Made by a program: the position numbers and the translations under genes
Notes under the pieces: generated by a model
Database searches by the model: none
What the model was told of the DNA's origin: nothing
The model's input: the letters and a program-made list of their open reading frames with translations, nothing else
Source: an uncultured Erysipelotrichaceae bacterium
GTDB taxonomy: Bacteria > Bacillota_I > Bacilli_A > Erysipelotrichales > Erysipelotrichaceae
Reading direction: 5' to 3'
Length of the DNA stretch: 64,000 nt
Assembly: GCA_947167125.1 (NCBI GenBank)
Contig: CAMVGT010000001.1
Coordinates: 62,001 to 126,000 of the forward strand
In this document: one piece after another, positions 1 through 64,000 of the stretch
How the letters are laid out: each line of letters starts with the position of its first letter
Numbering within the stretch: position 1 is the stretch's first letter

Positions 1-106
1 TACCTGTTTCCGGCTCCCCCTTCAGTTGGGGTAAACGTTTCTTTTTCAGATACGGCGTCAGAACTTTCAGCCATAACGGCTCCTTTTCCCATTGATCCAG
101 TTTCAT
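1..106 (-). CDS. Partial protein of unknown function, N-terminal 35 residues
   Basis: The gene starts at an ATG at 106 on the minus strand and runs off the left edge. It is preceded by a good ribosome binding site (AGGTGAAAG) and starts 8 bases after the stop of the metallo-hydrolase gene, so the two are very probably co-transcribed. The visible part is rich in Lys, Leu and Trp (MKLDQWEKEPLWLKVLTPYL, then a KKKR cluster). I do not recognise a family from so short a piece. Position behind the hydrolase suggests it belongs to the same TetR-controlled unit. Confidence 0.6.
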   Translation of the reverse strand, partial: MKLDQWEKEPLWLKVLTPYLKKKRLPQLKGEPETG

Positions 107-114
107 CTTTCACC

Positions 115-966
115 TCAGCTAATCCGGTCAGGATCGATTACAATCGAAGGTCCCTTATGCTTTGTGTCTTCTTCAGCCCACACCTGCAGCGGTGTAACGC
201 CTGGAGCGAATGCGCCGCCCTTCTGTTTTTTCCCGTGTGAGAGGCCGGGATGTTCTGCCACATTGATCCAGTCTTTGAGATCTTTGCGGCCGAACAGTTT
301 CAGGCTGTGTCCGGTCAGAATCGTATCGAAGTCATATTTCTCCAGTTTGTGAAGGCTGGCAGCGTATGCCCTGATATCCGTGGATTCCGGCAGATATAGC
401 CATGTGGCAGGATTTGCGCCATCGGATGTAATCATCAGTTTCTTCTCTTTGAAGTAAACCGCGATACTGCCCTGTGTGTGACCGGGTATCTCAATAACCT
501 GAGCGCTCAGGCCGCCCAGATCAAACGTGTCCCCTTCTTTGACAAACTGCCAGTCAGAGAAGTTTACTCTTCCTTCATCTGTGTCTTCCGGATGCTTCGG
601 CACCAGAATCCGCCAGAAGAAGATTTTATTGAACACTTTCAGCGTTTTCTCCATGTAGCGGTGGAATGAAGGCTCATTGTGCTGCTTATAAATCTCCGCG
701 TCTTTTTCATGAATGTGTACCGGTGTATTGAAGTAAAAGTTTCCGCCGGTATGATCGATGTGACCGTGTGTGTTGAATACGGTCAGCGGCAGATCCGTGA
801 ATTCCCTGATATATGCTTTCAGATCCGCGAATCCATATGCCGTATCAATCACGCAGGCTTTTTCTTTTCCGATGATCAGAAAACAGGCAACGCCGGAAGA
901 TGTGATTCCATAGACGCCATCCATCAGTTTTTTGCACTTATATGTCTTTTTAAGTTCTTTCTCCAT
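115..966 (-). CDS. Metallo-beta-lactamase-fold hydrolase
   Basis: A 283-residue MBL-fold enzyme. The zinc-binding signature THGHIDH lies at residues 66-72 (H67, H69, D71, H72). A later PGHTQGS segment supplies the next metal histidine and TGHS a further one. These residues point to a hydrolase of the glyoxalase II/lactonase type; the substrate cannot be told from sequence. The ATG at 966 has an AGGAAAGGG binding site a few bases upstream. No signal peptide is seen, so it should be cytoplasmic. The gene diverges from the tetR gene at 1074 across an intergenic region with two palindromic operators, which makes it a likely target of that repressor. It reads on into the partial gene at the left edge. 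Confidence 0.85.
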   Translation of the reverse strand: MEKELKKTYKCKKLMDGVYGITSSGVACFLIIGKEKACVIDTAYGFADLKAYIREFTDLPLTVFNTHGHIDHTGGNFYFNTPVHIHEKDAEIYKQHNEPSFHRYMEKTLKVFNKIFFWRILVPKHPEDTDEGRVNFSDWQFVKEGDTFDLGGLSAQVIEIPGHTQGSIAVYFKEKKLMITSDGANPATWLYLPESTDIRAYAASLHKLEKYDFDTILTGHSLKLFGRKDLKDWINVAEHPGLSHGKKQKGGAFAPGVTPLQVWAEEDTKHKGPSIVIDPDRIS

Positions 967-993
967 GACCCTTTCCTCCGCTTGACTTTCATC

Positions 994-1038
994 TGATACA
1001 TTTGTATCATAACAGTGCGATGTGAGACAATTGTTTCA
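994..1038. promoter_or_regulatory. Paired TetR-type operators
   Basis: Two near-palindromic 16-mers lie between the divergent hydrolase and tetR genes: TGATACATTTGTATCA at 994-1009 and TGAGACAATTGTTTCA at 1023-1038. A further half site, TGAGACA, follows near 1047. Closely related sites lie upstream of the esterase-like gene that starts at 3746. This is the usual arrangement for an autoregulating TetR-family repressor that also controls its neighbours. The assignment to the local TetR is inferred. Confidence 0.7.
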
Positions 1039-1073
1039 TAGAAAATGAGACACACAAAAGGAGTTTGTATCAG

Positions 1074-1613
1074 ATGAATCCACAGGAAAAAAACACTTAT
1101 GTAAAACAGCAGATTACAAAGGCGCTGATCAGCCTGATGAAAAAGAAAAAAATCACCGACATCTCAATCAGTGAAATCTGTGACAAAGCCCAGGTAGGCA
1201 GAGCATCCTTTTACCGCAATTATGATTCAAAAGAAGAAGTCATCGAAAAACACGCAGAATACCTCATCCATTCATGGGCTGACCAGGTGGATGTGGATCC
1301 TGGCGCGAATATTTACAACTTTTTTGCAAGCATGTTCAAACACTTTCAGGACAACAGCGGTTTTTACAAAGTTCTCTATAAGCAGAACATGTCGCCGATG
1401 ATTCTGAACGCCATACGTAAAAGACTGAATGTCAGTCCCAATACAGATCCGGCCGCTTTATACAGCAGCGCTTATATCGCTTACGGAATATTCGGATGGA
1501 TCGACATCTGGTTCAGCAACGGCATGAAAGAAACGCCGGAAGAACTCAACCGCATTATTGTAAACAACATCAACACCATGATCAAAGGAGCCAAAGAACT
1601 CGAAGAACTCTGA
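1074..1613 (+). CDS. TetR/AcrR family transcriptional regulator
   Basis: A 179-residue one-domain repressor. The N-terminal helix-turn-helix (about residues 10-55) has the TetR pattern ISISEICDKAQVGRASFYRN followed by S-K-E-E. The C-terminal ligand-binding half is helical. The ATG at 1074 is preferred because AAGGAG sits 10 bases upstream; a TTG at 1065 is a weaker in-frame alternative. It diverges from the MBL hydrolase. Matching operators upstream of itself, the hydrolase and the gene starting at 3746 suggest a small local regulon. The inducer is unknown. A strong hairpin follows the stop. Confidence 0.85.
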   Translation: MNPQEKNTYVKQQITKALISLMKKKKITDISISEICDKAQVGRASFYRNYDSKEEVIEKHAEYLIHSWADQVDVDPGANIYNFFASMFKHFQDNSGFYKVLYKQNMSPMILNAIRKRLNVSPNTDPAALYSSAYIAYGIFGWIDIWFSNGMKETPEELNRIIVNNINTMIKGAKELEEL

Positions 1614-1618
1614 AATAA

Positions 1619-1654
1619 AAGCGAAGCCGGATCATAAACCGGTTTCGCTTTTTT
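1619..1654. terminator. Rho-independent terminator between convergent genes
   Basis: The inverted repeat AAGCGAAGCCGG / CCGGTTTCGCTT has an 8-base loop and is followed by a T-run on the plus strand. It ends the tetR transcript. The A-run on the other side lets it serve the minus-strand esterase gene too. Confidence 0.85.
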
Positions 1655-2616
1655 CATCTGTTCTTCTCTATATCCTGCCAGTTGGAATTATGCAGGATCT
1701 CAGCGTCTTCCCCAAGGAAAGCTTTTCCTGCTTCTTCGTTCCCCTGCAGCTGATACAGCATCCAGGCGGTCATATAGCCGTCTGTTCTCATCAGCATCTC
1801 TTCATGTTCCGCGCCTGCCGCCCTGGCTCTGATCTTCATCACATCCTCCGGAACCTGCTCATAGTTTTCAATCAGCGCAGACAGCGGTGATACGCCTCCG
1901 TATTCTTTTGTCGGGTCCTTCACTCCCTTGTCATCGGACTTTCCGGTTCCGGCGGTCATGAAATACGGGATGCGGATTTTTGTCACATCATAATGCCAGC
2001 CGAAATTGCCAGCCATGAACTGATAGGCGGCACTGCCGGTGAAAATGGTCTTGTACATCTTCCCGTTTTCATATTCCGAAACAGCAGCCAATGCGCCGGC
2101 TCCGCCCTGGGAATATCCGATAATGCCCATGTTTTCCTGATCCATGCGGCCATAAAGAATATGATCCGCCGGAAGATTCATCACACAGTCCAGTGTGATG
2201 GACGCTGTTTCACCGGTTCCGGTCTGCGGATCTTCGTTTCCCACAACGATAAAGCCCCAGGAAGCCAGTCTTTCAAAAAAAGGTTCATAGGATGCCGCCG
2301 GTGTTCCGCTGGCATTTACGACCATGATCACAGGATACTGATCGCTGTTCTTTTCAAGCTCAGCAGGATACCAGAAACGGATTTTGGCGATCGATTCATT
2401 CTCTGAGGATATTTCTGTATAAGAGACTTCATGATCACCTGGCCGGGAATATTTCATTTCAAGTTCTGCGTCCGATGTGAACTTCTCAAAATACCCTTCT
2501 GTGATATCCGTATCTTTTCCGGAAGGAAACTGCGCTTTGATATAAAAGAACAGACCCGCTCCGCCGGCAGCCAGCGCGGCAATGATTATCAGCATCACTT
2601 TTGTCATTTTCTTCAT
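1654..2616 (-). CDS. Membrane-anchored alpha/beta hydrolase
   Basis: A 320-residue protein with one N-terminal membrane segment (about residues 6-27) and an extracytoplasmic alpha/beta-hydrolase domain. The nucleophile elbow is G-Y-S-Q-G with Ser at about 169. An EHEEM segment near residue 266 is a candidate for the catalytic histidine. The overall layout resembles dienelactone hydrolase or PAF-acetylhydrolase-like esterases; the substrate is unknown. AGAAGGTGA precedes the ATG. The gene starts 11 bases after the stop of the next esterase-like gene, so the two form an operon read leftwards. Confidence 0.75.
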   Translation of the reverse strand: MKKMTKVMLIIIAALAAGGAGLFFYIKAQFPSGKDTDITEGYFEKFTSDAELEMKYSRPGDHEVSYTEISSENESIAKIRFWYPAELEKNSDQYPVIMVVNASGTPAASYEPFFERLASWGFIVVGNEDPQTGTGETASITLDCVMNLPADHILYGRMDQENMGIIGYSQGGAGALAAVSEYENGKMYKTIFTGSAAYQFMAGNFGWHYDVTKIRIPYFMTAGTGKSDDKGVKDPTKEYGGVSPLSALIENYEQVPEDVMKIRARAAGAEHEEMLMRTDGYMTAWMLYQLQGNEEAGKAFLGEDAEILHNSNWQDIEKNR

Positions 2617-2627
2617 ATGTCACCTTC

Positions 2628-3746
2628 TTATTCATTCAGCAATGAGAGCCCGTGACTTTGAACATTCCCATTCACGGCTGCGTAAATCCAGTCCGCGACG
2701 CTGACATCATCCTCCAGTCTGTCAAAAACATTGCCGGATATGATTGTATGCTGTGTGTTGCGGGTTTCCGGATCCTCTTTGTATTTCCAGATATATATAC
2801 CGATACCGGGGATATTCTTCTGCAGGCCGTCAGCCATTTCTGCAAGATCCGCCTGGAACAGATCACCGTTCTCTTTGTTTCTGGTCATCGTTCCGGTCCG
2901 GATATACGCCTGGTATTCCTGCAGAGTATCATCACGATATGAACAGTCGAAAAGGATTTTTACTGTATCGCCGCGCTTATTATGCAGTGCGGTAAGACTG
3001 TCCAGAACCAGATTGTCACTGATCAGCCGGTCGGCGATGATTGGAGGTGCCTGCCACAATTCTTCAGCTGTTTCATGCCAGCCCTCATAGAGAAGCAGTG
3101 AACTGTCCACGCATACCGTGATATTATCCGCAGAAGGGAACCGGTCGATTACATCATCCGCCAGAAGCGATGCTGCAAAGCCGCCTGCCGAGAAACCGGT
3201 CACCAGCAAAACGTCGGGATTGCCGATATAAGGCGCAGCCGCATCCATGAAGGCAGAATAGTTGCTGTAGCCGTTATGATAAACCACCTTCTCCTTACCG
3301 CCGTCTGTATAATGATATTCACCCGTTCCGCTGTGAAAATCTCCACTGGCGTATGGCAGAACAAGGAAAGTCCAGTCACGGAAAGGATTTTCTTCTGAAG
3401 TGCTGCCGATTCCTCCGGAAGCGACGAAATCCTGTACCTGGGCTGTTGTGGCAAAAAACTCTTTGCCATGTTCGGAAGTATATCCGTTGATACTTACTCC
3501 GCCGCCGAAGAAATATACAGCAACCTTGTTCTCTGTCCCGACCCTGATAAGCCCGTGCCATTCGCTCCCATCGGAGGACTTTGTCCCATCCGGAGTAATC
3601 CGGTACCATTTTCCGGTTTCCGGTTCGCCTTTAAGTTCCGGATGTCGGACAAAAACTGTTCTGCTAAGGATCGCTCCCACTGCAATGGCCGCGATTATCA
3701 CAGCAGCAATCAGTATAATTCCTACAGTTTTCACAGCTTTTTTCAT
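2628..3746 (-). CDS. Membrane-anchored pectinacetylesterase-like hydrolase
   Basis: 372 residues from the preferred ATG at 3746, which has GGGAGGA 6 bases upstream; upstream in-frame codons lack a site. An N-terminal membrane anchor is followed by a hydrolase domain with F-L-V-L-P-Y-A-S-G-D-F-H-S-G-T, the nucleophile motif G-F-S-A-G-G, and late Asp/His residues. This pattern fits the pectinacetylesterase/Notum-like fold, but the real substrate could be any O-acyl group. It is first in a two-gene operon with the alpha/beta hydrolase. Two TetR-type operators lie just upstream of the start. Confidence 0.6.
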   Translation of the reverse strand: MKKAVKTVGIILIAAVIIAAIAVGAILSRTVFVRHPELKGEPETGKWYRITPDGTKSSDGSEWHGLIRVGTENKVAVYFFGGGVSINGYTSEHGKEFFATTAQVQDFVASGGIGSTSEENPFRDWTFLVLPYASGDFHSGTGEYHYTDGGKEKVVYHNGYSNYSAFMDAAAPYIGNPDVLLVTGFSAGGFAASLLADDVIDRFPSADNITVCVDSSLLLYEGWHETAEELWQAPPIIADRLISDNLVLDSLTALHNKRGDTVKILFDCSYRDDTLQEYQAYIRTGTMTRNKENGDLFQADLAEMADGLQKNIPGIGIYIWKYKEDPETRNTQHTIISGNVFDRLEDDVSVADWIYAAVNGNVQSHGLSLLNE

Positions 3747-3767
3747 AACATCCTCCCGGCATCTGAC

Positions 3768-3811
3768 CGAAACAAATGTATCACAAACGCACAAGTGATA
3801 CATTTGTTTCA
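3768..3811. promoter_or_regulatory. TetR-type operators upstream of the esterase operon
   Basis: Two 16-mers, CGAAACAAATGTATCA at 3768-3783 and TGATACATTTGTTTCA at 3796-3811, match the operators near tetR at 994-1038. A looser copy begins TGATACACATG just downstream. Their position immediately upstream of the start at 3746 is suited to repression. The rest of 3812-4000 shows no gene. Confidence 0.7.
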
Positions 3812-4007
3812 GTGAAAATGATACACATGCGGTTTGTTTGTTTCACTGTATGCAGATCATCTCGGTCTGTGAAGGCTTAAGCTGCTGTTTGAGAAAACGG
3901 CAGGAATGGACATCTATGTAACGTTTAAAGTGACGCCTGAAATGTGCCTTTGAAACTGTTCTGACGCCTTGTTAAGATAGAGTTCTCAGTATTCACAGCA
4001 CCCTGTC

Positions 4008-4042
4008 AAAAAAAGCACTGCCGATCAGGCAGCACTTTTTTG
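4008..4042 (-). terminator. Terminator of the beta-glucoside operon
   Basis: On the minus strand a GC-rich imperfect stem (AGTGCTGCC / GGCAGTGCT, two internal mismatches) with a 5-base loop is followed by seven Ts. It lies just after the family 1 glycosidase stop at 4059. Confidence 0.7.
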
Positions 4043-4058
4043 CAGATTGTAAAGACTG

Positions 4059-5312
4059 TTATCTGTTGTAAGAGCCGAGAAATGCAAGGCTCGGTTTGGG
4101 TGTGTGGATCTGATTTTCCCTGTCCAGGGATACCAGTCCGAACTGCATGGAATAGCCGCTCTGCCATTCCCAGTTGTCAATGAATGACCAGTAGAGATAG
4201 CCCTTGATAGGAAGGCCTTCCTCTTTGCACTTCATGACACCTTCCATTGCCGTACGGATGTATTCGACTCTTTCCTGATCATCGGCAGTGGCAATGCCGT
4301 TTTCCGTAATCAGAAGATCACCTTTGAATGATTCATGGACACGTCTGATCACACGGCCTGCACATTCGGGATAATATTCATATCCCATCTGTGTTACTTT
4401 CACATCAGATGCAGGATCGAGTTCTCCGTCTTTGGAGAAGATGGCTCTTGTATATGTCTGGATACCGAAGAAATCATCGTTTTCAATGGTGGGCAGATAA
4501 TGCAGGAAATCCTTTTCCCAGTCCTTGTCCGCATTTTCTTTGCCGTCATCGGTGTACTGCAGATCACGCACACTTAAGCTGAGACCTGCTTTTGTGCCGG
4601 GAAGAATGCGGTGAATGACTTCGACTGCCTTCTTATGGGCAAGGCATACAATCTCATCGCCATGGGCTGAACGGGGTGAAGTGAATACGGCTGCCTGTTC
4701 AACGCCGAAGACTTTGAGGTTTTCTTCTTTGGCAAACTGTTCCTGTTCTGCCATCTTTTCCAGATCCATACCGATCTGAAGGCTTCCGCCTTCGGTATGT
4801 TTCATGATCTTTTCCAGATAGCCGGCAATCAATGTGCCCATATTGGCTTCATTGATTGTGACAATCCAATGGATGTTTCTGTCCCTGAGATGCTCACAGA
4901 CATATTCAGCATATCTTGCGAAATAATCAGGAGTTGTGTCCGCTTCCCAGCCGCCTTCGCTGATCAGCCACTTGGGACATACGAAATGGAGAAGCGTGAT
5001 CACGGGTTCAATTCCATATTCGTGACAGGCATCGACCATATCCAGATAATGGTTCATTTCCTCTTCGGAGAATTTGCCCTTTTCCGGTTCGATTCTTGCC
5101 CATTCAAAGGAGAAGCGGTAGGCATTGAGGCCTGCCTCATGCATCATACGGATATCTTCCCGATAGGTATGATAATGATCCGCTGCGTTTCCGGAGGGTT
5201 CTTTGTATCCGCCGGTTTTCATGTATTCCTGTGCCCAAGTGTCGCTGTTGATGTTGTTGCCTTCAACCTGGCCGCCCGCCGTTGCGGAGCCGATCAGAAA
5301 TGTTTCATTCAT
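4059..5312 (-). CDS. Glycoside hydrolase family 1 enzyme
   Basis: 417 residues with the GH1 barrel landmarks: N-terminal FLIGSATAGGQVEG, the acid/base Glu155 in TINEAN, and the nucleophile Glu337 in ITENG. It is somewhat shorter than the usual 440-480 residues. It probably hydrolyses a beta-glucoside or 6-phospho-beta-glucoside imported by the PTS IIC encoded upstream. No signal peptide is present. The start overlaps the end of the RpiR gene by 8 bases, so translation is probably coupled. It is the last gene of the operon that begins near 9050. Confidence 0.85.
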   Translation of the reverse strand: MNETFLIGSATAGGQVEGNNINSDTWAQEYMKTGGYKEPSGNAADHYHTYREDIRMMHEAGLNAYRFSFEWARIEPEKGKFSEEEMNHYLDMVDACHEYGIEPVITLLHFVCPKWLISEGGWEADTTPDYFARYAEYVCEHLRDRNIHWIVTINEANMGTLIAGYLEKIMKHTEGGSLQIGMDLEKMAEQEQFAKEENLKVFGVEQAAVFTSPRSAHGDEIVCLAHKKAVEVIHRILPGTKAGLSLSVRDLQYTDDGKENADKDWEKDFLHYLPTIENDDFFGIQTYTRAIFSKDGELDPASDVKVTQMGYEYYPECAGRVIRRVHESFKGDLLITENGIATADDQERVEYIRTAMEGVMKCKEEGLPIKGYLYWSFIDNWEWQSGYSMQFGLVSLDRENQIHTPKPSLAFLGSYNR

Positions 5313-6132
5313 GAGTATGTCCTTTCAAACGTGTATAGTGCCGTTTCATATATTGAAGTACGATATGATCCATTACCGCAAGGGCTGCGAATTTGCCGGT
5401 GTCATCCCGGTTTGTTATGCCTATCGGAATCACATGGTCTGCCCGGTTCATCCGGTTGGAATTCGTGTTCTGAGTCAGAACAATGACCTTTGCGCCGGAG
5501 TCCATGATGATTTCTCCGAGATCATGATAATAGCTGAAGAAGCTTCCGCCTGCCGTGCAGATGATGGCTACGCAGTTTTCATCCAGTGATTTTGCGCATT
5601 CCAGCTGGTTCTCATAGGATTGATACAGTTCCACATATCTGTCCATCATGATCATCCTTGACTGGAAGAAATGACCGGCATTCCAAAGGAAATGATGGGA
5701 GAAGTACGCGGTTCTTTGCGCATCAGAGATCATATCCGCCGCTTTGGCGATCTTCTTCATGTTTTCAGCAGACAATGCGGATGTGATGTTGGCATTCACC
5801 TGTTCCGCATACATCTCAGCCGCCTTCTCATCCGAAGTCTTCAGCAAAGATCTGAACTGATCCGTATAATCATCCATCAGTCTGAATTCCATATTCAGAT
5901 CATCGTGGAAATTCTTGAAACTCGTATAGCCGAGAAAGCGGCAGAAGCGTGATATCGTCGCCTGGGATACATAGCAGAGGTCTGCCATCTCGGCGATTGA
6001 CATGCGTTTGACTTTTTCACTGTTTTTAACCAGTGTCAAAGCAATGTCATAGTAAGAATCATGTACCTGAGCTGTATTGATAAAATTAAGCAGCCTTTCA
6101 GAAACTGATCCCATGGAAATTCTGTCGTTCAT
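5305..6132 (-). CDS. RpiR/MurR family transcriptional regulator
   Basis: 275 residues with an N-terminal RpiR helix-turn-helix (about 15-75, with SIAEMADLCYVSQATISRFC) and a C-terminal SIS sugar-phosphate-binding domain. It sits between two glycosidase genes and is co-transcribed with them. It therefore most likely senses a phosphorylated disaccharide and controls this operon through the 19-bp palindromes at 7621 and 9065. That pairing is an inference from position. Confidence 0.85.
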   Translation of the reverse strand: MNDRISMGSVSERLLNFINTAQVHDSYYDIALTLVKNSEKVKRMSIAEMADLCYVSQATISRFCRFLGYTSFKNFHDDLNMEFRLMDDYTDQFRSLLKTSDEKAAEMYAEQVNANITSALSAENMKKIAKAADMISDAQRTAYFSHHFLWNAGHFFQSRMIMMDRYVELYQSYENQLECAKSLDENCVAIICTAGGSFFSYYHDLGEIIMDSGAKVIVLTQNTNSNRMNRADHVIPIGITNRDDTGKFAALAVMDHIVLQYMKRHYTRLKGHTHE

Positions 6133-6170
6133 AATGCATTTACTCTCTTGAAATCAGTCTAGCACAATTC

Positions 6171-7547
6171 TCAGAATCCGTTGTTTCTGATTACGGTCTG
6201 ATACCAGCTGAAACTCTTCTTTTTGATGCGTGCGCATTCCTTCGGATCGGTTTCGGTTCTGTCGATATAAACCAGTCCATAGCGCTTTGCGAAACCCTGG
6301 TGTGAGGAGACAACATCGACAAAGGACCACGGACAGTAGCCGAATACGGGTACGCCCTCTTCGATCATCTTATGGATCTGTGAGAGATGGGCACGGAGGT
6401 ATTCAATTCTGTATATGTCATTGATCTCACCGTTTTCATCCGGTGTTTCGGATACGGCCATACCATTTTCAGTGACGATCATCGGCAGCTGATATCTCTG
6501 ATAGATCTTTTCCATTCCGGTGCGCAATCCATCCGGATCAATTCCCATATCCATCCATTCTGTTTTTTCAAGATAAGGGTTGGCACAGATGTCATAGAGA
6601 TCGGATACCCAGAACGGAGGCTGGTTGTAATTGATGGGGCCTGTCTTTTCCTTTGCGCAGACACTGAAGTAATAATTGACACCGATGAAGTCGCATGTGG
6701 AGCCTCTGAGGACTGCCTCATCCTCTTTTTCGGTGACCGGATAAAGATCATGATTGCGCAGATAGGAAGTCACAAACGGGGAATATGCGCCTCTGACACT
6801 CATATCAAGCATATAGAATTCCATTAATTCCTCTGCCTGCCATGCGGCTGAGACATCCTGTGCCTTTGAAGTTAACGGATAAACAACCTGGATGGCACAG
6901 ACCGGTCCGATCTTGGCGGAAGGATCGATCTCTCTTAATAATGCGAAGGCTTTATGTTCAGCAAGGGAAACATGATAGCTCATCTGGTAGATATTGCGCA
7001 GATTCTGAACCGGATCCTTTTCATGGCTGCCGTTGAGGTTTCCGGCTGCTGTGGCGATCAATTGTTCATTGACAGTGACCCATGTCCTGACTCTGCCTTT
7101 GAAATGTCTGAAGCAGACTTCCGCATATGCCGCATAGGCATCGACCATCTTTCTGCTCTTCCAGCCGCCGAAGGCTTCGACCAATGCCTGCGGGCATTCA
7201 AAGTGATAAAGAGTCACCAGCGGTTCAATGTTGTTTTCCAGCAATGCGTCGATCAGCTGATCATAGAATGCCAGGCCTTCCTCATTGGGCTTGAGTGTTT
7301 CATCGGGCATGATGCGGCTCCAGGAGAAGCTCATTCTGTATGCCTTGAGACCAAGCTCTGCCATCAGGGCAACATCTTCTTTCCAGTGATGATAATGATC
7401 GGCCGCCACCTTTGTATCGGCTGTGCCTGCGGGTACCTTCTGCACATCGGTTGTCGCCAGGCCTCTGCCGCCTTCGTTGTAGCCGCCTTCCACCTGGAAT
7501 GCGCTTGTGGAAGCTCCCCATAAAAAATGATCCGTGAACTTTTTCAT
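6171..7547 (-). CDS. Family 1 glycosidase, probable 6-phospho-beta-glucosidase
   Basis: 458 residues, the normal GH1 length. The N-terminus FLWGASTSAFQVEGG is typical. The acid/base Glu161 is in TVNEQ and the nucleophile is in VTENG. A GGAGG site precedes the ATG. It lies directly downstream of a PTS IIC gene, so a phosphorylated beta-glucoside is the likely substrate. This gene and the one at 4059 are paralogues in the same operon, which suggests two related substrates or linkages. Confidence 0.88.
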   Translation of the reverse strand: MKKFTDHFLWGASTSAFQVEGGYNEGGRGLATTDVQKVPAGTADTKVAADHYHHWKEDVALMAELGLKAYRMSFSWSRIMPDETLKPNEEGLAFYDQLIDALLENNIEPLVTLYHFECPQALVEAFGGWKSRKMVDAYAAYAEVCFRHFKGRVRTWVTVNEQLIATAAGNLNGSHEKDPVQNLRNIYQMSYHVSLAEHKAFALLREIDPSAKIGPVCAIQVVYPLTSKAQDVSAAWQAEELMEFYMLDMSVRGAYSPFVTSYLRNHDLYPVTEKEDEAVLRGSTCDFIGVNYYFSVCAKEKTGPINYNQPPFWVSDLYDICANPYLEKTEWMDMGIDPDGLRTGMEKIYQRYQLPMIVTENGMAVSETPDENGEINDIYRIEYLRAHLSQIHKMIEEGVPVFGYCPWSFVDVVSSHQGFAKRYGLVYIDRTETDPKECARIKKKSFSWYQTVIRNNGF

Positions 7548-7620
7548 ATTTTCCTCCGATCTTCTTTCAGAATTTTTATATCATTTGTCATACATGTCTA
7601 TCTTTCATGTTCGGAAAGTC

Positions 7621-7639
7621 ACTTTCATAATCTGAAAGT
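7621..7639. promoter_or_regulatory. Operator palindrome upstream of the GH1 gene
   Basis: ACTTTCATAATCTGAAAGT, a 19-bp near-palindrome, closely matches the perfect one at 9065-9083. The half sites CTTTCA/TGAAAG suit an RpiR-family dimer or tetramer. A related half site, CTTTCAGAAT, lies near 7564. Confidence 0.65.
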
Positions 7640-7643
7640 ATTC

Positions 7644-7669
7644 AATAAAAGGAGTCCGGCGGACTCCTT
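7644..7669 (-). terminator. Intercistronic hairpin after the PTS gene
   Basis: A perfect 9-bp stem AAGGAGTCC / GGACTCCTT with a 3-base loop is followed on the minus strand by TTTTATT. It could attenuate read-through from the PTS IIC gene into the glycosidase or stabilise the transcript. Confidence 0.65.
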
Positions 7670-7680
7670 CAGAGATGAAT

Positions 7681-8991
7681 TCAGGCTTCTTTTGATTCAG
7701 ACGCTGCGGCTTCCTGTTCCTCTTTATAAGCGATGTTGTCAGCGGCCTTGAAGAACGGATACCAGATGGCTGCACTCATCAGTGTTGCGATGATCTGATA
7801 GACACCGATCTTCCAGGAGCCCTGCAGAATACCATAGATGAGGATGGGCATGGAGCTGAATCCGATGATACCGGTGGGAATCGGCATCAGGCCAAGCTGG
7901 ATGAAGAGATAAGCCAGCAGCAATGACAGAATCGGAACCAGCAGGAACGGAATGATGAACATGAAGTTGTACATCAGCGGCATTGCGAATACGACCGGCT
8001 CATTGATATTGAAGAGTCCGACCGGAAGCACAAGCTTGGAGAAGGACTTGTAGCGCTTTGACTTGGCGAAGAGTGCCATGACAATGACAAGACCGAGTGT
8101 GCATCCGCAGCCGCCGTTGCATGCGAAGTCATACATGGAGATGTTCCACATGTGGGGAATTGTCTGGCCTGCGGCAGCCGCTGCCATGTTGTCACCGACA
8201 TAGGTGAACCAGATCGGGAACAGAACTGCGAGGACTGTATAGGAGCCATGAACACCGACGAACCACAGCAGCTGTGCGCAGATGATCAGGATGATGAATC
8301 CGGGCAGGCTTCCGGTGATATTGGAAAGCGGTGTCTGCAATACTGCATATACGGCATCAACGACATTTCCGTAAGGAGTCAGTGTGAAGAGGACACGGAT
8401 GATGCAGAAGACAATCGCGCAGAGTGCGCCGGGAATGATCGCTGTGAAGTTCTTTGTGACATTCTCAGGGACACCGGAAGGCATCTTGATGGTGATGTTT
8501 CTTTCCACAACCGCAATGTTGATCTTAGTGGTGATGATCGCAACAATGAATGCCAGGAAGGTTCCTCTTGACCCCATGTAGTTCATATTGACCAGGGAAT
8601 CACCTGCCTCATTGGCTGTTAAAGGGATCAGGATCAGATAGCCCATCAGAGCAAGGAATGCATTCTCATTGGCAAGTTCACCATGACCGAAGCTTTTGGC
8701 TGCAGCTCTGGCAACACTGAATACCATGAACAGTGACATGAAATTCATGGATGCGTTGTAGATTGCGCCAAGGCCGTCTCCGATGCCGGTGCTTGTCAGG
8801 AAGTTCTGGTACGGTTCAATCGGAATTGTGTTGAGCAGATTGAATACCGCACCGATCATGATGATCGCCATCAGACCCATGGAACCCTGTCCGATGGACT
8901 GAACGTACTTGTTCTGTGATACCTTCATGGAGAACGGTATCAGCTTTTCATTCAGGAACGAAGTTAAGAAGTTTTCTTTTGTTTCACTCAT
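7681..8991 (-). CDS. PTS system cellobiose-type IIC component
   Basis: 436 residues from the ATG at 8991, preferred because GGAGG lies 5 bases upstream. A longer frame begins at 9036 without a site. The protein has about ten membrane segments and the Lac/Cel family sequence style (IGQGSMGLMAIIMIG, then FNINEPVVFAMP). The NEPVVF motif is the conserved substrate-binding segment of EIIC-Lac/Cel proteins. Its function is uptake and phosphorylation of a beta-glucoside together with IIA and IIB, which are not encoded in this window. It heads the operon with two glycosidases and an RpiR regulator. Confidence 0.9.
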   Translation of the reverse strand: MSETKENFLTSFLNEKLIPFSMKVSQNKYVQSIGQGSMGLMAIIMIGAVFNLLNTIPIEPYQNFLTSTGIGDGLGAIYNASMNFMSLFMVFSVARAAAKSFGHGELANENAFLALMGYLILIPLTANEAGDSLVNMNYMGSRGTFLAFIVAIITTKINIAVVERNITIKMPSGVPENVTKNFTAIIPGALCAIVFCIIRVLFTLTPYGNVVDAVYAVLQTPLSNITGSLPGFIILIICAQLLWFVGVHGSYTVLAVLFPIWFTYVGDNMAAAAAGQTIPHMWNISMYDFACNGGCGCTLGLVIVMALFAKSKRYKSFSKLVLPVGLFNINEPVVFAMPLMYNFMFIIPFLLVPILSLLLAYLFIQLGLMPIPTGIIGFSSMPILIYGILQGSWKIGVYQIIATLMSAAIWYPFFKAADNIAYKEEQEAAASESKEA

Positions 8992-9064
8992 ATTTGCCTC
9001 CGTGCTTTTTACATTGAAATTTATAGCATTGTTCAATCATCCTCCCCTTTCACCGTGTGAACTC

Positions 9065-9083
9065 ACTTTCAGAATCTGAAAGT
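9065..9083. promoter_or_regulatory. Perfect 19-bp operator upstream of the PTS operon
   Basis: ACTTTCAGAATCTGAAAGT is a perfect palindrome about a single central base, 70 bases upstream of the PTS IIC start. It matches the site at 7621. It is the likely target of the RpiR regulator encoded in the operon. Confidence 0.75.
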
Positions 9084-9109
9084 TTGCGGCAGAATATGAA
9101 AAAGTCCGG

Positions 9110-9265
9110 TTATTCCGACCCCCGTGCTCTGTATTCAGATGCAAAGCCTGCGTGAACGATCTGGATTTGATCATTGCGCATCTTTGGTTCATCTTCTGTA
9201 TTCAAAATTGAGTTTGCCGCATGTCTTCCCATTGACTTCAAGGCCGTTCTTCTCCGTACTGACAT
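9110..9265 (-). pseudogene. C-terminal remnant of a LacI-family regulator
   Basis: A 51-codon minus-strand frame ends in TAA at 9110. It encodes MSVRRRTALKSMGRHAANSI followed by a polar tail. The V-R-R/T-x-x-x-x-M-G-R-x-A-A pattern is that of the last helices of LacI/GalR repressors (TTVRxPxxxMGRxAA). No upstream DNA-binding or sugar-binding domain is found, so this is a degraded leftover. It may once have controlled the adjacent sugar operon. Confidence 0.5.
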
Positions 9266-9426
9266 AGGTCATTGCGGCTTTTTTGAGATCTATTATCAGG
9301 ATTTTTTATGAGAGGGGTCAAATTCTCCGGCGAAAAACAGACACCGGAAATAAACAAAAAACCTGCATGACAGGATAATTCAGTTTGTACCAAACAGGAT
9401 AATCAAGGGTGCATGGAAACATGAGG

Positions 9427-9560
9427 TTATCCCCACCGGTAATGATTTCCTGCACGTAAAACAAATAATCTATGCTGCGATGTATTTCATGTGCTTATAT
9501 CTACAGTTTTCTCTCGCTTCTGACAGGTTTACGATCCGCATGGCAGCAAAATGGTATCAG
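9427..9560. repeat. 134-bp direct repeat, left copy
   Basis: This stretch aligns without net gaps to 10377-10510, exactly 950 bases away, at roughly 80 percent identity by eye. Both begin with a TTATCCCCAC or TTATTCCCAC type sequence, share AATGATTTCCTGCACGTAAA, and end in GCAAAATGGTATCAG. The two copies bracket a double-glycine-leader peptide gene. No good open frame spans the repeat. An 86-codon frame that starts inside it (9480-9740) has no binding site and is not called. Confidence 0.75.
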
Positions 9561-9744
9561 AAATCAATCTTTCAGACATCCTGGAGGAATTGCATTTACG
9601 CAATCCTCCCTATAGCAATTGAAGCAGCGGCCTGCATCTTAATAAAAAGATTTGTGAACAGGGTTCCATCCAAGATCAATTCTGATAAAATGACCGTAGG
9701 CACAGAATCGATGACCCAAAGAAAAAAGAAGAAGAGGTAATAGA

Positions 9745-10041
9745 ATGAAAGATATAAAAGAATTAATGCCGGAAGAACTGGAAACGGTTTCCGGCGGAAG
9801 AGCGCTGAATGCGGAAGAAGAAGCAGCCCAGTATGAAATTAACAGACGATATGAAGAATTAAGACGTCGCTATTATGATAAATGGCGTATAGACGAATGG
9901 CATGGTGTAGAAGAGATCATACATGACGCAGCAGCCAAGTGGTATCAGGCAATAAGAAATGCACCGGAAGGTTCTCCGACGATTCCGTTCTCAGACTTCT
10001 TCAATTTTGAAGAATACGAAGAACGCATAGAACACATGTGA
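9745..10041 (+). CDS. Small peptide with a double-glycine leader
   Basis: A 98-residue protein. The N-terminus MKDIKELMPEELETVSGG is a double-glycine leader of the bacteriocin/Nif11 type: an acidic amphipathic helix with L/M-x-x-E-E-L-x-x-V-x-G-G, expected to be cut after Gly-Gly by a peptidase-containing ABC exporter. The 80-residue remainder is charged and Tyr/Trp/Arg rich (RRYEELRRRYYDKW), with no cysteines, so a lanthipeptide product is unlikely. AGAGGT lies 8 bases before the ATG. No exporter or modification enzyme is encoded nearby, so it may be an orphan or depend on a distant transporter. The gene lies inside a 950-bp unit flanked by direct repeats. Confidence 0.65.
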   Translation: MKDIKELMPEELETVSGGRALNAEEEAAQYEINRRYEELRRRYYDKWRIDEWHGVEEIIHDAAAKWYQAIRNAPEGSPTIPFSDFFNFEEYEERIEHM

Positions 10042-10230
10042 TAATAGGATAAGGATTGATTCCGTTTTGTGCTGAAGTTCACAAACCTGTAAATAAGCGA
10101 GCACAATCCGTTCTGAGCCAAGGCTTCTGATTTATCAATCACTTTGATGAGAAAAGAGAGTCTTACACACATACAAACCAGATACGGTTATACTGATCCT
10201 CTCATCACCCGTTTCTCCAATACATTGAAA

Positions 10231-10274
10231 AAGAGCTGCCTGACTTTCAACAATCAGACAGCTCTTGTTTTTCG
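10231..10274 (+). terminator. Terminator downstream of the leader-peptide gene
   Basis: The stem AAGAGCTG plus CTGA pairs with TCAG plus CAGCTCTT (one mismatch) around a 10-base loop, followed by GTTTTT. The stretch 10042-10230 shows no convincing gene. Confidence 0.7.
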
Positions 10275-10376
10275 TCATTCGATGGAGTTATTTCAGATGT
10301 TGCCAAAACGCTGCCAAACGTCGTTATGAGATTTCAGAAGCCCAGTATTCATGCGGGTTTCCGGCATTTTTACAAT

Positions 10377-10510
10377 TATTCCCACTCGATAATGATTTCC
10401 TGCACGTAAAGTAAACAATTTACGTTCCAGTATATTTCATGTGTTTCTGTCTACAGTTTTCACTCTCGCCTACCTCGTTTACGATCCATATGGTAGCAAA
10501 ATGGTATCAG
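10377..10510. repeat. 134-bp direct repeat, right copy, with guaA-like tip
   Basis: Second copy of the repeat at 9427-9560. Its outer tip TTATTCCCACTCGATA (10376-10391) is identical over 16 bases to the end of the GMP synthase gene at 19099-19114, a known type of island insertion site. Just outside it on the minus strand a short frame ends in VWQRFGNI before a stop at 10303-10305 (approximate), which could be the tail of a lost integrase. These points suggest remains of an integrative element. Confidence 0.65.
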
Positions 10511-10568
10511 AGAGTGGTAGCTGTTCAAGAAGGAAACTTATTCAGTATGTTTTACCATTTCTGTTTGA

Positions 10569-11807
10569 TCAGTCTTTTAAGCATCCTATAGGAACAACGT
10601 AAACTCCATCAGGCCGGATATAGCCATACTTGGTGCCGGTGATGACAATTTTCAGATCCGGCAGACGAAGCGGAACCTGTTTTTCGGTTTTATTATATTC
10701 GCCTATCAATCTTTCTATTTCAAGAAGGTGCTTAGCTCCTTCTTCTATTTCTCTTTGCCCAAGTTTCACTTCGATCAAAGCATATCTGCCATCTTCAAGA
10801 TGAAGTACCGCATCTGCTTCCAACCCATATCTGTCACGATAGTAGGAAACCCTGCCTCCATGTTCGGACGAGTATATTTTAAGATCTCTAATGACCAGTG
10901 ATTCAAACAAGAAGCCCAGGGTTTTATAGTCTTTATCAAAGTATTCAGGGCCAACGCCCAATGCTGCAACAGCCAACGAAGGGTCAATAAAGTTCTTTTT
11001 CTTTGAAGCGCGGATTGCTGTTTTTGATCTGATTGCCGGACACCATGCCTCGACATCATCAATAATATACAGTTTCTGCAGAGCTTCAATATATTCAAAG
11101 AAAGTGCTTTCCGCCATATTTGTTTCTGTTTTCGCATCTTTATAGATATTTTTCATTTCTGTAAGCTGACAGATATTTCTGGCGTATGAACGAAGAATAG
11201 ATTCCGCCCAGGAAGGATTTCTTTTCACTTTATCAACGTTAGATATATCGACCTGTGCTGTCTGATTAAACAGTGTTTTGGCTACGATGAGTTTTGCTGC
11301 CGATTTTTCATTGATAATCGCCCGTGGCCATCCGCCCCTGCATATTGCAAAGATCAGATCTTCAACCGTTAAATCCGACTCCCACTCCTGATCATTGATA
11401 TCTTTGACATTAAACAAATCAATGAGAGATACTTTTCCGTTAGATTCTCCGCTTTCATATAAACTCATTGGATACATCTTGAGTCTGGCAATTCTCAGTG
11501 TTCCAGTATGCGGAGTATCAACATTTGATGATGAAGAACCAGTCAGAATATATTGACCGGTAAGACCGCTGTCATCCACATCCTTTCTGATTGCTCCCCA
11601 GATTTTTGGTGCATCCTGCCATTCATCAAACAAGATAGGTTTTATACCTGCAAGCAGCCTTGAAGGTCTGTTTTCAGCAAGCAGAAGATAATTCTCTCTC
11701 TCCTCTTCATCCTGAAACTCGACTACTGTAGCTGCCTTCTGTTTGGCAGTTGTGGTTTTGCCGCAGCCTTTAGGTCCGACTATGAGTACCGCCCCAAACG
11801 CGTCCAT
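10569..11807 (-). CDS. DUF4143-type AAA ATPase, N-terminus broken by a 13-bp duplication
   Basis: An ATP-binding protein of the AAA_14/DUF4143 family. The open part has Walker A GPKGCGKTT near residue 12, a Walker-B-like ILFDEW, an LTGSSS sensor-like motif, and a C-terminal nuclease-like DUF4143 half with E-A-D-A-V...A-L-I-E-V-K-L. The continuous frame from ATG 11807 lacks a binding site and about 22 N-terminal residues. The expected start is ATG 11865, which has AGGAGAG 11 bases upstream and reads MKYLHRII. An exact 13-bp tandem duplication (11827-11852) then shifts the frame and gives a TAG. Removing one copy restores MKYLHRIIDNQFELLMDAFG in frame with the rest. The role of this family is unclear; members are common accessory genes in gut bacteria. 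Confidence 0.8.
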   Translation of the reverse strand: MDAFGAVLIVGPKGCGKTTTAKQKAATVVEFQDEEERENYLLLAENRPSRLLAGIKPILFDEWQDAPKIWGAIRKDVDDSGLTGQYILTGSSSSNVDTPHTGTLRIARLKMYPMSLYESGESNGKVSLIDLFNVKDINDQEWESDLTVEDLIFAICRGGWPRAIINEKSAAKLIVAKTLFNQTAQVDISNVDKVKRNPSWAESILRSYARNICQLTEMKNIYKDAKTETNMAESTFFEYIEALQKLYIIDDVEAWCPAIRSKTAIRASKKKNFIDPSLAVAALGVGPEYFDKDYKTLGFLFESLVIRDLKIYSSEHGGRVSYYRDRYGLEADAVLHLEDGRYALIEVKLGQREIEEGAKHLLEIERLIGEYNKTEKQVPLRLPDLKIVITGTKYGYIRPDGVYVVPIGCLKD

Positions 11808-11826
11808 GAGTAATTCAAACTGGTTG

Positions 11827-11852
11827 TCTATTATCCTATTCTATTATCCTAT
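11827..11852. repeat. 13-bp tandem duplication in the 5' coding region of the ATPase
   Basis: Two adjacent identical 13-mers (ATAGGATAATAGA on the minus strand) lie 13 bases after the natural ATG at 11865. Thirteen is not a multiple of three, so the second copy frameshifts the gene after about eight codons. Loss of one copy by slippage would restore the full-length protein. Confidence 0.85.
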
Positions 11853-11906
11853 GAAGATATTTCATACACTCACTGCTCTCCTGTTTATATCTGCATTTTA
11901 TTCTAT

Positions 11907-11998
11907 CGGAGTGATTTGTGCAATTTTGTCAAAGTGATTTGTGATATTTTATCGGAGCATTTTGCGCATTTTCGCCGAAGTGATTTGCACGTTTTATA
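11907..11998. repeat. Four tandem 23-bp repeats
   Basis: Four units in exact 23-bp register start at 11907, 11930, 11953 and 11976. They share the pattern CGGAGTGATTTGYGCAATTT with several changes. Such A/T-rich tandem units resemble the multiple terminal repeats at the ends of IS21-family elements, but no transposase is present. They could also be protein-binding sites. A TGGTATCAAAATGGTATCAG segment follows at 12020-12039 and shares its last 14 bases with the ends of the 134-bp repeats. From 12040 to 12247 I see nothing else. Confidence 0.7.
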
Positions 11999-12247
11999 AA
12001 AGAAATCTGCTGCCATTTTTGGTATCAAAATGGTATCAGTATATTCTTTAATGAACTTTGTTACTGACACATCATCTGTCCGACGAATACTCCGGATCGC
12101 TGTTATGCAGGTTTCAGCATGCCTGTTCTGCGATTCCTTATTTAAATATTTCCAGCAGGCAGAAACATTCCAGAATCAACACTCATTTTATCGCCTGTAC
12201 AGAAAAGGCCTGAACATCAGGCCCTTAGAATGGTATATAGTCAGTCT

Positions 12248-12589
12248 TCAGCAAATATCTTTATAGGTAATCAGTTCAATTCCACTGTTCTTCACCCATT
12301 CCTTTACTTACGGATCCGTAATTCCTGCAAGATCGCTCAAACGGTACAGTGTGTAGCTTGTAAGTTCCATCAGTTCCTGATCCACATAGCCCATATGGCC
12401 GATCAGGAAATGACAGTCTTCATCAAGCCAGGAGTTGCCATTTGAAAGAATATAATCTTTCAGGGAAGATGCCGCCTGGTTTTCCAGTGTTGACGGGCGC
12501 CGATACCATTCAATGTGGTAGTCCGGAATACCGAATCCGACTGTTTTTTCCATAACATCAGAACTATACGGGAGACAGTTCCCTTTCAT
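12248..12589 (-). pseudogene. Broken open frame downstream of the GH1 gene
   Basis: A minus-strand frame of 93 codons ends in TAA at 12308. The same frame continues for 19 further codons with ordinary codon use (KEWVKNSGIELITYKDIC) to a TGA at 12248. This suggests a gene interrupted by a nonsense mutation. It starts 19 bases after the GH1 stop without a good binding site, so its 5' end may also be missing. I do not recognise the family. Confidence 0.45.
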
Positions 12590-12608
12590 TTCTTTTCAGA
12601 CTGTACGC

Positions 12609-13907
12609 TCAGAGCGCTTCACCGTTTGTACGGATAATTTCTGCATAATAACGGGCAGAGTCCTTGATCGTTCTCTTCTGTGTTTCATAATCGATATGAA
12701 TCAAGCCGAAACGGGGACCGTAGCCGCTGCACCACTCAAAGTTATCCATAATGCTCCAATGCTGGTAACCGAGCACCGGAATTCCCTCATCAACGGCCCG
12801 GCTGACTCCCTGCAGGAAATCATGCAGGAACGTTCTGCGGATTTCATCATGCACGCATCCATCCGCTCCCACTTCATCGGGGTTGGCCATTCCGTTTTCC
12901 GTTACCATGACAGGCAGATGATACCGTTCCCAGTACTGACGGATCGTCCAGTACAGGCAGCGGCCGTCAATCACCCAGTCCAGCATCGTTTTCGGAAGCT
13001 TTTCTGTATCATAACCTTCTTTATTGAGCAGAGGATTTGAGGGCTGGTAGACATTCACGCCGACAAAATCCATCGGTTCGGAAATGATCTTCAGATCCTC
13101 TTCGCTGAGTTTCTGCGAAAGAATCGGGCTTGCCTTGCCGAGCGCGATCGGATCCATATATAAGGAGTTGCTGCCTTCGCCGACCTGGGAGAGGAATGAT
13201 TTTTCAGCAGCGTCTTTCAGGCCTTCCTCATCCTCACTGTCAGGGATATACGTGGTGGCTGCCATTGCCAGGCCGATGACAGGCTTTGTTCTGGCGGTCT
13301 CACGGATCAGCCTGACCGCTTTGCCATGGGCCAGCAGCATATTCCTTAACGCCTCCATGCATGCCTCTATATCCGTCCGGAACGGCGCGAAGGTGCCTAC
13401 GGCATATGACAGCATGATAAATACCGAAGGTTCATTGAATGTCATCCAGTACTGAACCTGATCAGAAAATGCGTCAACAGCAGCTCTGACATACTCAAGA
13501 TAGTAATCAATGATCTTCGGATCAGGCCAGCCGCCTTCTTCATGGACCCACAGCGGCAGATCCCAATGGTACAGAGTCACAAGCGGTTCAATCCCGGCTG
13601 CCCTGAGTTCACTGATCAGATTTCTGTAGAATTCAATACCTTTGGGATTGATCCTTCCTTTTTCGGGTATGATCCTTCCCCATGAGATTGAAAAGCGGTA
13701 GCTCTTCAGTCCCAGTTCTTTCATCAGGGCAACGTCTTCTTTATAACGATGGTAGTGATCACAGGCAGTGTGACAGGTCTGGCCGTTTTCAATATGATCC
13801 CCGGCGACATCCCAGATGCTCGGGCATCTGCCGTCCTCATCCCAGGCACCTTCAATCTGTGCCGCGGCGCTCGCTGCGCCCCATAAGAAATCTTTCGGAA
13901 AGCTCAT
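12609..13907 (-). CDS. Family 1 beta-glucosidase
   Basis: 432 residues with a complete GH1 plan: FPKDFLWGAASAAAQIEG at the start, acid/base Glu in MTFNEP (about residue 165), the YHWDLP strand, and the nucleophile in VTENGMAN near residue 345. No signal peptide is present. It lies 8 bases downstream of a GPH-family sugar symporter rather than a PTS gene. A non-phosphorylated beta-glucoside is therefore the likely substrate. Confidence 0.9.
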   Translation of the reverse strand: MSFPKDFLWGAASAAAQIEGAWDEDGRCPSIWDVAGDHIENGQTCHTACDHYHRYKEDVALMKELGLKSYRFSISWGRIIPEKGRINPKGIEFYRNLISELRAAGIEPLVTLYHWDLPLWVHEEGGWPDPKIIDYYLEYVRAAVDAFSDQVQYWMTFNEPSVFIMLSYAVGTFAPFRTDIEACMEALRNMLLAHGKAVRLIRETARTKPVIGLAMAATTYIPDSEDEEGLKDAAEKSFLSQVGEGSNSLYMDPIALGKASPILSQKLSEEDLKIISEPMDFVGVNVYQPSNPLLNKEGYDTEKLPKTMLDWVIDGRCLYWTIRQYWERYHLPVMVTENGMANPDEVGADGCVHDEIRRTFLHDFLQGVSRAVDEGIPVLGYQHWSIMDNFEWCSGYGPRFGLIHIDYETQKRTIKDSARYYAEIIRTNGEAL

Positions 13908-13915
13908 AATCTTTT

Positions 13916-15367
13916 TTACTCCTCTGTTTTTTCAGCTTTGTTCAGCGCATCACGCATTTCCGCGCGCAGTACGTTGTCAATCGGATATCTGCGTTCAATG
14001 AACCACGCGATAATTCCAAGGATGAAGGGAATCAGTCCCATGATGACAACAAACCAGTTGAGCATGTCCGGCATTTTGGCAAGATCTCCGGCAAAGTCAC
14101 CGGTTTCGGAATCAACAACGTAGCCGATCCCTGCCAGCATAAATCCGACAACACTGGCGCCGACCGCTCCCTGTGCTTTGGAAAGGAAACGGTTAACCGC
14201 ATTGCAGAGACCGGAACGGTCTTTGCCGTTCTTATAGATTTCATAATCCATAATCTCAATATCAACGGTTGAGCCGGGAATATAGCCCATGCCGACCGCG
14301 GTGGTTGTGACAGCCGCGCAGACAAGGAACAGCCACGGCATTTTCTGAAGAATACCGAGAACCTGAAGCAGGAACACCACGCCGCAGGGGATTGCCTGGC
14401 AGAGCAGAAGGATTCGTATAAATTTCATCGGATCACCTATTTTCTTCATAATCGGTGCCGCGATCAATGTGCCGCCGACCAGCGGAACAAACATCAGCAT
14501 GGAGGAAATACCGGAGTAAAGCGCATATTTCGCGTTGTCCACCGCGCCGGTCGTGAGATCCGCGCACAGTCCCCACTTGATGTAATACAGCATTGTCGCA
14601 AACAGGAATGTCCAGATGAAGCCGGAGAACAGGGCCGCGCTCACATTGACGCGAAGCGCTTTGTTTTCTTTGAGAAGTTTGAAAATATCCGTGATTCTGA
14701 CTTTTTCATCTTCATCCCGTTCGGCATGATGACGTTCCTTTACCAGCGAGATGCCGATCAGCGAAATGACTGTTGTTACGAGCAGAAGGCCGCCTACGGT
14801 CAGACCGAAGGAAGTATGCATATTGTTGATGGATTTGTTTACGCCCGTCACCATAGCGATCAGCACCGCTGTCACCATGCCGGTCATCATCGAAACAATA
14901 CGGGGAGCGATCAGCAGCTTTCCGCGCTCATTCTGATCAAGCGTCAGGGTTCTGAAGATCAGGTTAGGCGCATAGAATGAGGAACCCATATCATAGAGAA
15001 GATAGAAGAAGATGACCCAGACAACCGCGAGTGCGGGGCTGATTCCTTCGGGAATGAAGAACAGCGCGGTGACGCCGACGAAGGCAGTGAGAATGGAAAG
15101 AATGATAAATGGTTTGTATTTGCCGTGTTTTCCCACTTTTGCACGGTCCATGATCCACCCTTCGATCGGATCATTCACTGCATCAAATATCCGTGAGAAC
15201 AGAAGAACACTCGAGCCTACAACCGCCCCGAAAGCACCCAGCCCGGCATAATCGGTCAGATACTGCAGAAAGAATGAAGTCATTAAGGCTGCCGCCAGTC
15301 CGTCGGTCAGGCCCATGGCTGCGGTTCCGAAAATTTCACGGAATCCGACTTTGTCAGAATTGTTCAT
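13916..15367 (-). CDS. GPH (MelB-like) sugar:cation symporter
   Basis: 483 residues from ATG 15367, chosen because GGAGG lies 7 bases upstream; the frame opens further at 15388. About twelve membrane segments are present. The MelB-family Asp/Asn-rich loop appears as F-D-A-V-N-D-P-I-E-G-W after the second helix, and a late M-D-Y-E-I-Y-K-N-G-K-D-R-S-G motif is also typical of GPH transporters. It imports a glycoside for the beta-glucosidase encoded just downstream and is divergent from an AraC-type regulator. Confidence 0.88.
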   Translation of the reverse strand: MNNSDKVGFREIFGTAAMGLTDGLAAALMTSFFLQYLTDYAGLGAFGAVVGSSVLLFSRIFDAVNDPIEGWIMDRAKVGKHGKYKPFIILSILTAFVGVTALFFIPEGISPALAVVWVIFFYLLYDMGSSFYAPNLIFRTLTLDQNERGKLLIAPRIVSMMTGMVTAVLIAMVTGVNKSINNMHTSFGLTVGGLLLVTTVISLIGISLVKERHHAERDEDEKVRITDIFKLLKENKALRVNVSAALFSGFIWTFLFATMLYYIKWGLCADLTTGAVDNAKYALYSGISSMLMFVPLVGGTLIAAPIMKKIGDPMKFIRILLLCQAIPCGVVFLLQVLGILQKMPWLFLVCAAVTTTAVGMGYIPGSTVDIEIMDYEIYKNGKDRSGLCNAVNRFLSKAQGAVGASVVGFMLAGIGYVVDSETGDFAGDLAKMPDMLNWFVVIMGLIPFILGIIAWFIERRYPIDNVLRAEMRDALNKAEKTEE

Positions 15368-15561
15368 TTGATTGCCTCCTATTTCCATGTAAGCAGGCTC
15401 AGTATAGCAACGGCGGCAGTTCTCAGATATAATATATTCGTTCCAATTTCAGCATTTTAGATTTAGTTTCTTATATTAGCCAATTTGATGAATTTAAATC
15501 TAATTTACGACAGCGAAATTATTCTGATGCCGGTAAGCTATGGATGGGAGGCAGAAAATCA

Positions 15562-16794
15562 ATGGAAAAGACGGAAGAAAAGCTGAACCTCTTTAAGGAG
15601 ATGATATCCACATGTCATCAGCTGCTGCTATGCACTTATGATCATGACTTTTTCCGGCTCGGAAACGAGACAGAAGAGGAACGGACAGCAGAAGAGCTGC
15701 TGTTCATATCATTGCCTGACGCGAATCTTCTTGAAGAAGTTTCGTCCGGCACGACGCCTGTCCTCTTCACCAGCAGATTCAGTATGATGTGGCTGCTGTG
15801 CCCTGAATACGAAGGCGGTTCTTTAAAACTGATCCATGTCCTCGGACCGTTCTTTATGGATGATATTTCCGCCCGCGCAGTCAGCGCCGGTCTGGCGGAA
15901 GCCGGGGCAACCTTCACATTGCGGCAGAAAGCGGAAAACCTGATCAGCAGGCTTCCTGTGCTCAGCTGGGGAAGAATTCAGGAATATGCGCTGATGCTGC
16001 ATTATCTGATCACCGAAGAAAAGATCCGGCAGTCCGATCTCCGTTTTTTCAGTGACAGTTCTTCAGAAACAGGCAGTTCTCAGGAGCAGCCGGCAAACGA
16101 TACACACGGCACTTATCTGGCTGAGCAGGAAATGCTCAGAATGGTACGGGAAGGAGATCTGGAACTGATCAGACATATTGACCGGATCGCTGTGACCGGC
16201 AGTATCGGCCAGCTGGCTGAAACGGGCGACACTCTGCGGCAGATGAAAAACAGTGTGCAGGTATGCGCGACACTGTTTTCACGCGCGGCGATCGAGGGCG
16301 GGCTTAGTCCCGAGACAGCATACACGCTGTGCGATATGTATTTCCAGAGTGTTGAAAAAGCAGGATCCCTCTCCGAACTGACCGGCATTTCCCAGACAAT
16401 GCATCAGGATTTTGTCAGAAGAGTTCATGCGGTGCGCACGCAGCAGCTTTCAAAGACAATTGAATCCGCATGCAGTTATATGGAACGCCATCTGGAAGAT
16501 GAGCTGAGCATTGCTTCCCTGGCTGCGTATGCGGGATATACCGAATACTACTTTTCCAAAAAATTCAAACGTGAAACCGGAATGAGCGTCGCCGGCTATC
16601 TGCGTCAGAAAAGGCTTGAAAAAGCCGCCATCCTGCTGCGTTCCACAGATCTGGATATCCAGCAGATCGCGATCCGTATGCAATTCTGCTCACAAAGCTA
16701 TTTCACTGACAATTTCCGCAGACACTACGGCGTTTCGCCCAGCCAATACCGAAAGGATGGATTATTATGCAGCGAATCTTATGCAACCCACTGA
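15562..16794 (+). CDS. AraC-family transcriptional regulator
   Basis: About 410 residues. The C-terminal 100 residues hold two helix-turn-helix motifs of the AraC type (SIASLAAYAGYTEYYFSKKF and DIQQIAIRMQFCSQSYFTDN, ending F-R-R-H-Y-G-V-S-P-S-Q-Y-R). The large N-terminal part is probably the sensor. ATG 15562 has GGGAGG 10 bases upstream and is preferred over 15544. It is divergent from the GPH transporter and overlaps the downstream GH43-like gene by 28 bases. It probably activates both units. Confidence 0.88.
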   Translation: MEKTEEKLNLFKEMISTCHQLLLCTYDHDFFRLGNETEEERTAEELLFISLPDANLLEEVSSGTTPVLFTSRFSMMWLLCPEYEGGSLKLIHVLGPFFMDDISARAVSAGLAEAGATFTLRQKAENLISRLPVLSWGRIQEYALMLHYLITEEKIRQSDLRFFSDSSSETGSSQEQPANDTHGTYLAEQEMLRMVREGDLELIRHIDRIAVTGSIGQLAETGDTLRQMKNSVQVCATLFSRAAIEGGLSPETAYTLCDMYFQSVEKAGSLSELTGISQTMHQDFVRRVHAVRTQQLSKTIESACSYMERHLEDELSIASLAAYAGYTEYYFSKKFKRETGMSVAGYLRQKRLEKAAILLRSTDLDIQQIAIRMQFCSQSYFTDNFRRHYGVSPSQYRKDGLLCSESYATH

Positions 16795-18524
16795 ATATTC
16801 CCTATCAGTTCCAGCATTACAACAAGCAGGCTTCCCGGGAGGCCGCGGACCCCACGCTTGTTTATTTCAAAGGCAGCTACTACCTGTTTGCGTCCATGTC
16901 CGGAGGTTTCTATTATTCTGACGACATGCTTCACTGGCAGTGGCACGAAAACCGCAGCCTGACGCCGTTCCGGTACGCACCGGATGTCCGGCAGGTAAAT
17001 GACTGGCTGATCTTTTCCTCATCAGACCGCGGTCCCAGTGAAATCTACCGTACAAAAGATCCGCTGAGCGATCAGTTCGAAAAGCTCAGTGAGCCGTTTC
17101 CTTTCTGGGATCCCGATACATTCCAGGACGATGACGGACGGGTGTATTTCTACTGGGGCTGTGACAATAAAAAGCCGATCTATGGACAGGAATTCGATCC
17201 TGAAACAATGACACCTGCCTCAGACAGGAAAGAACTGATTTCCGGTCATCCGGAAAAATTCGGCTGGGAAAGACCGGATTATCCGGGAAAACCGAAAGAA
17301 AAAGGAAAAGAAGCACTCTCAATGCGGCTTTATCATCTGGCGATGAAGATTTCCGGCTCCGATTCAAAGCCTTTTATCGAAGGGGCATTTATGACAAAGC
17401 ACAGCGGCAGGTATTATCTGCAGTACGCTGCCCCGGGAACGGAATTTGCCACTTACTGCGATGGTGTTTACACCGGGGACAGTCCGCTCGGTCCGTTCGA
17501 AGCGCAGACACATAACCCCTTCTCATCAAAGCCCGGAGGGTTCATTACAGGCGCCGGCCATGGATCAACAATCGAAGATCAATACGGCAATCTCTGGCAC
17601 GCTTCCACCATGCGGATCTCTGTGAACGCCAACTTTGAAAGGCGTCTGGGTCTTTTCCCGGCAGGATTTGACAAAGACGGAATCCTCTTCTGCAACCAGA
17701 ATTTCGCGGATTACCCGCTGGAAATTCCCGAAGGAAAATTCGATCCCATGCAGATCACGCCGAAGTGGATGCTGCTGTCATATCAGAAATCTGCAGAGGT
17801 TTCCTCCTCAAAAGAAGGACATGGCGCTGAACTGGCGCTCAATGAAGACATCCGCACATGCTGGTGTGCAGAAGGAAGCGCCGGTGAATGGTATTGCCTC
17901 GATCTTGAAGAAGAGTACCCGGTATACTTCATCCAGATCAACTTCGCGGATGTGAATGTGCCGATGCTGGACGTCGATAAATCCCTGCGTTCCAATGTCT
18001 ATACTTCCAACCGCTATATTGATCCGGATCCGGACATGCGTACCCGCTGGCTGATGGAGGGAAGCACTGACGGAAAAACATGGTTTGTCATCGCAGATAA
18101 AAGGAATGCGGAAACAAACCTTCCTCATGATTATGTCGAAACAGACGGCATGAAGATGCGCTATATCCGCATAACCGCAGAAAAACTTCCCTATGATGAG
18201 CCGTTCGCTCTGTCGGGACTCCGTGTTTTCGGTACCGGATATTCAGAAAAGCCGGAAAAGGTTACTGCGCTCACATCACTTCGCAGCGATCCGATGACAG
18301 CCGCACTTAAATGGAAGTCTTCAGAGCGTGCCATCGGCTACAATGTCCGCTACGGAACCGCTCCGGACAAACTTTATTCAAGCCACATGGTTTACGGGCA
18401 GACGGAAGTATTGCTTACAATGCTGGCGGCTGATCAGGAATACTGCGCCGCTGTGGATGCCTTTGGGGAAGGCGGGATCACCGCCGGAAAAGTCTTCAGA
18501 CTGCCATCGATGACAGCCCGCTGA
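16767..18524 (+). CDS. GH43-like glycosidase with discoidin and fibronectin-III domains
   Basis: 585 residues with no signal peptide. The N-terminal five-bladed propeller (about 1-310) has the GH43 starting motif A-D-P-T-L-V-Y-F-K-G-S-Y-Y-L, a central W-D-P-D-T-F, and a later conserved P-F-I-E-G-A-F sequence. A discoidin/F5-8C-like carbohydrate-binding domain follows (about 330-490), then a fibronectin-III-like domain near the C-terminus (about 495-580). Likely activity is arabinosidase or xylosidase type hydrolysis. The start overlaps the AraC gene and AAAGGATGG serves as binding site. Confidence 0.85.
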   Translation: MQRILCNPLNIPYQFQHYNKQASREAADPTLVYFKGSYYLFASMSGGFYYSDDMLHWQWHENRSLTPFRYAPDVRQVNDWLIFSSSDRGPSEIYRTKDPLSDQFEKLSEPFPFWDPDTFQDDDGRVYFYWGCDNKKPIYGQEFDPETMTPASDRKELISGHPEKFGWERPDYPGKPKEKGKEALSMRLYHLAMKISGSDSKPFIEGAFMTKHSGRYYLQYAAPGTEFATYCDGVYTGDSPLGPFEAQTHNPFSSKPGGFITGAGHGSTIEDQYGNLWHASTMRISVNANFERRLGLFPAGFDKDGILFCNQNFADYPLEIPEGKFDPMQITPKWMLLSYQKSAEVSSSKEGHGAELALNEDIRTCWCAEGSAGEWYCLDLEEEYPVYFIQINFADVNVPMLDVDKSLRSNVYTSNRYIDPDPDMRTRWLMEGSTDGKTWFVIADKRNAETNLPHDYVETDGMKMRYIRITAEKLPYDEPFALSGLRVFGTGYSEKPEKVTALTSLRSDPMTAALKWKSSERAIGYNVRYGTAPDKLYSSHMVYGQTEVLLTMLAADQEYCAAVDAFGEGGITAGKVFRLPSMTAR

Positions 18525-18540
18525 ATACTCTGTTTTAAAG

Positions 18541-18585
18541 AAGGGACCGCAAATCCGGTTTAACCGGAAGCGATCCCTTTTTCTT
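18541..18585 (+). terminator. Terminator of the AraC-GH43 transcript
   Basis: The hairpin AAGGGA...TCCCTT contains an inner CCGGTTTAACCGG stem and is followed by TTTTTCTTTTT. Confidence 0.85.
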
Positions 18586-18610
18586 TTTATCAAAGGTTCG
18601 GATAAAAAGA

Positions 18611-18634
18611 AAAATCCGAACGTTCGGATTTTTT
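18611..18634. terminator. Perfect palindromic terminator-like hairpin
   Basis: AAAATCCGAACG is followed directly by its exact reverse complement and more Ts. It can act in either direction. It is the second terminator within 100 bases. Confidence 0.7.
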
Positions 18635-18655
18635 GTTTGAGCATACTATGATTTT

Positions 18656-18792
18656 ACACTTTTCCAAGCGACTTCTCAATAATAAAACACACTTTTCCAA
18701 GCGTGTTTTATTATATTTAGTGCACTTTTCCGACCGACTTGTCCCCCTACGCTTTCGTTTATCCTTTTTCCTGCGCTTTCGCTTATCCTTTT
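18656..18792. repeat. Cluster of short repeats in a gene-free stretch
   Basis: Three copies of a CACTTTTCC(A/G)A(G/C)CG unit start at 18657, 18690 and 18723. The middle one sits in the loop of a 10-bp stem (AATAAAACAC / GTGTTTTATT, 18681-18712). Two copies of CGCTTTCG(T/C)TTATCCTTTT follow at 18750 and 18774. No coding frame is convincing between 18524 and 19099. A weak GGCC hairpin at 18967-18993 may end the minus-strand guaA transcript. Confidence 0.6.
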
Positions 18793-19098
18793 GTTGCTTT
18801 TGTTTTTAATGCATGTTTACTGCAAAGCATGGTGCCGCATCCGCGGCTGATCAATCCTCTTTTCCACCTCGTCTTTTCAGCCAGTCCTTTTCCCAAAAAT
18901 GCCTTGTTTATCAGCATTTTTTGAGCTTTCTTTTCCTGATTCAACCTGCTTTCGCAGGCAAATAGAAAAGGCCCTGCTCCGTATGCAAGGCCTTGTTGTA
19001 AAGATGAATTTTATGCTCTTTTTCCCGTTTTTCTTTTTTAGAAAAGGATATTTTTAAGCGTAGATTTTTGGATAATCGGTGGGGTAGATGAATACGAC

Positions 19099-20085
19099 TT
19101 ATTCCCACTCGATAGTTCCGGAAGGCTTCGGTGTCAGATCATAGAGAACTCTGTTGACGCCTTTGACTTCAGTTGTGATTCTCTTGGTGATGTGTCTGAG
19201 CAGATCATAAGGAATTTCCTCAATGCTTGCTTCGATCGCATCGGTTGTATTGACTGCACGGATAACAACAAACCAGTCAAATGTTCTCTTGCCGTCTCTG
19301 ATGCCTGTGCTCTTGAAATCAGGAACAATTGTGAAGTACTGCCATACTTTTCCCTGCAGACCGTTCTTTGCGAATTCTTCTCTGAGAATCGCATCGGATT
19401 CACGGACTGCTTCAAGTCTTTCTCTTGTGATTGCGCCGGGTGTTCTGACTGCGAGACCCGGTCCCGGGAACGGCTGTCTGTCTACCATATTTTCAGGAAG
19501 GCCAAGTGCACGTCCTACAACTCTGACTTCATCCTTATAAAGGAGCTTTACCGGTTCAACCAGTTCCATTTCCATTTCTTCAGGGAGTCCGCCGACGTTA
19601 TGGTGTGCCTTGATTCCTTTTTCGCTTTCGAGAATATCCGGATAGATGGTTCCCTGACCGAGGAAGTGAATGCCTGTCAGCTTCGCTGCTTCTTCGTCAA
19701 ATACTTTGATGAATTCTTCACCGATGATATGTCTCTTTTCTTCAGGATCTGTAACACCTGCAACTTTATCGATGAATCTGTCAGCCGCATCGACATAGAT
19801 GAGGTTTGCGTTCATCTGGTTGCGGAATACTTCAATCACCTGTTCAGGTTCACCCTTTCTCAGGAAACCGTGGTTGACATGTACACATACAAGGTTCTGA
19901 CCGATTGCCTTGATCAGAAGAGCTGCTACTACGGATGAGTCGACACCGCCGGACAATGCGAGAAGAACCTTTCCGTCTTTGACCTGTTCACGGACTGCTG
20001 CTACCTGCTCATCAATAAACTTCTGAGCCAGTTCAGGTGTTGTGATTCTTTCCATTGTTTCAGGACGTACGTTGCTGTTATCCAT
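19099..20085 (-). CDS. guaA: GMP synthase ATP-pyrophosphatase subunit lacking the amidotransferase domain
   Basis: 328 residues covering only the synthetase half of GMP synthase. The P-loop LALSGGVDSSV is near residue 42, the GQGTIYPD segment and R-Q-P-F-P-G-P-G-L form the XMP/ATP site, and the dimerisation domain ends in TIEWE. Bacterial GuaA normally carries an N-terminal glutamine amidotransferase (total about 510 residues), which is absent. The ATG at 20085 has GGAGG in place, so this is not simply a wrong start. It converts XMP to GMP, using ammonia directly or from a separate GATase encoded elsewhere. Its 3' end matches a 16-bp tip of the repeat at 10377. Confidence 0.88.
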   Translation of the reverse strand: MDNSNVRPETMERITTPELAQKFIDEQVAAVREQVKDGKVLLALSGGVDSSVVAALLIKAIGQNLVCVHVNHGFLRKGEPEQVIEVFRNQMNANLIYVDAADRFIDKVAGVTDPEEKRHIIGEEFIKVFDEEAAKLTGIHFLGQGTIYPDILESEKGIKAHHNVGGLPEEMEMELVEPVKLLYKDEVRVVGRALGLPENMVDRQPFPGPGLAVRTPGAITRERLEAVRESDAILREEFAKNGLQGKVWQYFTIVPDFKSTGIRDGKRTFDWFVVIRAVNTTDAIEASIEEIPYDLLRHITKRITTEVKGVNRVLYDLTPKPSGTIEWE

Positions 20086-20179
20086 TAATTTTTCCTCCTG
20101 TTTTTCATTCAGTATATAAAGCTGTAATCAGGTGTTTGTCAAGAACCTTTGCAAAAACCGTAAATGTGATAATACGGAA

Positions 20180-21043
20180 TTATTCTGCATTGCCTTTCAT
20201 GAAGGCAAAAATCTCATCACGCCTTTTTTCCATATCAGCATAGCCGAGCTCATAAAGCTTCAGACACTGTTCATGATCGCCTTTGAAACGGTTGACATTG
20301 ACAGTCTCTGTCGGATACATCAGCATTGCCTTTTCATGGATCACCATTTCCTTGATCATGTTGATCTGCTTGTAGTAATTGATATGGCGGACCTGATAAT
20401 CTTTTTCAACCTGCGGATAGTTTTTATAAATTCTCTTCATGAGGAAACGGATGAATTTGGAAGCGGGCTTGCGGACAAAATCTGCCGGCTTGGTTGTGAT
20501 GACCATGACCTTTGTGCATCCTTTTTCCACTGCTCTTTCAATCGGAATCATCTTTGTGATGCCGCCGTCGAGAAGCTTTCTTCCTCTGTATTCCACAATT
20601 GCCGAAGCGACCGGAAGCGCGCATGTGCCTCTTAAAAGCACAAGATCAGGATCCATGTCTTTCGGTGAGAACCAGACTGTCTTTCCTTCTTCCAGATCAT
20701 AGGCACCGACTTCCATATCCGGGTTTTCGTCAATCAGCGGCTGGCAGCTCATGTTTTCCTGGCCGCGCAGATATTTTTCGAAGATCATTTCATAATCGAC
20801 ATAATAGCCGCAGTGTCTCAAAGCGCCGAAACCTGTCATGTTCGGATCGCACGCGTAGATTGTGGACATGTTTTTTGCGATATCGGGTCTTCCCATCAGG
20901 AAGCAGCTCAGATAAACCGCGCCGCTTGAAATACCGACACTGTAGTCAAAGTGGATGTTATTGTCATAAAGCCAGGCAAGACAGCCGGATGTATACGCTC
21001 CGCGTACGCCGCCGCCTTCCAGTACAAGTCCGATTCTTTCCAT
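20180..21043 (-). CDS. Patatin-like phospholipase
   Basis: 287 residues. The oxyanion motif EGGGVRGAYTSG is at the N-terminus (about 8-19), the nucleophile Ser is in G-I-S-S-G near residue 40, and the catalytic Asp is in D-G-G near 158. This is the Ser-Asp dyad of bacterial patatins of the RssA/YlbK type, acting on lipid acyl esters at the membrane face. There is no signal peptide. It is 21 bases downstream of the cardiolipin synthase gene and read with it, which links it to phospholipid metabolism. Confidence 0.9.
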   Translation of the reverse strand: MERIGLVLEGGGVRGAYTSGCLAWLYDNNIHFDYSVGISSGAVYLSCFLMGRPDIAKNMSTIYACDPNMTGFGALRHCGYYVDYEMIFEKYLRGQENMSCQPLIDENPDMEVGAYDLEEGKTVWFSPKDMDPDLVLLRGTCALPVASAIVEYRGRKLLDGGITKMIPIERAVEKGCTKVMVITTKPADFVRKPASKFIRFLMKRIYKNYPQVEKDYQVRHINYYKQINMIKEMVIHEKAMLMYPTETVNVNRFKGDHEQCLKLYELGYADMEKRRDEIFAFMKGNAE

Positions 21044-21064
21044 ATTCTTCCTTCTTTCCTGCTC

Positions 21065-22588
21065 TTAAACCAACGGTACAAACAGATTCAGCACAGCCCT
21101 GAACAGACGGACCGGAAGACTGGTGTTCTCGAGATCCTGCTCTGTAATCAGCTGCGATACCTTCAGTGTGTCTTCGAAGTCTTTCCTCATTGCCGCAATC
21201 TGATCGGTATGCGTCATCAGAATACCATTTTCGAAATGAAGATAATAGCTCCGGTAGTCCATATTGACGGTTCCGGCTATGGCCAGACGGTCATCGGACA
21301 CAAATGTTTTGGAATGATTGAAGCCGGGTGTGAATTCATAGATCTTTACACCGGCTCTGATCAGAGGTCCGTAGTTTGCTTTGGTAATCTGATTCACAAA
21401 GATCTTATCGGGAACGTGCGGTGTGATGATGCGGACATCCACGCCGGACTTTGCCGCGAGAATCAAAGCGTTTTTGATCGTGTCATTGGGAATCAGATAA
21501 GGTGTGTTGATGTAGATATAATCTCTGGCATGGGTAATCAATGAAAGATGGATATTCATCGAAACAGTTTCCGCATCATTGGGGGAATCCGAGAAAGGCT
21601 GATAATAGCCGCCGTCTCCTGTCATTGCGCAGGGCAGACGGTAGCGGCTGAAATCCACTCTGTTTTTTCCGCGCTCATAGCTGAGCATTCCCAGAAACAT
21701 AACCGTCATAGACCAGACCGCCTCGCCTTTGATCATGATCGCGGAATCGCGCCAGTAGCCGAACCGTTTGATCCGGTTGACATATTCATCAGCCAGATTC
21801 AGGCCTCCGGTGAAGGCGACATTGTTGTCAATGACCGTGATCTTGCGGTGGGTTCTGTTGTTCATCTGCACAATGAATGCAGGACGGACATGGTTGAAGC
21901 GGTATGCTTCAATGCCGTATGAATTCAATGTCCTGTCATAATGCCAGGGCATGGTGATGGAGCCGAAGTCATCATAGATCACTTTGACTTCGACGCCTTC
22001 CTTTGCCTTCTGCTTCAGAACTTCGACAATTTCATCCAGCACGCTTCCTTCATCGATGATGAAGAATTCGATAAAAATGAAATGCTTTGCCTTTTTCAGT
22101 TCTTCAATATAAACCGGCAGCCATTCTTCGCCGCTGGCGAAATAGCGGCTGCTTGTATTCTTATAAACCGGATAGCCGCATGTCCTTGCGCCATAGCTGA
22201 CCACATTGACAAGGTCGGGATCCATCAGTACCGATTCCCGGATAACTCCTTCATCATTGCTCAGAAGGCCCATCATCTCTTCGCTTGCCCGGATTGTTCC
22301 GCTGCGCAGTTTCTTCGGCATCTTGCGGTCCGCGCAAAGAAGATACAATGGCACACCGACTACCGGCAGCGCCAGCAGAATGATGCACCAGGCAATCTTG
22401 AAGGACTGGTCCGCCTGACGGTTGATACAGTGAAGCGTCATCACAACCGACAGGATATTGATTACCGGCATGATTTCCCAGGCCAGGGCTGCACGCCATA
22501 TTAAAGCAATAAACAGTCCTGCCTGCAGGAGTGCAAGCGGAACTGCTATCATTAATCTGCCGGTTATAACTTTCAGCAATCTGCGCAT
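21065..22588 (-). CDS. cls: Cardiolipin synthase
   Basis: 507 residues with two N-terminal membrane segments (about 10-60) and two phospholipase-D HKD motifs: H-R-K-I-T-V-I-D and H-S-K-T-F-V-S-D. The enzyme condenses two phosphatidylglycerols into cardiolipin and glycerol at the inner membrane. Length and layout are normal for Firmicute Cls. It precedes the patatin gene on the same strand. Confidence 0.93.
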   Translation of the reverse strand: MRRLLKVITGRLMIAVPLALLQAGLFIALIWRAALAWEIMPVINILSVVMTLHCINRQADQSFKIAWCIILLALPVVGVPLYLLCADRKMPKKLRSGTIRASEEMMGLLSNDEGVIRESVLMDPDLVNVVSYGARTCGYPVYKNTSSRYFASGEEWLPVYIEELKKAKHFIFIEFFIIDEGSVLDEIVEVLKQKAKEGVEVKVIYDDFGSITMPWHYDRTLNSYGIEAYRFNHVRPAFIVQMNNRTHRKITVIDNNVAFTGGLNLADEYVNRIKRFGYWRDSAIMIKGEAVWSMTVMFLGMLSYERGKNRVDFSRYRLPCAMTGDGGYYQPFSDSPNDAETVSMNIHLSLITHARDYIYINTPYLIPNDTIKNALILAAKSGVDVRIITPHVPDKIFVNQITKANYGPLIRAGVKIYEFTPGFNHSKTFVSDDRLAIAGTVNMDYRSYYLHFENGILMTHTDQIAAMRKDFEDTLKVSQLITEQDLENTSLPVRLFRAVLNLFVPLV

Positions 22589-22614
22589 ACGAGTATTATA
22601 TCAGAAGTCACTTC

Positions 22615-23073
22615 TCACAGAATAAAGCGGTATATATTTTTCACGGTTTCACCGCGCTGGTACAGCCAGTGCCATGAAGGAACATCGACGGTTTCAATCA
22701 GTTCTCCGCCGAGCTTTTCCAAAGTCTTGCGGGACGGTATATTATCCGGCGAACATGTCAGAATCAGTTCGCTCATGCCATGGCGTGTTTTTGCGATCTC
22801 CATCAGGGTTTTTGCGGCATCCAGCGCATAGCCGTGTCCGCGGTATGCTTCATAAATCCGGTAGCCGATGTTTCCGGCATAGTAAAGCTCTTCGTTCATG
22901 CCGATTCTCAGATCGCATTCACCGATCTTCCTGCTTTCGCCATGACGGTAGATTCCGTATATTTCCGAAGGAACATAAGAATTGGATGAACTGGCCTGAC
23001 GGATATGTTCAATCTTCAGATCAATTCTGTCACCTTCTGTCAGAGTTCTGCGAAAAAGCCTTGATAGGATCAT
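22615..23073 (-). CDS. GNAT-family N-acetyltransferase
   Basis: 152 residues from ATG 23073, which has GGGAGG 6 bases upstream; the frame opens 8 codons earlier. The acetyl-CoA loop appears as Y-E-A-Y-R-G-H-G-Y-A near the middle, and the late N-I-P-S-R-K-T-L-E-K-L-G motif is typical of RimJ/RimL-like enzymes. The acceptor is unknown. Its stop lies 26 bases upstream of cls, so it may be co-transcribed. Confidence 0.85.
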   Translation of the reverse strand: MILSRLFRRTLTEGDRIDLKIEHIRQASSSNSYVPSEIYGIYRHGESRKIGECDLRIGMNEELYYAGNIGYRIYEAYRGHGYALDAAKTLMEIAKTRHGMSELILTCSPDNIPSRKTLEKLGGELIETVDVPSWHWLYQRGETVKNIYRFIL

Positions 23074-23145
23074 CTGCTGCCTCCCTGCTGATTTCATTAT
23101 AACGCTTTATCCGAAACGGTCAGTGAAATCAAACACAGTAAAATG

Positions 23146-23167
23146 CAAAAGCCGGATCTCTCCGGCT
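23146..23167 (-). terminator. Terminator after the thioredoxin-like lipoprotein gene
   Basis: AGCCGGA / TCCGGCT with a 4-base loop, followed on the minus strand by TTTTGCATTTT. Confidence 0.75.
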
Positions 23168-23177
23168 CTGTGTTCTT

Positions 23178-23756
23178 TTAATCCGCTGTCTTGCGGATGA
23201 TATCGAGATAGATGTTTTTCAGTTCCTGTTTCTGCTCATCATTCATCTGGGAAGTTTCATCTTCAATCGAGAATCCGCTTACCAGAGCCACATGGCTGCC
23301 GGTGATTTCACCGTTCTTCACACCGATGATCAGCGGTACAAAGAATCCTTTGGAACCGTCTTCCTGTTCAATCAGGGTTTCATCGATGTATTCCAGCAGG
23401 GTATCAAACTGATCGCGCGATGGCTGCTCAGGACCGTAGATGTCGATGTAGTAAACAGGAATCTCTGTTTCCAGCGCCGCTTCATTCAGCATCGGCACCG
23501 CTCTTTCACAGAACGGGCAGTCGTTATAGCCGTAATAGAGAATGCCGCTTCCCTTTTCCTCAAACATGCGGACCGATTCCGCAAATGTGATTTCCCTGAA
23601 ATCCGCAATATTCTCACCGATCCAGTCATAGACGGTCATAATTGCCGGTTCATAATTCAATTCAACCGGATTGGTGATCGTCAGCTTTTCCGCCTTTTTC
23701 GCACAGCCGGTCAGAACGATCACTGCACTCATCAAAACTGCCAGGATTTTTTTCAT
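23178..23756 (-). CDS. Thioredoxin-like lipoprotein
   Basis: 192 residues. A lipoprotein signal peptide ends in the lipobox LTGC (Cys18). The thioredoxin-like domain has a C-P-F-C redox motif in NDCPFCERA near residue 81, followed by a Y-Y-I-D-I strand. It resembles bacteriocin-transport-accessory/TlpA-like proteins that act in extracytoplasmic thiol chemistry. A GGAGG-type site precedes the ATG, and a terminator follows. Confidence 0.8.
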   Translation of the reverse strand: MKKILAVLMSAVIVLTGCAKKAEKLTITNPVELNYEPAIMTVYDWIGENIADFREITFAESVRMFEEKGSGILYYGYNDCPFCERAVPMLNEAALETEIPVYYIDIYGPEQPSRDQFDTLLEYIDETLIEQEDGSKGFFVPLIIGVKNGEITGSHVALVSGFSIEDETSQMNDEQKQELKNIYLDIIRKTAD

Positions 23757-23805
23757 CGCGCAGCCTCCTTTTTGTGTGGAGACAAGTATAGCACTTAACA
23801 GAAAA

Positions 23806-24729
23806 TCAGTCTATTTTGACAAGTTCCGTGGAATCGTACATCGCGTCGATCTTTTCACGTGTCGCAAGACCTCTTGAATAAGCTGTTGCGGCACCGCAGG
23901 AAGCACCGAAGCGGAAGCTGTCCAGAGTATCTCTGGAACGTCTGTAGTTCATTAAGAAGCCGGCAACCATGGAATCACCGGTTCCGACGGTGTTGACCGC
24001 TTTGTCATGATGGAGGATTTCAGCCTTGTATGTTCCTTCAGCACATGCAAGAACCGCTTCCTTGTTTTCATAAAGCACGATGACATTGTCGCAGCCCATT
24101 TCATGAACCTTCTTTGCGCCTTCAGCCGCTTTTTCCAGAGTGTCGATTTCTTCACCGAGCATCTCAGCCAGTTCCGGTGCTGTTGTTTTGATCATGAAAG
24201 GCTTATACTGCAGAGCTTCCTTCATCAGTGACGGGTTTGTATCAAGAATGACCTTGACTTTGTTTTCAATGACAGTCCCAAGCATCTTCAGTACATCATC
24301 TTCCAGATACTGCTGGGTGATGCCGGCAAGAACCAGGTAATCGCCTTCCGCAAGACGTTCCGCCTTGGCAGCCAGATTCTTCATGTCGCCGTCCGTGATG
24401 TACGGACCTTCGGCATTCATATTTGTATGTGCAGTTGCGTGGCATTTGACATTGATTCTGGTATGTCCGTTGATGTAGGTGAAATTGGGAATGATGTGAT
24501 CATATTTGGAGAGCAGATAGATGTAGAAATCCTTGGTGAAACCGCCGATGAAACCAAGCGCACGGGAAGGAATGCCGAGGTTGTTGAGAACAATGGAAAC
24601 ATTGATTCCCTTGCCGCCTGCTTCATAGTATTCAAGATTGGAACGGTTCATTCTCGAGCCAGCTTCGATCGGGCCGTCGAATTCCATGTAGTAATCCAGT
24701 GACGGATTCATTGTGCATGTAAAGATCAT
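23806..24729 (-). CDS. PfkB-family 1-phosphofructokinase-like sugar kinase
   Basis: 307 residues. The start MIFTCTMNPSLDYYMEF and GGKGINVS are typical of FruK/LacC. The PfkB anion-hole motif V-G-T-G-D-S-M-V-A-G-F carries the catalytic Asp near residue 250. It probably phosphorylates fructose 1-phosphate or tagatose 6-phosphate with ATP. No fructose PTS or lac genes are adjacent; it is coupled (1-base gap) with pepT, an unexpected partner. Confidence 0.85.
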   Translation of the reverse strand: MIFTCTMNPSLDYYMEFDGPIEAGSRMNRSNLEYYEAGGKGINVSIVLNNLGIPSRALGFIGGFTKDFYIYLLSKYDHIIPNFTYINGHTRINVKCHATAHTNMNAEGPYITDGDMKNLAAKAERLAEGDYLVLAGITQQYLEDDVLKMLGTVIENKVKVILDTNPSLMKEALQYKPFMIKTTAPELAEMLGEEIDTLEKAAEGAKKVHEMGCDNVIVLYENKEAVLACAEGTYKAEILHHDKAVNTVGTGDSMVAGFLMNYRRSRDTLDSFRFGASCGAATAYSRGLATREKIDAMYDSTELVKID

Positions 24730-24730
24730 A

Positions 24731-25954
24731 TTATGCCTCCTCGCTCACAAGACGGATAATGTTAAGAATCAGAGTACGTGCTTCTTCAAGTTCATCCAGA
24801 ACGCAGTATTCATAGCGGCCGTGGAAATTGCCGCCGCCTGCGCCGAGATTCGGGCAGGGCAGTCCGTTGAAGGAAAGATTCGCTCCGTCCGTTCCGCCTC
24901 TGACCGGTTCATTCTTCACTGCATAGCCGAGTTCATTGATTGCCTTTTCTGCGATTTTAACAACATCGGGATACTGATCCAGAATTTCCTTCATGTTCCG
25001 GTAGGAATCACGGAACTGACAGTCTGCTGTGCCTTCTCCGTATTTCTCATTGATATAGTCAGCAGCCTTTCGCATGAGTTCCTTTTTCTCTTCCAGAAGG
25101 GAATGATCATGATCGCGGATGATATATTCAAGAAACGCGCTTTCACAGTCGCCCTTCATCTCATGAAGATGAATGAATCCTTCTCTTCCTTCGGTATGTT
25201 CCGGCGTCATGTATTCCGGCAGCATCCCCGCAAATTCCATCGCTGTGCGGGCCGCGTTGATCATTCTGTTTTTCGCTTCTCCCGGATGGATTGAGAATCC
25301 TTTGAATGTGACTTTTGCGGAAGCAGCGTTGAATGTTTCATCGGACAGTTCATAGACAACGCCGCCATCCATCGTATAGGCAAAATCAGCGCCGAACTTT
25401 TCGATATCGAAGAATTTCGTGCCGTTGCCGATTTCTTCATCCGGCGTAAATCCGATGGAGATCGGTCCGTGTTTGATTTCAGGATGTTCCTTCAAGTAAA
25501 CAAGAACTTCCATGATGCAGGTGATGCCGGCTTTGTCATCAGCCCCAAGCAATGTATTGCCGTCCGTCACCATCAGCCGCTTTCCCCTGAGTTCCCTCAT
25601 CCAGGGGAAGTCATCCATCTTCAGTGTCACTTCATCATTCAGTGCGATATCATTGCCGTCAAAGTTTTCAATGATCCGCGGCTTTACATCTGTTCCGGAA
25701 AAATCCGGAGCCGTGTCCATATGGGCAATGAATCCGACTGTTCTGACTTCATGATCCAGGTTGGAAGGAACCTTGCCGTATACATAGCAGTGTTCATCCA
25801 GCGATACATCCTGAAGTCCGAGTTCCTTCAGTTCCTGTTCCAGAACCCTTGCCAGATCAAACTGTTTTTCGGATGAAGGTGTCTGTTCTTCATTCGACGG
25901 ATCAGACTGTGTATCAATCTGACAATAGCGAATCAATCTCTCTGCTGCGCTCAT
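24731..25954 (-). CDS. pepT: Tripeptidase T
   Basis: 407 residues of the M20 metallopeptidase family. Metal ligands are in G-F-I-A-H-M-D-T-A-P-D, L-G-A-D-D-K-A-G, and T-P-D-E-E-I-G; a late P-V-R-G-G-T-D-G-A and N-L-G-A-G-G-G-N-F-H-G-R-Y-E complete the set. It removes N-terminal residues from tripeptides in the cytoplasm. The upstream DUF1349 gene overlaps its start by 41 bases, and the sugar kinase gene follows immediately. Confidence 0.95.
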   Translation of the reverse strand: MSAAERLIRYCQIDTQSDPSNEEQTPSSEKQFDLARVLEQELKELGLQDVSLDEHCYVYGKVPSNLDHEVRTVGFIAHMDTAPDFSGTDVKPRIIENFDGNDIALNDEVTLKMDDFPWMRELRGKRLMVTDGNTLLGADDKAGITCIMEVLVYLKEHPEIKHGPISIGFTPDEEIGNGTKFFDIEKFGADFAYTMDGGVVYELSDETFNAASAKVTFKGFSIHPGEAKNRMINAARTAMEFAGMLPEYMTPEHTEGREGFIHLHEMKGDCESAFLEYIIRDHDHSLLEEKKELMRKAADYINEKYGEGTADCQFRDSYRNMKEILDQYPDVVKIAEKAINELGYAVKNEPVRGGTDGANLSFNGLPCPNLGAGGGNFHGRYEYCVLDELEEARTLILNIIRLVSEEA

Positions 25955-26516
25955 AATTGTCTTCCTCCAATGTCATTGCCGAGAATGTACAGTCAAAATA
26001 TGAATTTCCCGGCGAACATGCATAAATACCGATTTTCAGTCCTTCTGTATCTTCCCTCAGCAGGAATTCCCGGAAGTCGGACCATCTCTTTCCGGAAAAA
26101 CTGTACTGGACACGCACCGCCGAGCCGCGGTACCAGATCCGGTAATACATCCGTTTGACAGCGGAACCGATATCCCGGATCGCAAGATCGCCCCTGCCGC
26201 CATGGTAGACGATGCTGATGAGTTTCAGCATTTCCTCATCCCGCAGCTCCGTGCCCAGGACCAGCTTGCGCTTTCCGTTTTCATAAAGAATCAGACCGCA
26301 TTGATCAAACTGCTCATGATATTCAAAATCAACCCGAGCTGAAAAACAGAAGCTTCCTTTCGGAACCAGGGACAGTTCAATCGCTTCCGCGCTGTTGCCG
26401 TGCGGATGCAGATCAGTGAACGGTTCCGTTTCGATCAGCAGCTTATCCGAAGATAAAATATACAGTTTTGGCTGACAGATCCATGTCAGCTGTCTCGGGT
26501 CGATTCTTTTCAGCAT
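25914..26516 (-). CDS. DUF1349-type beta-sandwich protein
   Basis: 200 residues resembling the DUF1349 (regulation of enolase 1) family: a concanavalin-like fold with alternating strands such as SFCFSARVDFEYHEQFDQCG, then G-L-I-L-Y, and W-Y-R-G-S-A-V-R-V. The biochemical role of the family is not established; a sugar-binding lectin-like function is often assumed. It overlaps the pepT start, so translation may be coupled. Confidence 0.7.
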   Translation of the reverse strand: MLKRIDPRQLTWICQPKLYILSSDKLLIETEPFTDLHPHGNSAEAIELSLVPKGSFCFSARVDFEYHEQFDQCGLILYENGKRKLVLGTELRDEEMLKLISIVYHGGRGDLAIRDIGSAVKRMYYRIWYRGSAVRVQYSFSGKRWSDFREFLLREDTEGLKIGIYACSPGNSYFDCTFSAMTLEEDNYERSREIDSLLSD

Positions 26517-26545
26517 GTTTCCTGTTGTATTTCCTTTATTACTAC

Positions 26546-27109
26546 TTACTGATTGCGGAAGCTGTGCTCATACTGCATGCCGGCTTCCACTTTTGCGAGT
26601 GTCTCCTCATCGCACAATGCCATGATAATCTGTCTGGCAAATTCAATTGTCGCTCCCATTCCTCTTCCGGTGATCAGATTGCCGTCCGTGACTGCCAGCT
26701 CCATCTGGTATTCGCCGCCGAACGCATCTTCGTTGAATGACGGGAAGCATGTATATTTCTTTCCTTTGAGAATTCCCATATGGCCGAGGATCGAAGGAGC
26801 CGCGCAGATTGCGCATGTCAGTGCTCCGGCTTCATAATGGGCACGGAACATTTCCTTCAGTTTCTCATTGCTTTCAAGATTCGCGGTTCCAAGCTTTCCG
26901 CCCGGCATGATGAGAACATCATATTCCTTCGGATCAATGTCTTTGAACAGTCTGTCCGCAAACAGTCTGACCGACTGTGATGTTGTGACTTCCAATGTGT
27001 CATTCATGGAAACTGTATCAATTGTGACGGACGCTCTTCTGAGCATATCGACCGTGATCAGGCCTTCGCATGTCTCAAATCCGTCCGCGAAAAAAATTGC
27101 GCATTTCAT
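26546..27109 (-). CDS. DJ-1/PfpI family protein
   Basis: 187 residues. The start C-A-I-F-F-A-D-G-F-E-T-C-E-G contains the conserved Glu of DJ-1, and the nucleophile-elbow cysteine is in C-A-I-C-A-A-P-S-I-L-G near residue 104. It matches the YajL/ThiJ type, with proposed roles in protein repair or stress response. Length is normal. It stands between the DUF1349 gene and the transglutaminase-like gene on the same strand. Confidence 0.88.
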   Translation of the reverse strand: MKCAIFFADGFETCEGLITVDMLRRASVTIDTVSMNDTLEVTTSQSVRLFADRLFKDIDPKEYDVLIMPGGKLGTANLESNEKLKEMFRAHYEAGALTCAICAAPSILGHMGILKGKKYTCFPSFNEDAFGGEYQMELAVTDGNLITGRGMGATIEFARQIIMALCDEETLAKVEAGMQYEHSFRNQ

Positions 27110-27151
27110 TTCGGATACCTCCGCTCTAAGTATAGCATTTCCTCAGTTTTT

Positions 27152-28489
27152 TCAGACAGACTCCATATGCAGAACATCGCATTCAAAGATGAGTTCTTCG
27201 TGTCTGAGGCCTCTTGTTTCATATTCCGCTTCCCCGCATTGGGAATCATACGGATCAATGCGCCAGTGTTTCTTCGGCACAGTGAATTCTTTCATCAATG
27301 CGTTGTTGGCTGCCATGCGGTACGGATCGAGATTTGTGAAGTAGAATGCATGGCGTTCTTTATTTCCTGCGCGCCAGGCGCTGCCGCCGAAGGAACAGTC
27401 CGCAAACAGCCATCCCCATGGTTCGCAATAGAACATCGCCCAGTCATGATTGCCGGTTCCTTCCGGCGTGACATATTTGCCGCTCTGCCATTGCGCCTTG
27501 ATTCCTGCACATCTGCACAGGGTGATAAACAGAAGCGCCTGCACGCCGCAGTCTCCGCGCAGATTGGATGCACAGTATTCCGGGATCTCTCCGAGCAGAA
27601 TATACTGCGGCATGTAAGAATAGATCACATTCTTTGTGACAAAATCATAAAACCGTTTTGCGATCAGAAGCGGATTGGTTTCATCACCTTTCAGTTCTCC
27701 GCACAGTTTTCTGATCAGCGGCGTGAAAACAATCTGCGGTTCCTCCTCTTTCTGCGGATTCAGTTTCTGTGTGACAAGAGAAGGATCGCAGTCATGGTAA
27801 GTCACAGAAGATGTATATTCATATTCCGCCGCAAACGTTCTGTTTTCTTTCAGGAAGACATCGAAACAGGCTGTTCTGCATTCGCAGTTTTCATCATCAA
27901 TGACTGCTTCCGGTTCTGTTTTCAGGATCCGGATATCCTTCATGTTGGGGGAAACAGCAGGCAGCGGAAGATGCACGAGGACTCTTCCAGGCACAAATGC
28001 CTCATCTTTGATACGCAGCGTCTGACGGATCCGGATTCTTCTTTCCGCTTTTCCGTTCTGTTTCATCTCCTGCACCATGTCATCCAGCAGTGAGGAAGCG
28101 GAAGAAGGCACAGATGCCCTTGCGGCAATCTCCGGATATACCTTTTTCAATGAATCACAGAATGCTTTCTGCAGATGTCTTTTGCCATTGATCATATGCC
28201 AGCAGGCATTGCCTCTGTCCATATAGAAACCAAGCTCATCTTCCGTAAAATCCGGGATTTCTTTGCGGATCAGATCCAAAGCTTCTGTTTCACTGTACGG
28301 AAATTCGGTTTCATAACGGCTCAGGATCTCTTTTTCCAAAAGAAGTCTTTCTTTCATAACGGATGGAACCATCGGATCCTGCAGCTTCATTTCAATCAGC
28401 CGCTCTGCGCCTTTTAAATCACCGCAGCGCTTGAGATTCTCGATGGAATCAGGAAGAGGAATTCTGAGGTATTTCATTTTTTCAAGCAT
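27152..28489 (-). CDS. Transglutaminase-like domain protein
   Basis: 445 residues from ATG 28489, which has AAGGAG 8 bases upstream. A frame opening at 28555 lacks a site. The C-terminal half is a transglutaminase-like cysteine protease fold with catalytic Cys in R-G-D-C-G-V-Q-A, His in G-N-H-D-W-A, and Asp in F-A-D-C-S-F-G-G. The N-terminal half is helical and uncharacterised. There is no signal peptide, so a cytoplasmic peptidase or amidase role is likely. Confidence 0.8.
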   Translation of the reverse strand: MLEKMKYLRIPLPDSIENLKRCGDLKGAERLIEMKLQDPMVPSVMKERLLLEKEILSRYETEFPYSETEALDLIRKEIPDFTEDELGFYMDRGNACWHMINGKRHLQKAFCDSLKKVYPEIAARASVPSSASSLLDDMVQEMKQNGKAERRIRIRQTLRIKDEAFVPGRVLVHLPLPAVSPNMKDIRILKTEPEAVIDDENCECRTACFDVFLKENRTFAAEYEYTSSVTYHDCDPSLVTQKLNPQKEEEPQIVFTPLIRKLCGELKGDETNPLLIAKRFYDFVTKNVIYSYMPQYILLGEIPEYCASNLRGDCGVQALLFITLCRCAGIKAQWQSGKYVTPEGTGNHDWAMFYCEPWGWLFADCSFGGSAWRAGNKERHAFYFTNLDPYRMAANNALMKEFTVPKKHWRIDPYDSQCGEAEYETRGLRHEELIFECDVLHMESV

Positions 28490-28534
28490 AAGGAATACTC
28501 CTTGCGTACATGCATTCATTATGACAAACAGCCA

Positions 28535-28567
28535 TAAAAAAGGGAACCTCATCAAGGTCCCCTTTTT
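28535..28567 (-). terminator. Hairpin upstream of the transglutaminase-like gene
   Basis: On the minus strand an A-run, a GGGGACCT / AGGTTCCC stem with a short loop, and a six-T run. It lies only 46 bases before the ATG at 28489, so it ends a transcript from the right or acts as an attenuator. Confidence 0.7.
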
Positions 28568-29128
28568 GTTATTTGTCTGCTGTCTTTCCGCTGATTCTTT
28601 AGCCTATTCTCGACCGGCTGCTAGCTTTTCCGATCTTCAAGATTTCTCATTTCTTATTTTTTGTTGAGATTCTCATCAGAAACTTTTCTGTTGATTTACG
28701 GTTTCCTTCCTGTCTCACTCTGAACATTCATTCTTCCGTTTTCAATTACTCGTTTTCTGATGATCCCGGCATCTTTGCCCTACTCTCTTCAGAATTTTCT
28801 TTTGAACTTTTTGTTCATCTGGATCATCTTTGATATGTTAATTGTTTTCATATCTTAAGCGATCTTTTTAACTTCCCCTTATAGGTTCCGTGTATGGAAA
28901 TTGTTCTTCAGATTTCCGGTTTTTTCGAATAGTGATTCTTCAGGCTTCGGTTTCTGCTCGGACTGCAGACTTCATCAAATTTAGTGATGATGAAATCCGT
29001 CCTTTCGACGTCTTTCCTTTCTATGGATGATTGTTTTCCATCTCTGTTTGTACTTTTAATATACTCATCTAAAAGTGCATAAACAGTCTTTTTTTCAATA
29101 TTTTTTTCTGCTATATTTATTTTGTTGA

Positions 29129-29151
29129 GGGTTGCTGAGCAACCCTTTTTC
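29129..29151 (+). terminator. Perfect plus-strand terminator hairpin
   Basis: GGGTTGCT / AGCAACCC around one base, followed by TTTTTCTTTTC on the plus strand. No plus-strand gene lies upstream, so what it terminates is not clear. Confidence 0.6.
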
Positions 29152-29204
29152 TTTTCTTCCGGACATTGTTTCTGATCTGTCTGAAACTGTTAAATAAGCA
29201 TCAG

Positions 29205-29232
29205 AAAACCGCAGGTTTTTCACTGCGGTTTC
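29205..29232 (-). terminator. typA terminator
   Basis: AAACCGCAG / CTGCGGTTT with an 8-base loop lies immediately after the typA stop. On the minus strand a short TTTTCT follows. Confidence 0.65.
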
Positions 29233-29237
29233 AATGG

Positions 29238-31076
29238 TTAATCAGCTGCTTCGTTTTCAATCTTGCCGAGCTCTCGGGCATGTCTTCTGCGGTCAAGTGC
29301 GGTCAGATACTTCTTGCGGATACGGATGTCGGTCGGTGTGATTTCAACCAGTTCATCATCATTGATGAATTCAATCGCGCCTTCCAGCGTCAGGATGCGC
29401 GGCGGTACAAGCTTCATCGCTTCATCGTTGCCGGTGGATCTGACAGCTGTCATCTTCTTGTTTTTGATCGGGTTGACGCCCATGTCCATGTTTTTGGCGG
29501 AAACACCGATAATCATTCCTTCATAAACAGGAGTCTGGGCACCAATGAACAGCTGGCCTCTTTCCTGGATGTTCCATAAAGCATAGGTCATGGCTCCGCC
29601 TGTTTCAGTGGAAATCAGAGCACCGTTTTCACGCTGGGGAATATCGCCCTTCCAGGGTTCATAATCCGCCAGTCTCTGTACCATTGTGCCTTCGCCATGG
29701 GTCATGTTGATGAAATCGGAACGGAAGCCGATCAGGCCTCTTGTCGGGCAGGTATATGTGATTCTTGTATAGGAGCCGACATCTTCCATATTCTGCAGCA
29801 TGCCTTTTCTAACATTGAGGGCACTGATCACAGAACCGCTGTATTCATTCGGTACATCGATGACAACTTCCTCAACCGGTTCGCATGTCACGCCGTTGAT
29901 CTTCTTCAGAATGACTTCCGGTCTGGAAACCGCCACTTCATATCCTTCTCTTCTCATCTGTTCCAGAAGAATGGTCAGATGGAGTTCGCCTCTGCCGGAA
30001 ACCTTGAATGTGTCGGTGGAATCTGTTTCTTCCACTTTCAGACCGACATTGACCTCCAGTTCCTTGGCAAGACGCTCACGGATATTTCTGGATGTGACAT
30101 ATTTGCCTGCCTGGCCGGCAAACGGAGAGTCGTTGACCATGAAGTTCATGGAAAGGGTCGGCTCTTCAATGCTGATCATAGGCAGCGGATCGGGAGCTCC
30201 TACCGGGCAGAGTGTATCACCGATGTTGATATCGGGGATACCGGAGATCATGCAGATTTCGCCGCACTGTATTTCCGGTGCCGCGATTCTGGAAAGTCCC
30301 TTATAGATGAAAACCTGATTGGTCTTGCCGATATGGGAAGAACCTTCCGCATTGCACACTTCATACTGTGTCGCTTCTTTCAGGCTTCCTTTATAAATAC
30401 GTCCGATACCGAGTCTGCCGATATAGTCATCATATGCCAGGGCACAGATCTGCATCTGAACCGGTTCATCGTTGAGATCCGGATATGCCTGGGTGTGATG
30501 AATAATGGTTTCAAACAGCGGAACGATATCGTTGTTTGTGTCATCCTGTTCATAGCGGACAATGCCTTCTCTTGCGATACCGTAGAGAATCGGGAAGTCG
30601 AGCTGATCGTCTGTCGCATTCAGTTCCAGGAACAGATCATAGACTTCATCGATGACCTCATTGGCACGGGCATCGTTTTTATCCATCTTATTAATAACAA
30701 GGATCGGTCTGAGTCCGCATTCCAATGACTTCTGCAGTACGAACCGTGTCTGGGGCATCGGTCCTTCCGCGGAGTCAACCAGAAGGATTACGGTATCAAC
30801 TGTGCGGATGATGCGTTCAACTTCAGAAGAGAAGTCCGCATGACCCGGTGTATCGACAATGTTAATCTTATAATCCTTATATGTAACAGAGCAGTTCTTG
30901 GAATAGATTGTGATTCCTCTTTCTCTTTCGAGGTCGTTGGAATCCATGATGCAGTCAATGACCTTCTCATTGTCCTTGAATACATGGCTCTGCTTCAGAA
31001 ACGCGTTGACCAGTGTGGATTTGCCGGCGTCGACATGCGCGATCACGGCTATATTGATAATCTTCTGATAATCCAT
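29238..31076 (-). CDS. typA: TypA/BipA ribosome-associated GTPase
   Basis: 612 residues from ATG 31076, with AGAAGGTG upstream; a GTG three codons earlier is less well placed. The GTPase motifs are IAHVDAGKSTL (G1), the switch R-G-I-T-I, D-T-P-G-H (G3), and N-K-M-D (G4). EF-G-like domains III and V and the BipA C-terminal domain follow. It binds the ribosome and assists large-subunit assembly under stress or cold. The size is standard for TypA. Confidence 0.96.
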   Translation of the reverse strand: MDYQKIINIAVIAHVDAGKSTLVNAFLKQSHVFKDNEKVIDCIMDSNDLERERGITIYSKNCSVTYKDYKINIVDTPGHADFSSEVERIIRTVDTVILLVDSAEGPMPQTRFVLQKSLECGLRPILVINKMDKNDARANEVIDEVYDLFLELNATDDQLDFPILYGIAREGIVRYEQDDTNNDIVPLFETIIHHTQAYPDLNDEPVQMQICALAYDDYIGRLGIGRIYKGSLKEATQYEVCNAEGSSHIGKTNQVFIYKGLSRIAAPEIQCGEICMISGIPDINIGDTLCPVGAPDPLPMISIEEPTLSMNFMVNDSPFAGQAGKYVTSRNIRERLAKELEVNVGLKVEETDSTDTFKVSGRGELHLTILLEQMRREGYEVAVSRPEVILKKINGVTCEPVEEVVIDVPNEYSGSVISALNVRKGMLQNMEDVGSYTRITYTCPTRGLIGFRSDFINMTHGEGTMVQRLADYEPWKGDIPQRENGALISTETGGAMTYALWNIQERGQLFIGAQTPVYEGMIIGVSAKNMDMGVNPIKNKKMTAVRSTGNDEAMKLVPPRILTLEGAIEFINDDELVEITPTDIRIRKKYLTALDRRRHARELGKIENEAAD

Positions 31077-31173
31077 CGCATTCACCTTCTTTTTTCACTC
31101 GGAAACGTGCCTATTATATAGAAAGAGAGAAAAAAATACAACGAAATCACTGCAGAATCCTATCAAAAAACAA

Positions 31174-31201
31174 TTGACGTATCTGAATCACATGCTATAA
31201 T
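31174..31201 (+). promoter_or_regulatory. Promoter of tRNA-Leu
   Basis: TTGACG, a 16-base spacer and TATAAT lie 10 bases upstream of the tRNA. This is a standard vegetative promoter. Confidence 0.8.
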
Positions 31202-31211
31202 ACTTAAGCAC

Positions 31212-31296
31212 GCACCAGTGGTGGAATCGGCAGACACGTACGCTTGAGGGGCGTATGGGGTGACCCGTGCAAGTTCAAGTCTTGTCTGGTGCACCA
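31212..31296 (+). tRNA. tRNA-Leu (GAG)
   Basis: 85 bases with CCA encoded. The acceptor stem GCACCAG / CTGGTGC and the anticodon stem TACGC / GCGTA are intact. The loop TTGAGGG gives anticodon GAG (Leu, CUC/CUU). A long variable arm (TGGGGTGACCCGT) marks a class II tRNA. A strong promoter precedes it and a hairpin at 31301-31330 follows. Confidence 0.95.
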
Positions 31297-31300
31297 TGTA

Positions 31301-31330
31301 AAATCCGCGAAAGCGGATTTTTTATTTTTT
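31301..31330 (+). terminator. tRNA-Leu terminator
   Basis: AAATCCGC / GCGGATTT with a GAAA loop and a T-run. Confidence 0.9.
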
Positions 31331-31393
31331 TATCACAAAGAGTGCTTATGAAATTGCGCTATACTATAGCAGGATTGCAGAAGGAGGTGCTTT

Positions 31394-32254
31394 ATGAAAC
31401 TTCTGAATAAAAAAAGCCTGTGCATTGTCTACGGAGCAGCGGCACTGCTGATTCTGGCCGGAACATTCTTTGATCTCAGCCTTTCTTCCCTGGTTGTCAA
31501 TCAGGAAAGCCTGTTCGGCCGCTTCTTCCTTATATTCGGCCAGTTCCCGGTTATGCTGTGCGGGTTTGCCGCTTCGGCGATGTTATTGAAAGCATTGCCG
31601 GAAGAAGGTACGGAACGGATTGTGTTTACGGTACTTGCGGCAGGAGGAGTTCTCGGCGGACTGATCGGCATCAAGGAAATTCTGGAAAATGTATCCGGAT
31701 TACTGAAGATTGTCTATATCCTGATTGAGCTCGCAATTGCAGGATGCTTCGCATATTACGTATACCGCAGCTGTGATGATTCCAATCCAAGACGCTTAAG
31801 AAGAACAGCCCTGTTCATTCTCTTTACCGTCCTGATCACAACAGCGGCTGTTGTCTTTATCAAAATCCCATGGGGACGTCCCCGCTACCGTGCAGTCATT
31901 GCGGCAGGCGGACCTGCCTATCAGCCATGGTATAAAATCGGAAAATCCGCAAGGGCCGCATATGAAGGAATTCTTGATCATGATGAATTCAAATCCTTCC
32001 CCAGCGGTCATACAGCCAGTGCAGCTTACGCACTGACACTGATCGCACTCAAAAACTGCATTCCTTCCTTAAAGGATAAGGAAATGCTGTTAACCGGAAT
32101 CGCATTCGGATGGATTATCCTGACCGCAATTGCGAGAATTATAGCCGGTGCCCATTTCCTCACCGATGTCACCTTCGGCTTCCTCATCTCATTCTCCATC
32201 ATGCTGGGAATCGGGATGTATCTCAAAATCAACAGAAAACCGAAGAAAAACTGA
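31394..32254 (+). CDS. PAP2-family membrane phosphatase
   Basis: 286 residues with six predicted membrane segments. The acid-phosphatase motifs are present in order: K-I-P-W-G-R-P-R (C1), P-S-G-H-T-A-S (C2), and R-I-I-A-G-A-H-F-L-T-D-V (C3). Likely substrates are undecaprenyl pyrophosphate, phosphatidate or a related lipid phosphate at the outer face of the membrane. GGAGG lies 6 bases before the ATG. Confidence 0.9.
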   Translation: MKLLNKKSLCIVYGAAALLILAGTFFDLSLSSLVVNQESLFGRFFLIFGQFPVMLCGFAASAMLLKALPEEGTERIVFTVLAAGGVLGGLIGIKEILENVSGLLKIVYILIELAIAGCFAYYVYRSCDDSNPRRLRRTALFILFTVLITTAAVVFIKIPWGRPRYRAVIAAGGPAYQPWYKIGKSARAAYEGILDHDEFKSFPSGHTASAAYALTLIALKNCIPSLKDKEMLLTGIAFGWIILTAIARIIAGAHFLTDVTFGFLISFSIMLGIGMYLKINRKPKKN

Positions 32255-32262
32255 ATGATTGA

Positions 32263-32299
32263 AAAAACGCGAAGCTGTGAGAGCTCCGCGTATTTTTTT
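32263..32299. terminator. Bidirectional terminator
   Basis: ACGCGAAGCT / AGCTCCGCGT stem (one mismatch) flanked by A- and T-runs, between the convergent PAP2 and FNT genes. Confidence 0.85.
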
Positions 32300-33048
32300 C
32301 AGTCTTTATAAATGGTGTAGTAGAATCCCGGGATAAACAGCGCGCCGCCGATCAGGTTGCCGATGGTAACCGGAATCAGGTTTCCAAGCAGGAATCCGCC
32401 GAGCGTCACATCCGCTCCCAAGAACATGCCGAGGGGAATGTATGTCATATTGGCAACACTGTGCTCAAAGCCGGCAAACACAAACATCATGATCGGGAAC
32501 CAGACCGCAAAGATCTTTCCGCTCATTTCCTTTGAGCCTGCCTGGAACCAGCATGCCAATACAACCAGGATATTGCAGAGAATGCCGCGGATCACCGCTT
32601 CCATAAACGGCATTGCCGCTTTGGATGAAGCGACTGCCACTGCACGGTTCATCGCATCTCCTGTATAAAGTCCGCTCTTTGCGAGCAGGAAGGCAAGAAG
32701 AACGGAACCAACCAGGTTTCCAAGATAGACAAAGCACCAGTTCTTCAGCATCTTCTGTACGCTGATTTCCTTTTTCATCAGAGCCAGTGTCATCAGGTTG
32801 TTTCCTGTAAACAGTTCCGCCCCGCAGAAGATAACCATCATTAATCCGACCGGGAATAAAGCTGCGCCGATCAGTTTTTCATAGACGGATGCGCCGGACG
32901 CTGTTGCCAATACAAACACGTGGCAGCCGAATCCGATGAACATGCCTGCCAGGATGCCCAGCAGGAACATTTTATAAGCAGGCAGAGCCGCTTTGTTTTT
33001 TCCGTTGTTAATCCAGATATTCAGTATTTCTTTCGGTGAGTTGATCAT
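32299..33048 (-). CDS. Formate/nitrite transporter family channel
   Basis: 249 residues with six membrane segments and the FNT signatures: A-G-M-F-I-G-F-G near residue 35, and G-N-x-x-G-G-x-x-F-I-P-G at the end. The family forms pentameric channels for formate, nitrite or hydrosulfide. No pyruvate formate-lyase or nitrite reductase gene is adjacent, so the substrate remains open. Its binding site is AGGAAT close to the ATG. Confidence 0.88.
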   Translation of the reverse strand: MINSPKEILNIWINNGKNKAALPAYKMFLLGILAGMFIGFGCHVFVLATASGASVYEKLIGAALFPVGLMMVIFCGAELFTGNNLMTLALMKKEISVQKMLKNWCFVYLGNLVGSVLLAFLLAKSGLYTGDAMNRAVAVASSKAAMPFMEAVIRGILCNILVVLACWFQAGSKEMSGKIFAVWFPIMMFVFAGFEHSVANMTYIPLGMFLGADVTLGGFLLGNLIPVTIGNLIGGALFIPGFYYTIYKD

Positions 33049-33109
33049 GCATGATTCCTCCGTAACACAAAGAGTCTAACATTATTTATATATGTTGCAA
33101 GAAAAAATA

Positions 33110-33138
33110 AAAAGACCGGTTTGATCCGGCCGTTCGGG
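33110..33138 (-). terminator. infA terminator
   Basis: On the minus strand a CCGG / CCGG-cored hairpin (GGCCGGATCAAACCGGTC) is followed by TTTTTATTTTTTC. Confidence 0.75.
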
Positions 33139-33139
33139 A

Positions 33140-33355
33140 TTATCTGTACCGATATGTAATCCGTCCGTTCGTCAGATCATACGGTGACAGTTCTACTGAT
33201 ACCTTGTCTCCCTGAAGAACTTTGATATGATGCATTCTCAGCTTGCCCGCGAGGACTGCGCGGATTTCCATACCGTTTTCCAACTCAACTTTAAAAGCGT
33301 TCGGCATAATATCCGTAACGACACCGTCAATCTGAATCGCGTCTTTTCTGGCCAT
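33140..33355 (-). CDS. infA: Translation initiation factor IF-1
   Basis: 71 residues forming one OB-fold S1-like domain with the usual ending [13 protein letters not shown]-1 blocks the A site of the 30S subunit during initiation. In most Firmicutes infA sits in the large ribosomal protein operon between adk/map and rpmJ. Here it stands alone between a channel gene and a lactonase gene, so this may be a relocated or second copy. Confidence 0.93.
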
Positions 33356-33467
33356 TCAATCACTCCTTTCCGTTCACTCTTTTTTCGCAAAGGTATTATA
33401 GCACATCCTTGAGTTTTGACTGCTCAAATTTATGATGCTTAAAGTATACTGAAAACGGAGAATACCA

Positions 33468-34706
33468 ATGATGAAAAACATACAATTTATTTATGCCGGC
33501 ACCGTCAATGCCGGAGGATCCAAAGGCTCAGCCAGCGTTACGGGAAGAGGAGACGGCATCTGCACGCTCACCCTGCATCCGAATGGAACGCTTTCTTTTG
33601 TTTCTTCGATTGAAAGTGCAAACAGCGGAATTATCACCAGATACGGAAACTGCATCTATGCCGCAAACGAAGTCCGTGATTTTACAGGACTTCCCGGATC
33701 AGGCGGCGGAGTCAGTGCTTACCGGATGGAAGAAGACGGACATCTTTGTTTTCTGAACAGTTCCATATCCTACGGTTCAAGACCTTCATCTGTCGCCGTC
33801 AGCCAGAACGGAAAATGTCTGCTTGTCACCAACCACGGTTCCCATTCCGCTGTGGTCTGCCGCTATGAACAGAATGAAAACGGGAAATGGATTCTGAACA
33901 GAGGTTTTGATGATTCTTCCATCGCTGTTTTCCGCCTTCTTGAAGACGGATCAATCGGTGAGCTGACAGATCTGCATATATTAAAAGGAAGCGGATACTG
34001 GTGCCATGGCGGCGGTCAGTCCGCTGCCCATCTGCACTGTGTCAGAATCAAAGATGATTTTGTCATCGCATGCAACAGAGGAAGCGACCGGATCGAAGCA
34101 ATGCGTCTGGATGAGGAAAACGGAAAACTGACAGTTCTCAATCAGTTTGAAACAGAACCTGGATACGCCCCGCGCCACGCTGTTTTCCACACAGACAAAA
34201 ATATTCTTTATGCCGTCAATGAGAACTACCCTTCCGTCTCCGTATTCTCTTTTGATCCTGATTCAGGAGACATAAAAGAAATCCAGAAGATTGGAACGAT
34301 GGATGAAGCTTATTACGCGGAACGTCCTCTTCCTCATTTCAATAAAAGGCATGCGGATGAAGGCGAAAAGAATACATCCGGTTTCGGTGACAGAGGCGCT
34401 GTCATGTGCAGCGACATTCATATTTCCGATAACGGAAAATGGCTGTATGCGTCCAACCGCCGCTTCTCGTCCGCCGGCAGTCTTTCCGTATTTGATATTC
34501 ATGAAGACGGCACATTGACAATGAAACAGCTGCTTCAGCTGGACGGCAAAGACCCGAGAGGCTTTCAGATCATCTGTGACCGCTATCTGATTGCCGGACT
34601 GCTCGATCAGAACCGTGCCGATCTGTTTGAGCTGGATGAAAACGGAATGATCAAAGAAAAGACTGCAGAGCTCGCAGTCGGGTCTCCTTCTTCATTTGTA
34701 CTGTAG
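33468..34706 (+). CDS. Lactonase-type seven-bladed beta-propeller protein
   Basis: 412 residues of the 6-phosphogluconolactonase (YbhE/Pgl) propeller family. Repeated blades end in patterns such as L-Y-A-V-N-E, L-L-V-T-N-H-G-S-H, and L-Y-A-S-N-R-R, and the late D-P-R-G-F-Q is a family hallmark. It probably opens a sugar lactone in the cytoplasm, though members with other roles exist. GGAG lies 7 bases upstream of the start ATG. Confidence 0.85.
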   Translation: MMKNIQFIYAGTVNAGGSKGSASVTGRGDGICTLTLHPNGTLSFVSSIESANSGIITRYGNCIYAANEVRDFTGLPGSGGGVSAYRMEEDGHLCFLNSSISYGSRPSSVAVSQNGKCLLVTNHGSHSAVVCRYEQNENGKWILNRGFDDSSIAVFRLLEDGSIGELTDLHILKGSGYWCHGGGQSAAHLHCVRIKDDFVIACNRGSDRIEAMRLDEENGKLTVLNQFETEPGYAPRHAVFHTDKNILYAVNENYPSVSVFSFDPDSGDIKEIQKIGTMDEAYYAERPLPHFNKRHADEGEKNTSGFGDRGAVMCSDIHISDNGKWLYASNRRFSSAGSLSVFDIHEDGTLTMKQLLQLDGKDPRGFQIICDRYLIAGLLDQNRADLFELDENGMIKEKTAELAVGSPSSFVL

Positions 34707-34743
34707 ACAAAAAGAAAAACAGTCGAATATGACTGTCTCTGCA

Positions 34744-34770
34744 TGAGGGAAGTGCCGCCTTCCCTTTTTG
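34744..34770 (+). terminator. Terminator after the lactonase gene
   Basis: AGGGAAG / CTTCCCT with a short loop, then TTTTTGCGTTTTT. Confidence 0.8.
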
Positions 34771-34783
34771 CGTTTTTGGTGAT

Positions 34784-34903
34784 TTAGAATCTGAGTTCCG
34801 CAATGACTTCACTGATCTCATCGAGCGAGAGCGGTTCTGTATTCTCCGACTCAAAGCGATCGGACCAGGAGAAGACAATGCTTTCTTCCATAGCCTCTTC
34901 CAT
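34784..34903 (-). CDS. Small acidic protein, 39 residues
   Basis: A short minus-strand frame with a good AGAAGGGAA site 6 bases before the ATG. It reads MEEAMEESIVFSWSDRFESE, continues through a Leu/Asp/Glu-rich stretch and ends in VIAELRF. The C-terminal L-x-x-D-E-I-x-x-V-I-A-E-L pattern recalls the tail of small antitoxins, but no toxin gene is adjacent. It ends 14 bases from the lactonase terminator. Function unknown. Confidence 0.4.
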   Translation of the reverse strand: MEEAMEESIVFSWSDRFESENTEPLSLDEISEVIAELRF

Positions 34904-35036
34904 TCTCAGTTCCCTTCTTTCCCAACGCGTTTTATCCTACTTCAAAATAATTGGAAATCCAATTCTTGACATTGAAAAATGTTATGCTTGCGTCTGAATA
35001 TTACCAAACTGTCAAATATCTGTTGGAAGTATCAAC

Positions 35037-35330
35037 TTATTTACCTTTCAGAGCCATGTAGTACTGCCAGTAGCGTACACCGTAGAACACAAAGAAAGCC
35101 GCAGCCGCAAACAGCAGAATCTTCTGTGTCTGGGGTCTCGTAAATGCGAATACTGCACAGAGTACAGCACAGATCACCATGATTGCCGCAATCACAGGCA
35201 CCGTTTTTTCCTTCATCACCGATCTGCCGTCAAAACTGCGCAGGACATGATCGCGCGGATCAATCAGGTAGCGGTCAATCTGCTTCAGTCTGTTCAGTCT
35301 CTCCTGTTCTTTTTTATTCAGTTCGCTCAT
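35037..35330 (-). CDS. Small two-helix membrane protein
   Basis: 97 residues. A charged N-terminus (K-K-E-Q-E-R-L-N-R-L-K-Q-I-D-R-Y) is followed by two membrane helices (about 42-63 and 69-88) and a short basic tail. I do not recognise a named family. AGGCAT-type spacing places the binding site GGGAGGCA just before the ATG. It diverges from the LtaS-like gene. Confidence 0.65.
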   Translation of the reverse strand: MSELNKKEQERLNRLKQIDRYLIDPRDHVLRSFDGRSVMKEKTVPVIAAIMVICAVLCAVFAFTRPQTQKILLFAAAAFFVFYGVRYWQYYMALKGK

Positions 35331-35440
35331 TTCATATGCCTCCCGGATGATTTCTGTTCATTATTATCATATCTGAACATTGATTCAAACAGAAACTTTT
35401 TGATTTGTCATTTCATCAAAAGCATTTCATAATAAGTCAT

Positions 35441-37813
35441 ATGCCAAAACAGAGACGTAAAAAAGGAAATCCCAGACGCGTTCAGCCGCAGAAAGTCATT
35501 ATTGTAAAATACACTGAAGCGGATGAAGAGATTTCAGAAATATACAGCAGTGCAGATGCTGAAGAAACAGTCTGCGCTGCAGAGCCTTTAACGAAAGAGA
35601 TTCCTGAAGAGATCCCCTCCGTCATTGAAGAAAGCGGAACGGTTCCTCCTGAAGAAACCGATACTGATACACAGCCGGATGAACCTGTGCAGCCCAAAGA
35701 AGAGCAGGAAAAGACTGAAGTTCTTGATCCATCAAAGACAGTTCAGCCTTTGCCCGAACAACCTTCTGAAATCAAAACAGAAGACAGCCAGATGGAAAAA
35801 GAGGACCCTGATATGAAGAAAAAGAGTGAGCCGAAGAAAAAACAAAGTCCCTGGCGGTTTGCGTGGTTCCTCACATTTGTGCTTTTCTATTATGAACTCC
35901 TGCTTCATATGGCAGCCGGCCTGCCGTATACATGGCAATACCTGCTGGCAGTTATCCTGTTCTGCGGAGCCCATGCCGTACTGGTTCATACACTGACTTC
36001 CCTTTCAAAGAAGCCAACCCGGAACCGCACAGCGCGTCTTGTCATCATGACAGCGACGGCCGTCTTCTTCCTGGTCTGCTTCTTTGTCCATAAGCAGTTC
36101 AAGGTCTTCTATGATCTTAAGACAATGACAGCAGGTGCTTCCGATGCCTTGGGACAGTTTCAGCAGAATGTATTTGCCCTGATCCTGTCCGATGAAGGAA
36201 TGGCATCGATCATCCTCTATTTCGTACCGCTTGTGCTGTATGCAAAATTCGGCAGCAAATTTGACGGAGCGAAAAAGATCAGAGGCGGCAGATGGTTTCT
36301 GTCACTGCTGACAAGCATTGCGTTATTTGTATGTTCCATCGGTTCAGTTTATTTCTCACCGGTCTGGGGAACATTCTGGTCCGAATATAACTTCCAGAAT
36401 GCGATCGGTTCCTTCGGACTGATCACAGCGACAGAACTGGATCTGAGGAAAAATCTTCTTCCCGCATCCCTGTCCGGATTTGAGCCGACCTATACCAAAC
36501 TGATTCATACAACCGAAGCAGGCGGACAGGAAAAGCTTGTCTGGAACAAGAACGAAATGGAATTTGACTGGGAAAGCCTGGAAGCTTCCGCAAACAGTAC
36601 GGAAAAGAATCTGGATGAATATCTTTCTTCCCTGGTTCCTTCCCGCAAGAATGACTATACCGGTTTATTCGAAGGAAAGAATCTGATCATGATCACAGCC
36701 GAAGCATTCACCGCTGAGGTCATTGATGAAGATCTGACGCCGACCTTATGGCGGATGGCGCATAAGGGAATCAATTTCAATGATTACTACCAGCCTGCCA
36801 CAGCCGGAACAACCGGCGGCGAATATGAAATTGTATTCGGAATGCTGCCGACAAACGGCGGATCGTCATTCAAGAATATGACAGACCGGAACAATTATAT
36901 GACCATGGGATCCCAGCTGAACCGTCTTGGCTATGAAGGCTGGGCATTCCACAACAACACCTATACATTCTATGACCGCCATCTGACCCATAACAGCCTC
37001 GGCTATTCAAACGGATTTATGGGATACGGCAACGGCATGGAGGATTATGTCACATGGCAATGGCCGCAGAGCGATCTGGAAATGATTGAAGGGACTCTGC
37101 CGCTGTATGAAAATGCGGAACACTTCAATGTATATTACATGAGTGTTTCCGGACATAACGGCTATGATTACGGAACCAATGCCATGACGGACAAAAACTG
37201 GGACAAGGTGCAGGACCTGGATTATTCAGGACGTGTCAAAGGCTATATCGCCTGCAACCTGGAACTGGAAAGCGCTATGGAATATCTTGTGAACCGGCTG
37301 GAAGAACTCGGCATTGCGGATGACACCGTCATCGTCATTTCCGCCGACCACTTCCCGTACGGTCTGGATGACGGCGCCGGATTCGGCAATATGACCTACC
37401 TGTCCGAACTGTACGGATACAATGTCACGGATTATCTCAGCCGCGACCATAACCGGCTGATCATCTGGTCCGGATGCCTGGAGGATGAAGAACCGATTGT
37501 CGTTGACTCACCGGTTTCATCCCTGGATATTCTTCCGACACTCTCCAATCTGTTCGGAACGGAATTTGATTCAAGACTCTTCCCGGGAAGAGATGTCTTC
37601 TCCGATGCGGAGCCTCTGGTATTCACGATGTATTACGACTGGAAAACCAACCTCGGCACCTATAACAGTATTACCGGTGAATTCACGCCGAAGGAAGGCG
37701 TGAATGTTCCGGACGGCTATGTGGACAGAATCAAAAAGGCTGTCCGCAACAAGATTCAGTACTGCACAGGTTTCAACGATACAGATTACTACGGCCATTT
37801 ATTCGGTCAGTAA
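35441..37813 (+). CDS. LtaS-like phosphoglycerol transferase/alkaline-phosphatase-fold membrane enzyme
   Basis: 790 residues from ATG 35441. The first 140 residues are a disordered, Glu/Pro-rich cytoplasmic tail of unusual length, ending in a Lys-rich stretch. About five membrane segments follow (roughly 140-310), then an extracytoplasmic sulfatase-fold domain. Its motifs are N-L-I-M-I-T-A-E-A-F, with the expected nucleophile Thr in the A-T-A-G-T-T-G-G-E-Y-E segment, and I-S-A-D-H-F-P-Y-G. Such enzymes transfer glycerol phosphate from phosphatidylglycerol to lipoteichoic acid or related glycolipids. No clear ribosome binding site is seen, so the exact start is uncertain. Confidence 0.85.
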   Translation: MPKQRRKKGNPRRVQPQKVIIVKYTEADEEISEIYSSADAEETVCAAEPLTKEIPEEIPSVIEESGTVPPEETDTDTQPDEPVQPKEEQEKTEVLDPSKTVQPLPEQPSEIKTEDSQMEKEDPDMKKKSEPKKKQSPWRFAWFLTFVLFYYELLLHMAAGLPYTWQYLLAVILFCGAHAVLVHTLTSLSKKPTRNRTARLVIMTATAVFFLVCFFVHKQFKVFYDLKTMTAGASDALGQFQQNVFALILSDEGMASIILYFVPLVLYAKFGSKFDGAKKIRGGRWFLSLLTSIALFVCSIGSVYFSPVWGTFWSEYNFQNAIGSFGLITATELDLRKNLLPASLSGFEPTYTKLIHTTEAGGQEKLVWNKNEMEFDWESLEASANSTEKNLDEYLSSLVPSRKNDYTGLFEGKNLIMITAEAFTAEVIDEDLTPTLWRMAHKGINFNDYYQPATAGTTGGEYEIVFGMLPTNGGSSFKNMTDRNNYMTMGSQLNRLGYEGWAFHNNTYTFYDRHLTHNSLGYSNGFMGYGNGMEDYVTWQWPQSDLEMIEGTLPLYENAEHFNVYYMSVSGHNGYDYGTNAMTDKNWDKVQDLDYSGRVKGYIACNLELESAMEYLVNRLEELGIADDTVIVISADHFPYGLDDGAGFGNMTYLSELYGYNVTDYLSRDHNRLIIWSGCLEDEEPIVVDSPVSSLDILPTLSNLFGTEFDSRLFPGRDVFSDAEPLVFTMYYDWKTNLGTYNSITGEFTPKEGVNVPDGYVDRIKKAVRNKIQYCTGFNDTDYYGHLFGQ

Positions 37814-37846
37814 AGAGCCTGAAACAGCTGTTCAGGCTCTTTTTTG
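37813..37846 (+). terminator. Terminator of the LtaS-like gene
   Basis: AGAGCCTGAA / TTCAGGCTCT with a 5-base loop and a six-T run directly after the stop. Confidence 0.9.
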
Positions 37847-37934
37847 TACGATTGAAAGCGCATGATCTGAGCATTCCGTTAACGAAAATTGACGGGTGTT
37901 ATATAATGATTGAGTTCGAAAGAAGGTGAATCTT

Positions 37935-39206
37935 ATGACAAAGATTGATGTAGTATCCGGTTTTCTTGGGGCCGGTAAAACAACCCTGATTCAGAAACTG
38001 ATTAAAGATGTATTCGCAGGACAGAAAGTGGTCCTGGTTGAAAATGAATTCGGTGAAATCGGTATTGACGGCGGTTTCCTGCAGGAAGCCGGCATTGAAA
38101 TCACCGAAATCAACAGCGGCTGCATCTGCTGCACGCTGCAGGGTGATTTCCAGGAAGCACTGAAGAAGGTTGTGGATGAATATCATCCTGACCATATCAT
38201 TATCGAACCCTCAGGTGTCGGCAAGCTTTCCGATATCCTGAAGATTATCAAGTCCGTGGAAGGTCTTGAACTGAACAGCTACAGTGCTGTTGTCGATGCA
38301 AAGAGATGCGCAGTCTATCACAAGAATTTCCGTGAATTCTTCGATGATCAGATCGCAACTGCCGCATGCGTCATTCTGTCCAGAACACAGATGACAGACG
38401 AAAAGGCTCTGCAGGCTGATGTCGATATTATCCGCGAACTCAACGCGGATGCCCGCATCATCACAACTCCCTGGGATGAACTGACAGGAAATACGATCTA
38501 TGAAGCAATGGAAGGTTCTTCCGACGGCTTCCCTGAAGATCTCGGCGAACTGGAAGATGATGAGGATGAAGACGAACACGAACATCACCATCATCACGAT
38601 GATGAAGACGATGATGAGCATGAACATGAACATCATCACCACCACGATGATGAAGACGATGATGAGGACGAACACGAACATCATCACCACCACGATGATG
38701 ACGACGATGATGAGGACGAACATGAACATCATCACCACCATCATGACGATGACGACGATGATGAACATGAACATGAACACCACCACCATGACGATGACGA
38801 CGATGATGAACATGAACACCATCATCACCACCATCACAAAGGCGACCCGAACGAAGGACTTTCGGAAGGCAACCGCATTCACCTCGGTGAAGACGATCAT
38901 CACCATCATCATCACCATCACCACCACCATGGACATGATGCGGATGAAGTATTTGATTCCATCGGTATTGAAACCATCAACAAGTATTCTGAAGATGAGA
39001 TCCGCAATGCCCTGAGTCAGCTGGGTGAAAACATTGTCAGAGCCAAGGGTATCGTACCGTCTGAAGACGGAAGCTGGCTGTTCTTCGACTATGTTCCGGG
39101 TGACATTGATATCAGAAACGGTTCCCCTGCCTATACAGGTCTGATCACCATCATCGGTGAAAAGGTTGACCTGAATCAGATCAAGGAACTGTTCAGGGTG
39201 AAGTAA
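37935..39206 (+). CDS. CobW-family GTPase with a long His/Asp metal-binding tract
   Basis: 423 residues from ATG 37935 (AGAAGGTG upstream). The G1 loop is G-F-L-G-A-G-K-T-T, and the CobW metal-binding motif G-C-I-C-C follows near residue 66, with the I-I-E-P-S-G segment after it. From about residue 208 to 335 the protein is almost only His, Asp and Glu in blocks of 4-7 His and 6-7 Asp/Glu, followed by an 11-His run. The C-terminal CobW_C domain is intact. COG0523 proteins deliver Zn, Co or Ni to enzymes, and the tract should store or buffer metal. The stop overlaps the next start (TAATG). Confidence 0.92.
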   Translation: MTKIDVVSGFLGAGKTTLIQKLIKDVFAGQKVVLVENEFGEIGIDGGFLQEAGIEITEINSGCICCTLQGDFQEALKKVVDEYHPDHIIIEPSGVGKLSDILKIIKSVEGLELNSYSAVVDAKRCAVYHKNFREFFDDQIATAACVILSRTQMTDEKALQADVDIIRELNADARIITTPWDELTGNTIYEAMEGSSDGFPEDLGELEDDEDEDEHEHHHHHDDEDDDEHEHEHHHHHDDEDDDEDEHEHHHHHDDDDDDEDEHEHHHHHHDDDDDDEHEHEHHHHDDDDDDEHEHHHHHHHKGDPNEGLSEGNRIHLGEDDHHHHHHHHHHHGHDADEVFDSIGIETINKYSEDEIRNALSQLGENIVRAKGIVPSEDGSWLFFDYVPGDIDIRNGSPAYTGLITIIGEKVDLNQIKELFRVK

Positions 39207-40144
39207 TGGCTCCGGTATATCTGTTTACCGGTTTCCTGGACAGCGGAAAAACAACCCTGATCAAAGATACACTCAATGATCCGGGTTTCATGGAAGGTAC
39301 AGACAGAACTCTGATTATCTGTCTGGAACAGGGCGAAGTTTCCTATGATGAAAAGTTCCTGGATGAACACAATGCATTCATTGAATTCCTCGATGCTTCA
39401 ACACAGCTGACACCGGAAAAGATGAATGAACTGGATACGATTTATCATCCGGATCAGGTGTTCATTGAATACAACGGAACAGAATCCGTTTCCGATACAC
39501 TGCTTTCAGGAATGCCGTCCTACTGGCCGCTGGTTCAGATTCTGACCACAGTCGATGCGACCACATTCGAAATCTATATCAATGCGATGCGTTCCATGCT
39601 GTTTGAACAGCTGCGATATTCCGATACGATTATTGTCAACCGCTGTACGGAAGATACATCCGGTTCCATGCTCAGAGGCAATATCAAAGCCATCAACAAG
39701 CGTGCCCAAATTTACTATGAAGGTGAATTCGGCGCACCTGTCACATTAAAGAGCGGACTTCTTCCGTTTGATCTCAACGCTCCTGTGATTGATATCAAGG
39801 ATGATGACTACGGTCTCTGGTATATGGATGCTGTGGAAGATCCGAAAAAATATGACGGAAAAGAAATCATCATCCGCGGTATGTATGCGGAGAATCTTCC
39901 CGGCTACAAGCAGACATTCATCCTCGGAAGAAGAGCGATGGTTTGCTGCGCACAGGATACGAGCCTCTGCGGTCTGACTGTTACACAGGTCAGAATCGAT
40001 CAGATGCAGATCGGCGACTGGGTTGAGGTACAGGGAAAACTCAAATGCATTCCGATCGAAGGAGGCGGGGAGACCGTTGTTCTCTATGCCGACCGGATTG
40101 CACGCTATGAAAAGCCGGCTGACGAATACGTTACATTCAGCTGA
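39206..40144 (+). CDS. CobW-like GTPase fused to a DUF1980-like domain
   Basis: 312 residues. The N-terminal half is a CobW-type P-loop domain (G-F-L-D-S-G-K-T-T), but it lacks the C-x-C-C metal motif. The C-terminal ~110 residues resemble the C-terminal domain of TIGR03943/DUF1980 proteins (Y-D-G-K-E-I-I-I-R-G, M-V-C-C-A-Q-D-T-S-L-C-G, D-W-V-E-V-Q-G). TIGR03943 proteins are usually encoded next to CobW GTPases and DUF318 permeases, so a fusion inside one operon supports a shared metal-handling role. It is translationally coupled to the His-rich GTPase. Confidence 0.8.
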   Translation: MAPVYLFTGFLDSGKTTLIKDTLNDPGFMEGTDRTLIICLEQGEVSYDEKFLDEHNAFIEFLDASTQLTPEKMNELDTIYHPDQVFIEYNGTESVSDTLLSGMPSYWPLVQILTTVDATTFEIYINAMRSMLFEQLRYSDTIIVNRCTEDTSGSMLRGNIKAINKRAQIYYEGEFGAPVTLKSGLLPFDLNAPVIDIKDDDYGLWYMDAVEDPKKYDGKEIIIRGMYAENLPGYKQTFILGRRAMVCCAQDTSLCGLTVTQVRIDQMQIGDWVEVQGKLKCIPIEGGGETVVLYADRIARYEKPADEYVTFS

Positions 40145-40151
40145 GTATAAA

Positions 40152-40190
40152 AAACAAGACCGGGCAGTTTAAACTGTCCGGCCTTTTATT
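40152..40190 (+). terminator. Terminator of the CobW pair
   Basis: GACCGGGCAGT / ACTGTCCGGCC (one mismatch) around TTAA, followed by TTTTATT. Confidence 0.8.
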
Positions 40191-40203
40191 CAGGATTGGA
40201 GAT

Positions 40204-40614
40204 ATGAAGCTAAAGAGGATTAAAATCACGTTTCTTGCACTGGTAATCTCATTGATCTCAGCAGTTATGACAGGCTGTACACCTGCAAAGAAGGACAGAC
40301 TGATTGAGGTTCAGCTGATTTTCGACCAGGAAACAAAATCAACCAGTGAAGATCAGCTTGAGTTTTATGAATCCGTGTTCAATGAAGCTCCTGAGACAAA
40401 AACGGGATTTGATTACAGAGATTACGAATCTTTATATCAAATTCAGTTAACTTACGAAAATGGCACAGTAAAGAAATACTCGCTTTGCGGAAAAGACAGT
40501 GAATTCAATTTTGACAGGTATAGAAACAGTAAATATGCTATCTGGAAACTGGACGACAATGTATTTGAAAGAATAATCGATGACATGCCGGTCCCTGCTG
40601 ATTGGCCGAATTGA
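40204..40614 (+). CDS. Small lipoprotein of unknown function
   Basis: 136 residues. The N-terminal signal (basic KLKRIKIT, then hydrophobic) ends in a lipobox M-T-G-C at about residue 25. The mature part is acidic with short strand-like segments (Y-Q-I-Q-L-T-Y). I do not recognise a family. It is separated from the CobW pair by a terminator, so it may have its own promoter. Confidence 0.7.
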   Translation: MKLKRIKITFLALVISLISAVMTGCTPAKKDRLIEVQLIFDQETKSTSEDQLEFYESVFNEAPETKTGFDYRDYESLYQIQLTYENGTVKKYSLCGKDSEFNFDRYRNSKYAIWKLDDNVFERIIDDMPVPADWPN

Positions 40615-40801
40615 AATAGTATGCAGCTGATACCTTTTTAATAAAAGCCCTGCTCAGGCACTGCAGAGAAACGAGAATACTGGCAAAACCTTTTCGAATC
40701 TTAAAATGAGTTGAAGTGAGAAGACATTCAAAATAACGAGTGATTTAAATGGAAGTGGTTACCGAAATCACGCAATGAGGTTCAAGCGGTTTAACAACCA
40801 T

Positions 40802-40862
40802 TAAAACAAGCACATGCGATGCCGAAAAGGCGGAATGCATGTGCTTTGTCGTTTGTTTTAAT
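40802..40862. terminator. Long hairpin, likely bidirectional terminator
   Basis: AAGCACATGC pairs with GCATGTGCTT across a 20-base loop, flanked by AAAACA and TTGTTTTAAT. It separates the convergent lipoprotein and esterase genes. The remaining 40615-40800 shows no gene. Confidence 0.7.
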
Positions 40863-40895
40863 AGGTATTTATCTGTGGCTGCGACACATCTGAAG

Positions 40896-42197
40896 TTACA
40901 TCAATTGACGGATAAAATGAGATTCCTGGTTATAAGCCCTCCAGCCTTTGCCGGGATCTGCATTCTTTATGAAGTCTGTCCACATGTCCATCATGGAAAT
41001 GCTCAATGTATAATCATGACGTTCCATCGGTCTCCAGCATCTGTCCAGTGTTCCGAACATATACCAGAGTTCACTTGAATGGAAGGAACCGGCTTCGTCG
41101 CCCGGCAGACTTCTTGCGAAGTAGTAGACATAGACAGGTTCTTCAGAATTTGCATTTCTTTGATCAGCGAAATCGGTAATGCTCTTGAAGAGCGCGCTCT
41201 TTCTTCCGTCTGTACCTTCTTCAATCGAGATATCGTTTCTTGTGCATCCGATCATATACGGAATGTCATGAATATGATCGTTTTCAATGCATTCATTGAA
41301 TCCTTCTGTCAGCACCCAGTCATCCTGAACCGGTGAGAACGGAAGTCCCTGAACATTTTTGTAAAGATCCGGAAGAATTGATACAAGTTTCTGAGCAGGC
41401 ACATTGCGCAGTTCACGTACATAGCGTACACCCAATGCGTCCATGATCTTCTTTCCGGTCTGGTATGCTTCTTCCGGTTTCACATCCTTGATCAGCGGTC
41501 CTGCATAGCCGCCGCCGCTCTGCATGATTGCGGAATGGATCATGCCTCTTGTCAGAGGCGAGCTGATCAGTGTCTGTACACTGATTGCGCCTGCGCTCTG
41601 ACCGAATACTGTGATTCTGTCAGGATCGCCGCCGAAGCGGTCGATATTCTTTCTGACCCATCTCAATGCCTTGATCTGGTCCAGAATGCCGTAGTTTCCG
41701 ACACTCTTGTTCGGATCTTCTCTTCTGAGATCCTCCAGTGCCATAAATCCGAAAACGCCGACACGGTAATTGACTGTCACAAGAACTGTATCGCGGAGCG
41801 CATACTGCATTCCGTCAAATTCCATTTCACTGGACCAGCCGTGATCAAACGCACCGCCGTGGATCCAGAAAGCAACCGGACATCCGCCGGGTTTTTTATT
41901 TTCAGGAGCCCAGATATTCAGATACAGACAATCCTCACTCTGTTCAGGAACAGGATATTTCGGATCTGTATAGAATTCCTTACCGTAGAATCCATCATTC
42001 AGTACAGGCTGCGGGCAGATCGGCGCAAATTCGGTTGCCTTGCGGACACCGCTCCAGGCTTCCGCATCCTGCGGTGCTTTGAAACGCAGTTCTCCGACCG
42101 GTGCCTTTGCGTACGGAACACCGCGGAATATCATGCAGGAACCTTTCAGTTCACCTTCAAGAGTTCCCTGTTCAACGGTTATATTTACTGTTTTCAT
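40896..42197 (-). CDS. Carboxylesterase type B
   Basis: 433 residues with the cholinesterase/PnbA fold. The first oxyanion motif is W-I-H-G-G-A-F, the nucleophile Ser is in F-G-Q-S-A-G-A near residue 195, and a late F-H-S-S-E-L-W-Y provides the catalytic His. It is shorter than the 480-500 residues of PnbA, with a compact C-terminal half. There is no signal peptide. It is upstream of, but opposite in neither strand nor spacing to, a TetR gene 71 bases away, which may regulate it. Confidence 0.88.
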   Translation of the reverse strand: MKTVNITVEQGTLEGELKGSCMIFRGVPYAKAPVGELRFKAPQDAEAWSGVRKATEFAPICPQPVLNDGFYGKEFYTDPKYPVPEQSEDCLYLNIWAPENKKPGGCPVAFWIHGGAFDHGWSSEMEFDGMQYALRDTVLVTVNYRVGVFGFMALEDLRREDPNKSVGNYGILDQIKALRWVRKNIDRFGGDPDRITVFGQSAGAISVQTLISSPLTRGMIHSAIMQSGGGYAGPLIKDVKPEEAYQTGKKIMDALGVRYVRELRNVPAQKLVSILPDLYKNVQGLPFSPVQDDWVLTEGFNECIENDHIHDIPYMIGCTRNDISIEEGTDGRKSALFKSITDFADQRNANSEEPVYVYYFARSLPGDEAGSFHSSELWYMFGTLDRCWRPMERHDYTLSISMMDMWTDFIKNADPGKGWRAYNQESHFIRQLM

Positions 42198-42268
42198 GAG
42201 TGATTCCTCCCCGTATTGATTCTATTATACATCGACTTATCACTCTTGTTCACAGACAAAAACAGGGA

Positions 42269-42832
42269 TCAGGCTCCCTGTTTGATGAAGTCATAGAAAG
42301 AATGTGACATGAGATCGTAAATCATCCGTTCCGTATTCTCCACGCTTGTACATCCGCCTTTTTCAAAAACAAACAGGCGGACACAGAATGCAAGTGTTTC
42401 CGCATAATACCCGGCAAGCAGGGTATTTTCATATTTATTCAGATAATCCGGCTTCCTGTAACGGTTGAAATACTGGCTCAGAAACTGTGACAGATTATCG
42501 CGGATCATGTCTTCAAAGCTGTTCTGACCGATTACATTGTATGCGGTTCTGTAGAAAGACCGGTTTTCCTCAATCGTTTTCAGAGCATCTTTCAGATGAT
42601 CGCTGACCTGATTGGCCATAAAATGATCATAATTCTTTTCAATCAGATCATGATAGACAATCCAGTTCAGACAGTCGTATTTGTCATCGAAATAGTTGTA
42701 GAAGGTTGCCCTGATCACACCTGCCCTGTCGCAGATCTGCTTGATGGTGATCTTTTCGAACATCTGTTTGCCCATCAGTTCCCGCAGACTTTCAGCCAGG
42801 TTCAGCTTCATCATTCCTTTGCGGTTTTCCAT
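42269..42832 (-). CDS. TetR-family regulator
   Basis: 187 residues. The helix-turn-helix is I-T-I-K-Q-I-C-D-R-A-G-V-I-R-A-T-F-Y-N-Y at about residues 23-42. The C-terminal half is helical, of the TetR_C_7/DhaS type. It follows the MntP-like pump gene by 4 bases and is therefore co-transcribed with it. Target and inducer are unknown. Confidence 0.85.
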   Translation of the reverse strand: MENRKGMMKLNLAESLRELMGKQMFEKITIKQICDRAGVIRATFYNYFDDKYDCLNWIVYHDLIEKNYDHFMANQVSDHLKDALKTIEENRSFYRTAYNVIGQNSFEDMIRDNLSQFLSQYFNRYRKPDYLNKYENTLLAGYYAETLAFCVRLFVFEKGGCTSVENTERMIYDLMSHSFYDFIKQGA

Positions 42833-42836
42833 CAGA

Positions 42837-43400
42837 CTACCTCAGACCGTATTTCACAAACACAAGCAGGCTGAACACAATCATCAGCAGACCTCCGAGA
42901 AGTCCGATTGTTCTCTGATAGCCGACACCGAGTTCAGCACCGATCTTGAGTCCTGCAAACACCGCAATAAACGAGAACAGAATTGCCATTCCCAGAGCAT
43001 CAAGCGTATGAATGCCGAACAATGAGAATCCGATTCCGACAACCATCGTGTCAATGCTTGTCACCACAGCCAGACGGACCAGCTTTTTCAGATTGAATTC
43101 CTTATCCAGTTTTTCTTCAAACCTGCCGACAAGAAATGACTTGGTCGCAAGATAGACACCGATAAAATTGATCAGTACCGCAGCGGCCAGGATTTCCGGT
43201 CTTCCATCCGGCAGAACGCCCGCAAACGGAATGGAAACCAGATACCCGATCATGAACATCGCAGCGTTGATCAGAGCGTAGACCAGACTGCACAGAAGTG
43301 TATCCTTCATTGTCTGCCTTCTCAAAGACGCGCCTTTTTTCATCATCACGATGAAACTGTCCAGAGACAGGCCGACAAAAATCAAAATTGCGTTTACCAT
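42837..43400 (-). CDS. MntP/YtaF-like efflux pump
   Basis: 187 residues with six membrane helices in two similar halves, each starting with an Asp-bearing helix: G-L-S-L-D-S-F-I-V and V-T-S-I-D-T-M-V-V-G. This duplicated Asp motif is that of the MntP manganese exporters and related YtaF proteins. Manganese is the probable substrate but not proven. AAGGAG lies just before the ATG. It is the first gene of a pair with a TetR regulator. Confidence 0.75.
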   Translation of the reverse strand: MVNAILIFVGLSLDSFIVMMKKGASLRRQTMKDTLLCSLVYALINAAMFMIGYLVSIPFAGVLPDGRPEILAAAVLINFIGVYLATKSFLVGRFEEKLDKEFNLKKLVRLAVVTSIDTMVVGIGFSLFGIHTLDALGMAILFSFIAVFAGLKIGAELGVGYQRTIGLLGGLLMIVFSLLVFVKYGLR

Positions 43401-43489
43401 ACACGAACTCCTTTTTTGAATTCCAGACTATCATAATAACTTCTGAACAGAATGTGGCTATACATTTTCACCGATCTGTTGAAATCGCG

Positions 43490-43521
43490 AAAAAAGACCC
43501 TGCTGGCACAGGGTCTTTTTC
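43490..43521. terminator. Strong hairpin upstream of the MntP-like gene
   Basis: AAAAAGACCCTG / CAGGGTCTTTTT with a 6-base loop; perfect and symmetric, so it works in both directions. Confidence 0.85.
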
Positions 43522-43651
43522 CTTTCTTTATTCGGGAGGGAAAGAAATAACATGTTTATCTACGCCTATATAGTACTTTCCCGCTGTGTGAGAATAATGT
43601 AAGGTTTGTGAAAGATTTGTGAAAGATTGTGATTTTTTTATCGTTGAATGC

Positions 43652-45214
43652 TTATCCGGCAATCTGTTTTTCACGGTAGAAGCGGATGACATTTTCCGCC
43701 TGAACAATGCCGTCTGCCGCACTTGAAACAATCCCTCCGGCATAGCCGGCACCTTCTCCGCACGGGAATACACCGGCTGTATTGACGCTCTGCCCGTTTT
43801 CATCCCGCACCATGCGGATCACGGAACTGGAACGTGTTTCCGTTCCGACCATCAGGCCGTCCAGAAATCCCGGGATCTTCCTGTCAAACGCGATGAAGCT
43901 GTCTTCCAGGGACACATTGACCGCATCACTGAAAAGACCGTGCATATCCTCCATCAGAATACCTCTTGGACAGGAGGACTCCAGCACTGCGGCAGCTGAC
44001 TGATCATGATTGACAAAGTCACGGATATTCATAGCCGGAGCCTGATAGCCGCCCCGGTAAGCTTTCTTTTCGATCGCATGCTGGAAGGCAAATCCGTCCA
44101 GCGGATGGCCATGGTCATAGTCCGATACCGGAATCTGTACAAGAATCGCGCTGTTGGCATTCTTTCCGTCACGTGCCGAATAGCTCATGCCGTTGACCGC
44201 AAGTGTTTCATGATCAGATGAAGAAGGCACGACTATTCCGCCCGGACACATGCAGAAGGAATAGACGCCGCGTCCGGCGGATGAACGGTGTGTCAGCTTA
44301 TAGGACGCGTGTCCGAGAGCTGGATGTCCTGCATATTCCCCGTATTGATTCCGGTCGATCAGAATCTGCGGATGTTCCACCCGCACCCCGAGCGCGAAAT
44401 CTTTCGGTATGACATGCACGCCCTGCTCATATAAAGACTGATAGGTTGAAAACGGTGAATGGCCCAGGCACAGAAGCACTGCCTGTGTATCAATTCTGCC
44501 ATTGGAAGTCAGAACGCCGTTTAATGTTCTGTCTTTCAGATCAAGGGATTCCAGTTTTACGGAAAAATGCACCTCTCCGCCAAGGGAGATGATTTTCTTC
44601 CGGATATTAGTCACAATCGAACGGAGTCTGTCCGTTCCGAGATGCGGCATATGTTCATAAAGAATCGCAGGGTCCGCTCCTGCTTCGACAAGTTCTTCGA
44701 GAACTTTTCTGACCCGGTAGTTCTTGGAGCGTGAAGTCAGTTTTCCATCCGAAAATGTTCCGGCGCCGCCTTCCCCGTACTGCACATTGGATTCTTCATC
44801 CAGAATGCCTTCCGCAAAGAATTTTTCCACATCTTTGATTCTTTCTTCGCACGGCTTGCCGCGTTCAATCACAACCGGCCTCATCCCTGCTTCAGCCAGA
44901 ATCAGTGCCGCAAACATGCCTGCCGGACCGAATCCGGCAATCACCGGTCTGTCTTCTGTTTTTACGCCCTGCGGAACTTCATATACAGGCCGTTCTTTTT
45001 CTTCAACATCCTTATTGCGCAGATATTTCCGTTCATTTCTCAGCTGCGCATAGACACTGTATGACCATTCGAAATGACCACTGCGGGCATCCAGAGACTG
45101 GCGTTCAATTTCACAGGAAAGAATGTCGCTGTCACTGCATTTCAGTTTCCGCGCGATCATTTCTTTCGAAAATTCCGTCCCGATGGGACATTTGATCTGA
45201 TGGATTAACAGCAT
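43652..45214 (-). CDS. FAD-dependent dehydrogenase of the COG2509 type
   Basis: 520 residues from ATG 45214, which has AAAGGAGG 8 bases upstream. The FAD-binding Rossmann motif is V-I-A-G-F-G-P-A-G-M-F-A-A near residue 85. A second conserved stretch is N-V-Q-Y-G-E-G-G-A-G-T-F-S-D-G-K-L-T, and the C-terminal G-E-G-A-G-Y-A-G-G-I is typical. COG2509 proteins are widespread uncharacterised flavoproteins. It is the last gene of the T-box-controlled amino-acid operon. Confidence 0.88.
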   Translation of the reverse strand: MLLIHQIKCPIGTEFSKEMIARKLKCSDSDILSCEIERQSLDARSGHFEWSYSVYAQLRNERKYLRNKDVEEKERPVYEVPQGVKTEDRPVIAGFGPAGMFAALILAEAGMRPVVIERGKPCEERIKDVEKFFAEGILDEESNVQYGEGGAGTFSDGKLTSRSKNYRVRKVLEELVEAGADPAILYEHMPHLGTDRLRSIVTNIRKKIISLGGEVHFSVKLESLDLKDRTLNGVLTSNGRIDTQAVLLCLGHSPFSTYQSLYEQGVHVIPKDFALGVRVEHPQILIDRNQYGEYAGHPALGHASYKLTHRSSAGRGVYSFCMCPGGIVVPSSSDHETLAVNGMSYSARDGKNANSAILVQIPVSDYDHGHPLDGFAFQHAIEKKAYRGGYQAPAMNIRDFVNHDQSAAAVLESSCPRGILMEDMHGLFSDAVNVSLEDSFIAFDRKIPGFLDGLMVGTETRSSSVIRMVRDENGQSVNTAGVFPCGEGAGYAGGIVSSAADGIVQAENVIRFYREKQIAG

Positions 45215-45249
45215 AGGCATTCCTCCTTTCCATCGTAAGCTTACGGGTT

Positions 45250-45876
45250 TTATTCCTTTACAACAATCCCCATCAGCCGCGCACACGCGACTGCCTGTTC
45301 CGTATTCATCACAGCGCCTTTGAGTTCATAGATTCCGACTGTGATTCCGCTGATATCGGATTCTGAAAAATCCAGTCCTTTCAGACGGGAATTGGTGAAT
45401 TCCGCCTGGGCAAAGGAACATCTTCCGATTCTGACATCATCGAATGTGCATTCCATGAAATAGGTATCGCGGAATGATGTTTCTTTCCATGCGCACAGCT
45501 TCCACTTTGCGCATGCGTAATTGGCATAGGATGATTCGCATCCCTGAAAAACCGCATCCTGAAACCTTCCATGGCTGAAATCTGTTCCTGTCATACGGCA
45601 TACTTTCAGCTCGCATCTGCGGAAAACAGCTTCATGGCAATCACAGTTGGAAAAATCACAGTGATCAAAAACACAGTCCGCAAACAGGCATCCCCTGAGG
45701 GATCCTTCAAACACGACATTTTTGAATCCGCACTCAAAAAAACTGTGGCCGCTCAGTTTCTTCTGTGACGTTTCATCGCAGAAGAAAAGCGCCTCGCTTC
45801 TGTCATCACGGAATCCGTTCTTCAAAGAACCATTTTCCATCTCTGCAGTAATCATCGGTGCGCTTATCTTTTTCAT
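45250..45876 (-). CDS. Pentapeptide-repeat protein
   Basis: 208 residues from ATG 45876 (GGAGAAA upstream). Most of the protein is A(D/N)-L/F-x-x repeats such as CLFAD-CVFDH-CDFSN-CDCHE-AVFRR, giving a right-handed quadrilateral helix. Members include gyrase-protecting Qnr-like proteins, but most have no known function. The start lies at the end of the aminotransferase gene (2-base overlap), so it is part of the T-box operon. Confidence 0.85.
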   Translation of the reverse strand: MKKISAPMITAEMENGSLKNGFRDDRSEALFFCDETSQKKLSGHSFFECGFKNVVFEGSLRGCLFADCVFDHCDFSNCDCHEAVFRRCELKVCRMTGTDFSHGRFQDAVFQGCESSYANYACAKWKLCAWKETSFRDTYFMECTFDDVRIGRCSFAQAEFTNSRLKGLDFSESDISGITVGIYELKGAVMNTEQAVACARLMGIVVKE

Positions 45877-45877
45877 T

Positions 45878-46966
45878 TTATTTTTTCTCCAGATATTCCA
45901 GCAGCTTCGCAAGACCTGTTTTCATCGTTTCAGGATCGCATGTAAATCCGATCCTGAGATGCTTTTCGCATCCGAAACAGGAACCCGGCACAAAGAAGAC
46001 GCCTTCTTCTTTTAAAATCTGCTGCGCAAGCATTGTATCATTGATTTCCGCTTCATAGCCAAGAAATCCGACTGTACCTGCCTGCGGCATCACAATATGG
46101 AATATCGGATGGCTGTTTACAAATTCTTCCACAATCTTCTGATTCTCTGAAACAATCTCCCTGCTGCGCTTGAGAATCGCTTCTTTATGGGAAAGCGCCA
46201 GCGCCGCAAGATGGTCTGCCAGAGGTCCGGTGGAAATAATTGAATAGTCTCTTCTGACATTGATCAGGTCAATGACTTCTTTCGGTCCTTTGATCCACCC
46301 CAGCCGAAGTCCGGCAAGGGAATATACTTTGGAAAGCGAAGAAGTCGAAATTCCTCTGCGGTAAAGATCGCTGACGGAAGGCTCATCATAAAGTCCCCTG
46401 TACACTTCATCCGAAAGGATATATGCATTCTTTTCATCTGCCAGCTGCAGAAGTTTTTCCATATATTCTTCTGAGAAGAGAACACCGGTCGGATTGGATG
46501 GCTGATTGACAATGATCATCTTCACATCCTGCTTCATCGCTTCTTCCAGCTCCGCAATATCCGGCTGCCAGCCGTTTTCTTCATACAGCTTCAGTGTGAT
46601 CACTTTACAGCCGATGCTTAAAGGCAGATCGGTAAACTGCTGATAGCCCGGTTCATAGGCAATCACGGTATCACCCGGCGAAAGAAGTGTATAGATCACG
46701 GACTCATTTGCCTGCAGGCACCCCTGCATGACTGTGATATTCTCTTCCGTGCCTGTTTCATACAGGGAAAGAATCTGTTTTTTGAGCACAGCTGCTCCGG
46801 TGATTTCACCGTAGTCCAGTTTCAGGTTCATAAAAGACTGTCCGTCATCAAAGGAAACAAGCTGCTGAAAAGTCAGCGGACTGACACAGGTATCGGTCAG
46901 GTTGTAAACCGCTTCATTTTCATAATCGTTCATCCACTGTTCCACTTTAAAGTCGGGCAGTCTCAT
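45878..46966 (-). CDS. Class I/II PLP-dependent aminotransferase
   Basis: 362 residues. PLP landmarks are V-N-Q-P-S-N-P-T-G (Asn), S-D-E-V-Y-R-G, the Schiff-base Lys in S-S-L-S-K-V-Y-S-L-A-G-L-R-L-G-W, and the substrate Arg in L-R-I-G-F. The short N-terminus and overall pattern place it near aspartate/aromatic aminotransferases of subgroup I-gamma. It is encoded just behind an amino-acid ABC transporter under a T-box, so it probably acts on the imported amino acid. Confidence 0.88.
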   Translation of the reverse strand: MRLPDFKVEQWMNDYENEAVYNLTDTCVSPLTFQQLVSFDDGQSFMNLKLDYGEITGAAVLKKQILSLYETGTEENITVMQGCLQANESVIYTLLSPGDTVIAYEPGYQQFTDLPLSIGCKVITLKLYEENGWQPDIAELEEAMKQDVKMIIVNQPSNPTGVLFSEEYMEKLLQLADEKNAYILSDEVYRGLYDEPSVSDLYRRGISTSSLSKVYSLAGLRLGWIKGPKEVIDLINVRRDYSIISTGPLADHLAALALSHKEAILKRSREIVSENQKIVEEFVNSHPIFHIVMPQAGTVGFLGYEAEINDTMLAQQILKEEGVFFVPGSCFGCEKHLRIGFTCDPETMKTGLAKLLEYLEKK

Positions 46967-46990
46967 ATCATCTCTCCGTTATTTTCCGCA

Positions 46991-47722
46991 TCAGTCGTAG
47001 AAGACTTTGCTGAGGAAGTCCTTCGCTCTGTCCGAAGACGGTGCAGAGAAGAAAGCTTCCGATTCATTTTCTTCAATGATTTCCCCTGCTTCCAGGAATA
47101 CAACCCTGTTGCCTACCTTGCGGGCAAAGCCCATTTCATGGGTGACAACAATCATCGTCATTCCCTGTCTGCCGAGTTCCTTCATGACATCAAGAACTTC
47201 TTTGATCATTTCCGGATCAAGAGCGCTGGTCGGTTCATCAAACAGCATCATCTCCGGATTCATGCACAATGCACGGGCAATTGCGGCACGCTGTTTCTGA
47301 CCGCCGGAAAGCCGGGAAGGATAGCTGTCGATTTTGTCAGCCATTCCGACTTTGCCAAGATATTCCATGGCGATTGCTCTGGCTTCCTCTTCGCTTTTTC
47401 CGCCGACACTCATCGGGGCAAGCATGCAATTTTCCAGAACTGTTTTGTTGTTGAAAAGATTGAAGTGCTGGAATACGAATCCCATCTTCCGGCGCTGGGC
47501 GGCATATTTTGCCTTGTCTGCCGGATCCATCCGTTCCCCATCCAGATATACAGTTCCCTTGTCTGCTTTTTCCAGACCGTGGATGCATCTGAGCAATGTG
47601 CTCTTTCCGGAACCGGAAGGACCGATCAGGGAAACAATTTCACCGTCATTGATTTCGAGGCTGATGTCTTTCAGTGCTTTGAAATCACCGAAATTCTTGT
47701 ACAGATGTTCTACTTTAATCAC
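46991..47722 (-). CDS. Polar amino-acid ABC transporter ATPase
   Basis: 243 residues. Walker [11 protein letters not shown]-loop V-F-Q-H-F-N-L-F, signature L-S-G-G-Q-K-Q-R, Walker [11 protein letters not shown], and switch His in V-T-H-E-M are all present. It matches GlnQ/HisP/ArtM type importers. It overlaps the permease gene by 8 bases. Confidence 0.95.
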
Positions 47723-48386
47723 TGACAGACAGCCTCCTTTCCAGTTTCTTCGCGAGCCATGAAATCACGATTGTCATGGTCAGGTACATCACCGCGGCAA
47801 TGATCAGCGGATCAAGATAATCGTAATATTTCTTGCCGAGCACCTGGGCTGAGTAGAGAAGTTCCAGAGCTCCGATATTGGAAATCAGGGAGCTGTCCTT
47901 GATCAGCATGATGAATTCGGAAACCAGCGGCGGGATAATCTGCTTGAATGCCTGCGGCAGGATGATTTCCTTCATCATTGTTTTATAGCTGATGCCCAGT
48001 GTCTCGCACGCTTCCCACTGTCCTTTGTCAACGCCCTGGATACCGGAACGGATCAGTTCTGTCTGGTAGGCGCCGGAGTTGAAGCTGAGCGCGATCAGAC
48101 CGACAATGTACGGATTCGCGTTCATTCTTGTTCCGGTGATCCGCTGATAGAGAACAGGAACGCCGAGATAGAAGAAGAGAATCTGCAGCAGCATCGGTGT
48201 GCCGCGGAAGATTTCAACATAAACATTTCCGAAGAAATTCAGAATCTTATTCTTCGAAAGCTTGAAGATTGCGAAGATAATGCCTAAAACGCATCCGATC
48301 GCAACTGCTCCAAGGGCAAGAAGCAGGGAAAATCCTGCTCCCTTCAACATGAACTGCAGATTTTCTGCTGTGAAGATGTCAGCCAT
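47715..48386 (-). CDS. Polar amino-acid ABC transporter permease
   Basis: 223 residues with about five membrane segments and the EAA loop [22 protein letters not shown] near residue 140. It is of the HisMQ type. Its stop overlaps the ATPase start and its start abuts the binding-protein stop, so the three genes are translated together. Confidence 0.94.
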
Positions 48387-49153
48387 CAGAGACCGTATTT
48401 TTCCTTCAGAGCCGCACAGTCATCGCTTTCCAGGAATGCCTTGAGGGCTTTGTTTACCGCATCCATGAGCTCTGTGTTGCCTTCTGCTGCGATAATATGT
48501 GTTTCTTCATCAAGAAGTGTTCCTTCAAGTACGACAAACGCGCCGCCAGCCGCGTAGTTCTTTGCGACCGGTTCATCGAGAATCAGAGCGTCAATGCCGC
48601 CTGTCTTCAGTGTTTCAACCAGAATGCCCATATCCTGCATCGCAGTGACTTTTGCGTCTTTGACTTCATTAGCGCACTGTTCGCCGGTTGTGCCTGCCTG
48701 GGCGCCGATTGCCTTGCCGGCAAGATCATCAAGGGACTTGATATCGCTGTCCGCATTTACCATCGCGACTTCAGCGGAACCGTAATAAGGATCGGAGAAG
48801 AGAACTTTCCGCTCTGCGTCATATGTGAATCCGGACAGGCCGAGGTCAACCTGGTTTGCCTGGATTGCAGAAATGATGGTATCAAAAGAAAGCTGCTTCC
48901 ATTCATGAGTGAAGTTATAGCCGTTTTCATTGAGCCAGTTGAACAGCCAGTCGCCCATTTCAACATCGAAGCCGGTCAGCTGACCGTCTGTTGTCAGATC
49001 ATCGAACGGAGGATAGTCCGGAGAGATTGCAATGATGATATTCTGTGCTTCTGCGGATGAATCGGAGGATGCACCGCCATTGGAACCGCATGCGGTCAGT
49101 GTCAGTGCGAGGATGCCTGTCAGTGCAGTTTTGATCATTTTTCCTGTTTTCAT
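48386..49153 (-). CDS. Amino-acid-binding lipoprotein of the ABC transporter
   Basis: 255 residues from ATG 49153 (GGGAGA upstream). The signal peptide ends in the lipobox L-T-A-C-G. The mature domain is a family 3 solute-binding protein: P-D-Y-P-P-F near the start, G-F-D-V-E-M-G-D, and the later G-A-Q-A-G-T-T-G-E. Substrate class is polar amino acids, and the T-box just upstream should correspond to the same amino acid. Confidence 0.93.
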   Translation of the reverse strand: MKTGKMIKTALTGILALTLTACGSNGGASSDSSAEAQNIIIAISPDYPPFDDLTTDGQLTGFDVEMGDWLFNWLNENGYNFTHEWKQLSFDTIISAIQANQVDLGLSGFTYDAERKVLFSDPYYGSAEVAMVNADSDIKSLDDLAGKAIGAQAGTTGEQCANEVKDAKVTAMQDMGILVETLKTGGIDALILDEPVAKNYAAGGAFVVLEGTLLDEETHIIAAEGNTELMDAVNKALKAFLESDDCAALKEKYGL

Positions 49154-49197
49154 GTTCTTTCTCCCGTTTCTTTTTTTATAGTTCAGCATGGCCCCTC

Positions 49198-49425
49198 TTT
49201 ACAAAAAAAGCCGTCTCCATCCAGAGACGACTCAAAATGATCGCGGTACCACACTGGTTGCTGTAAATACAGCCTCTCAATCCTTAACGCGGAATGACGT
49301 TTCTCCCTACTGATTTCAGAAGAACTTCTCCCAGATGCGCTTCCCTGAAACTGTTGCCGCCGGACTCACACTCTGTTCCGGCTCGCTGGTGGACTGTGAC
49401 AGGTACTCTTCTGTTCATCGAATTT
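49198..49425 (-). promoter_or_regulatory. T-box riboswitch leader
   Basis: On the minus strand the leader shows a stem I base (CAGAAGA with TCTTCTG), the AGTA bulge, the conserved T-box core TGGTACCGCG around 49240, and an intrinsic terminator (GTCGTCTC / GAGACGGC, T-run) ending at 49202. It lies just upstream of the ABC-transporter operon. T-boxes sense uncharged tRNA, so the operon should be induced by starvation for one amino acid. I could not read the specifier codon safely by eye. Confidence 0.88.
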
Positions 49426-49495
49426 ATAGAGAGATGATACTTAGAAAACATTTCAATGTCAATGAAATTTTACAAAGCAAATTTTGAAAATATTT

Positions 49496-49660
49496 TCAAG
49501 AATTCGCGTCCTTCTCTTTCCTGACGGTGTTGTAAATAATGAACAGTGTTCCGAGCGCCACACATTCCGCAATGATTTTATTCAGGACTCCGATCGGCAT
49601 AAACGGAATCACCAGTGCTGCTGAAATCAGAAGCACAATAATCATCAGATACTTTTTCAT
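49496..49660 (-). CDS. Small two-helix membrane protein
   Basis: 54 residues (MKKYLMIIVLLISAALVIPF, then M-P-I-G-V and a second hydrophobic stretch, ending K-E-K-D-A-N-S). GGAGG lies 6 bases before the ATG. Two membrane helices with a short turn and a charged cytoplasmic tail. No family recognised. It stands alone between the T-box leader and tRNA-Arg. Confidence 0.6.
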   Translation of the reverse strand: MKKYLMIIVLLISAALVIPFMPIGVLNKIIAECVALGTLFIIYNTVRKEKDANS

Positions 49661-49773
49661 AACAAGCCTCCAATATATAAACCATTATAAGCACTCACTC
49701 CGATTCGCAAAGCGGAAAATACCCTGAAAGCGATGGAATTCTTCCAATTAACTGCTATAATTAACTGACAGCT

Positions 49774-49847
49774 GTCTCCGTAGCTCAGCCGGATAGAGCG
49801 TCCGCCTCCTAAGCGGAAGGTCGTGGGTTCGAATCCCGCCGGGGACG
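49774..49847 (+). tRNA. tRNA-Arg (CCT)
   Basis: 74 bases, CCA not encoded. Acceptor GTCTCCG / CGGGGAC (with a G-U pair), D-loop AGCCGGATA, anticodon stem TCCGC / GCGGA with loop CTCCTAA, giving anticodon CCT for AGG codons. T-loop TTCGAAT is standard. A TATAAT box lies at 49756. Confidence 0.95.
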
Positions 49848-49859
49848 CCTCATGAAAAG

Positions 49860-49895
49860 GAAACCGTCAGATCTGATCAGACGGTTTCCTTTTTT
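49860..49895. terminator. Terminator between tRNA-Arg and the lipase-like gene
   Basis: GGAAACCGTC / GACGGTTTCC with an 11-base loop and a seven-T run; symmetric flanks allow use by the convergent gene as well. Confidence 0.9.
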
Positions 49896-49896
49896 T

Positions 49897-52533
49897 CTAT
49901 TTTGCCGGTTCCTCTTCCATCACAACCTGCGGGATGAGTTTATACATCTGTGAATAAATACAGGAGGATGCCATGAGAGCGATTGCCGCATAATAGGTTC
50001 CAAGTGACAGCATATGACTGAAGAATGTCTCTCCGGAAACCTGGTTGTGCATCAGCATGATTCCTGCCGCAAACAGAAGGATGCTGGCGATAAAGACACG
50101 CCTTGTCATCGATGCGGAAGCGATGATCATTAACAGTGCAGAAGCGACATAGGCAATCGCAAGTACACGCATTGCCCCGAAGCTGCCGTCAATCAGAGAA
50201 ATGAAGATCGCTGCCAGCAGGGAAACGACAAGCCAGAAGAGAATCTGCTTTTCCTCCAGCCTTTCCTCCATGATATAGCCGGCGCTGAGTACGCCATACG
50301 CCACGATATGCAGGATACCGCCTACCGCAAGATTTGCGGTGGTGAATACATCCGCAAAGGTCAGGCACATCAGACTGATGACAATCATGGCGGACAGATT
50401 CCGTTTCTTTTTCATGAAGCCTCTGAGTGCGATCACAATGGAAAGAACACCGATCAGAAGCTTGAACATGAATACCATATCCGTATTGTACGGAAGCAGA
50501 TACTGATAGAACTGCATGACAAGGAACAGATAGAAGATTGCAAAAACGCACAGCATCGGCACAGCCGTATACTTCGCTTTCTTTGAAACCCATCCCTTTT
50601 TGACTCTTCTTCTGAAGCGGAATCGTCCGGTCAGATACAGAATCTGGAAGAAGATCAGTGCGATCACGAACAGAGCTCCTGCAATCACCAGCATCACCGC
50701 GTCTGCCCAGAAGATATTTTCCATGGCTGAATTGGTGATACTGACAAGATCGAGATCATCCGTTTCATCATAATCAATGATATAAATATCATCTTCTGAC
50801 ATCGGCTGATCCGACTCAAACCGCATGGATCCGTCCTCACCGAACTTCAGTTCGATTTCCTGGTCTTTGTGAACGACTGCGACAACAGCCGAAACATTGT
50901 CCGGTGACATTCTTCCGAATGAATAATCCAGTTTCATGAATGTCGCATATTCGACATCATGCTTCCCTTTTAACTTCAGTGAAAAGGCATCATCCTTCGG
51001 GATTGTCGCCGCGATTTTATCGTCCGTGTAGCTGAGGTAATCGTACTCTTCCGGAACAACCCTGTCCTTTTTCTTAATCAGTTCAGTCCGTTTGCCATCG
51101 CCGTCATAATCATAGGGCGGCATCAGACTTTCGATTTCCTCGCCGTTTTTGAAAAGCTTCAGTTCCATCGCATTGGACGACAGAATGACGGAATATTCCG
51201 AATCCGTATTATATAATTCCTCACCTGTTTCAGCTGAATACAGCCAGGCGAAGTAAAGCTCCGGCGTATGTGCCTGAACAACGTTGACAGCGGCGGTTGT
51301 ATCATCATTCCACTTCCGGAAGAATCTTTCGCCTGAACTGTAATACTGCAGAACAGCAACAAGATAATTCATAAACTGGTTTGCATGATATCTGTTTTCA
51401 TCCGTGATCAGAACCGGATCATTGGCAAGCTGCAGAAGGCTGGAAAGCACATTGACAGGCGACTTATCTTCCCAGATATGAATCAGACGTTCCTGAATTC
51501 GCTGCTCATAGATCTCTGCGGTCGGACAGATTTTCAGAAGATATCCAAGGATGTTTTTGATAAACGCGTTTGTTTCTTTGTTATACCAGTAATCAACTCC
51601 TGTAATCTGTTTGTAAATCTCACTGGCCTTGACCCGCTTTTCTTCAAAATCCGTATCGGTTTCCATTGCCGGCAGGAACAGAGTCTGTCCATAGCGTTCA
51701 TATCCCCAGTCCGCAAACGGAACTTTCGGAACCGGATCCGCTTTGCCTACAATATTGAAAATATTGGTATACTGTGCATAATCCGGATCGATTACGGTTC
51801 TCGGAGTGGCGAATGTATAGGCAAATACATCTTCCTGACTGAATGTCTTTGAATCAGACAGTTTGGCAGCTGTGATGTTGGAAACAGCGGCAGCGCGGCT
51901 GAAGCCGGAAATCCAGACTTTCAGTCTTCCTTCCAGATGCAGTTCGTTGATATAGCCGAAGATACGGTCATAAACCAGCTGTGCGGACCTATTGAAACCA
52001 TCATGAAGGTGGCCGCTGCCGATTGAGAAATTGGACTCCCATTCATCGATATAACCCTGGCCGCACACACCGACCGCAATCAGATCGAACGCATCATCTC
52101 CGCTCCCGATCACCTGATGGCCCATAACCGTGGAAACGGTATATCTTCCCGGATCCTTGTCATAGTCATCCGAACGCAGTTCCGCGAAACCGGCTTCGGT
52201 CAGGAAATGGCTCAGGTTCATATCGCTGTAAACGGATGTTGTATCAGGATGGGCAGCACTGGGACGGAATGAAGCAGTCGCAAGACCGATCGACAGTTTG
52301 CACAGGTCATGGGAATATTCCCTGGCATCCTGCCAGAACCATCCTTTATTAAAAGGAACATCCAGCGTTTTGTAATCCTGTGCAGTCAGCACAAAGAAGC
52401 GGGAATGAATGGTAATTGTCTGATAATCCGACAGCAGTTCTTCCGCGTGCACAGTCAAAAAGGCCGGCATAACCAGCAGAATACTCAATATAATCAAGCA
52501 CAGTTTTTTAAGCAGGGACCTTGTTGTTTTCAT
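49897..52533 (-). CDS. Large lipase-like protein with a C-terminal membrane domain
   Basis: 878 residues from ATG 52533. A cleavable-looking signal (ending V-H-A-E) leads into an extracytoplasmic alpha/beta-hydrolase domain of the class 3 lipase type, with the nucleophile Ser in I-S-G-F-S-R-A near residue 220. After about residue 625 seven to eight membrane helices follow (separated by basic loops such as R-F-R-F-R-R-R-V-K-K-G). The combination of a lipase-like outer domain and a polytopic tail is uncommon; function is not known. Another start three codons upstream is possible. Confidence 0.7.
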   Translation of the reverse strand: MKTTRSLLKKLCLIILSILLVMPAFLTVHAEELLSDYQTITIHSRFFVLTAQDYKTLDVPFNKGWFWQDAREYSHDLCKLSIGLATASFRPSAAHPDTTSVYSDMNLSHFLTEAGFAELRSDDYDKDPGRYTVSTVMGHQVIGSGDDAFDLIAVGVCGQGYIDEWESNFSIGSGHLHDGFNRSAQLVYDRIFGYINELHLEGRLKVWISGFSRAAAVSNITAAKLSDSKTFSQEDVFAYTFATPRTVIDPDYAQYTNIFNIVGKADPVPKVPFADWGYERYGQTLFLPAMETDTDFEEKRVKASEIYKQITGVDYWYNKETNAFIKNILGYLLKICPTAEIYEQRIQERLIHIWEDKSPVNVLSSLLQLANDPVLITDENRYHANQFMNYLVAVLQYYSSGERFFRKWNDDTTAAVNVVQAHTPELYFAWLYSAETGEELYNTDSEYSVILSSNAMELKLFKNGEEIESLMPPYDYDGDGKRTELIKKKDRVVPEEYDYLSYTDDKIAATIPKDDAFSLKLKGKHDVEYATFMKLDYSFGRMSPDNVSAVVAVVHKDQEIELKFGEDGSMRFESDQPMSEDDIYIIDYDETDDLDLVSITNSAMENIFWADAVMLVIAGALFVIALIFFQILYLTGRFRFRRRVKKGWVSKKAKYTAVPMLCVFAIFYLFLVMQFYQYLLPYNTDMVFMFKLLIGVLSIVIALRGFMKKKRNLSAMIVISLMCLTFADVFTTANLAVGGILHIVAYGVLSAGYIMEERLEEKQILFWLVVSLLAAIFISLIDGSFGAMRVLAIAYVASALLMIIASASMTRRVFIASILLFAAGIMLMHNQVSGETFFSHMLSLGTYYAAIALMASSCIYSQMYKLIPQVVMEEEPAK

Positions 52534-52694
52534 ATGTTTCACTTCAATGAAAGAAATCCTTTCTATATGAATGTAACCGATGATTTGAAATACAGGTGCT
52601 GTGTTTAATTGGTATTATACACTTTACCTCTTTGAAACTCTTTTAATATTGAGAATAACAGGCAATCCGCAGACTCAGTTTTTCACTTCGGGGA

Positions 52695-52722
52695 TTGATT
52701 TATGGCAGGAAATCTTTATAAT
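52695..52722 (+). promoter_or_regulatory. Promoter of tRNA-Pro
   Basis: TTGATT, 16 bases, TATAAT; 14 bases before the tRNA. Confidence 0.75.
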
Positions 52723-52735
52723 AAATTGAGCAGAG

Positions 52736-52812
52736 CGGAATGTAGCGCAGCTTGGTAGCGCACTTCGTTAGGGACGAAGGGGTCGCAGGTTCAAATCCTG
52801 TCATTCCGACCA
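52736..52812 (+). tRNA. tRNA-Pro (AGG), integration site
   Basis: 77 bases with CCA encoded. Acceptor CGGAATG / CATTCCG, anticodon stem CTTCG / CGAAG, loop TTAGGGA giving anticodon AGG (Pro). The 3' 46 bases plus one are repeated at 61868-61914, which shows that this tRNA is the attachment site of the element that follows. The gene stays intact because the element restores its 3' end. Confidence 0.95.
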
Positions 52813-52813
52813 T
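52767..52813. repeat. attL, 47-bp direct repeat
   Basis: Identical to 61868-61914. It spans from the anticodon loop to the 3' CCA of tRNA-Pro, the usual core for tyrosine integrases that use tRNA genes. Confidence 0.93.
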
Positions 52814-52814
52814 C

Positions 52815-52850
52815 AGTCAGTGTTTGTCGATAAACACTGACTTTTTTTGA
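52815..52850. terminator. Terminator just inside the element
   Basis: AGTCAGTGTTT / AAACACTGACT with a 6-base loop and a seven-T run. It serves tRNA-Pro in the integrated state. The chromosome's own tRNA terminator is now at 61917-61948, beyond attR. Confidence 0.88.
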
Positions 52851-52854
52851 TGTC

Positions 52855-53943
52855 TTAACTCCGATTGAGAAGATTTTGAGAAGATTTGTTGAGAAGATTT
52901 GTGATTTCAGGATGCTTTTCATCCAACAGATGAGTGTATGTTTTCAGAGTAATATTGATATCTGAATGTCCAAGCCTTTTACTGACTGCCACAATGTTCA
53001 TTCCGTTGTTAATAAGGAATGTTGCATGAGAGTGTCTGAAGTCATGAATCCGAATATTTTTCACTCCGCTTCTTCTGATAGCACTGTTTTTTCTCTGCTG
53101 AACACAAGTCTCTGGAAACGGACGACTTGTTCCAAACATGAATGAATCTTCTGAGAATCCATCTTCATTTTCAACTGTTTCCTTATATTCCAACAGAAAT
53201 TGATTAAGAGCTTCATCGATATAAACTGTTCTGATACTCGACAAACTCTTAGGCATCTTGATTTCATACGGCCCTTTTGTAGTTTTCTTAGTGCACGATT
53301 TTGAAATACTCAGTTTGCCATCAGAGAAATCAGCCCAAGTTAAGGCGAGAGCTTCCCCAAGCCTCATTCCTGTGTTAAAGAGCGTGAAGTAAAGTGCCTT
53401 ATAACCAATGCCATCCACGCATTCCATAAACTTCATAAACTCTTCGTATGTCCAAATATTTGACTCACGTGCTTTACTCGCAATAACTTCATCGTTTGTT
53501 TTTTTGAATGTTTTAATTGCAGCTGCAGGATTTGTTTCAATGTAATGATGTGTAATTGCGTAATCCATAACCTCTTTCAATCCTGTGATACATCTGTTTT
53601 TTAATGAAGTAGCATACTTCAGGCGTCCAACAGAAATCCTATAGTTTTCACAGTCTGCAGTTGAAACAGTATTGATTGGCTTATTCACCATAACTTTTTT
53701 CATTACAAGCCTGACGTTTTCTTCATATTTAACGAACGATGTATACTGAACTTCTTCTTTTTTTATGGTCAGATATTCATCCATTACATCAAATAAGTAT
53801 CGTGAACACTCTCCATTTTTAGCTGTCAGTATTAATTCAGCTTCATAATTAATTGCATCCCTTTTGTATTTGAAACCTCTTTTTGTCTGATTCTGATATT
53901 TAACATACCAAGTCTTGGTGTGTGGATCTTTATGCACTGACAT
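52855..53943 (-). CDS. int: Tyrosine recombinase (integrase)
   Basis: 362 residues in the phage/ICE integrase style. The N-terminal arm-type DNA-binding part (about 1-55) is followed by a SAM-like core-binding domain and the catalytic domain: Arg in T-G-M-R-L-G-E-A, H-x-x-R in H-D-F-R-H-S-H, and the Tyr in L-K-T-Y-T-H-L. Tryptophans are coded by TGG and the stop is TAA, so it is neutral with respect to the code change seen downstream. Its 3' end contains three arm-like repeats. It is read toward attL, as is usual. Confidence 0.93.
   Translation of the reverse strand: MSVHKDPHTKTWYVKYQNQTKRGFKYKRDAINYEAELILTAKNGECSRYLFDVMDEYLTIKKEEVQYTSFVKYEENVRLVMKKVMVNKPINTVSTADCENYRISVGRLKYATSLKNRCITGLKEVMDYAITHHYIETNPAAAIKTFKKTNDEVIASKARESNIWTYEEFMKFMECVDGIGYKALYFTLFNTGMRLGEALALTWADFSDGKLSISKSCTKKTTKGPYEIKMPKSLSSIRTVYIDEALNQFLLEYKETVENEDGFSEDSFMFGTSRPFPETCVQQRKNSAIRRSGVKNIRIHDFRHSHATFLINNGMNIVAVSKRLGHSDINITLKTYTHLLDEKHPEITNLLNKSSQNLLNRS
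52865..52899. repeat. Arm-type repeats at the left end
   Basis: Three copies of TTGAGAAGATT at 52865, 52876 and 52889, overlapping the integrase 3' coding end. Two further copies (one with G as first base) lie near attR at 61770 and 61782. Their placement beside both att cores suits integrase arm-binding sites. Confidence 0.65.
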
Positions 53944-54296
53944 TCTTTGCCATCCTTTCCAAATCAGTGCATAACCGTCTTTGTTATTGCTGCTCTTTCA
54001 CAATAACTGCTGCTTAACAACTTTTAACAACTATCCAACAGATCATAACCAACAGTCAGATCATGCTATCTGCGGCGACCATGATGCGCCATTACTCTTC
54101 TCTTGCATCGCAGTCTCATAATGATGATCAGAATCTGTCAAATATTAGTATATTTTAAGCGAAATCAATGTCAACTATCGTTTATGATATTTGGTTTATA
54201 AGTATAAGATATATACTTTAAGTGTAAAGAGGAAAGGTAATAAAAACCAACCTCAAGTCATAGAAGAAGCCAAAGTGCTCGGAAAGGAAAAAGAAT
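53944..54296. promoter_or_regulatory. Control region between integrase and recoded operon
   Basis: No gene is called in these 350 bases. CTGCTTAACAACTTTTAACAAC at 54010-54031 (shown here only by its ends in further text) recurs inverted at 61675-61696. A palindrome, AAGTATA-N5-TATACTT, lies at 54200-54218, within an A/T-rich stretch that probably holds the promoter of the rightward operon. No tRNA-like fold, and so no TGA-reading tRNA, could be seen here. Confidence 0.5.
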
Positions 54297-54716
54297 ATGA
54301 CAAACACAGTAAAAGTTATCGGCAACAACATTATCATCACAAAAGCATTCCTGAAGAATGCCCAGGTCTTCGGCACAGCTGAATACTACGCGCTCAGGAC
54401 AGTCAAGGCTGAAAACCCTAATGCTACCGTTCGGACAAAGGCCATCAAAAAGAATCCCGATAAGGAAACCTTCAAAAATGTCTCCTACGAAAACATGGAA
54501 TACTACATCTCTTTACAGCCCAACAAAGCCACTCATATGGCACATTACAAAATTGTCAGGGAAAGAAGCAAAATCCAGAAGTCGCCATATAAGTATGTTG
54601 CAAAATGGTTTGTCGACACATTCCCCGATTTCAGAAAAGCCCCTGTCTTTGCAACTTCTGCGGAAACCGCAGTGGAATACACAACCTCTACAGAAAGAAC
54701 AGCTTACGAAGCATAA
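54297..54716 (+). CDS. Element protein of unknown function, first paralogue
   Basis: 139 residues; GGAAAGG lies upstream of the ATG. The protein is basic and shares a layout with the next gene: a start strand, an (A)QV-G-(T/S)-A-x-Y helix near residue 25, a Y-x-N-M-x-(R)Y segment, and P-Y-x-Y-V-x-x-W-F-x-x-T-F-P near the C-terminus. The pair therefore arose by duplication. The family is not one I recognise. Trp is coded by TGG and the stop is TAA, so it can be translated under either code. It opens the recoded operon. Confidence 0.7.
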   Translation: MTNTVKVIGNNIIITKAFLKNAQVFGTAEYYALRTVKAENPNATVRTKAIKKNPDKETFKNVSYENMEYYISLQPNKATHMAHYKIVRERSKIQKSPYKYVAKWFVDTFPDFRKAPVFATSAETAVEYTTSTERTAYEA

Positions 54717-54739
54717 GAAAGGTAAAAAGGGAGAACAAT

Positions 54740-55216
54740 ATGAGAAACTATAGAATCGATTTCACGCATAACACAATCGTCGTAGATTACAAATTTGATA
54801 AGGCAGCTCAGGTAATTGGTTCCGCAGCATATGACGACCTGAGAAGAATTACAGCCGATTTCCCTTCAATGACCGTAAGAGTTGCATCTCACAGAGAACA
54901 GAAAAGCCCCCACTATACTAAACGTCTCAATTATAAAAACATGATTAGATACATGATGACGTTCGAGAATCGCGATGAACTTCTGGCTGAATTCAGAACC
55001 ATTCAGGAACAGTCTCACAATGCACCTTGTCCTTATGCATATGTAAGAACATGGTTTATGACAACATTTCCCAACTACAATCAGCCCGTTTGTAGAGTTA
55101 AACCCAAGCCATCTTTCAAATCCATTAATGAGGAGACGGTTAACTCCTCGAAGTCTATGCACTCCAATGCAAATAATTTGGACACTTTTGACAAAGAAAT
55201 CAGTCAGAATTTTTAA
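54740..55216 (+). CDS. Element protein of unknown function, second paralogue
   Basis: 158 residues from ATG 54740 with AAGGGAG upstream. It resembles the preceding gene along its first 115 residues (QVIGSAAYDDLR, then Y-K-N-M-I-R-Y and P-Y-A-Y-V-R-T-W-F-M-T-T-F-P) and adds a Ser/Asn-rich tail. Only TGG is used for Trp, and the stop is TAA. Spacing of 23 bases to the previous gene and 26 to the next suggests one operon. Confidence 0.7.
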   Translation: MRNYRIDFTHNTIVVDYKFDKAAQVIGSAAYDDLRRITADFPSMTVRVASHREQKSPHYTKRLNYKNMIRYMMTFENRDELLAEFRTIQEQSHNAPCPYAYVRTWFMTTFPNYNQPVCRVKPKPSFKSINEETVNSSKSMHSNANNLDTFDKEISQNF

Positions 55217-55242
55217 AAACAATAGAAGGAGAAATAAAGATT

Positions 55243-55692
55243 ATGGAAAATATTGAATTTTGATTAGATCTCAAAAGAGGAAGACAGGCCGAAGTGCTTG
55301 TCGCAAATGCATTCAGAATAATGGGCTACGATGTCATGGATATGACAAAGAACCCCGTATTCTGAAAAAAAGACGTGGACTTACTTATCTGAGACCACGA
55401 CAAAACAAAATACATGTTTGAAATCAAAGCGGATTGAAACATGCATAAAACAGGTAATGTAGTGCTGGAGCTTACAAGCAAAACAGGATCGCAAGGTTGA
55501 TTCCGGACATCTGAGGCTACCCACTTCGCTATCTGTGATATGCAGAACCGCATATGTTATATTGCGCGTGCCAGCGAATTAAGAGAGTATGCGCAGCAGC
55601 ATCCAGATCTGCCGCAGATCCGACTGAATGACTGTGAGTGTTTACTCGTAAATACCAATGAATGTCCCCTATTTCAGAAGATCCATATTTAG
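55243..55692 (+). CDS. PD-(D/E)XK-type nuclease with five in-frame TGA (Trp) codons
   Basis: Read with TGA as Trp this is a 149-residue protein ending in TAG, with AGAAGGAGA 10 bases before the ATG. TGA falls at codons 7, 41, 50, 65 and 86, and no TGG is used. The reading gives G-R-Q-A-E-V-L-V-A-N-A-F near the start, then K-K-D-V-D-L-L-I-W and M-F-E-I-K-A-D-W. This is the D...ExK core of PD-(D/E)XK nucleases (Asp46, Glu60, Lys62, helix Glu17). It resembles Holliday-junction-resolvase-like or restriction-type enzymes. In the standard code it would stop after six residues. No TAA, TAG or frameshift interrupts it. Confidence 0.75.
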
Positions 55693-55700
55693 GAGGCAGT

Positions 55701-55922
55701 ATGACAAAAGAGGAAAACAGAAAGCTTGCAGATGAAATCAGGACGATTATTAAGCAGCTCCGGGCAAAAGGTTATACTTACAAAATCTTTTACACTGTAG
55801 TTAACTACAGCCCCACCAACTGATACAACTTCATGAGAAACTACAACATGTCTGACGATGATTTATTGGCTTTGAAAAAGTTTATAGAAGAAGAATACAG
55901 GATCAAAATAGAAAGGTGGTAA
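55701..55922 (+). CDS. Small helical protein with one in-frame TGA (Trp) codon
   Basis: 73 residues when TGA at 55821-55823 is read as Trp41 (S-P-T-N-W-Y-N-F-M-R-N-Y-N). AGGAGG lies 5 bases upstream of the ATG, and the gene begins 8 bases after the nuclease stop. The last codon before TAA is TGG, so both Trp codons occur in the same gene. The sequence looks like an all-helical DNA-binding protein (K-Q-L-R-A-K-G-Y-T-Y-K-I-F), but no family is clear. Confidence 0.65.
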
Positions 55923-55924
55923 TT

Positions 55925-56344
55925 ATGCCGACAACAGTCCCCAACCAGAAGACAATCACTATTAGTAAAGAACCCTGTGATAAAGATAACTACTATGCAA
56001 AAATCAACCTTAATGCATTACAGCTGGCATTAAAAGCACTCACCCCGGCACAATTCAAGGTCTGGATCTATTTTGCAAAGAACCAGAACAGCCATACCTT
56101 CGCACTGTCGCCGCAAGCTGCTGAGGAATGGGGAAACGCACGCACCACATTTAACAGAACAATTACCACATTCATTGACGAAGGTTATTTGATTGGCAAA
56201 GAAGGCAGTAATCGCTATACCTTCTATGAGATCCCCAAAGAAAAAGGAACATTTATCCCCTACCATGGAAAACCAAAAGAAGAAGAAAAAGGACGGGACT
56301 TCTCCTGATCCCCTGCGCCGACCATTATGGACACGCAAGAATAA
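55925..56344 (+). CDS. Winged-helix replication- or regulation-type protein, possible TGA read-through tail
   Basis: The ATG at 55925 follows the previous stop by 2 bases, with AAAGGTGG as its site. Residues 35-100 look like a winged helix (L-K-A-L-T-P-A-Q-F-K-V-W-I-Y-F, R-T-T-F-N-R-T-I-T-T-F-I-D-E-G-Y-L), as in small Firmicute plasmid initiators or transcription factors. In the standard code it ends at TGA 56306-56308 (127 residues). With TGA as Trp it gains W-S-P-A-P-T-I-M-D-T-Q-E and ends in TAA at 56344 (139 residues). Given its neighbours the longer form may be the native one. Confidence 0.65.
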
Positions 56345-56417
56345 TGGCCGGTTTTATTTATGCTGCGTTATCATAAATTATGTCCATGAAGGATAGAGAA
56401 ATATAATAAATAATATG

Positions 56418-56522
56418 AAAAAGCCTTCGGCTTTTTATACATAACATGACTATTCAAATCCCTTCGGGCTTTGAATAGTAGAAAAAACTCTTTAAGTCCC
56501 TTCGGGCCTTAAAGAGTTTTTT
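56418..56522 (+). terminator. Three tandem hairpins sharing a CCTTCGG apex
   Basis: Three hairpins stand in a row: 56418-56436 (AAAAAGCC-TTC-GGCTTTTT), 56449-56479 (stem ACTATTCAAA plus CCC, loop TTC) and 56482-56522 (a 15-bp stem plus CCC, loop TTC, T-run). The second and third also share the same single T/C mismatch below the apex. They separate the first five cargo genes from the next two. They may be terminators, but a role as single-strand replication origin is also possible. Confidence 0.7.
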
Positions 56523-56558
56523 AGCGCCAAGAGAGAAAATCCAAAGGAGGAAATGAAG

Positions 56559-56747
56559 ATGGATATAAACACAACATACTCGATCCAAAAGGGTTGATTA
56601 CCCGAAAGATATAGAAATCAGATAGACCAGACATTCAGCATTCAAGAGAACTACATATCAGAAAAAAATCGTGCGTATAGCGAAGCAATTGAAGAACCGG
56701 CAAAAGAAACTGTTGTCAATATAGAGACAACATATCAGGAGATCTAA
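56559..56747 (+). CDS. Small acidic protein with one in-frame TGA (Trp) codon
   Basis: 62 residues from ATG 56559, which has AAAGGAGG 8 bases upstream. TGA at 56595-56597 encodes Trp13 in Q-K-G-W-L-P-E-R-Y-R-N-Q. The rest is Glu-rich (Y-S-E-A-I-E-E-P-A-K-E-T). The stop is TAA. In the standard code only a 12-residue peptide would be made. No family is recognised. Confidence 0.6.
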
Positions 56748-56749
56748 CT

Positions 56750-56908
56750 ATGGCAAAAAAGAAAAAGAAGAAAAGCCAGGACTCAAAACGAAAGATTACC
56801 AAAAGAAACAGCAGCGTTCTTGAATATGAAATTATGAAGATGATGGAATCGTGCTTGAAGACAGCAGTCAACACAGCATTAGATAGTGTCTTCAAAGACT
56901 GACAGTAA
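56750..56908 (+). CDS. Small Lys-rich protein, possible TGA read-through end
   Basis: The ATG at 56750 is 2 bases after the previous TAA, and the previous gene's end supplies AGGAGAT as binding site. It starts M-A-K-K-K-K-K-K and continues with a helical segment (V-L-E-Y-E-I-M-K-M-M-E-S). The standard reading stops at TGA 56900-56902 (50 residues). With TGA as Trp it becomes F-K-D-W-Q and stops at TAA 56908 (52 residues). The gene ends 7 bases before the 100-bp recombinase repeat. Confidence 0.55.
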
Positions 56909-56915
56909 TATGCTC

Positions 56916-57018
56916 TATCCAGCCTACAAGGCCGGCGCAATCAATAAAACAGAACTTGCGAGGATCTGTGCGTTGTCAAGAAGTTCTGTTTATAAATACT
57001 TGGATCTTTTGGAGTAAA
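56916..57018 (+). pseudogene. 3' fragment of a serine recombinase gene, TAA-ended copy
   Basis: Bases 56916-57015 are identical to 58567-58666, the last 100 bases of the serine recombinase gene. They encode the C-terminal HTH (Y-K-A-G-A-I-N-K-T-E-L-A-R-I-C-A-L-S-R-S). This copy has no start and ends in TAA, whereas the full gene ends in TGA. It is followed by its own terminator-like stem. It marks the border between recoded and standard-code DNA. Confidence 0.88.
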
Positions 57019-57076
57019 ACGGTTCCGTCTTTCTGGATCTGATCACCTTTGATCGGCTGGGAGGCGGTGCCGTTTT
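57016..57076 (+). terminator. Terminator-like stem behind the recombinase fragment
   Basis: AAAACGGTTCCG pairs with CGGTGCCGTTTT (two central mismatches) across a 37-base loop. It would suit the end of the ancestral TAA-ended recombinase gene. The rest of 57077-57332 is more GC-rich than its surroundings and shows no supported gene. Confidence 0.5.
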
Positions 57077-57332
57077 AAACTTGCGGAAAACCATGATGGT
57101 CCTTCCCGAAATATATCCCCGGTGTCCGCAAAAAGGTGTTTGCGGTTTCACCAACAGAAAAAGCCCTTTTCAGGGCAGAAAATGCGTGTTTATAAGGCTG
57201 GCTAAACCGTCCGTAAAAGCAAATGATTTAAATACGCCCGATAAACGCCGTGTTTACCGTTAGTCTCGTGGCAAATCGAATTTTTGTGAAATTTTGCACA
57301 AGGCAAAAAAAGATAGGCAATCGATGGATCGC

Positions 57333-57611
57333 CTATTTTTGTGTATTTTCCCGAATCTTCGCCAACCATTCATTGGTAGCTTCATCTTCTACGTATTCCA
57401 TTATATCTGCTGGTTGACACTCCAGAAACGCACAAATTCTGTTAAGGCTATCATAAGAAAGCCCTGTTCCACCATGGCGCATCTTTTGAAGTGTAGCTTC
57501 GCTTACTATCTTGTGTTTTCTAATTTCTGTAGTTTTAACATTCTTCGCTTTCATCAGAGCAAAGAACTTATCGTACTTGATCATATGTTTTGGCTGCTTC
57601 GGGGCCCTCAA
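57333..57611 (-). CDS. XRE-family HTH regulator
   Basis: About 92 residues. The Cro/CI-type helix-turn-helix spans residues 18-75 (F-F-A-L-M-K-A-K-N-V-K-T-T-E-I-R-K, then S-E-A-T-L-Q-K-M-R and L-N-R-I-C-A-F-L-E-C-Q-P-A-D-I). A TTG at 57611 has GGAGGAGAGG 9 bases upstream and is preferred; an internal ATG at 57584 would give the core domain only. The gene diverges from 57777, and four operator copies lie between them, so it is very probably the repressor of both. Confidence 0.8.
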   Translation of the reverse strand: MRAPKQPKHMIKYDKFFALMKAKNVKTTEIRKHKIVSEATLQKMRHGGTGLSYDSLNRICAFLECQPADIMEYVEDEATNEWLAKIRENTQK

Positions 57612-57636
57612 AGTCAGGTCCCTCTCCTCCAATTAT

Positions 57637-57746
57637 ATAATACTCTATTATAAGAGTAAAGTCAAGCCATTTTGAGCAAAAAACTCTAAAATAAGTGTAA
57701 AATACTCTAATTATAGTGTTGACAACTCTAATATTAGTGTTATAAT
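57637..57746. promoter_or_regulatory. Divergent promoters with four operator copies
   Basis: Four 16-bp near-palindromes of the type ACTCTA-N4-TAGTGT lie at 57642, 57683, 57704 and 57725. The rightward promoter is TTGACA (57719) - 16 bases - TATAAT (57741), and the fourth operator fills its spacer exactly. The leftward promoter is TTGACT (57665-57660) - 17 bases - TATTAT (57642-57637), with the first operator in its spacer. This is a compact two-way switch for the XRE regulator. Confidence 0.82.
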
Positions 57747-57776
57747 ATAGTTGTAAAGATAAAGGAGACAAAGAAC

Positions 57777-58055
57777 ATGACAAACGCACAGATTATCAAT
57801 CAGATCAGAGAACTCAACGAATACGAAGCACTCCTCGAAGAAGTCAAAGCCGCAGCTGATGCAATCAAGGATTCCATCAAGGCAGAGATGGAAGCAAGAG
57901 ACACTGAAGAACTCACAGTCGGCATGTATACAGTACGCTGGACTTCAGTCCTCTCCAACAGATTCGATACAGTTAACTTCAAGAAGTCTTATGGAGAGAT
58001 CTACAAGGCTTACACGAAGCAGGTTTACTCCAAGAGGTTCACAGTTAGCTGCTGA
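57777..58055 (+). CDS. Small coiled-coil element protein
   Basis: 92 residues with AAAGGAG 9 bases before the ATG. The first half is a charged coiled coil (I-R-E-L-N-E-Y-E-A-L-L-E-E-V-K-A-A-A-D), the second strand-rich (M-Y-T-V-R-W-T-S-V-L). The shape resembles small phage proteins that wrap a nuclease or single-strand-binding partner, but I do not recognise the family. Trp is TGG and the stop is TGA, and reading through would give a scrambled tail, so the standard code applies here. It is controlled by the operator array and leads into the recombinase. Confidence 0.7.
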   Translation: MTNAQIINQIRELNEYEALLEEVKAAADAIKDSIKAEMEARDTEELTVGMYTVRWTSVLSNRFDTVNFKKSYGEIYKAYTKQVYSKRFTVSC

Positions 58056-58080
58056 GCCTCTTGGCTAAGGAGGTTAGCCA

Positions 58081-58668
58081 ATGACAGTTTACGGCTATGC
58101 AAGATGTAGCACCAATGAAGACAAACAAGATATTAATCGTCAGGTGCGCGAACTCAAGGCGGCCGGCGCAGAAGAGATCTTCTTAGAATATGAACACGGA
58201 GACGCTGCCGTTAAGCAACAGCTTACGGCGCTGCTGGCGGCAGCGGCACCCGGATCGACCATTCTGGTTCTGGAGATATCCAGACTTGCCAGAAGCACAA
58301 AGCAGCTGTGCGATATCATTGAGATCGTGAAGGAGAAAAAACTGTGCCTGAAGGTTGTTGGATCTATTACAGTAGACTGCACGTCAGGTGTTCTGGATCC
58401 TATGACGAACGCATTTGTCCAGATGTCAGGCGTGTTTGCGGAATTAGAATTACGGATTATAAGAGAACGTGTCCGTAGTGGTATGGCTAATGCCAAAGCG
58501 AAAGGCGCAGCTATCGGCAGACCCAAAACAACAAAAGACGACATACCTGCCGTCTTCTATAAACATTATCCAGCCTACAAGGCCGGCGCAATCAATAAAA
58601 CAGAACTTGCGAGGATCTGTGCGTTGTCAAGAAGTTCTGTTTATAAATACTTGGATCTTTTGGAGTGA
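58081..58668 (+). CDS. Serine recombinase (resolvase/invertase family)
   Basis: 195 residues. The catalytic Ser is in Y-A-R-C-S-T near residue 9, Q-x-x-x-L-follow-up and the R-L-A-R-S motif near 65 complete the active site, and the long E helix (E-L-E-L-R-I-I-R-E-R) is typical. The C-terminal 45 residues form an HTH (with I-G-R-P before it). Size and layout are those of plasmid resolvases and Hin-like invertases, not large integrases. AAGGAGG precedes the ATG and the stop is TGA. Its last 100 coding bases are repeated at 56916-57015. Confidence 0.92.
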   Translation: MTVYGYARCSTNEDKQDINRQVRELKAAGAEEIFLEYEHGDAAVKQQLTALLAAAAPGSTILVLEISRLARSTKQLCDIIEIVKEKKLCLKVVGSITVDCTSGVLDPMTNAFVQMSGVFAELELRIIRERVRSGMANAKAKGAAIGRPKTTKDDIPAVFYKHYPAYKAGAINKTELARICALSRSSVYKYLDLLE

Positions 58669-58691
58669 GCTAAACACAATCTCCACTATGA

Positions 58692-59201
58692 TTATTCATC
58701 GACCTTTGAAGATACAGAGCCACTAACACTTACAGGACTGTATTGAACTTTCAAGAATTCATCAAACAACGCTATATCGGGACTAATGCTTATCTCACAG
58801 CTTCCGCTCGCATTACCTTCATTATCGAGGGTAATACTCACTGTTTTGGTTTCTGACTTAGCATATGTTCCCGCACCAATCCCATATTGTTGTCCGGCCT
58901 TTTTCGCAGGATAATACGTTAAAATGATATCCAAGTCGATTGTTGCATCATAGAACTGATACATTGAAGACTGCGATTTAATATCATATTTAACTACATA
59001 ATTACTGTATCCAGTCGTCTTCTTTTCGCCTTTATATGATGTCCCAGTTCCGCTATAGTCGCCATATAAAACAAGGTATTCACTAATATTATCAGTGGTC
59101 AACTCTGTGCTATTCGTCTTCCCGCTATTTGTGCCATTCGAACTGCACCCCGCAGAAAAAACAAGGCAAATCACACATAAAAGAAATACAAATTTTTTCA
59201 T
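58692..59201 (-). CDS. Lipoprotein of the element
   Basis: 169 residues from ATG 59201; a GTG three codons upstream is closer to the AAGGAGA site and is also possible. The signal ends in the lipobox F-S-A-G-C. The mature protein has alternating strands (I-D-L-D-I-I-L-T-Y-Y, T-K-T-V-S-I-T-L-D) and Ser/Thr/Gly-rich loops, suggesting a beta-sandwich. The family is unknown. It is convergent with the recombinase gene and lies downstream of two SHOCT proteins. Confidence 0.75.
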   Translation of the reverse strand: MKKFVFLLCVICLVFSAGCSSNGTNSGKTNSTELTTDNISEYLVLYGDYSGTGTSYKGEKKTTGYSNYVVKYDIKSQSSMYQFYDATIDLDIILTYYPAKKAGQQYGIGAGTYAKSETKTVSITLDNEGNASGSCEISISPDIALFDEFLKVQYSPVSVSGSVSSKVDE

Positions 59202-59222
59202 ATCAATCACACTTTCTCCTTA

Positions 59223-59819
59223 TCAATAATCCTTAAGTTCTTTTGATAGTTTCTTGTTTATTTTATCTATATGCAGCGGGTCGTAATCAGAGCCAAGACA
59301 GGCAGAGCTGTTGCTTTCGAGAATATACCCCTCCTTGCCGATGAAATAACAACTTGTCGACCTGACCCCAAGAGCATTTTCTGCAGAAATATTAGCAAAC
59401 ATTGTATCTTCCACAACGGTTCCATTTACTAATTTTACAGTTGATGGAAATTTGAAGTTCTTAGCTGCTTTTACCATCAAATCATAAGCAACTTTATCGC
59501 TTCCAGATAATGTATTCATGTTAATGAAAATCGCCAAAAGAATTACAGCAACGACACAAATGCCTGCAATAAGGGCTTTACTAATCCGTATTGAAGGAGT
59601 TTTCTTTTTTTGACTTGTAATCTCTTCTGGCTGTTGCGAGAGAAGAACAGCCTTTTTTTGGTTAAATTCCTCCTCCGTCAAAATTCCATCTTTATAAAGT
59701 TGATGATATTTGTTGATTTCATCAGCAGCAGAAATTGACATATTGTCTGTTGATTCAGACAATTTCTGCTTAACACTATCAGTGTCTTTTGTTTCTAACA
59801 ATTTGTTATCTTCCGACAT
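59223..59819 (-). CDS. SHOCT-domain membrane protein
   Basis: 198 residues. A SHOCT motif (E-I-N-K-Y-H-Q-L-Y-K-D-G-I-L-T-E-E-E-F-N-Q-K) lies at about 35-58, a single membrane helix at 80-103, and the outer C-terminal domain has strand-like segments with two cysteines. SHOCT motifs are thought to mediate oligomerisation. The gene precedes the lipoprotein by 13 bases. Confidence 0.75.
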   Translation of the reverse strand: MSEDNKLLETKDTDSVKQKLSESTDNMSISAADEINKYHQLYKDGILTEEEFNQKKAVLLSQQPEEITSQKKKTPSIRISKALIAGICVVAVILLAIFINMNTLSGSDKVAYDLMVKAAKNFKFPSTVKLVNGTVVEDTMFANISAENALGVRSTSCYFIGKEGYILESNSSACLGSDYDPLHIDKINKKLSKELKDY

Positions 59820-59845
59820 TTATGCCTCCTTTGATCTCAGGATTG

Positions 59846-60127
59846 TCATTTGAGTAAATCAGCTTTTTTTCTGTCAAACTCTGCTTGAGTAATTACCCCG
59901 TCATCAAGAAGCGCCTTATATTTTGACAATTCATCAGCTGCGCTTATTCCTTTCGGAACCACTGGGGCATTTTTATCAGGGATTAAATTTACATGTATAA
60001 TTGCAACAATAAATAGCATCCACCCATAAAACCACCACAGTCCAAAACTATAACCTTTATTCTTTGCAATGTTTGCGGGTATCAAGCCTAATCCTGCAGC
60101 AACTAACAGTGTAATAAATAATTCCAT
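59846..60127 (-). CDS. Small SHOCT-domain membrane protein
   Basis: 93 residues with two membrane helices (about 4-22 and 31-51) and a C-terminal SHOCT motif (E-L-S-K-Y-K-A-L-L-D-D-G-V-I-T-Q-A-E-F). It is the first gene of a three-gene leftward unit (two SHOCT proteins and a lipoprotein), which together look like a surface-exposed module. Confidence 0.75.
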   Translation of the reverse strand: MELFITLLVAAGLGLIPANIAKNKGYSFGLWWFYGWMLFIVAIIHVNLIPDKNAPVVPKGISAADELSKYKALLDDGVITQAEFDRKKADLLK

Positions 60128-60208
60128 ACTATTATTTTCCTCCTGCCTTTAGATGTGCTTACATTTTTCAGTATACCAAAATGTAACTACATTCTCAATA
60201 ATTGAGGC

Positions 60209-60412
60209 ATGAAAATCAGCTATGCACCATTGTGGAAAACCATGGCTGAAAGAAACATCAGTACCTATCGTTTAATAAAGGATTATGAAATCAGCGCCAG
60301 AACGATAAACAATTTAAAGCACGATGTTTCTATCACCATGAATACCTTATGTAAATTGTGTGAGATTCTTTCATGCACCCCGAACGATATAGTTGAATTC
60401 ATCAAAGACTAA
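60209..60412 (+). CDS. Cro/CI-type HTH regulator
   Basis: 67 residues, almost entirely a helix-turn-helix (M-A-E-R-N-I-S-T-Y-R-L-I-K-D-Y-E-I-S, then T-I-N-N-L-K-H, ending C-T-P-N-D-I-V-E-F). It is of the YozG/XRE minimal type. It diverges from the SHOCT gene across 80 bases and probably controls that unit. Confidence 0.82.
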   Translation: MKISYAPLWKTMAERNISTYRLIKDYEISARTINNLKHDVSITMNTLCKLCEILSCTPNDIVEFIKD

Positions 60413-60503
60413 TAATCATTGAATTATAAATGCAGGATTATCTGATTCTGTGTTTTTTTATACAATACAAGTATGAAGTGATGCTTTTAGGAGGCTTATG
60501 CGC

Positions 60504-61667
60504 ATGTCCAACACGGCCGCCGCAGGTGGAAAAAGACCAAATCAAACATATAAATCGTTGATGGTTTTTTATATTCTTCTCAAAATGACCGATAAGGACC
60601 ATCCGATGGAAACCACACGGATCAAAGAAATTCTTTCTTCTTTTGGGATCCAAGCCGAAAACTTATCAATCCAAAGAGATATAAAAAACCTCAGATATCT
60701 TTTGGATGGTGAAGAGTATCAGGAAGAAGACTTACAAGATATTCTCTTTGAAATTCTGAATGATGAATTTGAATATGAATATGACGAAGAATTAACTACA
60801 AAACTATTGGAATTGGATTATAAGATTTCTTACGATGCACGTATCAATAATATGAGCGGTACAAGAGGATTTAAGATGGCTAAACGGCCATATAATACAA
60901 ATGACCTCTGGCTGCTGATTGAAGCCGTAAACGGCCTTAAATCGATCTCTGAGGACACATCTGATCATCTCAAGAAAATTATCCTGTCGTTAGCTAATAT
61001 TTTCGAATTGCAATCGTTATCTATTGATACCTATGTTCCAAATAGAATTGAATCCGCAAGGGACATGATTCTTGTTAACATTCCACGAATTAACGTTGCA
61101 ATCAGAAATAATAAACAAATTAGCTTTGATTATCTGCGTTATCAGTTTGTGAATAAGAAGATCGAACAAAAACCAAGTAAATCAAGAAGAACAGTATCCC
61201 CTATCCAACTGATCTATAACGAAGGATTGTATTATTTGATGTGCCTTGTCAGTTCAAGTGCTGGCAGTAAACCAAGAAGACTTTTATATAGAGTGGATAA
61301 AATGGTTAATATCAGGCAAGCTGAAGAGGATCGGATTGAAGAGGTTTTCACAGAAGAATTGGATCTCGAATCATTCTCGAAACGTGCATTCAATATGTTC
61401 CAAGGCAGGAAAACAAAAATAAAGATCTTATTTGATGATGGCCTTTTGGATACAATGACAGAACGCTTTGACATAAAAGATCCTGATATCAGATATGCAA
61501 AACATGATGATACACACTTTACAGTCTATGCTCCGATAGAAGTCAGTGACCAATTCTTCTCTTGGATCTGCGGATTCAGAAAAAAGGCAAGAATCTTATC
61601 TCCTGCCCATGTTGTGAATGATTTTAAAGACTACCTTTCAGATGTCATGGAAACATATTCAAATTAG
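60504..61667 (+). CDS. WYL-domain transcriptional regulator
   Basis: 387 residues from ATG 60504, which has AGGAGG 9 bases upstream; ATG 60498 is too close to the site. An N-terminal winged HTH (about 15-75) is followed by a WYL domain at about 190-270 (S-F-D-Y-L-R-Y...V-S-P-I-Q-L-I-Y-N-E-G-L-Y-Y-L-M) and a C-terminal WCX-like extension. WYL regulators often bind nucleic-acid ligands and control defence or mobile-element genes. It ends close to attR and is the last gene of the element. Confidence 0.88.
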   Translation: MSNTAAAGGKRPNQTYKSLMVFYILLKMTDKDHPMETTRIKEILSSFGIQAENLSIQRDIKNLRYLLDGEEYQEEDLQDILFEILNDEFEYEYDEELTTKLLELDYKISYDARINNMSGTRGFKMAKRPYNTNDLWLLIEAVNGLKSISEDTSDHLKKIILSLANIFELQSLSIDTYVPNRIESARDMILVNIPRINVAIRNNKQISFDYLRYQFVNKKIEQKPSKSRRTVSPIQLIYNEGLYYLMCLVSSSAGSKPRRLLYRVDKMVNIRQAEEDRIEEVFTEELDLESFSKRAFNMFQGRKTKIKILFDDGLLDTMTERFDIKDPDIRYAKHDDTHFTVYAPIEVSDQFFSWICGFRKKARILSPAHVVNDFKDYLSDVMETYSN

Positions 61668-61674
61668 CCAAAAA

Positions 61675-61862
61675 GTTGTTAGAAGTTGTTAAACAGCAAT
61701 CATTGAGAAGAATTGGTATTTGTCAGCAATGAATAACACAGCTATACACTGAATAATATTGATTTCTGAGTGAGAAGATTATTGAGAAGATTTTGTTAAA
61801 AATCAGGTGCGCTATCGGTAGCGCTGCCCTTCAGAAATCCCGTTGTTACGGGATTTCTGAAG
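61675..61862. promoter_or_regulatory. Right-end recombination region
   Basis: This gene-free end holds an inverted copy (61675-61696) of the TTAACAAC repeats found at 54010. It also has two arm-type GAGAAGATT repeats (61770, 61782), a 6-bp stem GCGCTA / TAGCGC (61809-61824), and a perfect 14-bp stem CTTCAGAAATCCCG with a 6-base loop (61829-61862). The last abuts the attR core. These are suitable for integrase and excisionase binding. Confidence 0.6.
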
Positions 61863-61867
61863 ACTGA

Positions 61868-61914
61868 GTTAGGGACGAAGGGGTCGCAGGTTCAAATCCT
61901 GTCATTCCGACCAT
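61868..61914. repeat. attR, 47-bp direct repeat
   Basis: Identical to 52767-52813 at the 3' end of tRNA-Pro. It marks the right boundary of the element. Confidence 0.93.
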
Positions 61915-61916
61915 GT

Positions 61917-61948
61917 AACCGGAGTTGGTCATCAATTCCGGTTTTTTT
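61917..61948 (+). terminator. Original tRNA-Pro terminator
   Basis: AACCGGA / TCCGGTT with a 13-base loop and a seven-T run directly after attR. It would have followed the tRNA before insertion. Confidence 0.85.
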
Positions 61949-62068
61949 GTTTCAGACCGCCATGTCAAAAAATGTCGAAAACCGTGACTTTTGCCAAATC
62001 TGTCAGGAACCGTCAGAATCGAAAATCTCTCCGCAGACAAACGCTTTTTCAAAGATTATGATAGTGCC

Positions 62069-62785
62069 ATGACACAGATTGCACAGACATACACACCGGT
62101 TGATCTGCTTACTCCGGGCGAACAGTATATATATCAGTACATCCTGCAGTATCCCCTTGAAGCTTCCTCCATGAGCATCCGCGAGCTTGCGGACAAAGCC
62201 TGCACATCCACCTCCTCCATTCTGAGACTGGTGCGCAAATTCGGCTTTGAAGGCTATTCCGACTTCCGTTATGAACTGCAGAGAAATCCGGAAAACGGCA
62301 ATGTCTTTTTTCATGACAGAAGAGATTTCGAACTGAATTCCTTCTTTGGAATCACGGCTCAGTCAGAACGGTTTGAGAATGCTTTAAGCAGAGCGGCCGC
62401 ATTGATTTCACGCAAATCGAGTATATTTTTTTACGGAGATTCCTATGGACTCTGTGCCTGTGAAGCGGGAATCCGTATGATTCAGGAAACAGGCAGGTCC
62501 GCTTCTTATTTCGATCCGGGCAATACGGAGATCCCCTATCCCACCAGAAGCTGCGCGGTTGTCATTGTCGGCAGCTGCACACAGAGGGAAATGGAGCAGA
62601 TGGCAAGGATTCTGCCGGTCGGCCGGGTTCCGATTATCACGATCCGCTGCGGCGGTTCACCCGTCCTTTTCCCATGCGGAATGATTGAATGTTCGTATCT
62701 GAAAAACGGAGGAAACGCGGTATCCCTGATTCCGGCAGTCCATGCGCTGGAACAGCTCGGAAAAAAGATAAAGTTGCCATCCTGA
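62069..62785 (+). CDS. RpiR-family regulator
   Basis: 238 residues from ATG 62069. The RpiR HTH (M-S-I-R-E-L-A-D-K-A-C-T-S-T-S-S-I-L-R-L-V-R-K-F-G) is at about 40-65, and a degenerate SIS domain follows. No Shine-Dalgarno site is evident for this ATG; the frame is open back to a TTG at 61991. It precedes the DisA_N-domain gene by 30 bases and may be co-transcribed with it. Confidence 0.75.
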   Translation: MTQIAQTYTPVDLLTPGEQYIYQYILQYPLEASSMSIRELADKACTSTSSILRLVRKFGFEGYSDFRYELQRNPENGNVFFHDRRDFELNSFFGITAQSERFENALSRAAALISRKSSIFFYGDSYGLCACEAGIRMIQETGRSASYFDPGNTEIPYPTRSCAVVIVGSCTQREMEQMARILPVGRVPIITIRCGGSPVLFPCGMIECSYLKNGGNAVSLIPAVHALEQLGKKIKLPS

Positions 62786-62815
62786 GTGTTATACTAATGA
62801 CAGGATTGGGACCAT

Positions 62816-64000
62816 ATGGAAAATTACTGGAATCATCTGACTGCCGACCGTGAAACGGATTGCACAGATTTCTTTTTCAAAGTACGCGATCTGTATCACG
62901 CCTGTCTGAAACATCTCTACAACGATCCGAAAACCATTCCTGATTTCCGGATCACTTTTGCCATGGAACAGATGCCGATTGAAAAAGGCATAGAGGAAGG
63001 CTATTCCGTCTGCACAGTCACAAGACGTTCCTCCAAAGCTGAATATTCCGTGATACGCGATCTTTCCGAAATTGAGAATTTTGAAAACTCCTATACATGG
63101 TATCAGGATGATATCTTTGCCGTATTTGATTTCCGTGCTTTTTCGATCAGTCCTCTGATGTTTATTACCCGCTCCTTCTGGGGTGAACTGTACCGCCAGC
63201 TTTCCGCTTTCGGTTTAAAGCAGACACGGATCAATCATATGTATGAGCCGCTGATCGCGACCGGCGTTATGGAATTCTTCTTCAGCTTCTACCATCTCGA
63301 TATCAATCTTGTCACCACCCTGACAGCTCTTACATATGAAAAATCATTTGTCAACGCGACACTGTATGTTCCGCGTTTTGACAATGAAACGGAAAAACGG
63401 ACGAAATCATCCGGTCTGGATATTGTATTCAGCCAGCCGATCCCGTTCCTGGTCGATCATTTAAGGCAGGTAAGAAAGCTGATGGAAATGTCCGGCAAGC
63501 ATATCGCACTTGCCGTCAACCGCAAAGGAAGTATTATCGGCTTAACTTCCGAACCGGTGGCGGAAGGTGAATGTCTTGTCCGCTTATGGGGACATCTGAC
63601 ATGGACCATCACCTATGAAGGCGGCAAGATTTCCTATTATGACGGACGCTATCACCTTCATACCGAAAAAGGAAATGATATCGAAACACTGCTGAAACTG
63701 ACTGCGAAGCTGAGCCCGGAAACAGCAGAGAAAATTGAAACGGTAATCCTGGAAGCCGCAAGGCAGCGCCACGGCACCATTCTGATTCTCGGAAATGACG
63801 AAGATATCCAAAGTGAATCAGCACGTCTCTGCGCAGCCAAAAATGCCCTTGGCATCCAGAAAGCGGATATTTACGAAAAGATCGGATTGCTGAATTATTT
63901 AACTGCGATCGACGGCGCGATGTTCCTGAATTATAACTGCGAATGCACATGCATCGGGGCGATTCTCGACGGCGATGCCGTCACGGCCGGAAGCACCGCC
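62816..64000 (+). CDS. Protein with a C-terminal DisA_N (diadenylate cyclase) domain, partial
   Basis: 395 codons are visible and the frame is open at the right edge. The first 290 residues (about) have no recognised domain, with two hydrophobic strand segments. From about residue 300 the sequence follows a diadenylate-cyclase fold: H-G-T-I-L-I-L-G, A-R-L-C-A-A-K-N-A-L-G-I, I-D-G-A-M-F-L-N (DGA motif) and C-I-G-A-I-L-D-G. The RHR motif would lie beyond the window. Such domains make c-di-AMP from two ATP. The long N-terminal part differs from DisA, CdaA and CdaS. Confidence 0.65.
   Translation, partial: MENYWNHLTADRETDCTDFFFKVRDLYHACLKHLYNDPKTIPDFRITFAMEQMPIEKGIEEGYSVCTVTRRSSKAEYSVIRDLSEIENFENSYTWYQDDIFAVFDFRAFSISPLMFITRSFWGELYRQLSAFGLKQTRINHMYEPLIATGVMEFFFSFYHLDINLVTTLTALTYEKSFVNATLYVPRFDNETEKRTKSSGLDIVFSQPIPFLVDHLRQVRKLMEMSGKHIALAVNRKGSIIGLTSEPVAEGECLVRLWGHLTWTITYEGGKISYYDGRYHLHTEKGNDIETLLKLTAKLSPETAEKIETVILEAARQRHGTILILGNDEDIQSESARLCAAKNALGIQKADIYEKIGLLNYLTAIDGAMFLNYNCECTCIGAILDGDAVTAGSTA

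Follow-up and report, generated by a model that had tools for sequence, protein, structure and literature searches.

A 9.1-kb element integrated in a tRNA-Pro gene carries, judged from its sequence, a middle block of genes read with UGA as tryptophan (Trp), while its remaining genes follow the normal code. A first-pass annotation of this DNA had proposed that only part of the tRNA-integrated element is recoded, and six related elements repeat that split, which on this evidence belongs to an element family and not to one segment. Neither decay nor a change of the host's code explains it, because the TGA counts, the aromatic alignment columns, dN/dS, prfB, the use of TGA as a host stop and a tRNA-Trp(CCA) all argue otherwise. 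The pattern suggests that part of the element is locked until the cell's code changes.

Layout of the element and its relatives

The element (A of seven, A to G) lies in the window, the whole stretch of 64,000 nucleotides analysed, between attL and attR, a 52-nt direct repeat with 96% identity (Table 1). It thus has an integrase together with att sites, as a phage satellite does. No convincing family of virion structural genes appeared in Pfam and PHROG scans of ten window genes and ten genes of relatives (positions 58692-60412 lay outside the PHROG scan), and the same family scans gave no match for p1 or p2. In the variable end, the names of genes other than the WYL-domain regulator follow from sequence features.

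Table 1. Features of element A, with positions in the window
Feature	Position	Strand	Remarks
attL	52762..52813	+	3' part of tRNA-Pro(AGG) gene 52736-52812
Tyrosine integrase	52855..53943	-	Standard code; Pfam PF00589 1.4e-21, PHROG 1 2.5e-60; codon count TGG 3, TGA 0
p1	54297..54716	+	Standard code; paralogue of p2; first gene of left operon; homologues in three other elements
p2	54740..55216	+	Standard code; paralogue of p1
PD-(D/E)XK-fold nuclease-like gene	55243..55692	+	Table 4: five internal TGA = Trp, no TGG; TAG end
Small gene, MTKEEN family	55701..55922	+	One TGA = Trp, one TGG; TAA end
DnaD/replication-initiation-like gene	55925..56308	+	PHROG 186 4.4e-6
Three consecutive hairpins, CTTCGG loops, terminator-like	56418..56522		Between 55925 and 56559
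Small gene	56559..56747	+	One TGA, at codon 13 (same codon in element B); TAA end
Small lysine-rich gene	56750..56908	+	TGA readthrough to TAA
R1	56916..57015	+	Exact 100-nt duplicate of resolvase 3' end
Regulator-like gene	57333..57632	-	Standard code; homologues in other elements; putative HTH type, from sequence and position
Operator-like array	57642..57740		Four copies of ACTCTAATATTAGTGT; six strand matches, a count reached in 0/100 shuffles
Phage-type small protein, PHROG 6244	57777..58055	+	TGA stop
Serine resolvase	58081..58668	+	TGA stop; PF00239 5.7e-30; contains R2 (58567-58666)
Variable end	58692..61667		Two lipoprotein-like, one membrane-protein-like and one HTH-like gene, WYL-domain regulator (PADLOC match 8.7e-25); all standard code
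attR	61863..61914	+	Repeat of tRNA-Pro 3' part

The seven elements are diverged and spread across three genera of the host family. The resolvase is found at E <= 1e-55 in 7 of 315 genomes, which makes this a small family; G248:C72, a repeat of C9, was not counted as a separate element. The family is probably under-counted, since standard gene callers fragment the block genes. In three elements, repeats of the att type lie in tRNA genes at a spacing of 8.6-9.4 kb, and in three of the seven an exact copy of the resolvase 3' end sits about 1.65 kb upstream of it. Pairs homologous to p1/p2 precede the block in elements E, F and G; within the stretches read, B, C and D gave no match to them. The small protein at 57777 has an identical C-terminal end in elements D-G, followed there by TAA, and defence-type genes (type I RM) adjoin element C.

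Codon use and selection in the middle block

The first-pass annotation had drawn the recoded segment from 54297 to 56908. Its first two genes, p1 and p2, use TGG only, so the recoded block is 55243-56908. Within it, the claim that the genes at 55243, 55701 and 56559 need TGA as Trp, with seven internal TGA in all, agrees with a table-4 reading (five, one and one), and so does the side-by-side use of TGA and TGG in 55701. Stops in the block are TAA or TAG only, as had been noted, with frames ending in TGA extended to TAA/TAG by construction. Two such extensions had been credited with plausible tails, and they fared differently. The end of 56750, Trp(TGA)-[K/Q]-TAA, is kept in three elements (the window copy and two diverged homologues), and because the tail recurs in these homologues its TGA is probably sense. 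The gene at 55925 may be read through to a TAA at 56344, but this tail is not conserved and its TGA is ambiguous, perhaps a true stop; the same may hold for a TGA near the end of gene 8216 of element B.

What do these genes encode? Read through its first UGA (codon 7) and the others, the 55243 product has a confident AlphaFold prediction (mean pLDDT 88.1) whose fold matches nucleases of the I-Ssp6803I/D212/Hjc type (I-Ssp6803I, E 3.7e-4); a PDB sequence search gave marginal matches only. The fold comes with a D..E-x-K motif: D44, D46, E60 and K62 are invariant in four homologues and are the putative catalytic residues. The nuclease is present in three elements, with five, three and four TGA. 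In the DnaD-like gene both Trp columns are TGG in the window copy and TGA in some homologues. Apart from these two, the block proteins appear to be small and DNA-binding-like.

Across the seven elements, 38 middle-block genes hold 42 TGA and 27 TGG as Trp codons, with no internal TAA or TAG, as against 51 TGG and no TGA as Trp codon in 30 other element genes (Fisher p = 2.8e-14); the genes were picked by the analyst from ORF lists and homology, about three starts are approximate, and the variable-end cargo genes and the HTH genes of elements B-G were left out of the counts. Seven of those 30 genes use TGA as their stop, including the integrases of E and F, the recombinase of C and the resolvase of A. 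With X standing in for TGA during alignment, the residues of partners opposite a TGA codon are aromatic in 27 of 44 cases, compared with 295 of 3193 (9%) elsewhere (p = 1.7e-17), and non-aromatic in 17 of 44. A chance origin is excluded by the stop-codon count, the Fisher split and the aromatic enrichment; random decay, as the first-pass annotation had argued, would have produced TAA and TAG too. Elements can differ in whether the same Trp column is written TGA or TGG (the DnaD columns; gene X, 'RwVEED'/'RWVEQD'), and as the alignments read the two codons are interchangeable within the block.

Selection was followed in 15 gene pairs. For the 12 where dN/dS could be computed (the other three are saturated at synonymous sites), values for TGA genes are 0.10-0.20 and similar to controls: 0.13 for the nuclease A/B, 0.14 for 56559 A/B and 0.10 for gene X E/F, with 0.10 for the control resolvase A/B. 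Downstream of the first TGA, uncorrected pN/pS is 0.14-0.44 (A/B/C and E/F pairs); after the last TGA it is high for DnaD E/F (0.75), and gene X E/G is high in both values (0.74, 0.65). TGA codons are conserved between elements despite near-saturated synonymous sites. These comparisons indicate that the protein parts downstream of TGA are under purifying selection, and neither relaxed selection nor the mixture of nonsense changes and frameshifts of a pseudogene was found.

Outside the family, the nuclease had no match in phage and plasmid collections; its one IMG/VR match is L124 (IMGVR_UViG_3300012983_002435), a standard-code phage piece on which DnaD-like and nuclease homologues lie near each other, with TGG for Trp in both genes and at both invariant TGA columns. 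TGG-bearing relatives in standard-code hosts combined with raised dN/dS had been named as evidence against recoding; a TGG homologue thus exists, while dN/dS is low. A scan of genome contigs turned up a single stretch, from Bacteroidetes, that matched over 37 residues. Gene X has no relative in IMG/VR, and the resolvase has five loci there, none matching any of 23 other element proteins.

Host decoding and candidate suppressors

A change of the cellular code was rejected. In the window genome prfB is intact and full length, and it is intact in all three carrier hosts examined, so the absence of RF2 that marks a cellular code 4 is not seen; TGA ends 20 of 40 host genes of the window, and among the tRNAs read the host tRNA-Trp has a CCA anticodon only. 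The first-pass annotation had called for a search for a host tRNA-Trp(UCA), and the search came back empty: no tRNA with a UCA anticodon was found in the window, in an Rfam scan or among the tRNAs read in three hosts (the window host and two of the same genus). Within the element there are no tRNA genes besides the tRNA-Pro target. Among 315 genomes of the order, 24 match a UCA-tRNA pattern, at 26 places in total, and ARAGORN, which labels Trp-like UCA tRNAs 'SeC', called no UCA tRNA there. Two tRNA arrays in one genome (G081, contigs C42 and C24) looked phage-like at first and were discarded, as the contigs are standard-code host chromosome; inspection by eye of the two unassigned tRNAs in them gave GAT and GTC.

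IMG/VR contains phages whose UCA tRNAs are Trp-like; scans there gave 32 and 12 contigs (ARAGORN was run on 13 of the 32, then on 11 of the 12, the twelfth being in the first set). One 523-kb contig, L152, has a stretch far more open when TGA is sense; only this strongest case was used, because base composition inflates the open-frame comparison. Of the prophage markers, terminase (PF03237) matched in 8 of the 264 family genomes scanned and capsid (PF05065) in 11 of 70 genomes from the genus; none of these matches has an internal stop. Element tRNAs, the 315-genome pattern scan and the prophage markers thus yielded no suppressor source or helper phage of the carrier hosts, and no code-4 phage is, to our knowledge, among those demonstrated to infect these hosts.

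Possible decoding of the block and known systems

How, then, could the block be read? We see about an even chance that the element is satellite-like and that its replication and nuclease genes can be translated only after an opal-suppressor tRNA has entered the cell, brought for instance by a code-4 phage. In the resident state the DnaD-like protein, the PD-(D/E)XK nuclease and the small DNA-binding-like proteins would be silent, since ribosomes should halt early at UGA (the nuclease at codon 7, 56559 at codon 13). A Trp-charged opal suppressor tRNA in the cell would make the block translatable; its likeliest source would be a phage that infects the cell and uses UGA = Trp in its own genes, in which case the helper's altered code would be the element's trigger. 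The nuclease and replication genes could then act for the element or against the infecting phage. Held more tentatively, at somewhat under an even chance, is a code-gated island whose UGA = Trp genes are decoded only after an opal-suppressor phage has taken control of the cell, with the genetic code either waking a satellite or springing a defence against code-changing phages.

Ordinary decay, that is nonsense mutations in dead cargo, could appeal to in-frame stops being common in mobile-element genes generally (in the part of PMC7918605 drawn on here), but it is refuted by the stop-codon counts, by TGA falling at Trp or aromatic columns and by purifying selection past TGAs that are conserved across elements, and its probability is vanishingly small. 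Might low-level UGA readthrough by the host's tRNA-Trp(CCA) suffice, with UGA only tuning expression down and no code switch? In the same part of that paper UGA is leaky and read as Trp in bacteria, with readthrough quoted as 6% in wild-type Bacillus subtilis and 19-54% in prfB mutants, and a single TGA in many block genes would suit this. The several TGA of each nuclease copy would, however, leave a negligible product at 6% each, and 24 different codons follow the 42 TGA, with no fixed stimulating context; we consider this reading unlikely.

A slim chance remains for an element that relieves termination itself, for instance if p1/p2, or some other of its products written in the standard code, were to target RF2, the ribosome or tRNA-Trp. 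The position of p1/p2 directly upstream of the block in A, and of their counterparts in E, F and G, fits such a role, but their absence from the stretches read of B, C and D and their lack of a recognisable family do not. Acquisition from, or cycling through, a host with UGA = Trp (a Mycoplasma-like code 4) would account for the free mixing of TGA and TGG. It is very improbable given the same split in seven diverged elements from three genera of one family, prfB in three carrier hosts, and TGA ends in element genes outside the block that a code-4 host would read through.

The satellite-like element favoured here resembles phage satellites (PICI, P4-like and PLE) in being small, in having a tyrosine integrase next to an att site in a tRNA gene, a regulator of repressor type, a replication-type protein, genes of phage type and a variable end, and in the defence-type genes beside element C; unlike them, it has no identified helper, packaging signal or capsid-remodelling gene. 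We know of no satellite in which code gating plays a part. With small integrative elements that pair a serine resolvase with a tyrosine integrase it shares att repeats in tRNA genes and cargo at one end, but not the recoded middle block or the duplicated resolvase 3' end seen in three of seven elements. L124 shares the DnaD-like and nuclease homologues, but uses TGG where the block has TGA and carries a terminase-like gene, by the reading of its ORF.

A close parallel in coding is offered by code-4 phages (UGA = Trp), which infect standard-code bacteria and are described, in the parts of PMC10746230 and PMC10879173 drawn on here, with a suppressor tRNA and sometimes TrpRS and RF1; their recoding is proposed to delay some genes until the suppressor tRNA is made. 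As in those accounts, a virus-type element in a standard-code host has UGA = Trp in part of its genes; unlike those phages, it is about 9 kb, sits integrated in chromosomes and has neither a UCA tRNA nor recognised structural genes. No publication on a recoded satellite was found in a literature covered mostly at listing level, plus passages of PMC10746230, PMC7918605, PMC9610469, PMC13037316, PMC11210395 and PMC10879173. The difference from suppressor-carrying phages is that selection keeps the recoding in small integrated elements without a suppressor, in hosts with UGA as a major stop, so the altered reading must come from outside the element. If its source is a phage, the genetic code would act as a signal between elements, and the long-standing question why phages recode stops could be put to a direct test using a short operon combined with a suppressor tRNA.

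Extent and reading of the TGA-containing block

The tRNA-Pro-integrated element (element A, Table) carries an operon-like gene run that the first-pass annotation took to be recoded, with TGA as Trp, over its whole length. This holds from 55243 on, where three neighbouring genes (55243, 55701 and 56559) do need TGA as Trp, the frames being open with five, one and one TGA codons. It fails for the two leading genes, 54297 and 54740, which use TGG only, so the recoded block begins at 55243. The leading pair are tandem paralogues of no recognised family, with homologous pairs 5′ of the recoded block in three related elements (E, F and G); by coordinates, gaps of 2-26 nt separate the genes from this pair as far as 55925. 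Besides the nuclease-like gene, the block has a DnaD/replication-initiation-like gene (PHROG 186) and small HTH-like genes. Modelled with Trp at TGA, the nuclease has a mean pLDDT of 88.1, and its fold matches PD-(D/E)XK enzymes such as I-Ssp6803I (E 3.7e-4), D212 and archaeal Hjc, as well as many phage proteins.

Table. Features of element A, resolvase 3′-end copies in related elements B and C, and genes flanking C
Feature	Coordinates	Strand	Remarks
att-type repeat, 52 nt	52762-52813 and 61863-61914		tRNA-Pro(AGG) 3′ end; bounds the integrated element
Tyrosine integrase		minus	within element A
Operon-like gene run	54297-56908	plus	
Paralogue pair	54297-55216		
Nuclease-like gene	55243-55692		ends at TAG
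Gene 55701	55701-55922		ends at TAA
Three successive hairpins	56418-56522		CTTCGG loops; between DnaD-like gene and 56559
Gene 56559	56559-56747		ends at TAA
Regulator-like gene		minus	before operator-like array
Four operator-like palindromic copies	57642-57740		between regulator-like gene and 57777; three of four at 21-nt spacing
Phage-type small gene	57777		PHROG 6244
Serine resolvase	58081		within element A
Variable end			lipoprotein-like genes and WYL-domain regulator
Resolvase 3′-end copies, A	56916-57015 and 58567-58666		100 nt
Resolvase 3′-end copies, B	L041 4179-4272 and 5842-5935		94 nt
Resolvase 3′-end copies, C	L042 11896-12033 and 13535-13672		138 nt
Type I restriction specificity and methyltransferase genes	L042 13681-16069		adjoin element C

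Related elements

A search of 315 genomes of the order for the nuclease-like protein finds it or a relative in three, the host counted. The other two (elements B and C) come from the same genus, share 61-63% identity and have TGA as their sole internal stop codon, three times in one and four times in the other; their surroundings have the block and the regulator-57777-resolvase module in common with A. A resolvase search (E ≤ 1e-55) reaches 7 of the 315 genomes, four of them from two further genera (elements D-G). All four of these also have TGA-containing middle genes, mostly of different families, and share a gene, X, that is absent from the rest of the 315 genomes. L202 (G248:C72) was rejected as a separate locus; it repeats part of G248:C9 and is probably assembly redundancy.

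Elements A, B and C each have an exact duplicate of the resolvase 3′ end on the far side of the regulator-57777-resolvase module; the copies, identical inside one element, are just ~75-80% alike between A and B. No second copy is reported in D-G. The duplicated end may be an active resolvase recombination site.

TGA as Trp, decay and the host code

Across the seven elements, 38 hand-chosen middle-block genes, their TGA-ended frames extended by construction to TAA or TAG, have 42 internal TGA, 27 TGG and no internal TAA or TAG; all stop at TAA or TAG, including 11 genes without any TGA. Thirty other element genes have 51 TGG and no internal TGA, and seven use TGA as stop (TGA/TGG split, Fisher p 2.8e-14). 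With every TGA masked as X in homologue alignments, 27 of the 44 residues opposite TGA are TGG-encoded Trp, Phe or Tyr, versus 295 of 3193 at other columns, and a Trp column that is TGA in one element can be TGG in another, as in the DnaD-like gene. We regard TGA as Trp in the block as all but certain.

Could the TGA codons be marks of decay? The first-pass annotation had named TGG in the closest relatives, in standard-code hosts, together with elevated dN/dS as what would speak against its reading. The former is found in part: an IMG/VR phage piece (L124) encodes DnaD-like and nuclease homologues, both in standard code, and its nuclease has TGG at the two columns where A, B and C all have TGA, and other residues at the remaining TGA columns. 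Elevated dN/dS (Nei-Gojobori, table 4; 15 gene pairs, three saturated) is not seen: values are 0.13 (nuclease) and 0.14 (56559) for A/B, and 0.10 (X), 0.12 (HTH), 0.20 (DnaD) and 0.10 ('ALwLA' gene) for E/F, within reach of standard-coded genes of the same elements (0.06-0.23). For codons 3′ of the first TGA only, uncorrected pN/pS is 0.14-0.44 for A/B, A/C, B/C and E/F pairs; it is higher for X in E/G (0.74 after the first TGA) and DnaD in E/F (0.75 after the last TGA). Decay is rejected on the low dN/dS and the low pN/pS past the first TGA in most pairs. Is the code of the host changed as a whole? This too is rejected: prfB is full-length in all three hosts examined, half of the host ORFs in the window that reach 150 aa (20 of 40) stop at TGA, and a tRNA-Trp with anticodon UCA, which the first-pass annotation had proposed to look for, is missing among the 36 tRNA matches of the window's genome (35 anticodons read by ARAGORN; one, truncated at a contig end, CTT by eye). 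Nor is UCA among the anticodons read in the other two hosts, which have 41 and 58 tRNA matches.

Decoding of the block

How would such genes be expressed? With UGA as stop, translation of the nuclease, 55701 and 56559 first halts at codons 7, 41 and 13, respectively, and the block would thus be mostly silent while the resident host reads UGA in this way. As selection has kept full-length block proteins, some setting must read UGA as Trp, the most economical being an infection in which the phage supplies a UCA tRNA that accepts Trp. We give roughly even chances to such conditional decoding, with a suppressor that comes from outside the element as its trigger.

No UCA tRNA was found inside the element. 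Five IMG/VR phages (L221, L224, L225, L227 and L228) carry tRNAs of the type AGGGGT...CTTCAAA...ACCCCTGCCA, called UCA, and in a 523-kb contig with the UCA-tRNA pattern long frames cover 97% of the 9.9 kb examined with TGA as sense, versus 49% in standard code. ARAGORN labels these Trp-like tRNAs SeC; one of the five phages is on a 237-kb contig, and L221 and L228 also encode tRNA-Trp(CCA). As suppressor sources for these hosts, the UCA-tRNA phages are candidates only. No helper prophage was found whose terminase (PF03237, 264 genomes searched) or capsid gene (PF05065, 70 genomes searched) is recoded; nor did a UCA tRNA of the one form sought turn up in 315 genomes. A lytic helper is not expected in bacterial genomes, so these negatives count for little in either direction. 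The element lengths of 8.6, 9.1 and 9.3 kb (att repeat to att repeat), the absence of any recognised structural gene among those scanned and the type I restriction-modification genes beside C would, by analogy, fit a satellite-like life style.

Recoding of UGA as Trp is as such already known from phages; as the fixed half of a suppressor-free family of integrated elements it appears to be new within the literature searched.

Follow-up and report, generated by a model that had tools for sequence, protein, structure and literature searches.

A nuclease-led operon with tryptophan spelled as TGA in standard-code Erysipelotrichaceae: a candidate stop-codon lock on satellite-like elements

Introduction

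Stop-codon-recoded phages, in which TAG is read as glutamine or TGA as tryptophan with the help of suppressor tRNAs, have been described, and gating of late genes has been proposed as the role of recoding (PMC10879173, PMC11210395). The loci considered here are similar to these phages in that in-frame stop codons stand for glutamine or tryptophan in a standard-code host, the recoding being gene-specific and the recoded genes lying beside standard-code ones. Unlike in the phages, the recoded genes are carried by an integrated element of 9 kb or a plasmid of 7 kb; structural genes were not recognised on either, no suppressor tRNA was found on the elements, and the key would have to come from outside. 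TGA also encodes tryptophan in the Mollicutes (code 4); however, the genus studied here keeps RF2, the tRNA-Trp with the CCA anticodon and TGA as the stop in about half of the genes.

Known phage satellites are induced by helper proteins. Satellites of the PICI type are 7-20 kb long, att-flanked, and carry an integrase and genes of regulation and replication, with no structural genes (PMC13376191). The element described below resembles them in its size, the attachment site at a tRNA gene, the integrase, the C1-type regulator and the DnaD-like gene. It differs in the packaging part: a small terminase is found in the related TAG-interrupted plasmids, whereas on the element itself neither a small terminase nor another packaging gene could be recognised. 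In the open-licence papers searched we found no genetic-code lock, nor any description of elements other than phages whose genes are stop-locked and which lack a suppressor.

The window analysed here is a stretch of 64,000 nucleotides from an uncultured Erysipelotrichaceae bacterium. An earlier note, made from the letters of this stretch, had pointed to a nuclease gene on an integrated element that uses TGA for tryptophan, and had interpreted it as a product of recent cross-code transfer or as a gene silent until TGA is suppressed.

Results

A nuclease gene without TGG

The frame at 55243-55692 on the forward strand yields 149 residues when translated with table 4, and is uninterrupted only if TGA is sense. 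It contains TGA at codons 7, 41, 50, 65 and 86, no TGG, and neither TAA nor TAG before the terminal TAG (55690-55692), exactly as the earlier note had counted. As far as the sequence tells, tryptophan in this gene is always spelled as a codon that the host reads as stop.

Two homologues were found in the same genus, one in genome G021 (61% identity, four TGA, no TGG) and one in genome G106 (64% identity, three TGA, no TGG), making 12 TGA and no TGG among the tryptophan codons of the three copies. TGA is the sole in-frame stop in all of them, with no TAA, TAG or frameshift. The copies are saturated at synonymous sites (pS 0.71-0.92) versus a pN of 0.22-0.27. Since pN is far below pS over the whole frame, the comparison shows the full-length nuclease to be under purifying selection. 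Since the synonymous sites are saturated, the uniform use of TGA at the 12 tryptophan codons looks maintained and not accidentally inherited; the alignment thus shows retention of TGA in place of TGG across divergent elements. Decay of a pseudogene was ruled out by the same low pN and by the absence of TAA, TAG and frameshifts in the three copies.

No homologue beyond these three was present among 316 genomes of the order, and among 392 genomes of the phylum the only matches were weak ones, in the very small genomes of two members of the class. A search of IMG/VR returned one homologue, on the phage contig L026; a DNA-level search of phages and plasmids returned none. The phage copy (35-41% identity) is in the standard code and lies near the same DnaD-like gene, upstream of the terminase, in the replication-to-terminase region of the phage. 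It has TGG at both invariant tryptophan sites, and a more distant plasmid homologue, considered below, has TGG at W86 (G-W-F). Because TGG stands at these invariant sites, the alignment, which the earlier note had proposed as a check on its assignment, shows TGA to encode tryptophan in the nuclease gene. The other TGA columns are mostly Tyr, Phe, Leu or His in relatives.

Two other meanings of TGA were rejected. Taking all the columns together, the relatives have Trp, Tyr, Phe, Leu, His, Thr or Ser and never Cys, which argues against a selenoprotein, where TGA would stand at Cys-like sites. Tyrosine, which occupies several of the columns in relatives, does not agree with TGG at both invariant sites of the phage homologue and at one site of the plasmid homologue, nor with the lack of TGG in the gene.

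Fold and catalytic residues of the nuclease

All five homologues, the phage and plasmid ones included, have E17, D46, E60 and K62 in common. The AF2 model of the read-through protein (mean pLDDT 86) matched best, among solved structures, the homing endonuclease I-Ssp6803I (2ost; VIA-align Z 11.3, rmsd 2.9, 120 aligned residues), followed by the Hjc resolvase (Z 10.5, rmsd 2.5, 102 aligned), with restriction and SPARDA nuclease domains ranking lower. The PD-(D/E)XK pattern claimed from the letters was therefore upheld both by the invariant residues and by the fold. In the profile search suggested together with that claim, no curated family was matched above its cut-off by sequence profiles; the top structural matches are PD-(D/E)XK enzymes. 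The nuclease shares with I-Ssp6803I and the Hjc Holliday junction resolvases a common fold and the conserved E, D, E-x-K pattern; it differs from them in sequence (10-17% identity) and in the spelling of its tryptophans as TGA. The best explanation is that the product would be a functional PD-(D/E)XK nuclease, with the fold closest to I-Ssp6803I and Hjc-type Holliday junction resolvases.

The integrated element and its relatives

The nuclease gene resides on a 9.1 kb element (52767-61914; Table 1) bounded by a 47-bp direct repeat of the 3' part of a tRNA-Pro gene, in agreement with the earlier note, which had placed it on such an element within a standard-code Firmicute chromosome. The element falls within the 7-20 kb range, is att-flanked, has its own integrase, and combines genes of regulation and replication with no recognised structural genes: among the ORFs scanned, nothing matched a capsid, portal or tail gene, and for two small ORFs the comparison was with PADLOC only.

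Table 1. Features of the element and of the nuclease-led operon (window coordinates).
Feature	Coordinates	Strand	Evidence and remarks
attL, 3' part of tRNA-Pro(AGG)	52767..52813	+	47-bp direct repeat with 61868-61914
Tyrosine integrase	52855..53943	-	phrog_1, E 2.5e-60
Gene of unassigned function, one TGG, TAA stop	54297..54716	+	no family match
Apparent paralogue of the 54297-54716 gene	54740..55216	+	no convincing family match
Predicted PD-(D/E)XK nuclease, TGA-coded Trp, TAG stop	55243..55692	+	TGA at 55261-55263, 55363-55365, 55390-55392, 55435-55437, 55498-55500
Small HTH-like gene, in-frame TGA (55821-55823) and one TGG	55701..55922	+	conserved in G021 and G106; weak DUF7726 similarity
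DnaD-like helicase-loader gene, two TGG; terminal TGA, then in-frame TAA at 56342-56344	55925..56308	+	phrog_186, E 4.3e-6
MDINTT gene, early in-frame TGA (56595-56597)	56559..56747	+	69% identical in G106, same TGA
Lys-rich small gene, end TGA-CAG-TAA	56750..56908	+	TGA-X-TAA in 3/3 elements
Cro/C1-type regulator	57333..57632	-	HTH_26, E 7.1e-14
ORF92, uses TGG, TGA stop in all three elements	57777..58055	+	phrog_6244, E 4.5e-14
Serine recombinase, TGA stop	58081..58668	+	conserved in G021 and G106
Accessory region: lipoprotein-like gene, two short-tail-motif genes, second HTH gene, WYL regulator (60498-61667)	58692..61667		
attR, copy of tRNA-Pro 3' part	61868..61914	+	47-bp repeat

A sister element in G106 is 8.9 kb long and bounded by a 16-bp repeat at a tRNA-Val gene. 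The operon common to the three loci comprises the nuclease, HTH-like, DnaD-like, MDINTT and Lys-rich genes, and is followed in all three by a recombinase fragment, the C1-type regulator, ORF92 and the serine recombinase. The cassette of regulator, ORF92 and recombinase in the window is enclosed by a direct repeat of about 100 bp (56916-57015 and about 58567-58666), which corresponds to the 3' end of the serine recombinase gene. The same arrangement is seen in G021 and G106 and points to either site-specific insertion or a cassette that can be switched.

Several further observations concern the variable parts. Each element has its own cargo in the stretch from the Lys-rich gene to the recombinase cassette (contigs L008/L009 in G106, L003/L004 in G021), and the cargo proteins of the G106 and G021 elements (195 aa and about 220 aa) have no PADLOC match. 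Type I restriction genes adjoin the G021 module. Upstream of the nuclease, the products of the two genes of unassigned function look paralogous (...KWFVDTFPDF and ...RTWFMTTFPNY).

Recoding is limited to the nuclease-led operon

In-frame TGA extends to the neighbouring genes of the operon, which the earlier note had not described, as it had not the 9.1 kb element with its 47-bp att repeat or the TAG-interrupted relatives. The G021 counterpart of the MDINTT gene has TGA at codon 8, and an early TGA is thus found in 3/3 elements; the G021 site is Tyr in standard-code plasmid relatives. The TGA-X-TAA end of the Lys-rich gene, also present in 3/3 elements, has to be compared with TAA or TAG at this position in 2/138 TGA-ended host genes, and the terminal TGA site is Phe in standard-code plasmid relatives; this TGA probably encodes tryptophan as well.

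The distribution of codons is uneven between genes. The nuclease copies have 12 TGA and 0 TGG as tryptophan codons, and the DnaD-like genes next to them, 1 TGA and 6 TGG (Fisher p 2.6e-4), the single TGA belonging to the G106 copy. TGA stops are found in 0/11 operon genes versus 138/294 host genes (p 0.0013), and TAG stops, in 6/11 versus 21/294 (p 9e-5), the eleven operon genes excluding the window DnaD-like gene, whose TGA stands 12 codons before TAA; all these tests count related copies as independent in spite of their common ancestry, which is made tolerable by the synonymous saturation and leaves the p-values inexact. In the adjacent cassette of regulator, ORF92 and recombinase, TGA stops occur in 5/9 genes.

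Recoding over the whole element was not observed, as TGA ends ORF92 in 3/3 elements and other cassette genes. When about 463 kb of the genome were scanned heuristically, the matches were mainly adjacent genes split by TGA stops, with no obvious further multi-TGA gene. Judged from codon and stop usage, these comparisons show recoding to be limited to the nuclease-led operon, with TGA used as a stop elsewhere on the element and in the host.

Host code and the search for a suppressor

TGA is the commonest stop of the host, ending 23/47 long ORFs in the window and 138/294 genes in the genome sample of about 463 kb; the earlier statement that the surrounding chromosome uses TGA as stop was thus correct. 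The prfB gene (RF2) is present in 30/30 genomes of the genus, and the host tRNA-Trp has the CCA anticodon. Host-wide recoding was ruled out by the TGA stop usage and RF2. Named relatives in the genus are MAGs labelled 'Solobacterium sp.' (sheep duodenum) and 'uncultured Erysipelotrichaceae'.

A pattern search combined with ARAGORN revealed no tRNA(UCA) in the genus, where the genomes are incomplete MAGs and the pattern may miss unusual tRNAs; about half of the second set of matches was checked, and the checked ones were not tRNAs. ARAGORN and Rfam detected no suppressor tRNA(UCA) on the window element or on contigs L003 and L008. TGA is an ordinary stop in the prophages noticed in this genus. 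A resident code-4 prophage as a suppressor source was rejected, the candidate terminase TGAs being ordinary stops (at the gene end in G021, between neighbouring genes in G034). Phage contigs with a tRNA(UCA) resembling tRNA-Trp do exist in IMG/VR (L105, L112, L095); L112 and L095 have more open frame when TGA is taken as sense, and one of the tRNA(UCA) contigs presumably comes from cow rumen, judging by its sample identifier.

TAG-interrupted plasmids from the rat gut

A plasmid relative first surfaced as a weak match to the nuclease. Plasmid pRGI00117 (HG796263.1, L160; 7,167 bp), named so in a study of the rat-caecum mobilome (PMC3913684), encodes a nuclease homologue with four in-frame TAG (hhalign probability 98.3%, E 1.5e-14). 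The adjoining small terminase gene has two TAG and matches PHROG with E 6.7e-29 if TAG is read as Gln; further genes of this plasmid are interrupted by TAG too. A second plasmid, pRGI00100 (HG796260.1, L161), carries a terminase 64% identical to that of pRGI00117, also with a TAG, as well as a helicase gene in which TAG occurs five times, once in TIE-TAG-VLGRIRGD. We take this last TAG to be the position of the Gln expected in helicase motif VI.

The modules of the two plasmids contain 21 TAG and 43 CAA/CAG, versus 0 and 44, respectively, in the core genes (replication etc.; p 3.6e-6). GIY-YIG genes of these plasmids are likewise interrupted by in-frame TAG, and the Rep3 genes are in the standard code. 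The terminase and the nuclease are annotated in GenBank as short fragments, and neither stop codons nor terminases come up in the source paper (PMC3913684).

Relatives of two operon genes are found in the standard code, without the lock, on pRGI00069 and pRGI00071. Small plasmids L162 (HG796257.1) and L163 (HG796256.1) have standard-code genes that look as if the MDINTT and Lys-rich genes had been fused into one, and this resemblance points to a kinship of the plasmids with the rumen elements. The TAG-interrupted terminase/nuclease plasmids look like a parallel case for phages with TAG = Gln.

Discussion

The observations strongly support, at the level of sequence, an operon-specific stop-codon lock maintained by selection. 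We infer that the key is a suppressor tRNA provided by a recoded phage. In the resting cell, the nuclease-led operon would be translationally locked, the ribosome halting after six nuclease codons. Infection by a phage with TGA = Trp would supply a suppressor tRNA-Trp(UCA), unlocking the nuclease and its partners, and the element would be active only beside its putative helper, the genetic code itself serving as the helper sensor. The unlocked nuclease might then process or cut replicating DNA, either that of the element or that of the helper. Silence of the gene until TGA is suppressed, as proposed in the earlier note, is plausible on this evidence. We hold it to be rather probable that satellite-like elements keep their phage-dependent genes code-locked until a recoded phage brings in its suppressor tRNA. 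The wider statement, that the genetic code acts as a lock and a means of helper recognition for parasitic elements, we regard as an even bet; such elements would spell the genes that depend on the exploited phage in the code of that phage (TGA = Trp for the rumen Erysipelotrichaceae, TAG = Gln for the rat-gut plasmids) and have no suppressor, so that the helper's suppressor tRNA would be the inducer.

The serious rival to the satellite reading is defence, although we consider it unlikely. The nuclease could be an abortive-infection or anti-phage effector whose translation depends on the suppressor tRNA of a code-switching phage and which then destroys phage or host DNA, to the benefit of the host and the resident element and not of a satellite cycle. 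The evidence for the lock serves this explanation equally well; the modelled fold is also close to the nuclease domains of the SPARDA defence complex, and three to five TGA would reduce the leak to near zero, as a toxic effector would need. However, there is no PADLOC match, the phage homologue sits in a replication-to-terminase region, and the co-locked DnaD-like gene (one TGA, in G106), as well as the small terminase and helicase of the plasmids, fit parasitism better. Taken as a set, the locked genes, i.e. the resolvase-like nuclease and the small genes of DNA-binding type, together with the plasmid small terminase and helicase, suit a satellite better than a pure defence gene.

Alternatively, no key might be needed, if the host tRNA-Trp(CCA) read UGA at a few per cent and a trace of the nuclease were enough, TGA then keeping the level very low. 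UGA is indeed read as tryptophan at about 6% in B. subtilis (PMC6316719), but at 6% per codon, a value from B. subtilis, the full-length product would amount to about 2e-4 (three TGA) down to 8e-7 (five TGA), and the operon-wide avoidance of TGA stops suggests efficient decoding of TGA in the relevant state. Constitutive leakage is thus very unlikely in our judgement.

Recent cross-code transfer, the other half of the earlier interpretation, did not survive the comparison, in contrast to the tryptophan assignment, the nuclease and the integrated element. There are three divergent versions of the operon (61-64% identical), all in one genus, with saturated synonymous sites and TGA kept throughout, hence the nuclease-led operon is old and maintained. 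Phages and bacteria with TGA = Trp that could be donors exist (PMC11210395), yet an imported operon idling in these hosts would hardly have kept a conserved protein free of TAA, TAG and frameshifts in all three copies. Nor does import agree with the mixture of TGG and TGA stops within the same elements, or with the lack of a code-4 homologue beyond the weak matches in the two very small genomes; we therefore consider it highly improbable. The weakest possibility, barely credible to us, is that the elements work in another host with TGA = Trp and merely pass through these genomes: mobile elements may have wide host ranges, but every copy is inserted in the chromosome of a member of one genus, at a tRNA gene or elsewhere, and the TGA stops of the recombinase cassette would be read through in a code-4 host.

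Returning to the satellite reading, helper recognition by the genetic code would be a new principle if the link to the helper is demonstrated. Annotation pipelines break stop-coded genes, as exemplified by the fragments of the plasmid terminase and nuclease in public records. The lock model would offer a trigger consisting of a single tRNA, and a handle on the helpers of recoded elements. As to why some phages switch the code in standard-code hosts, elements that lack any suppressor and yet keep stop-coded genes under selection imply that other mobile elements of the cell may sense code switching and take advantage of it.
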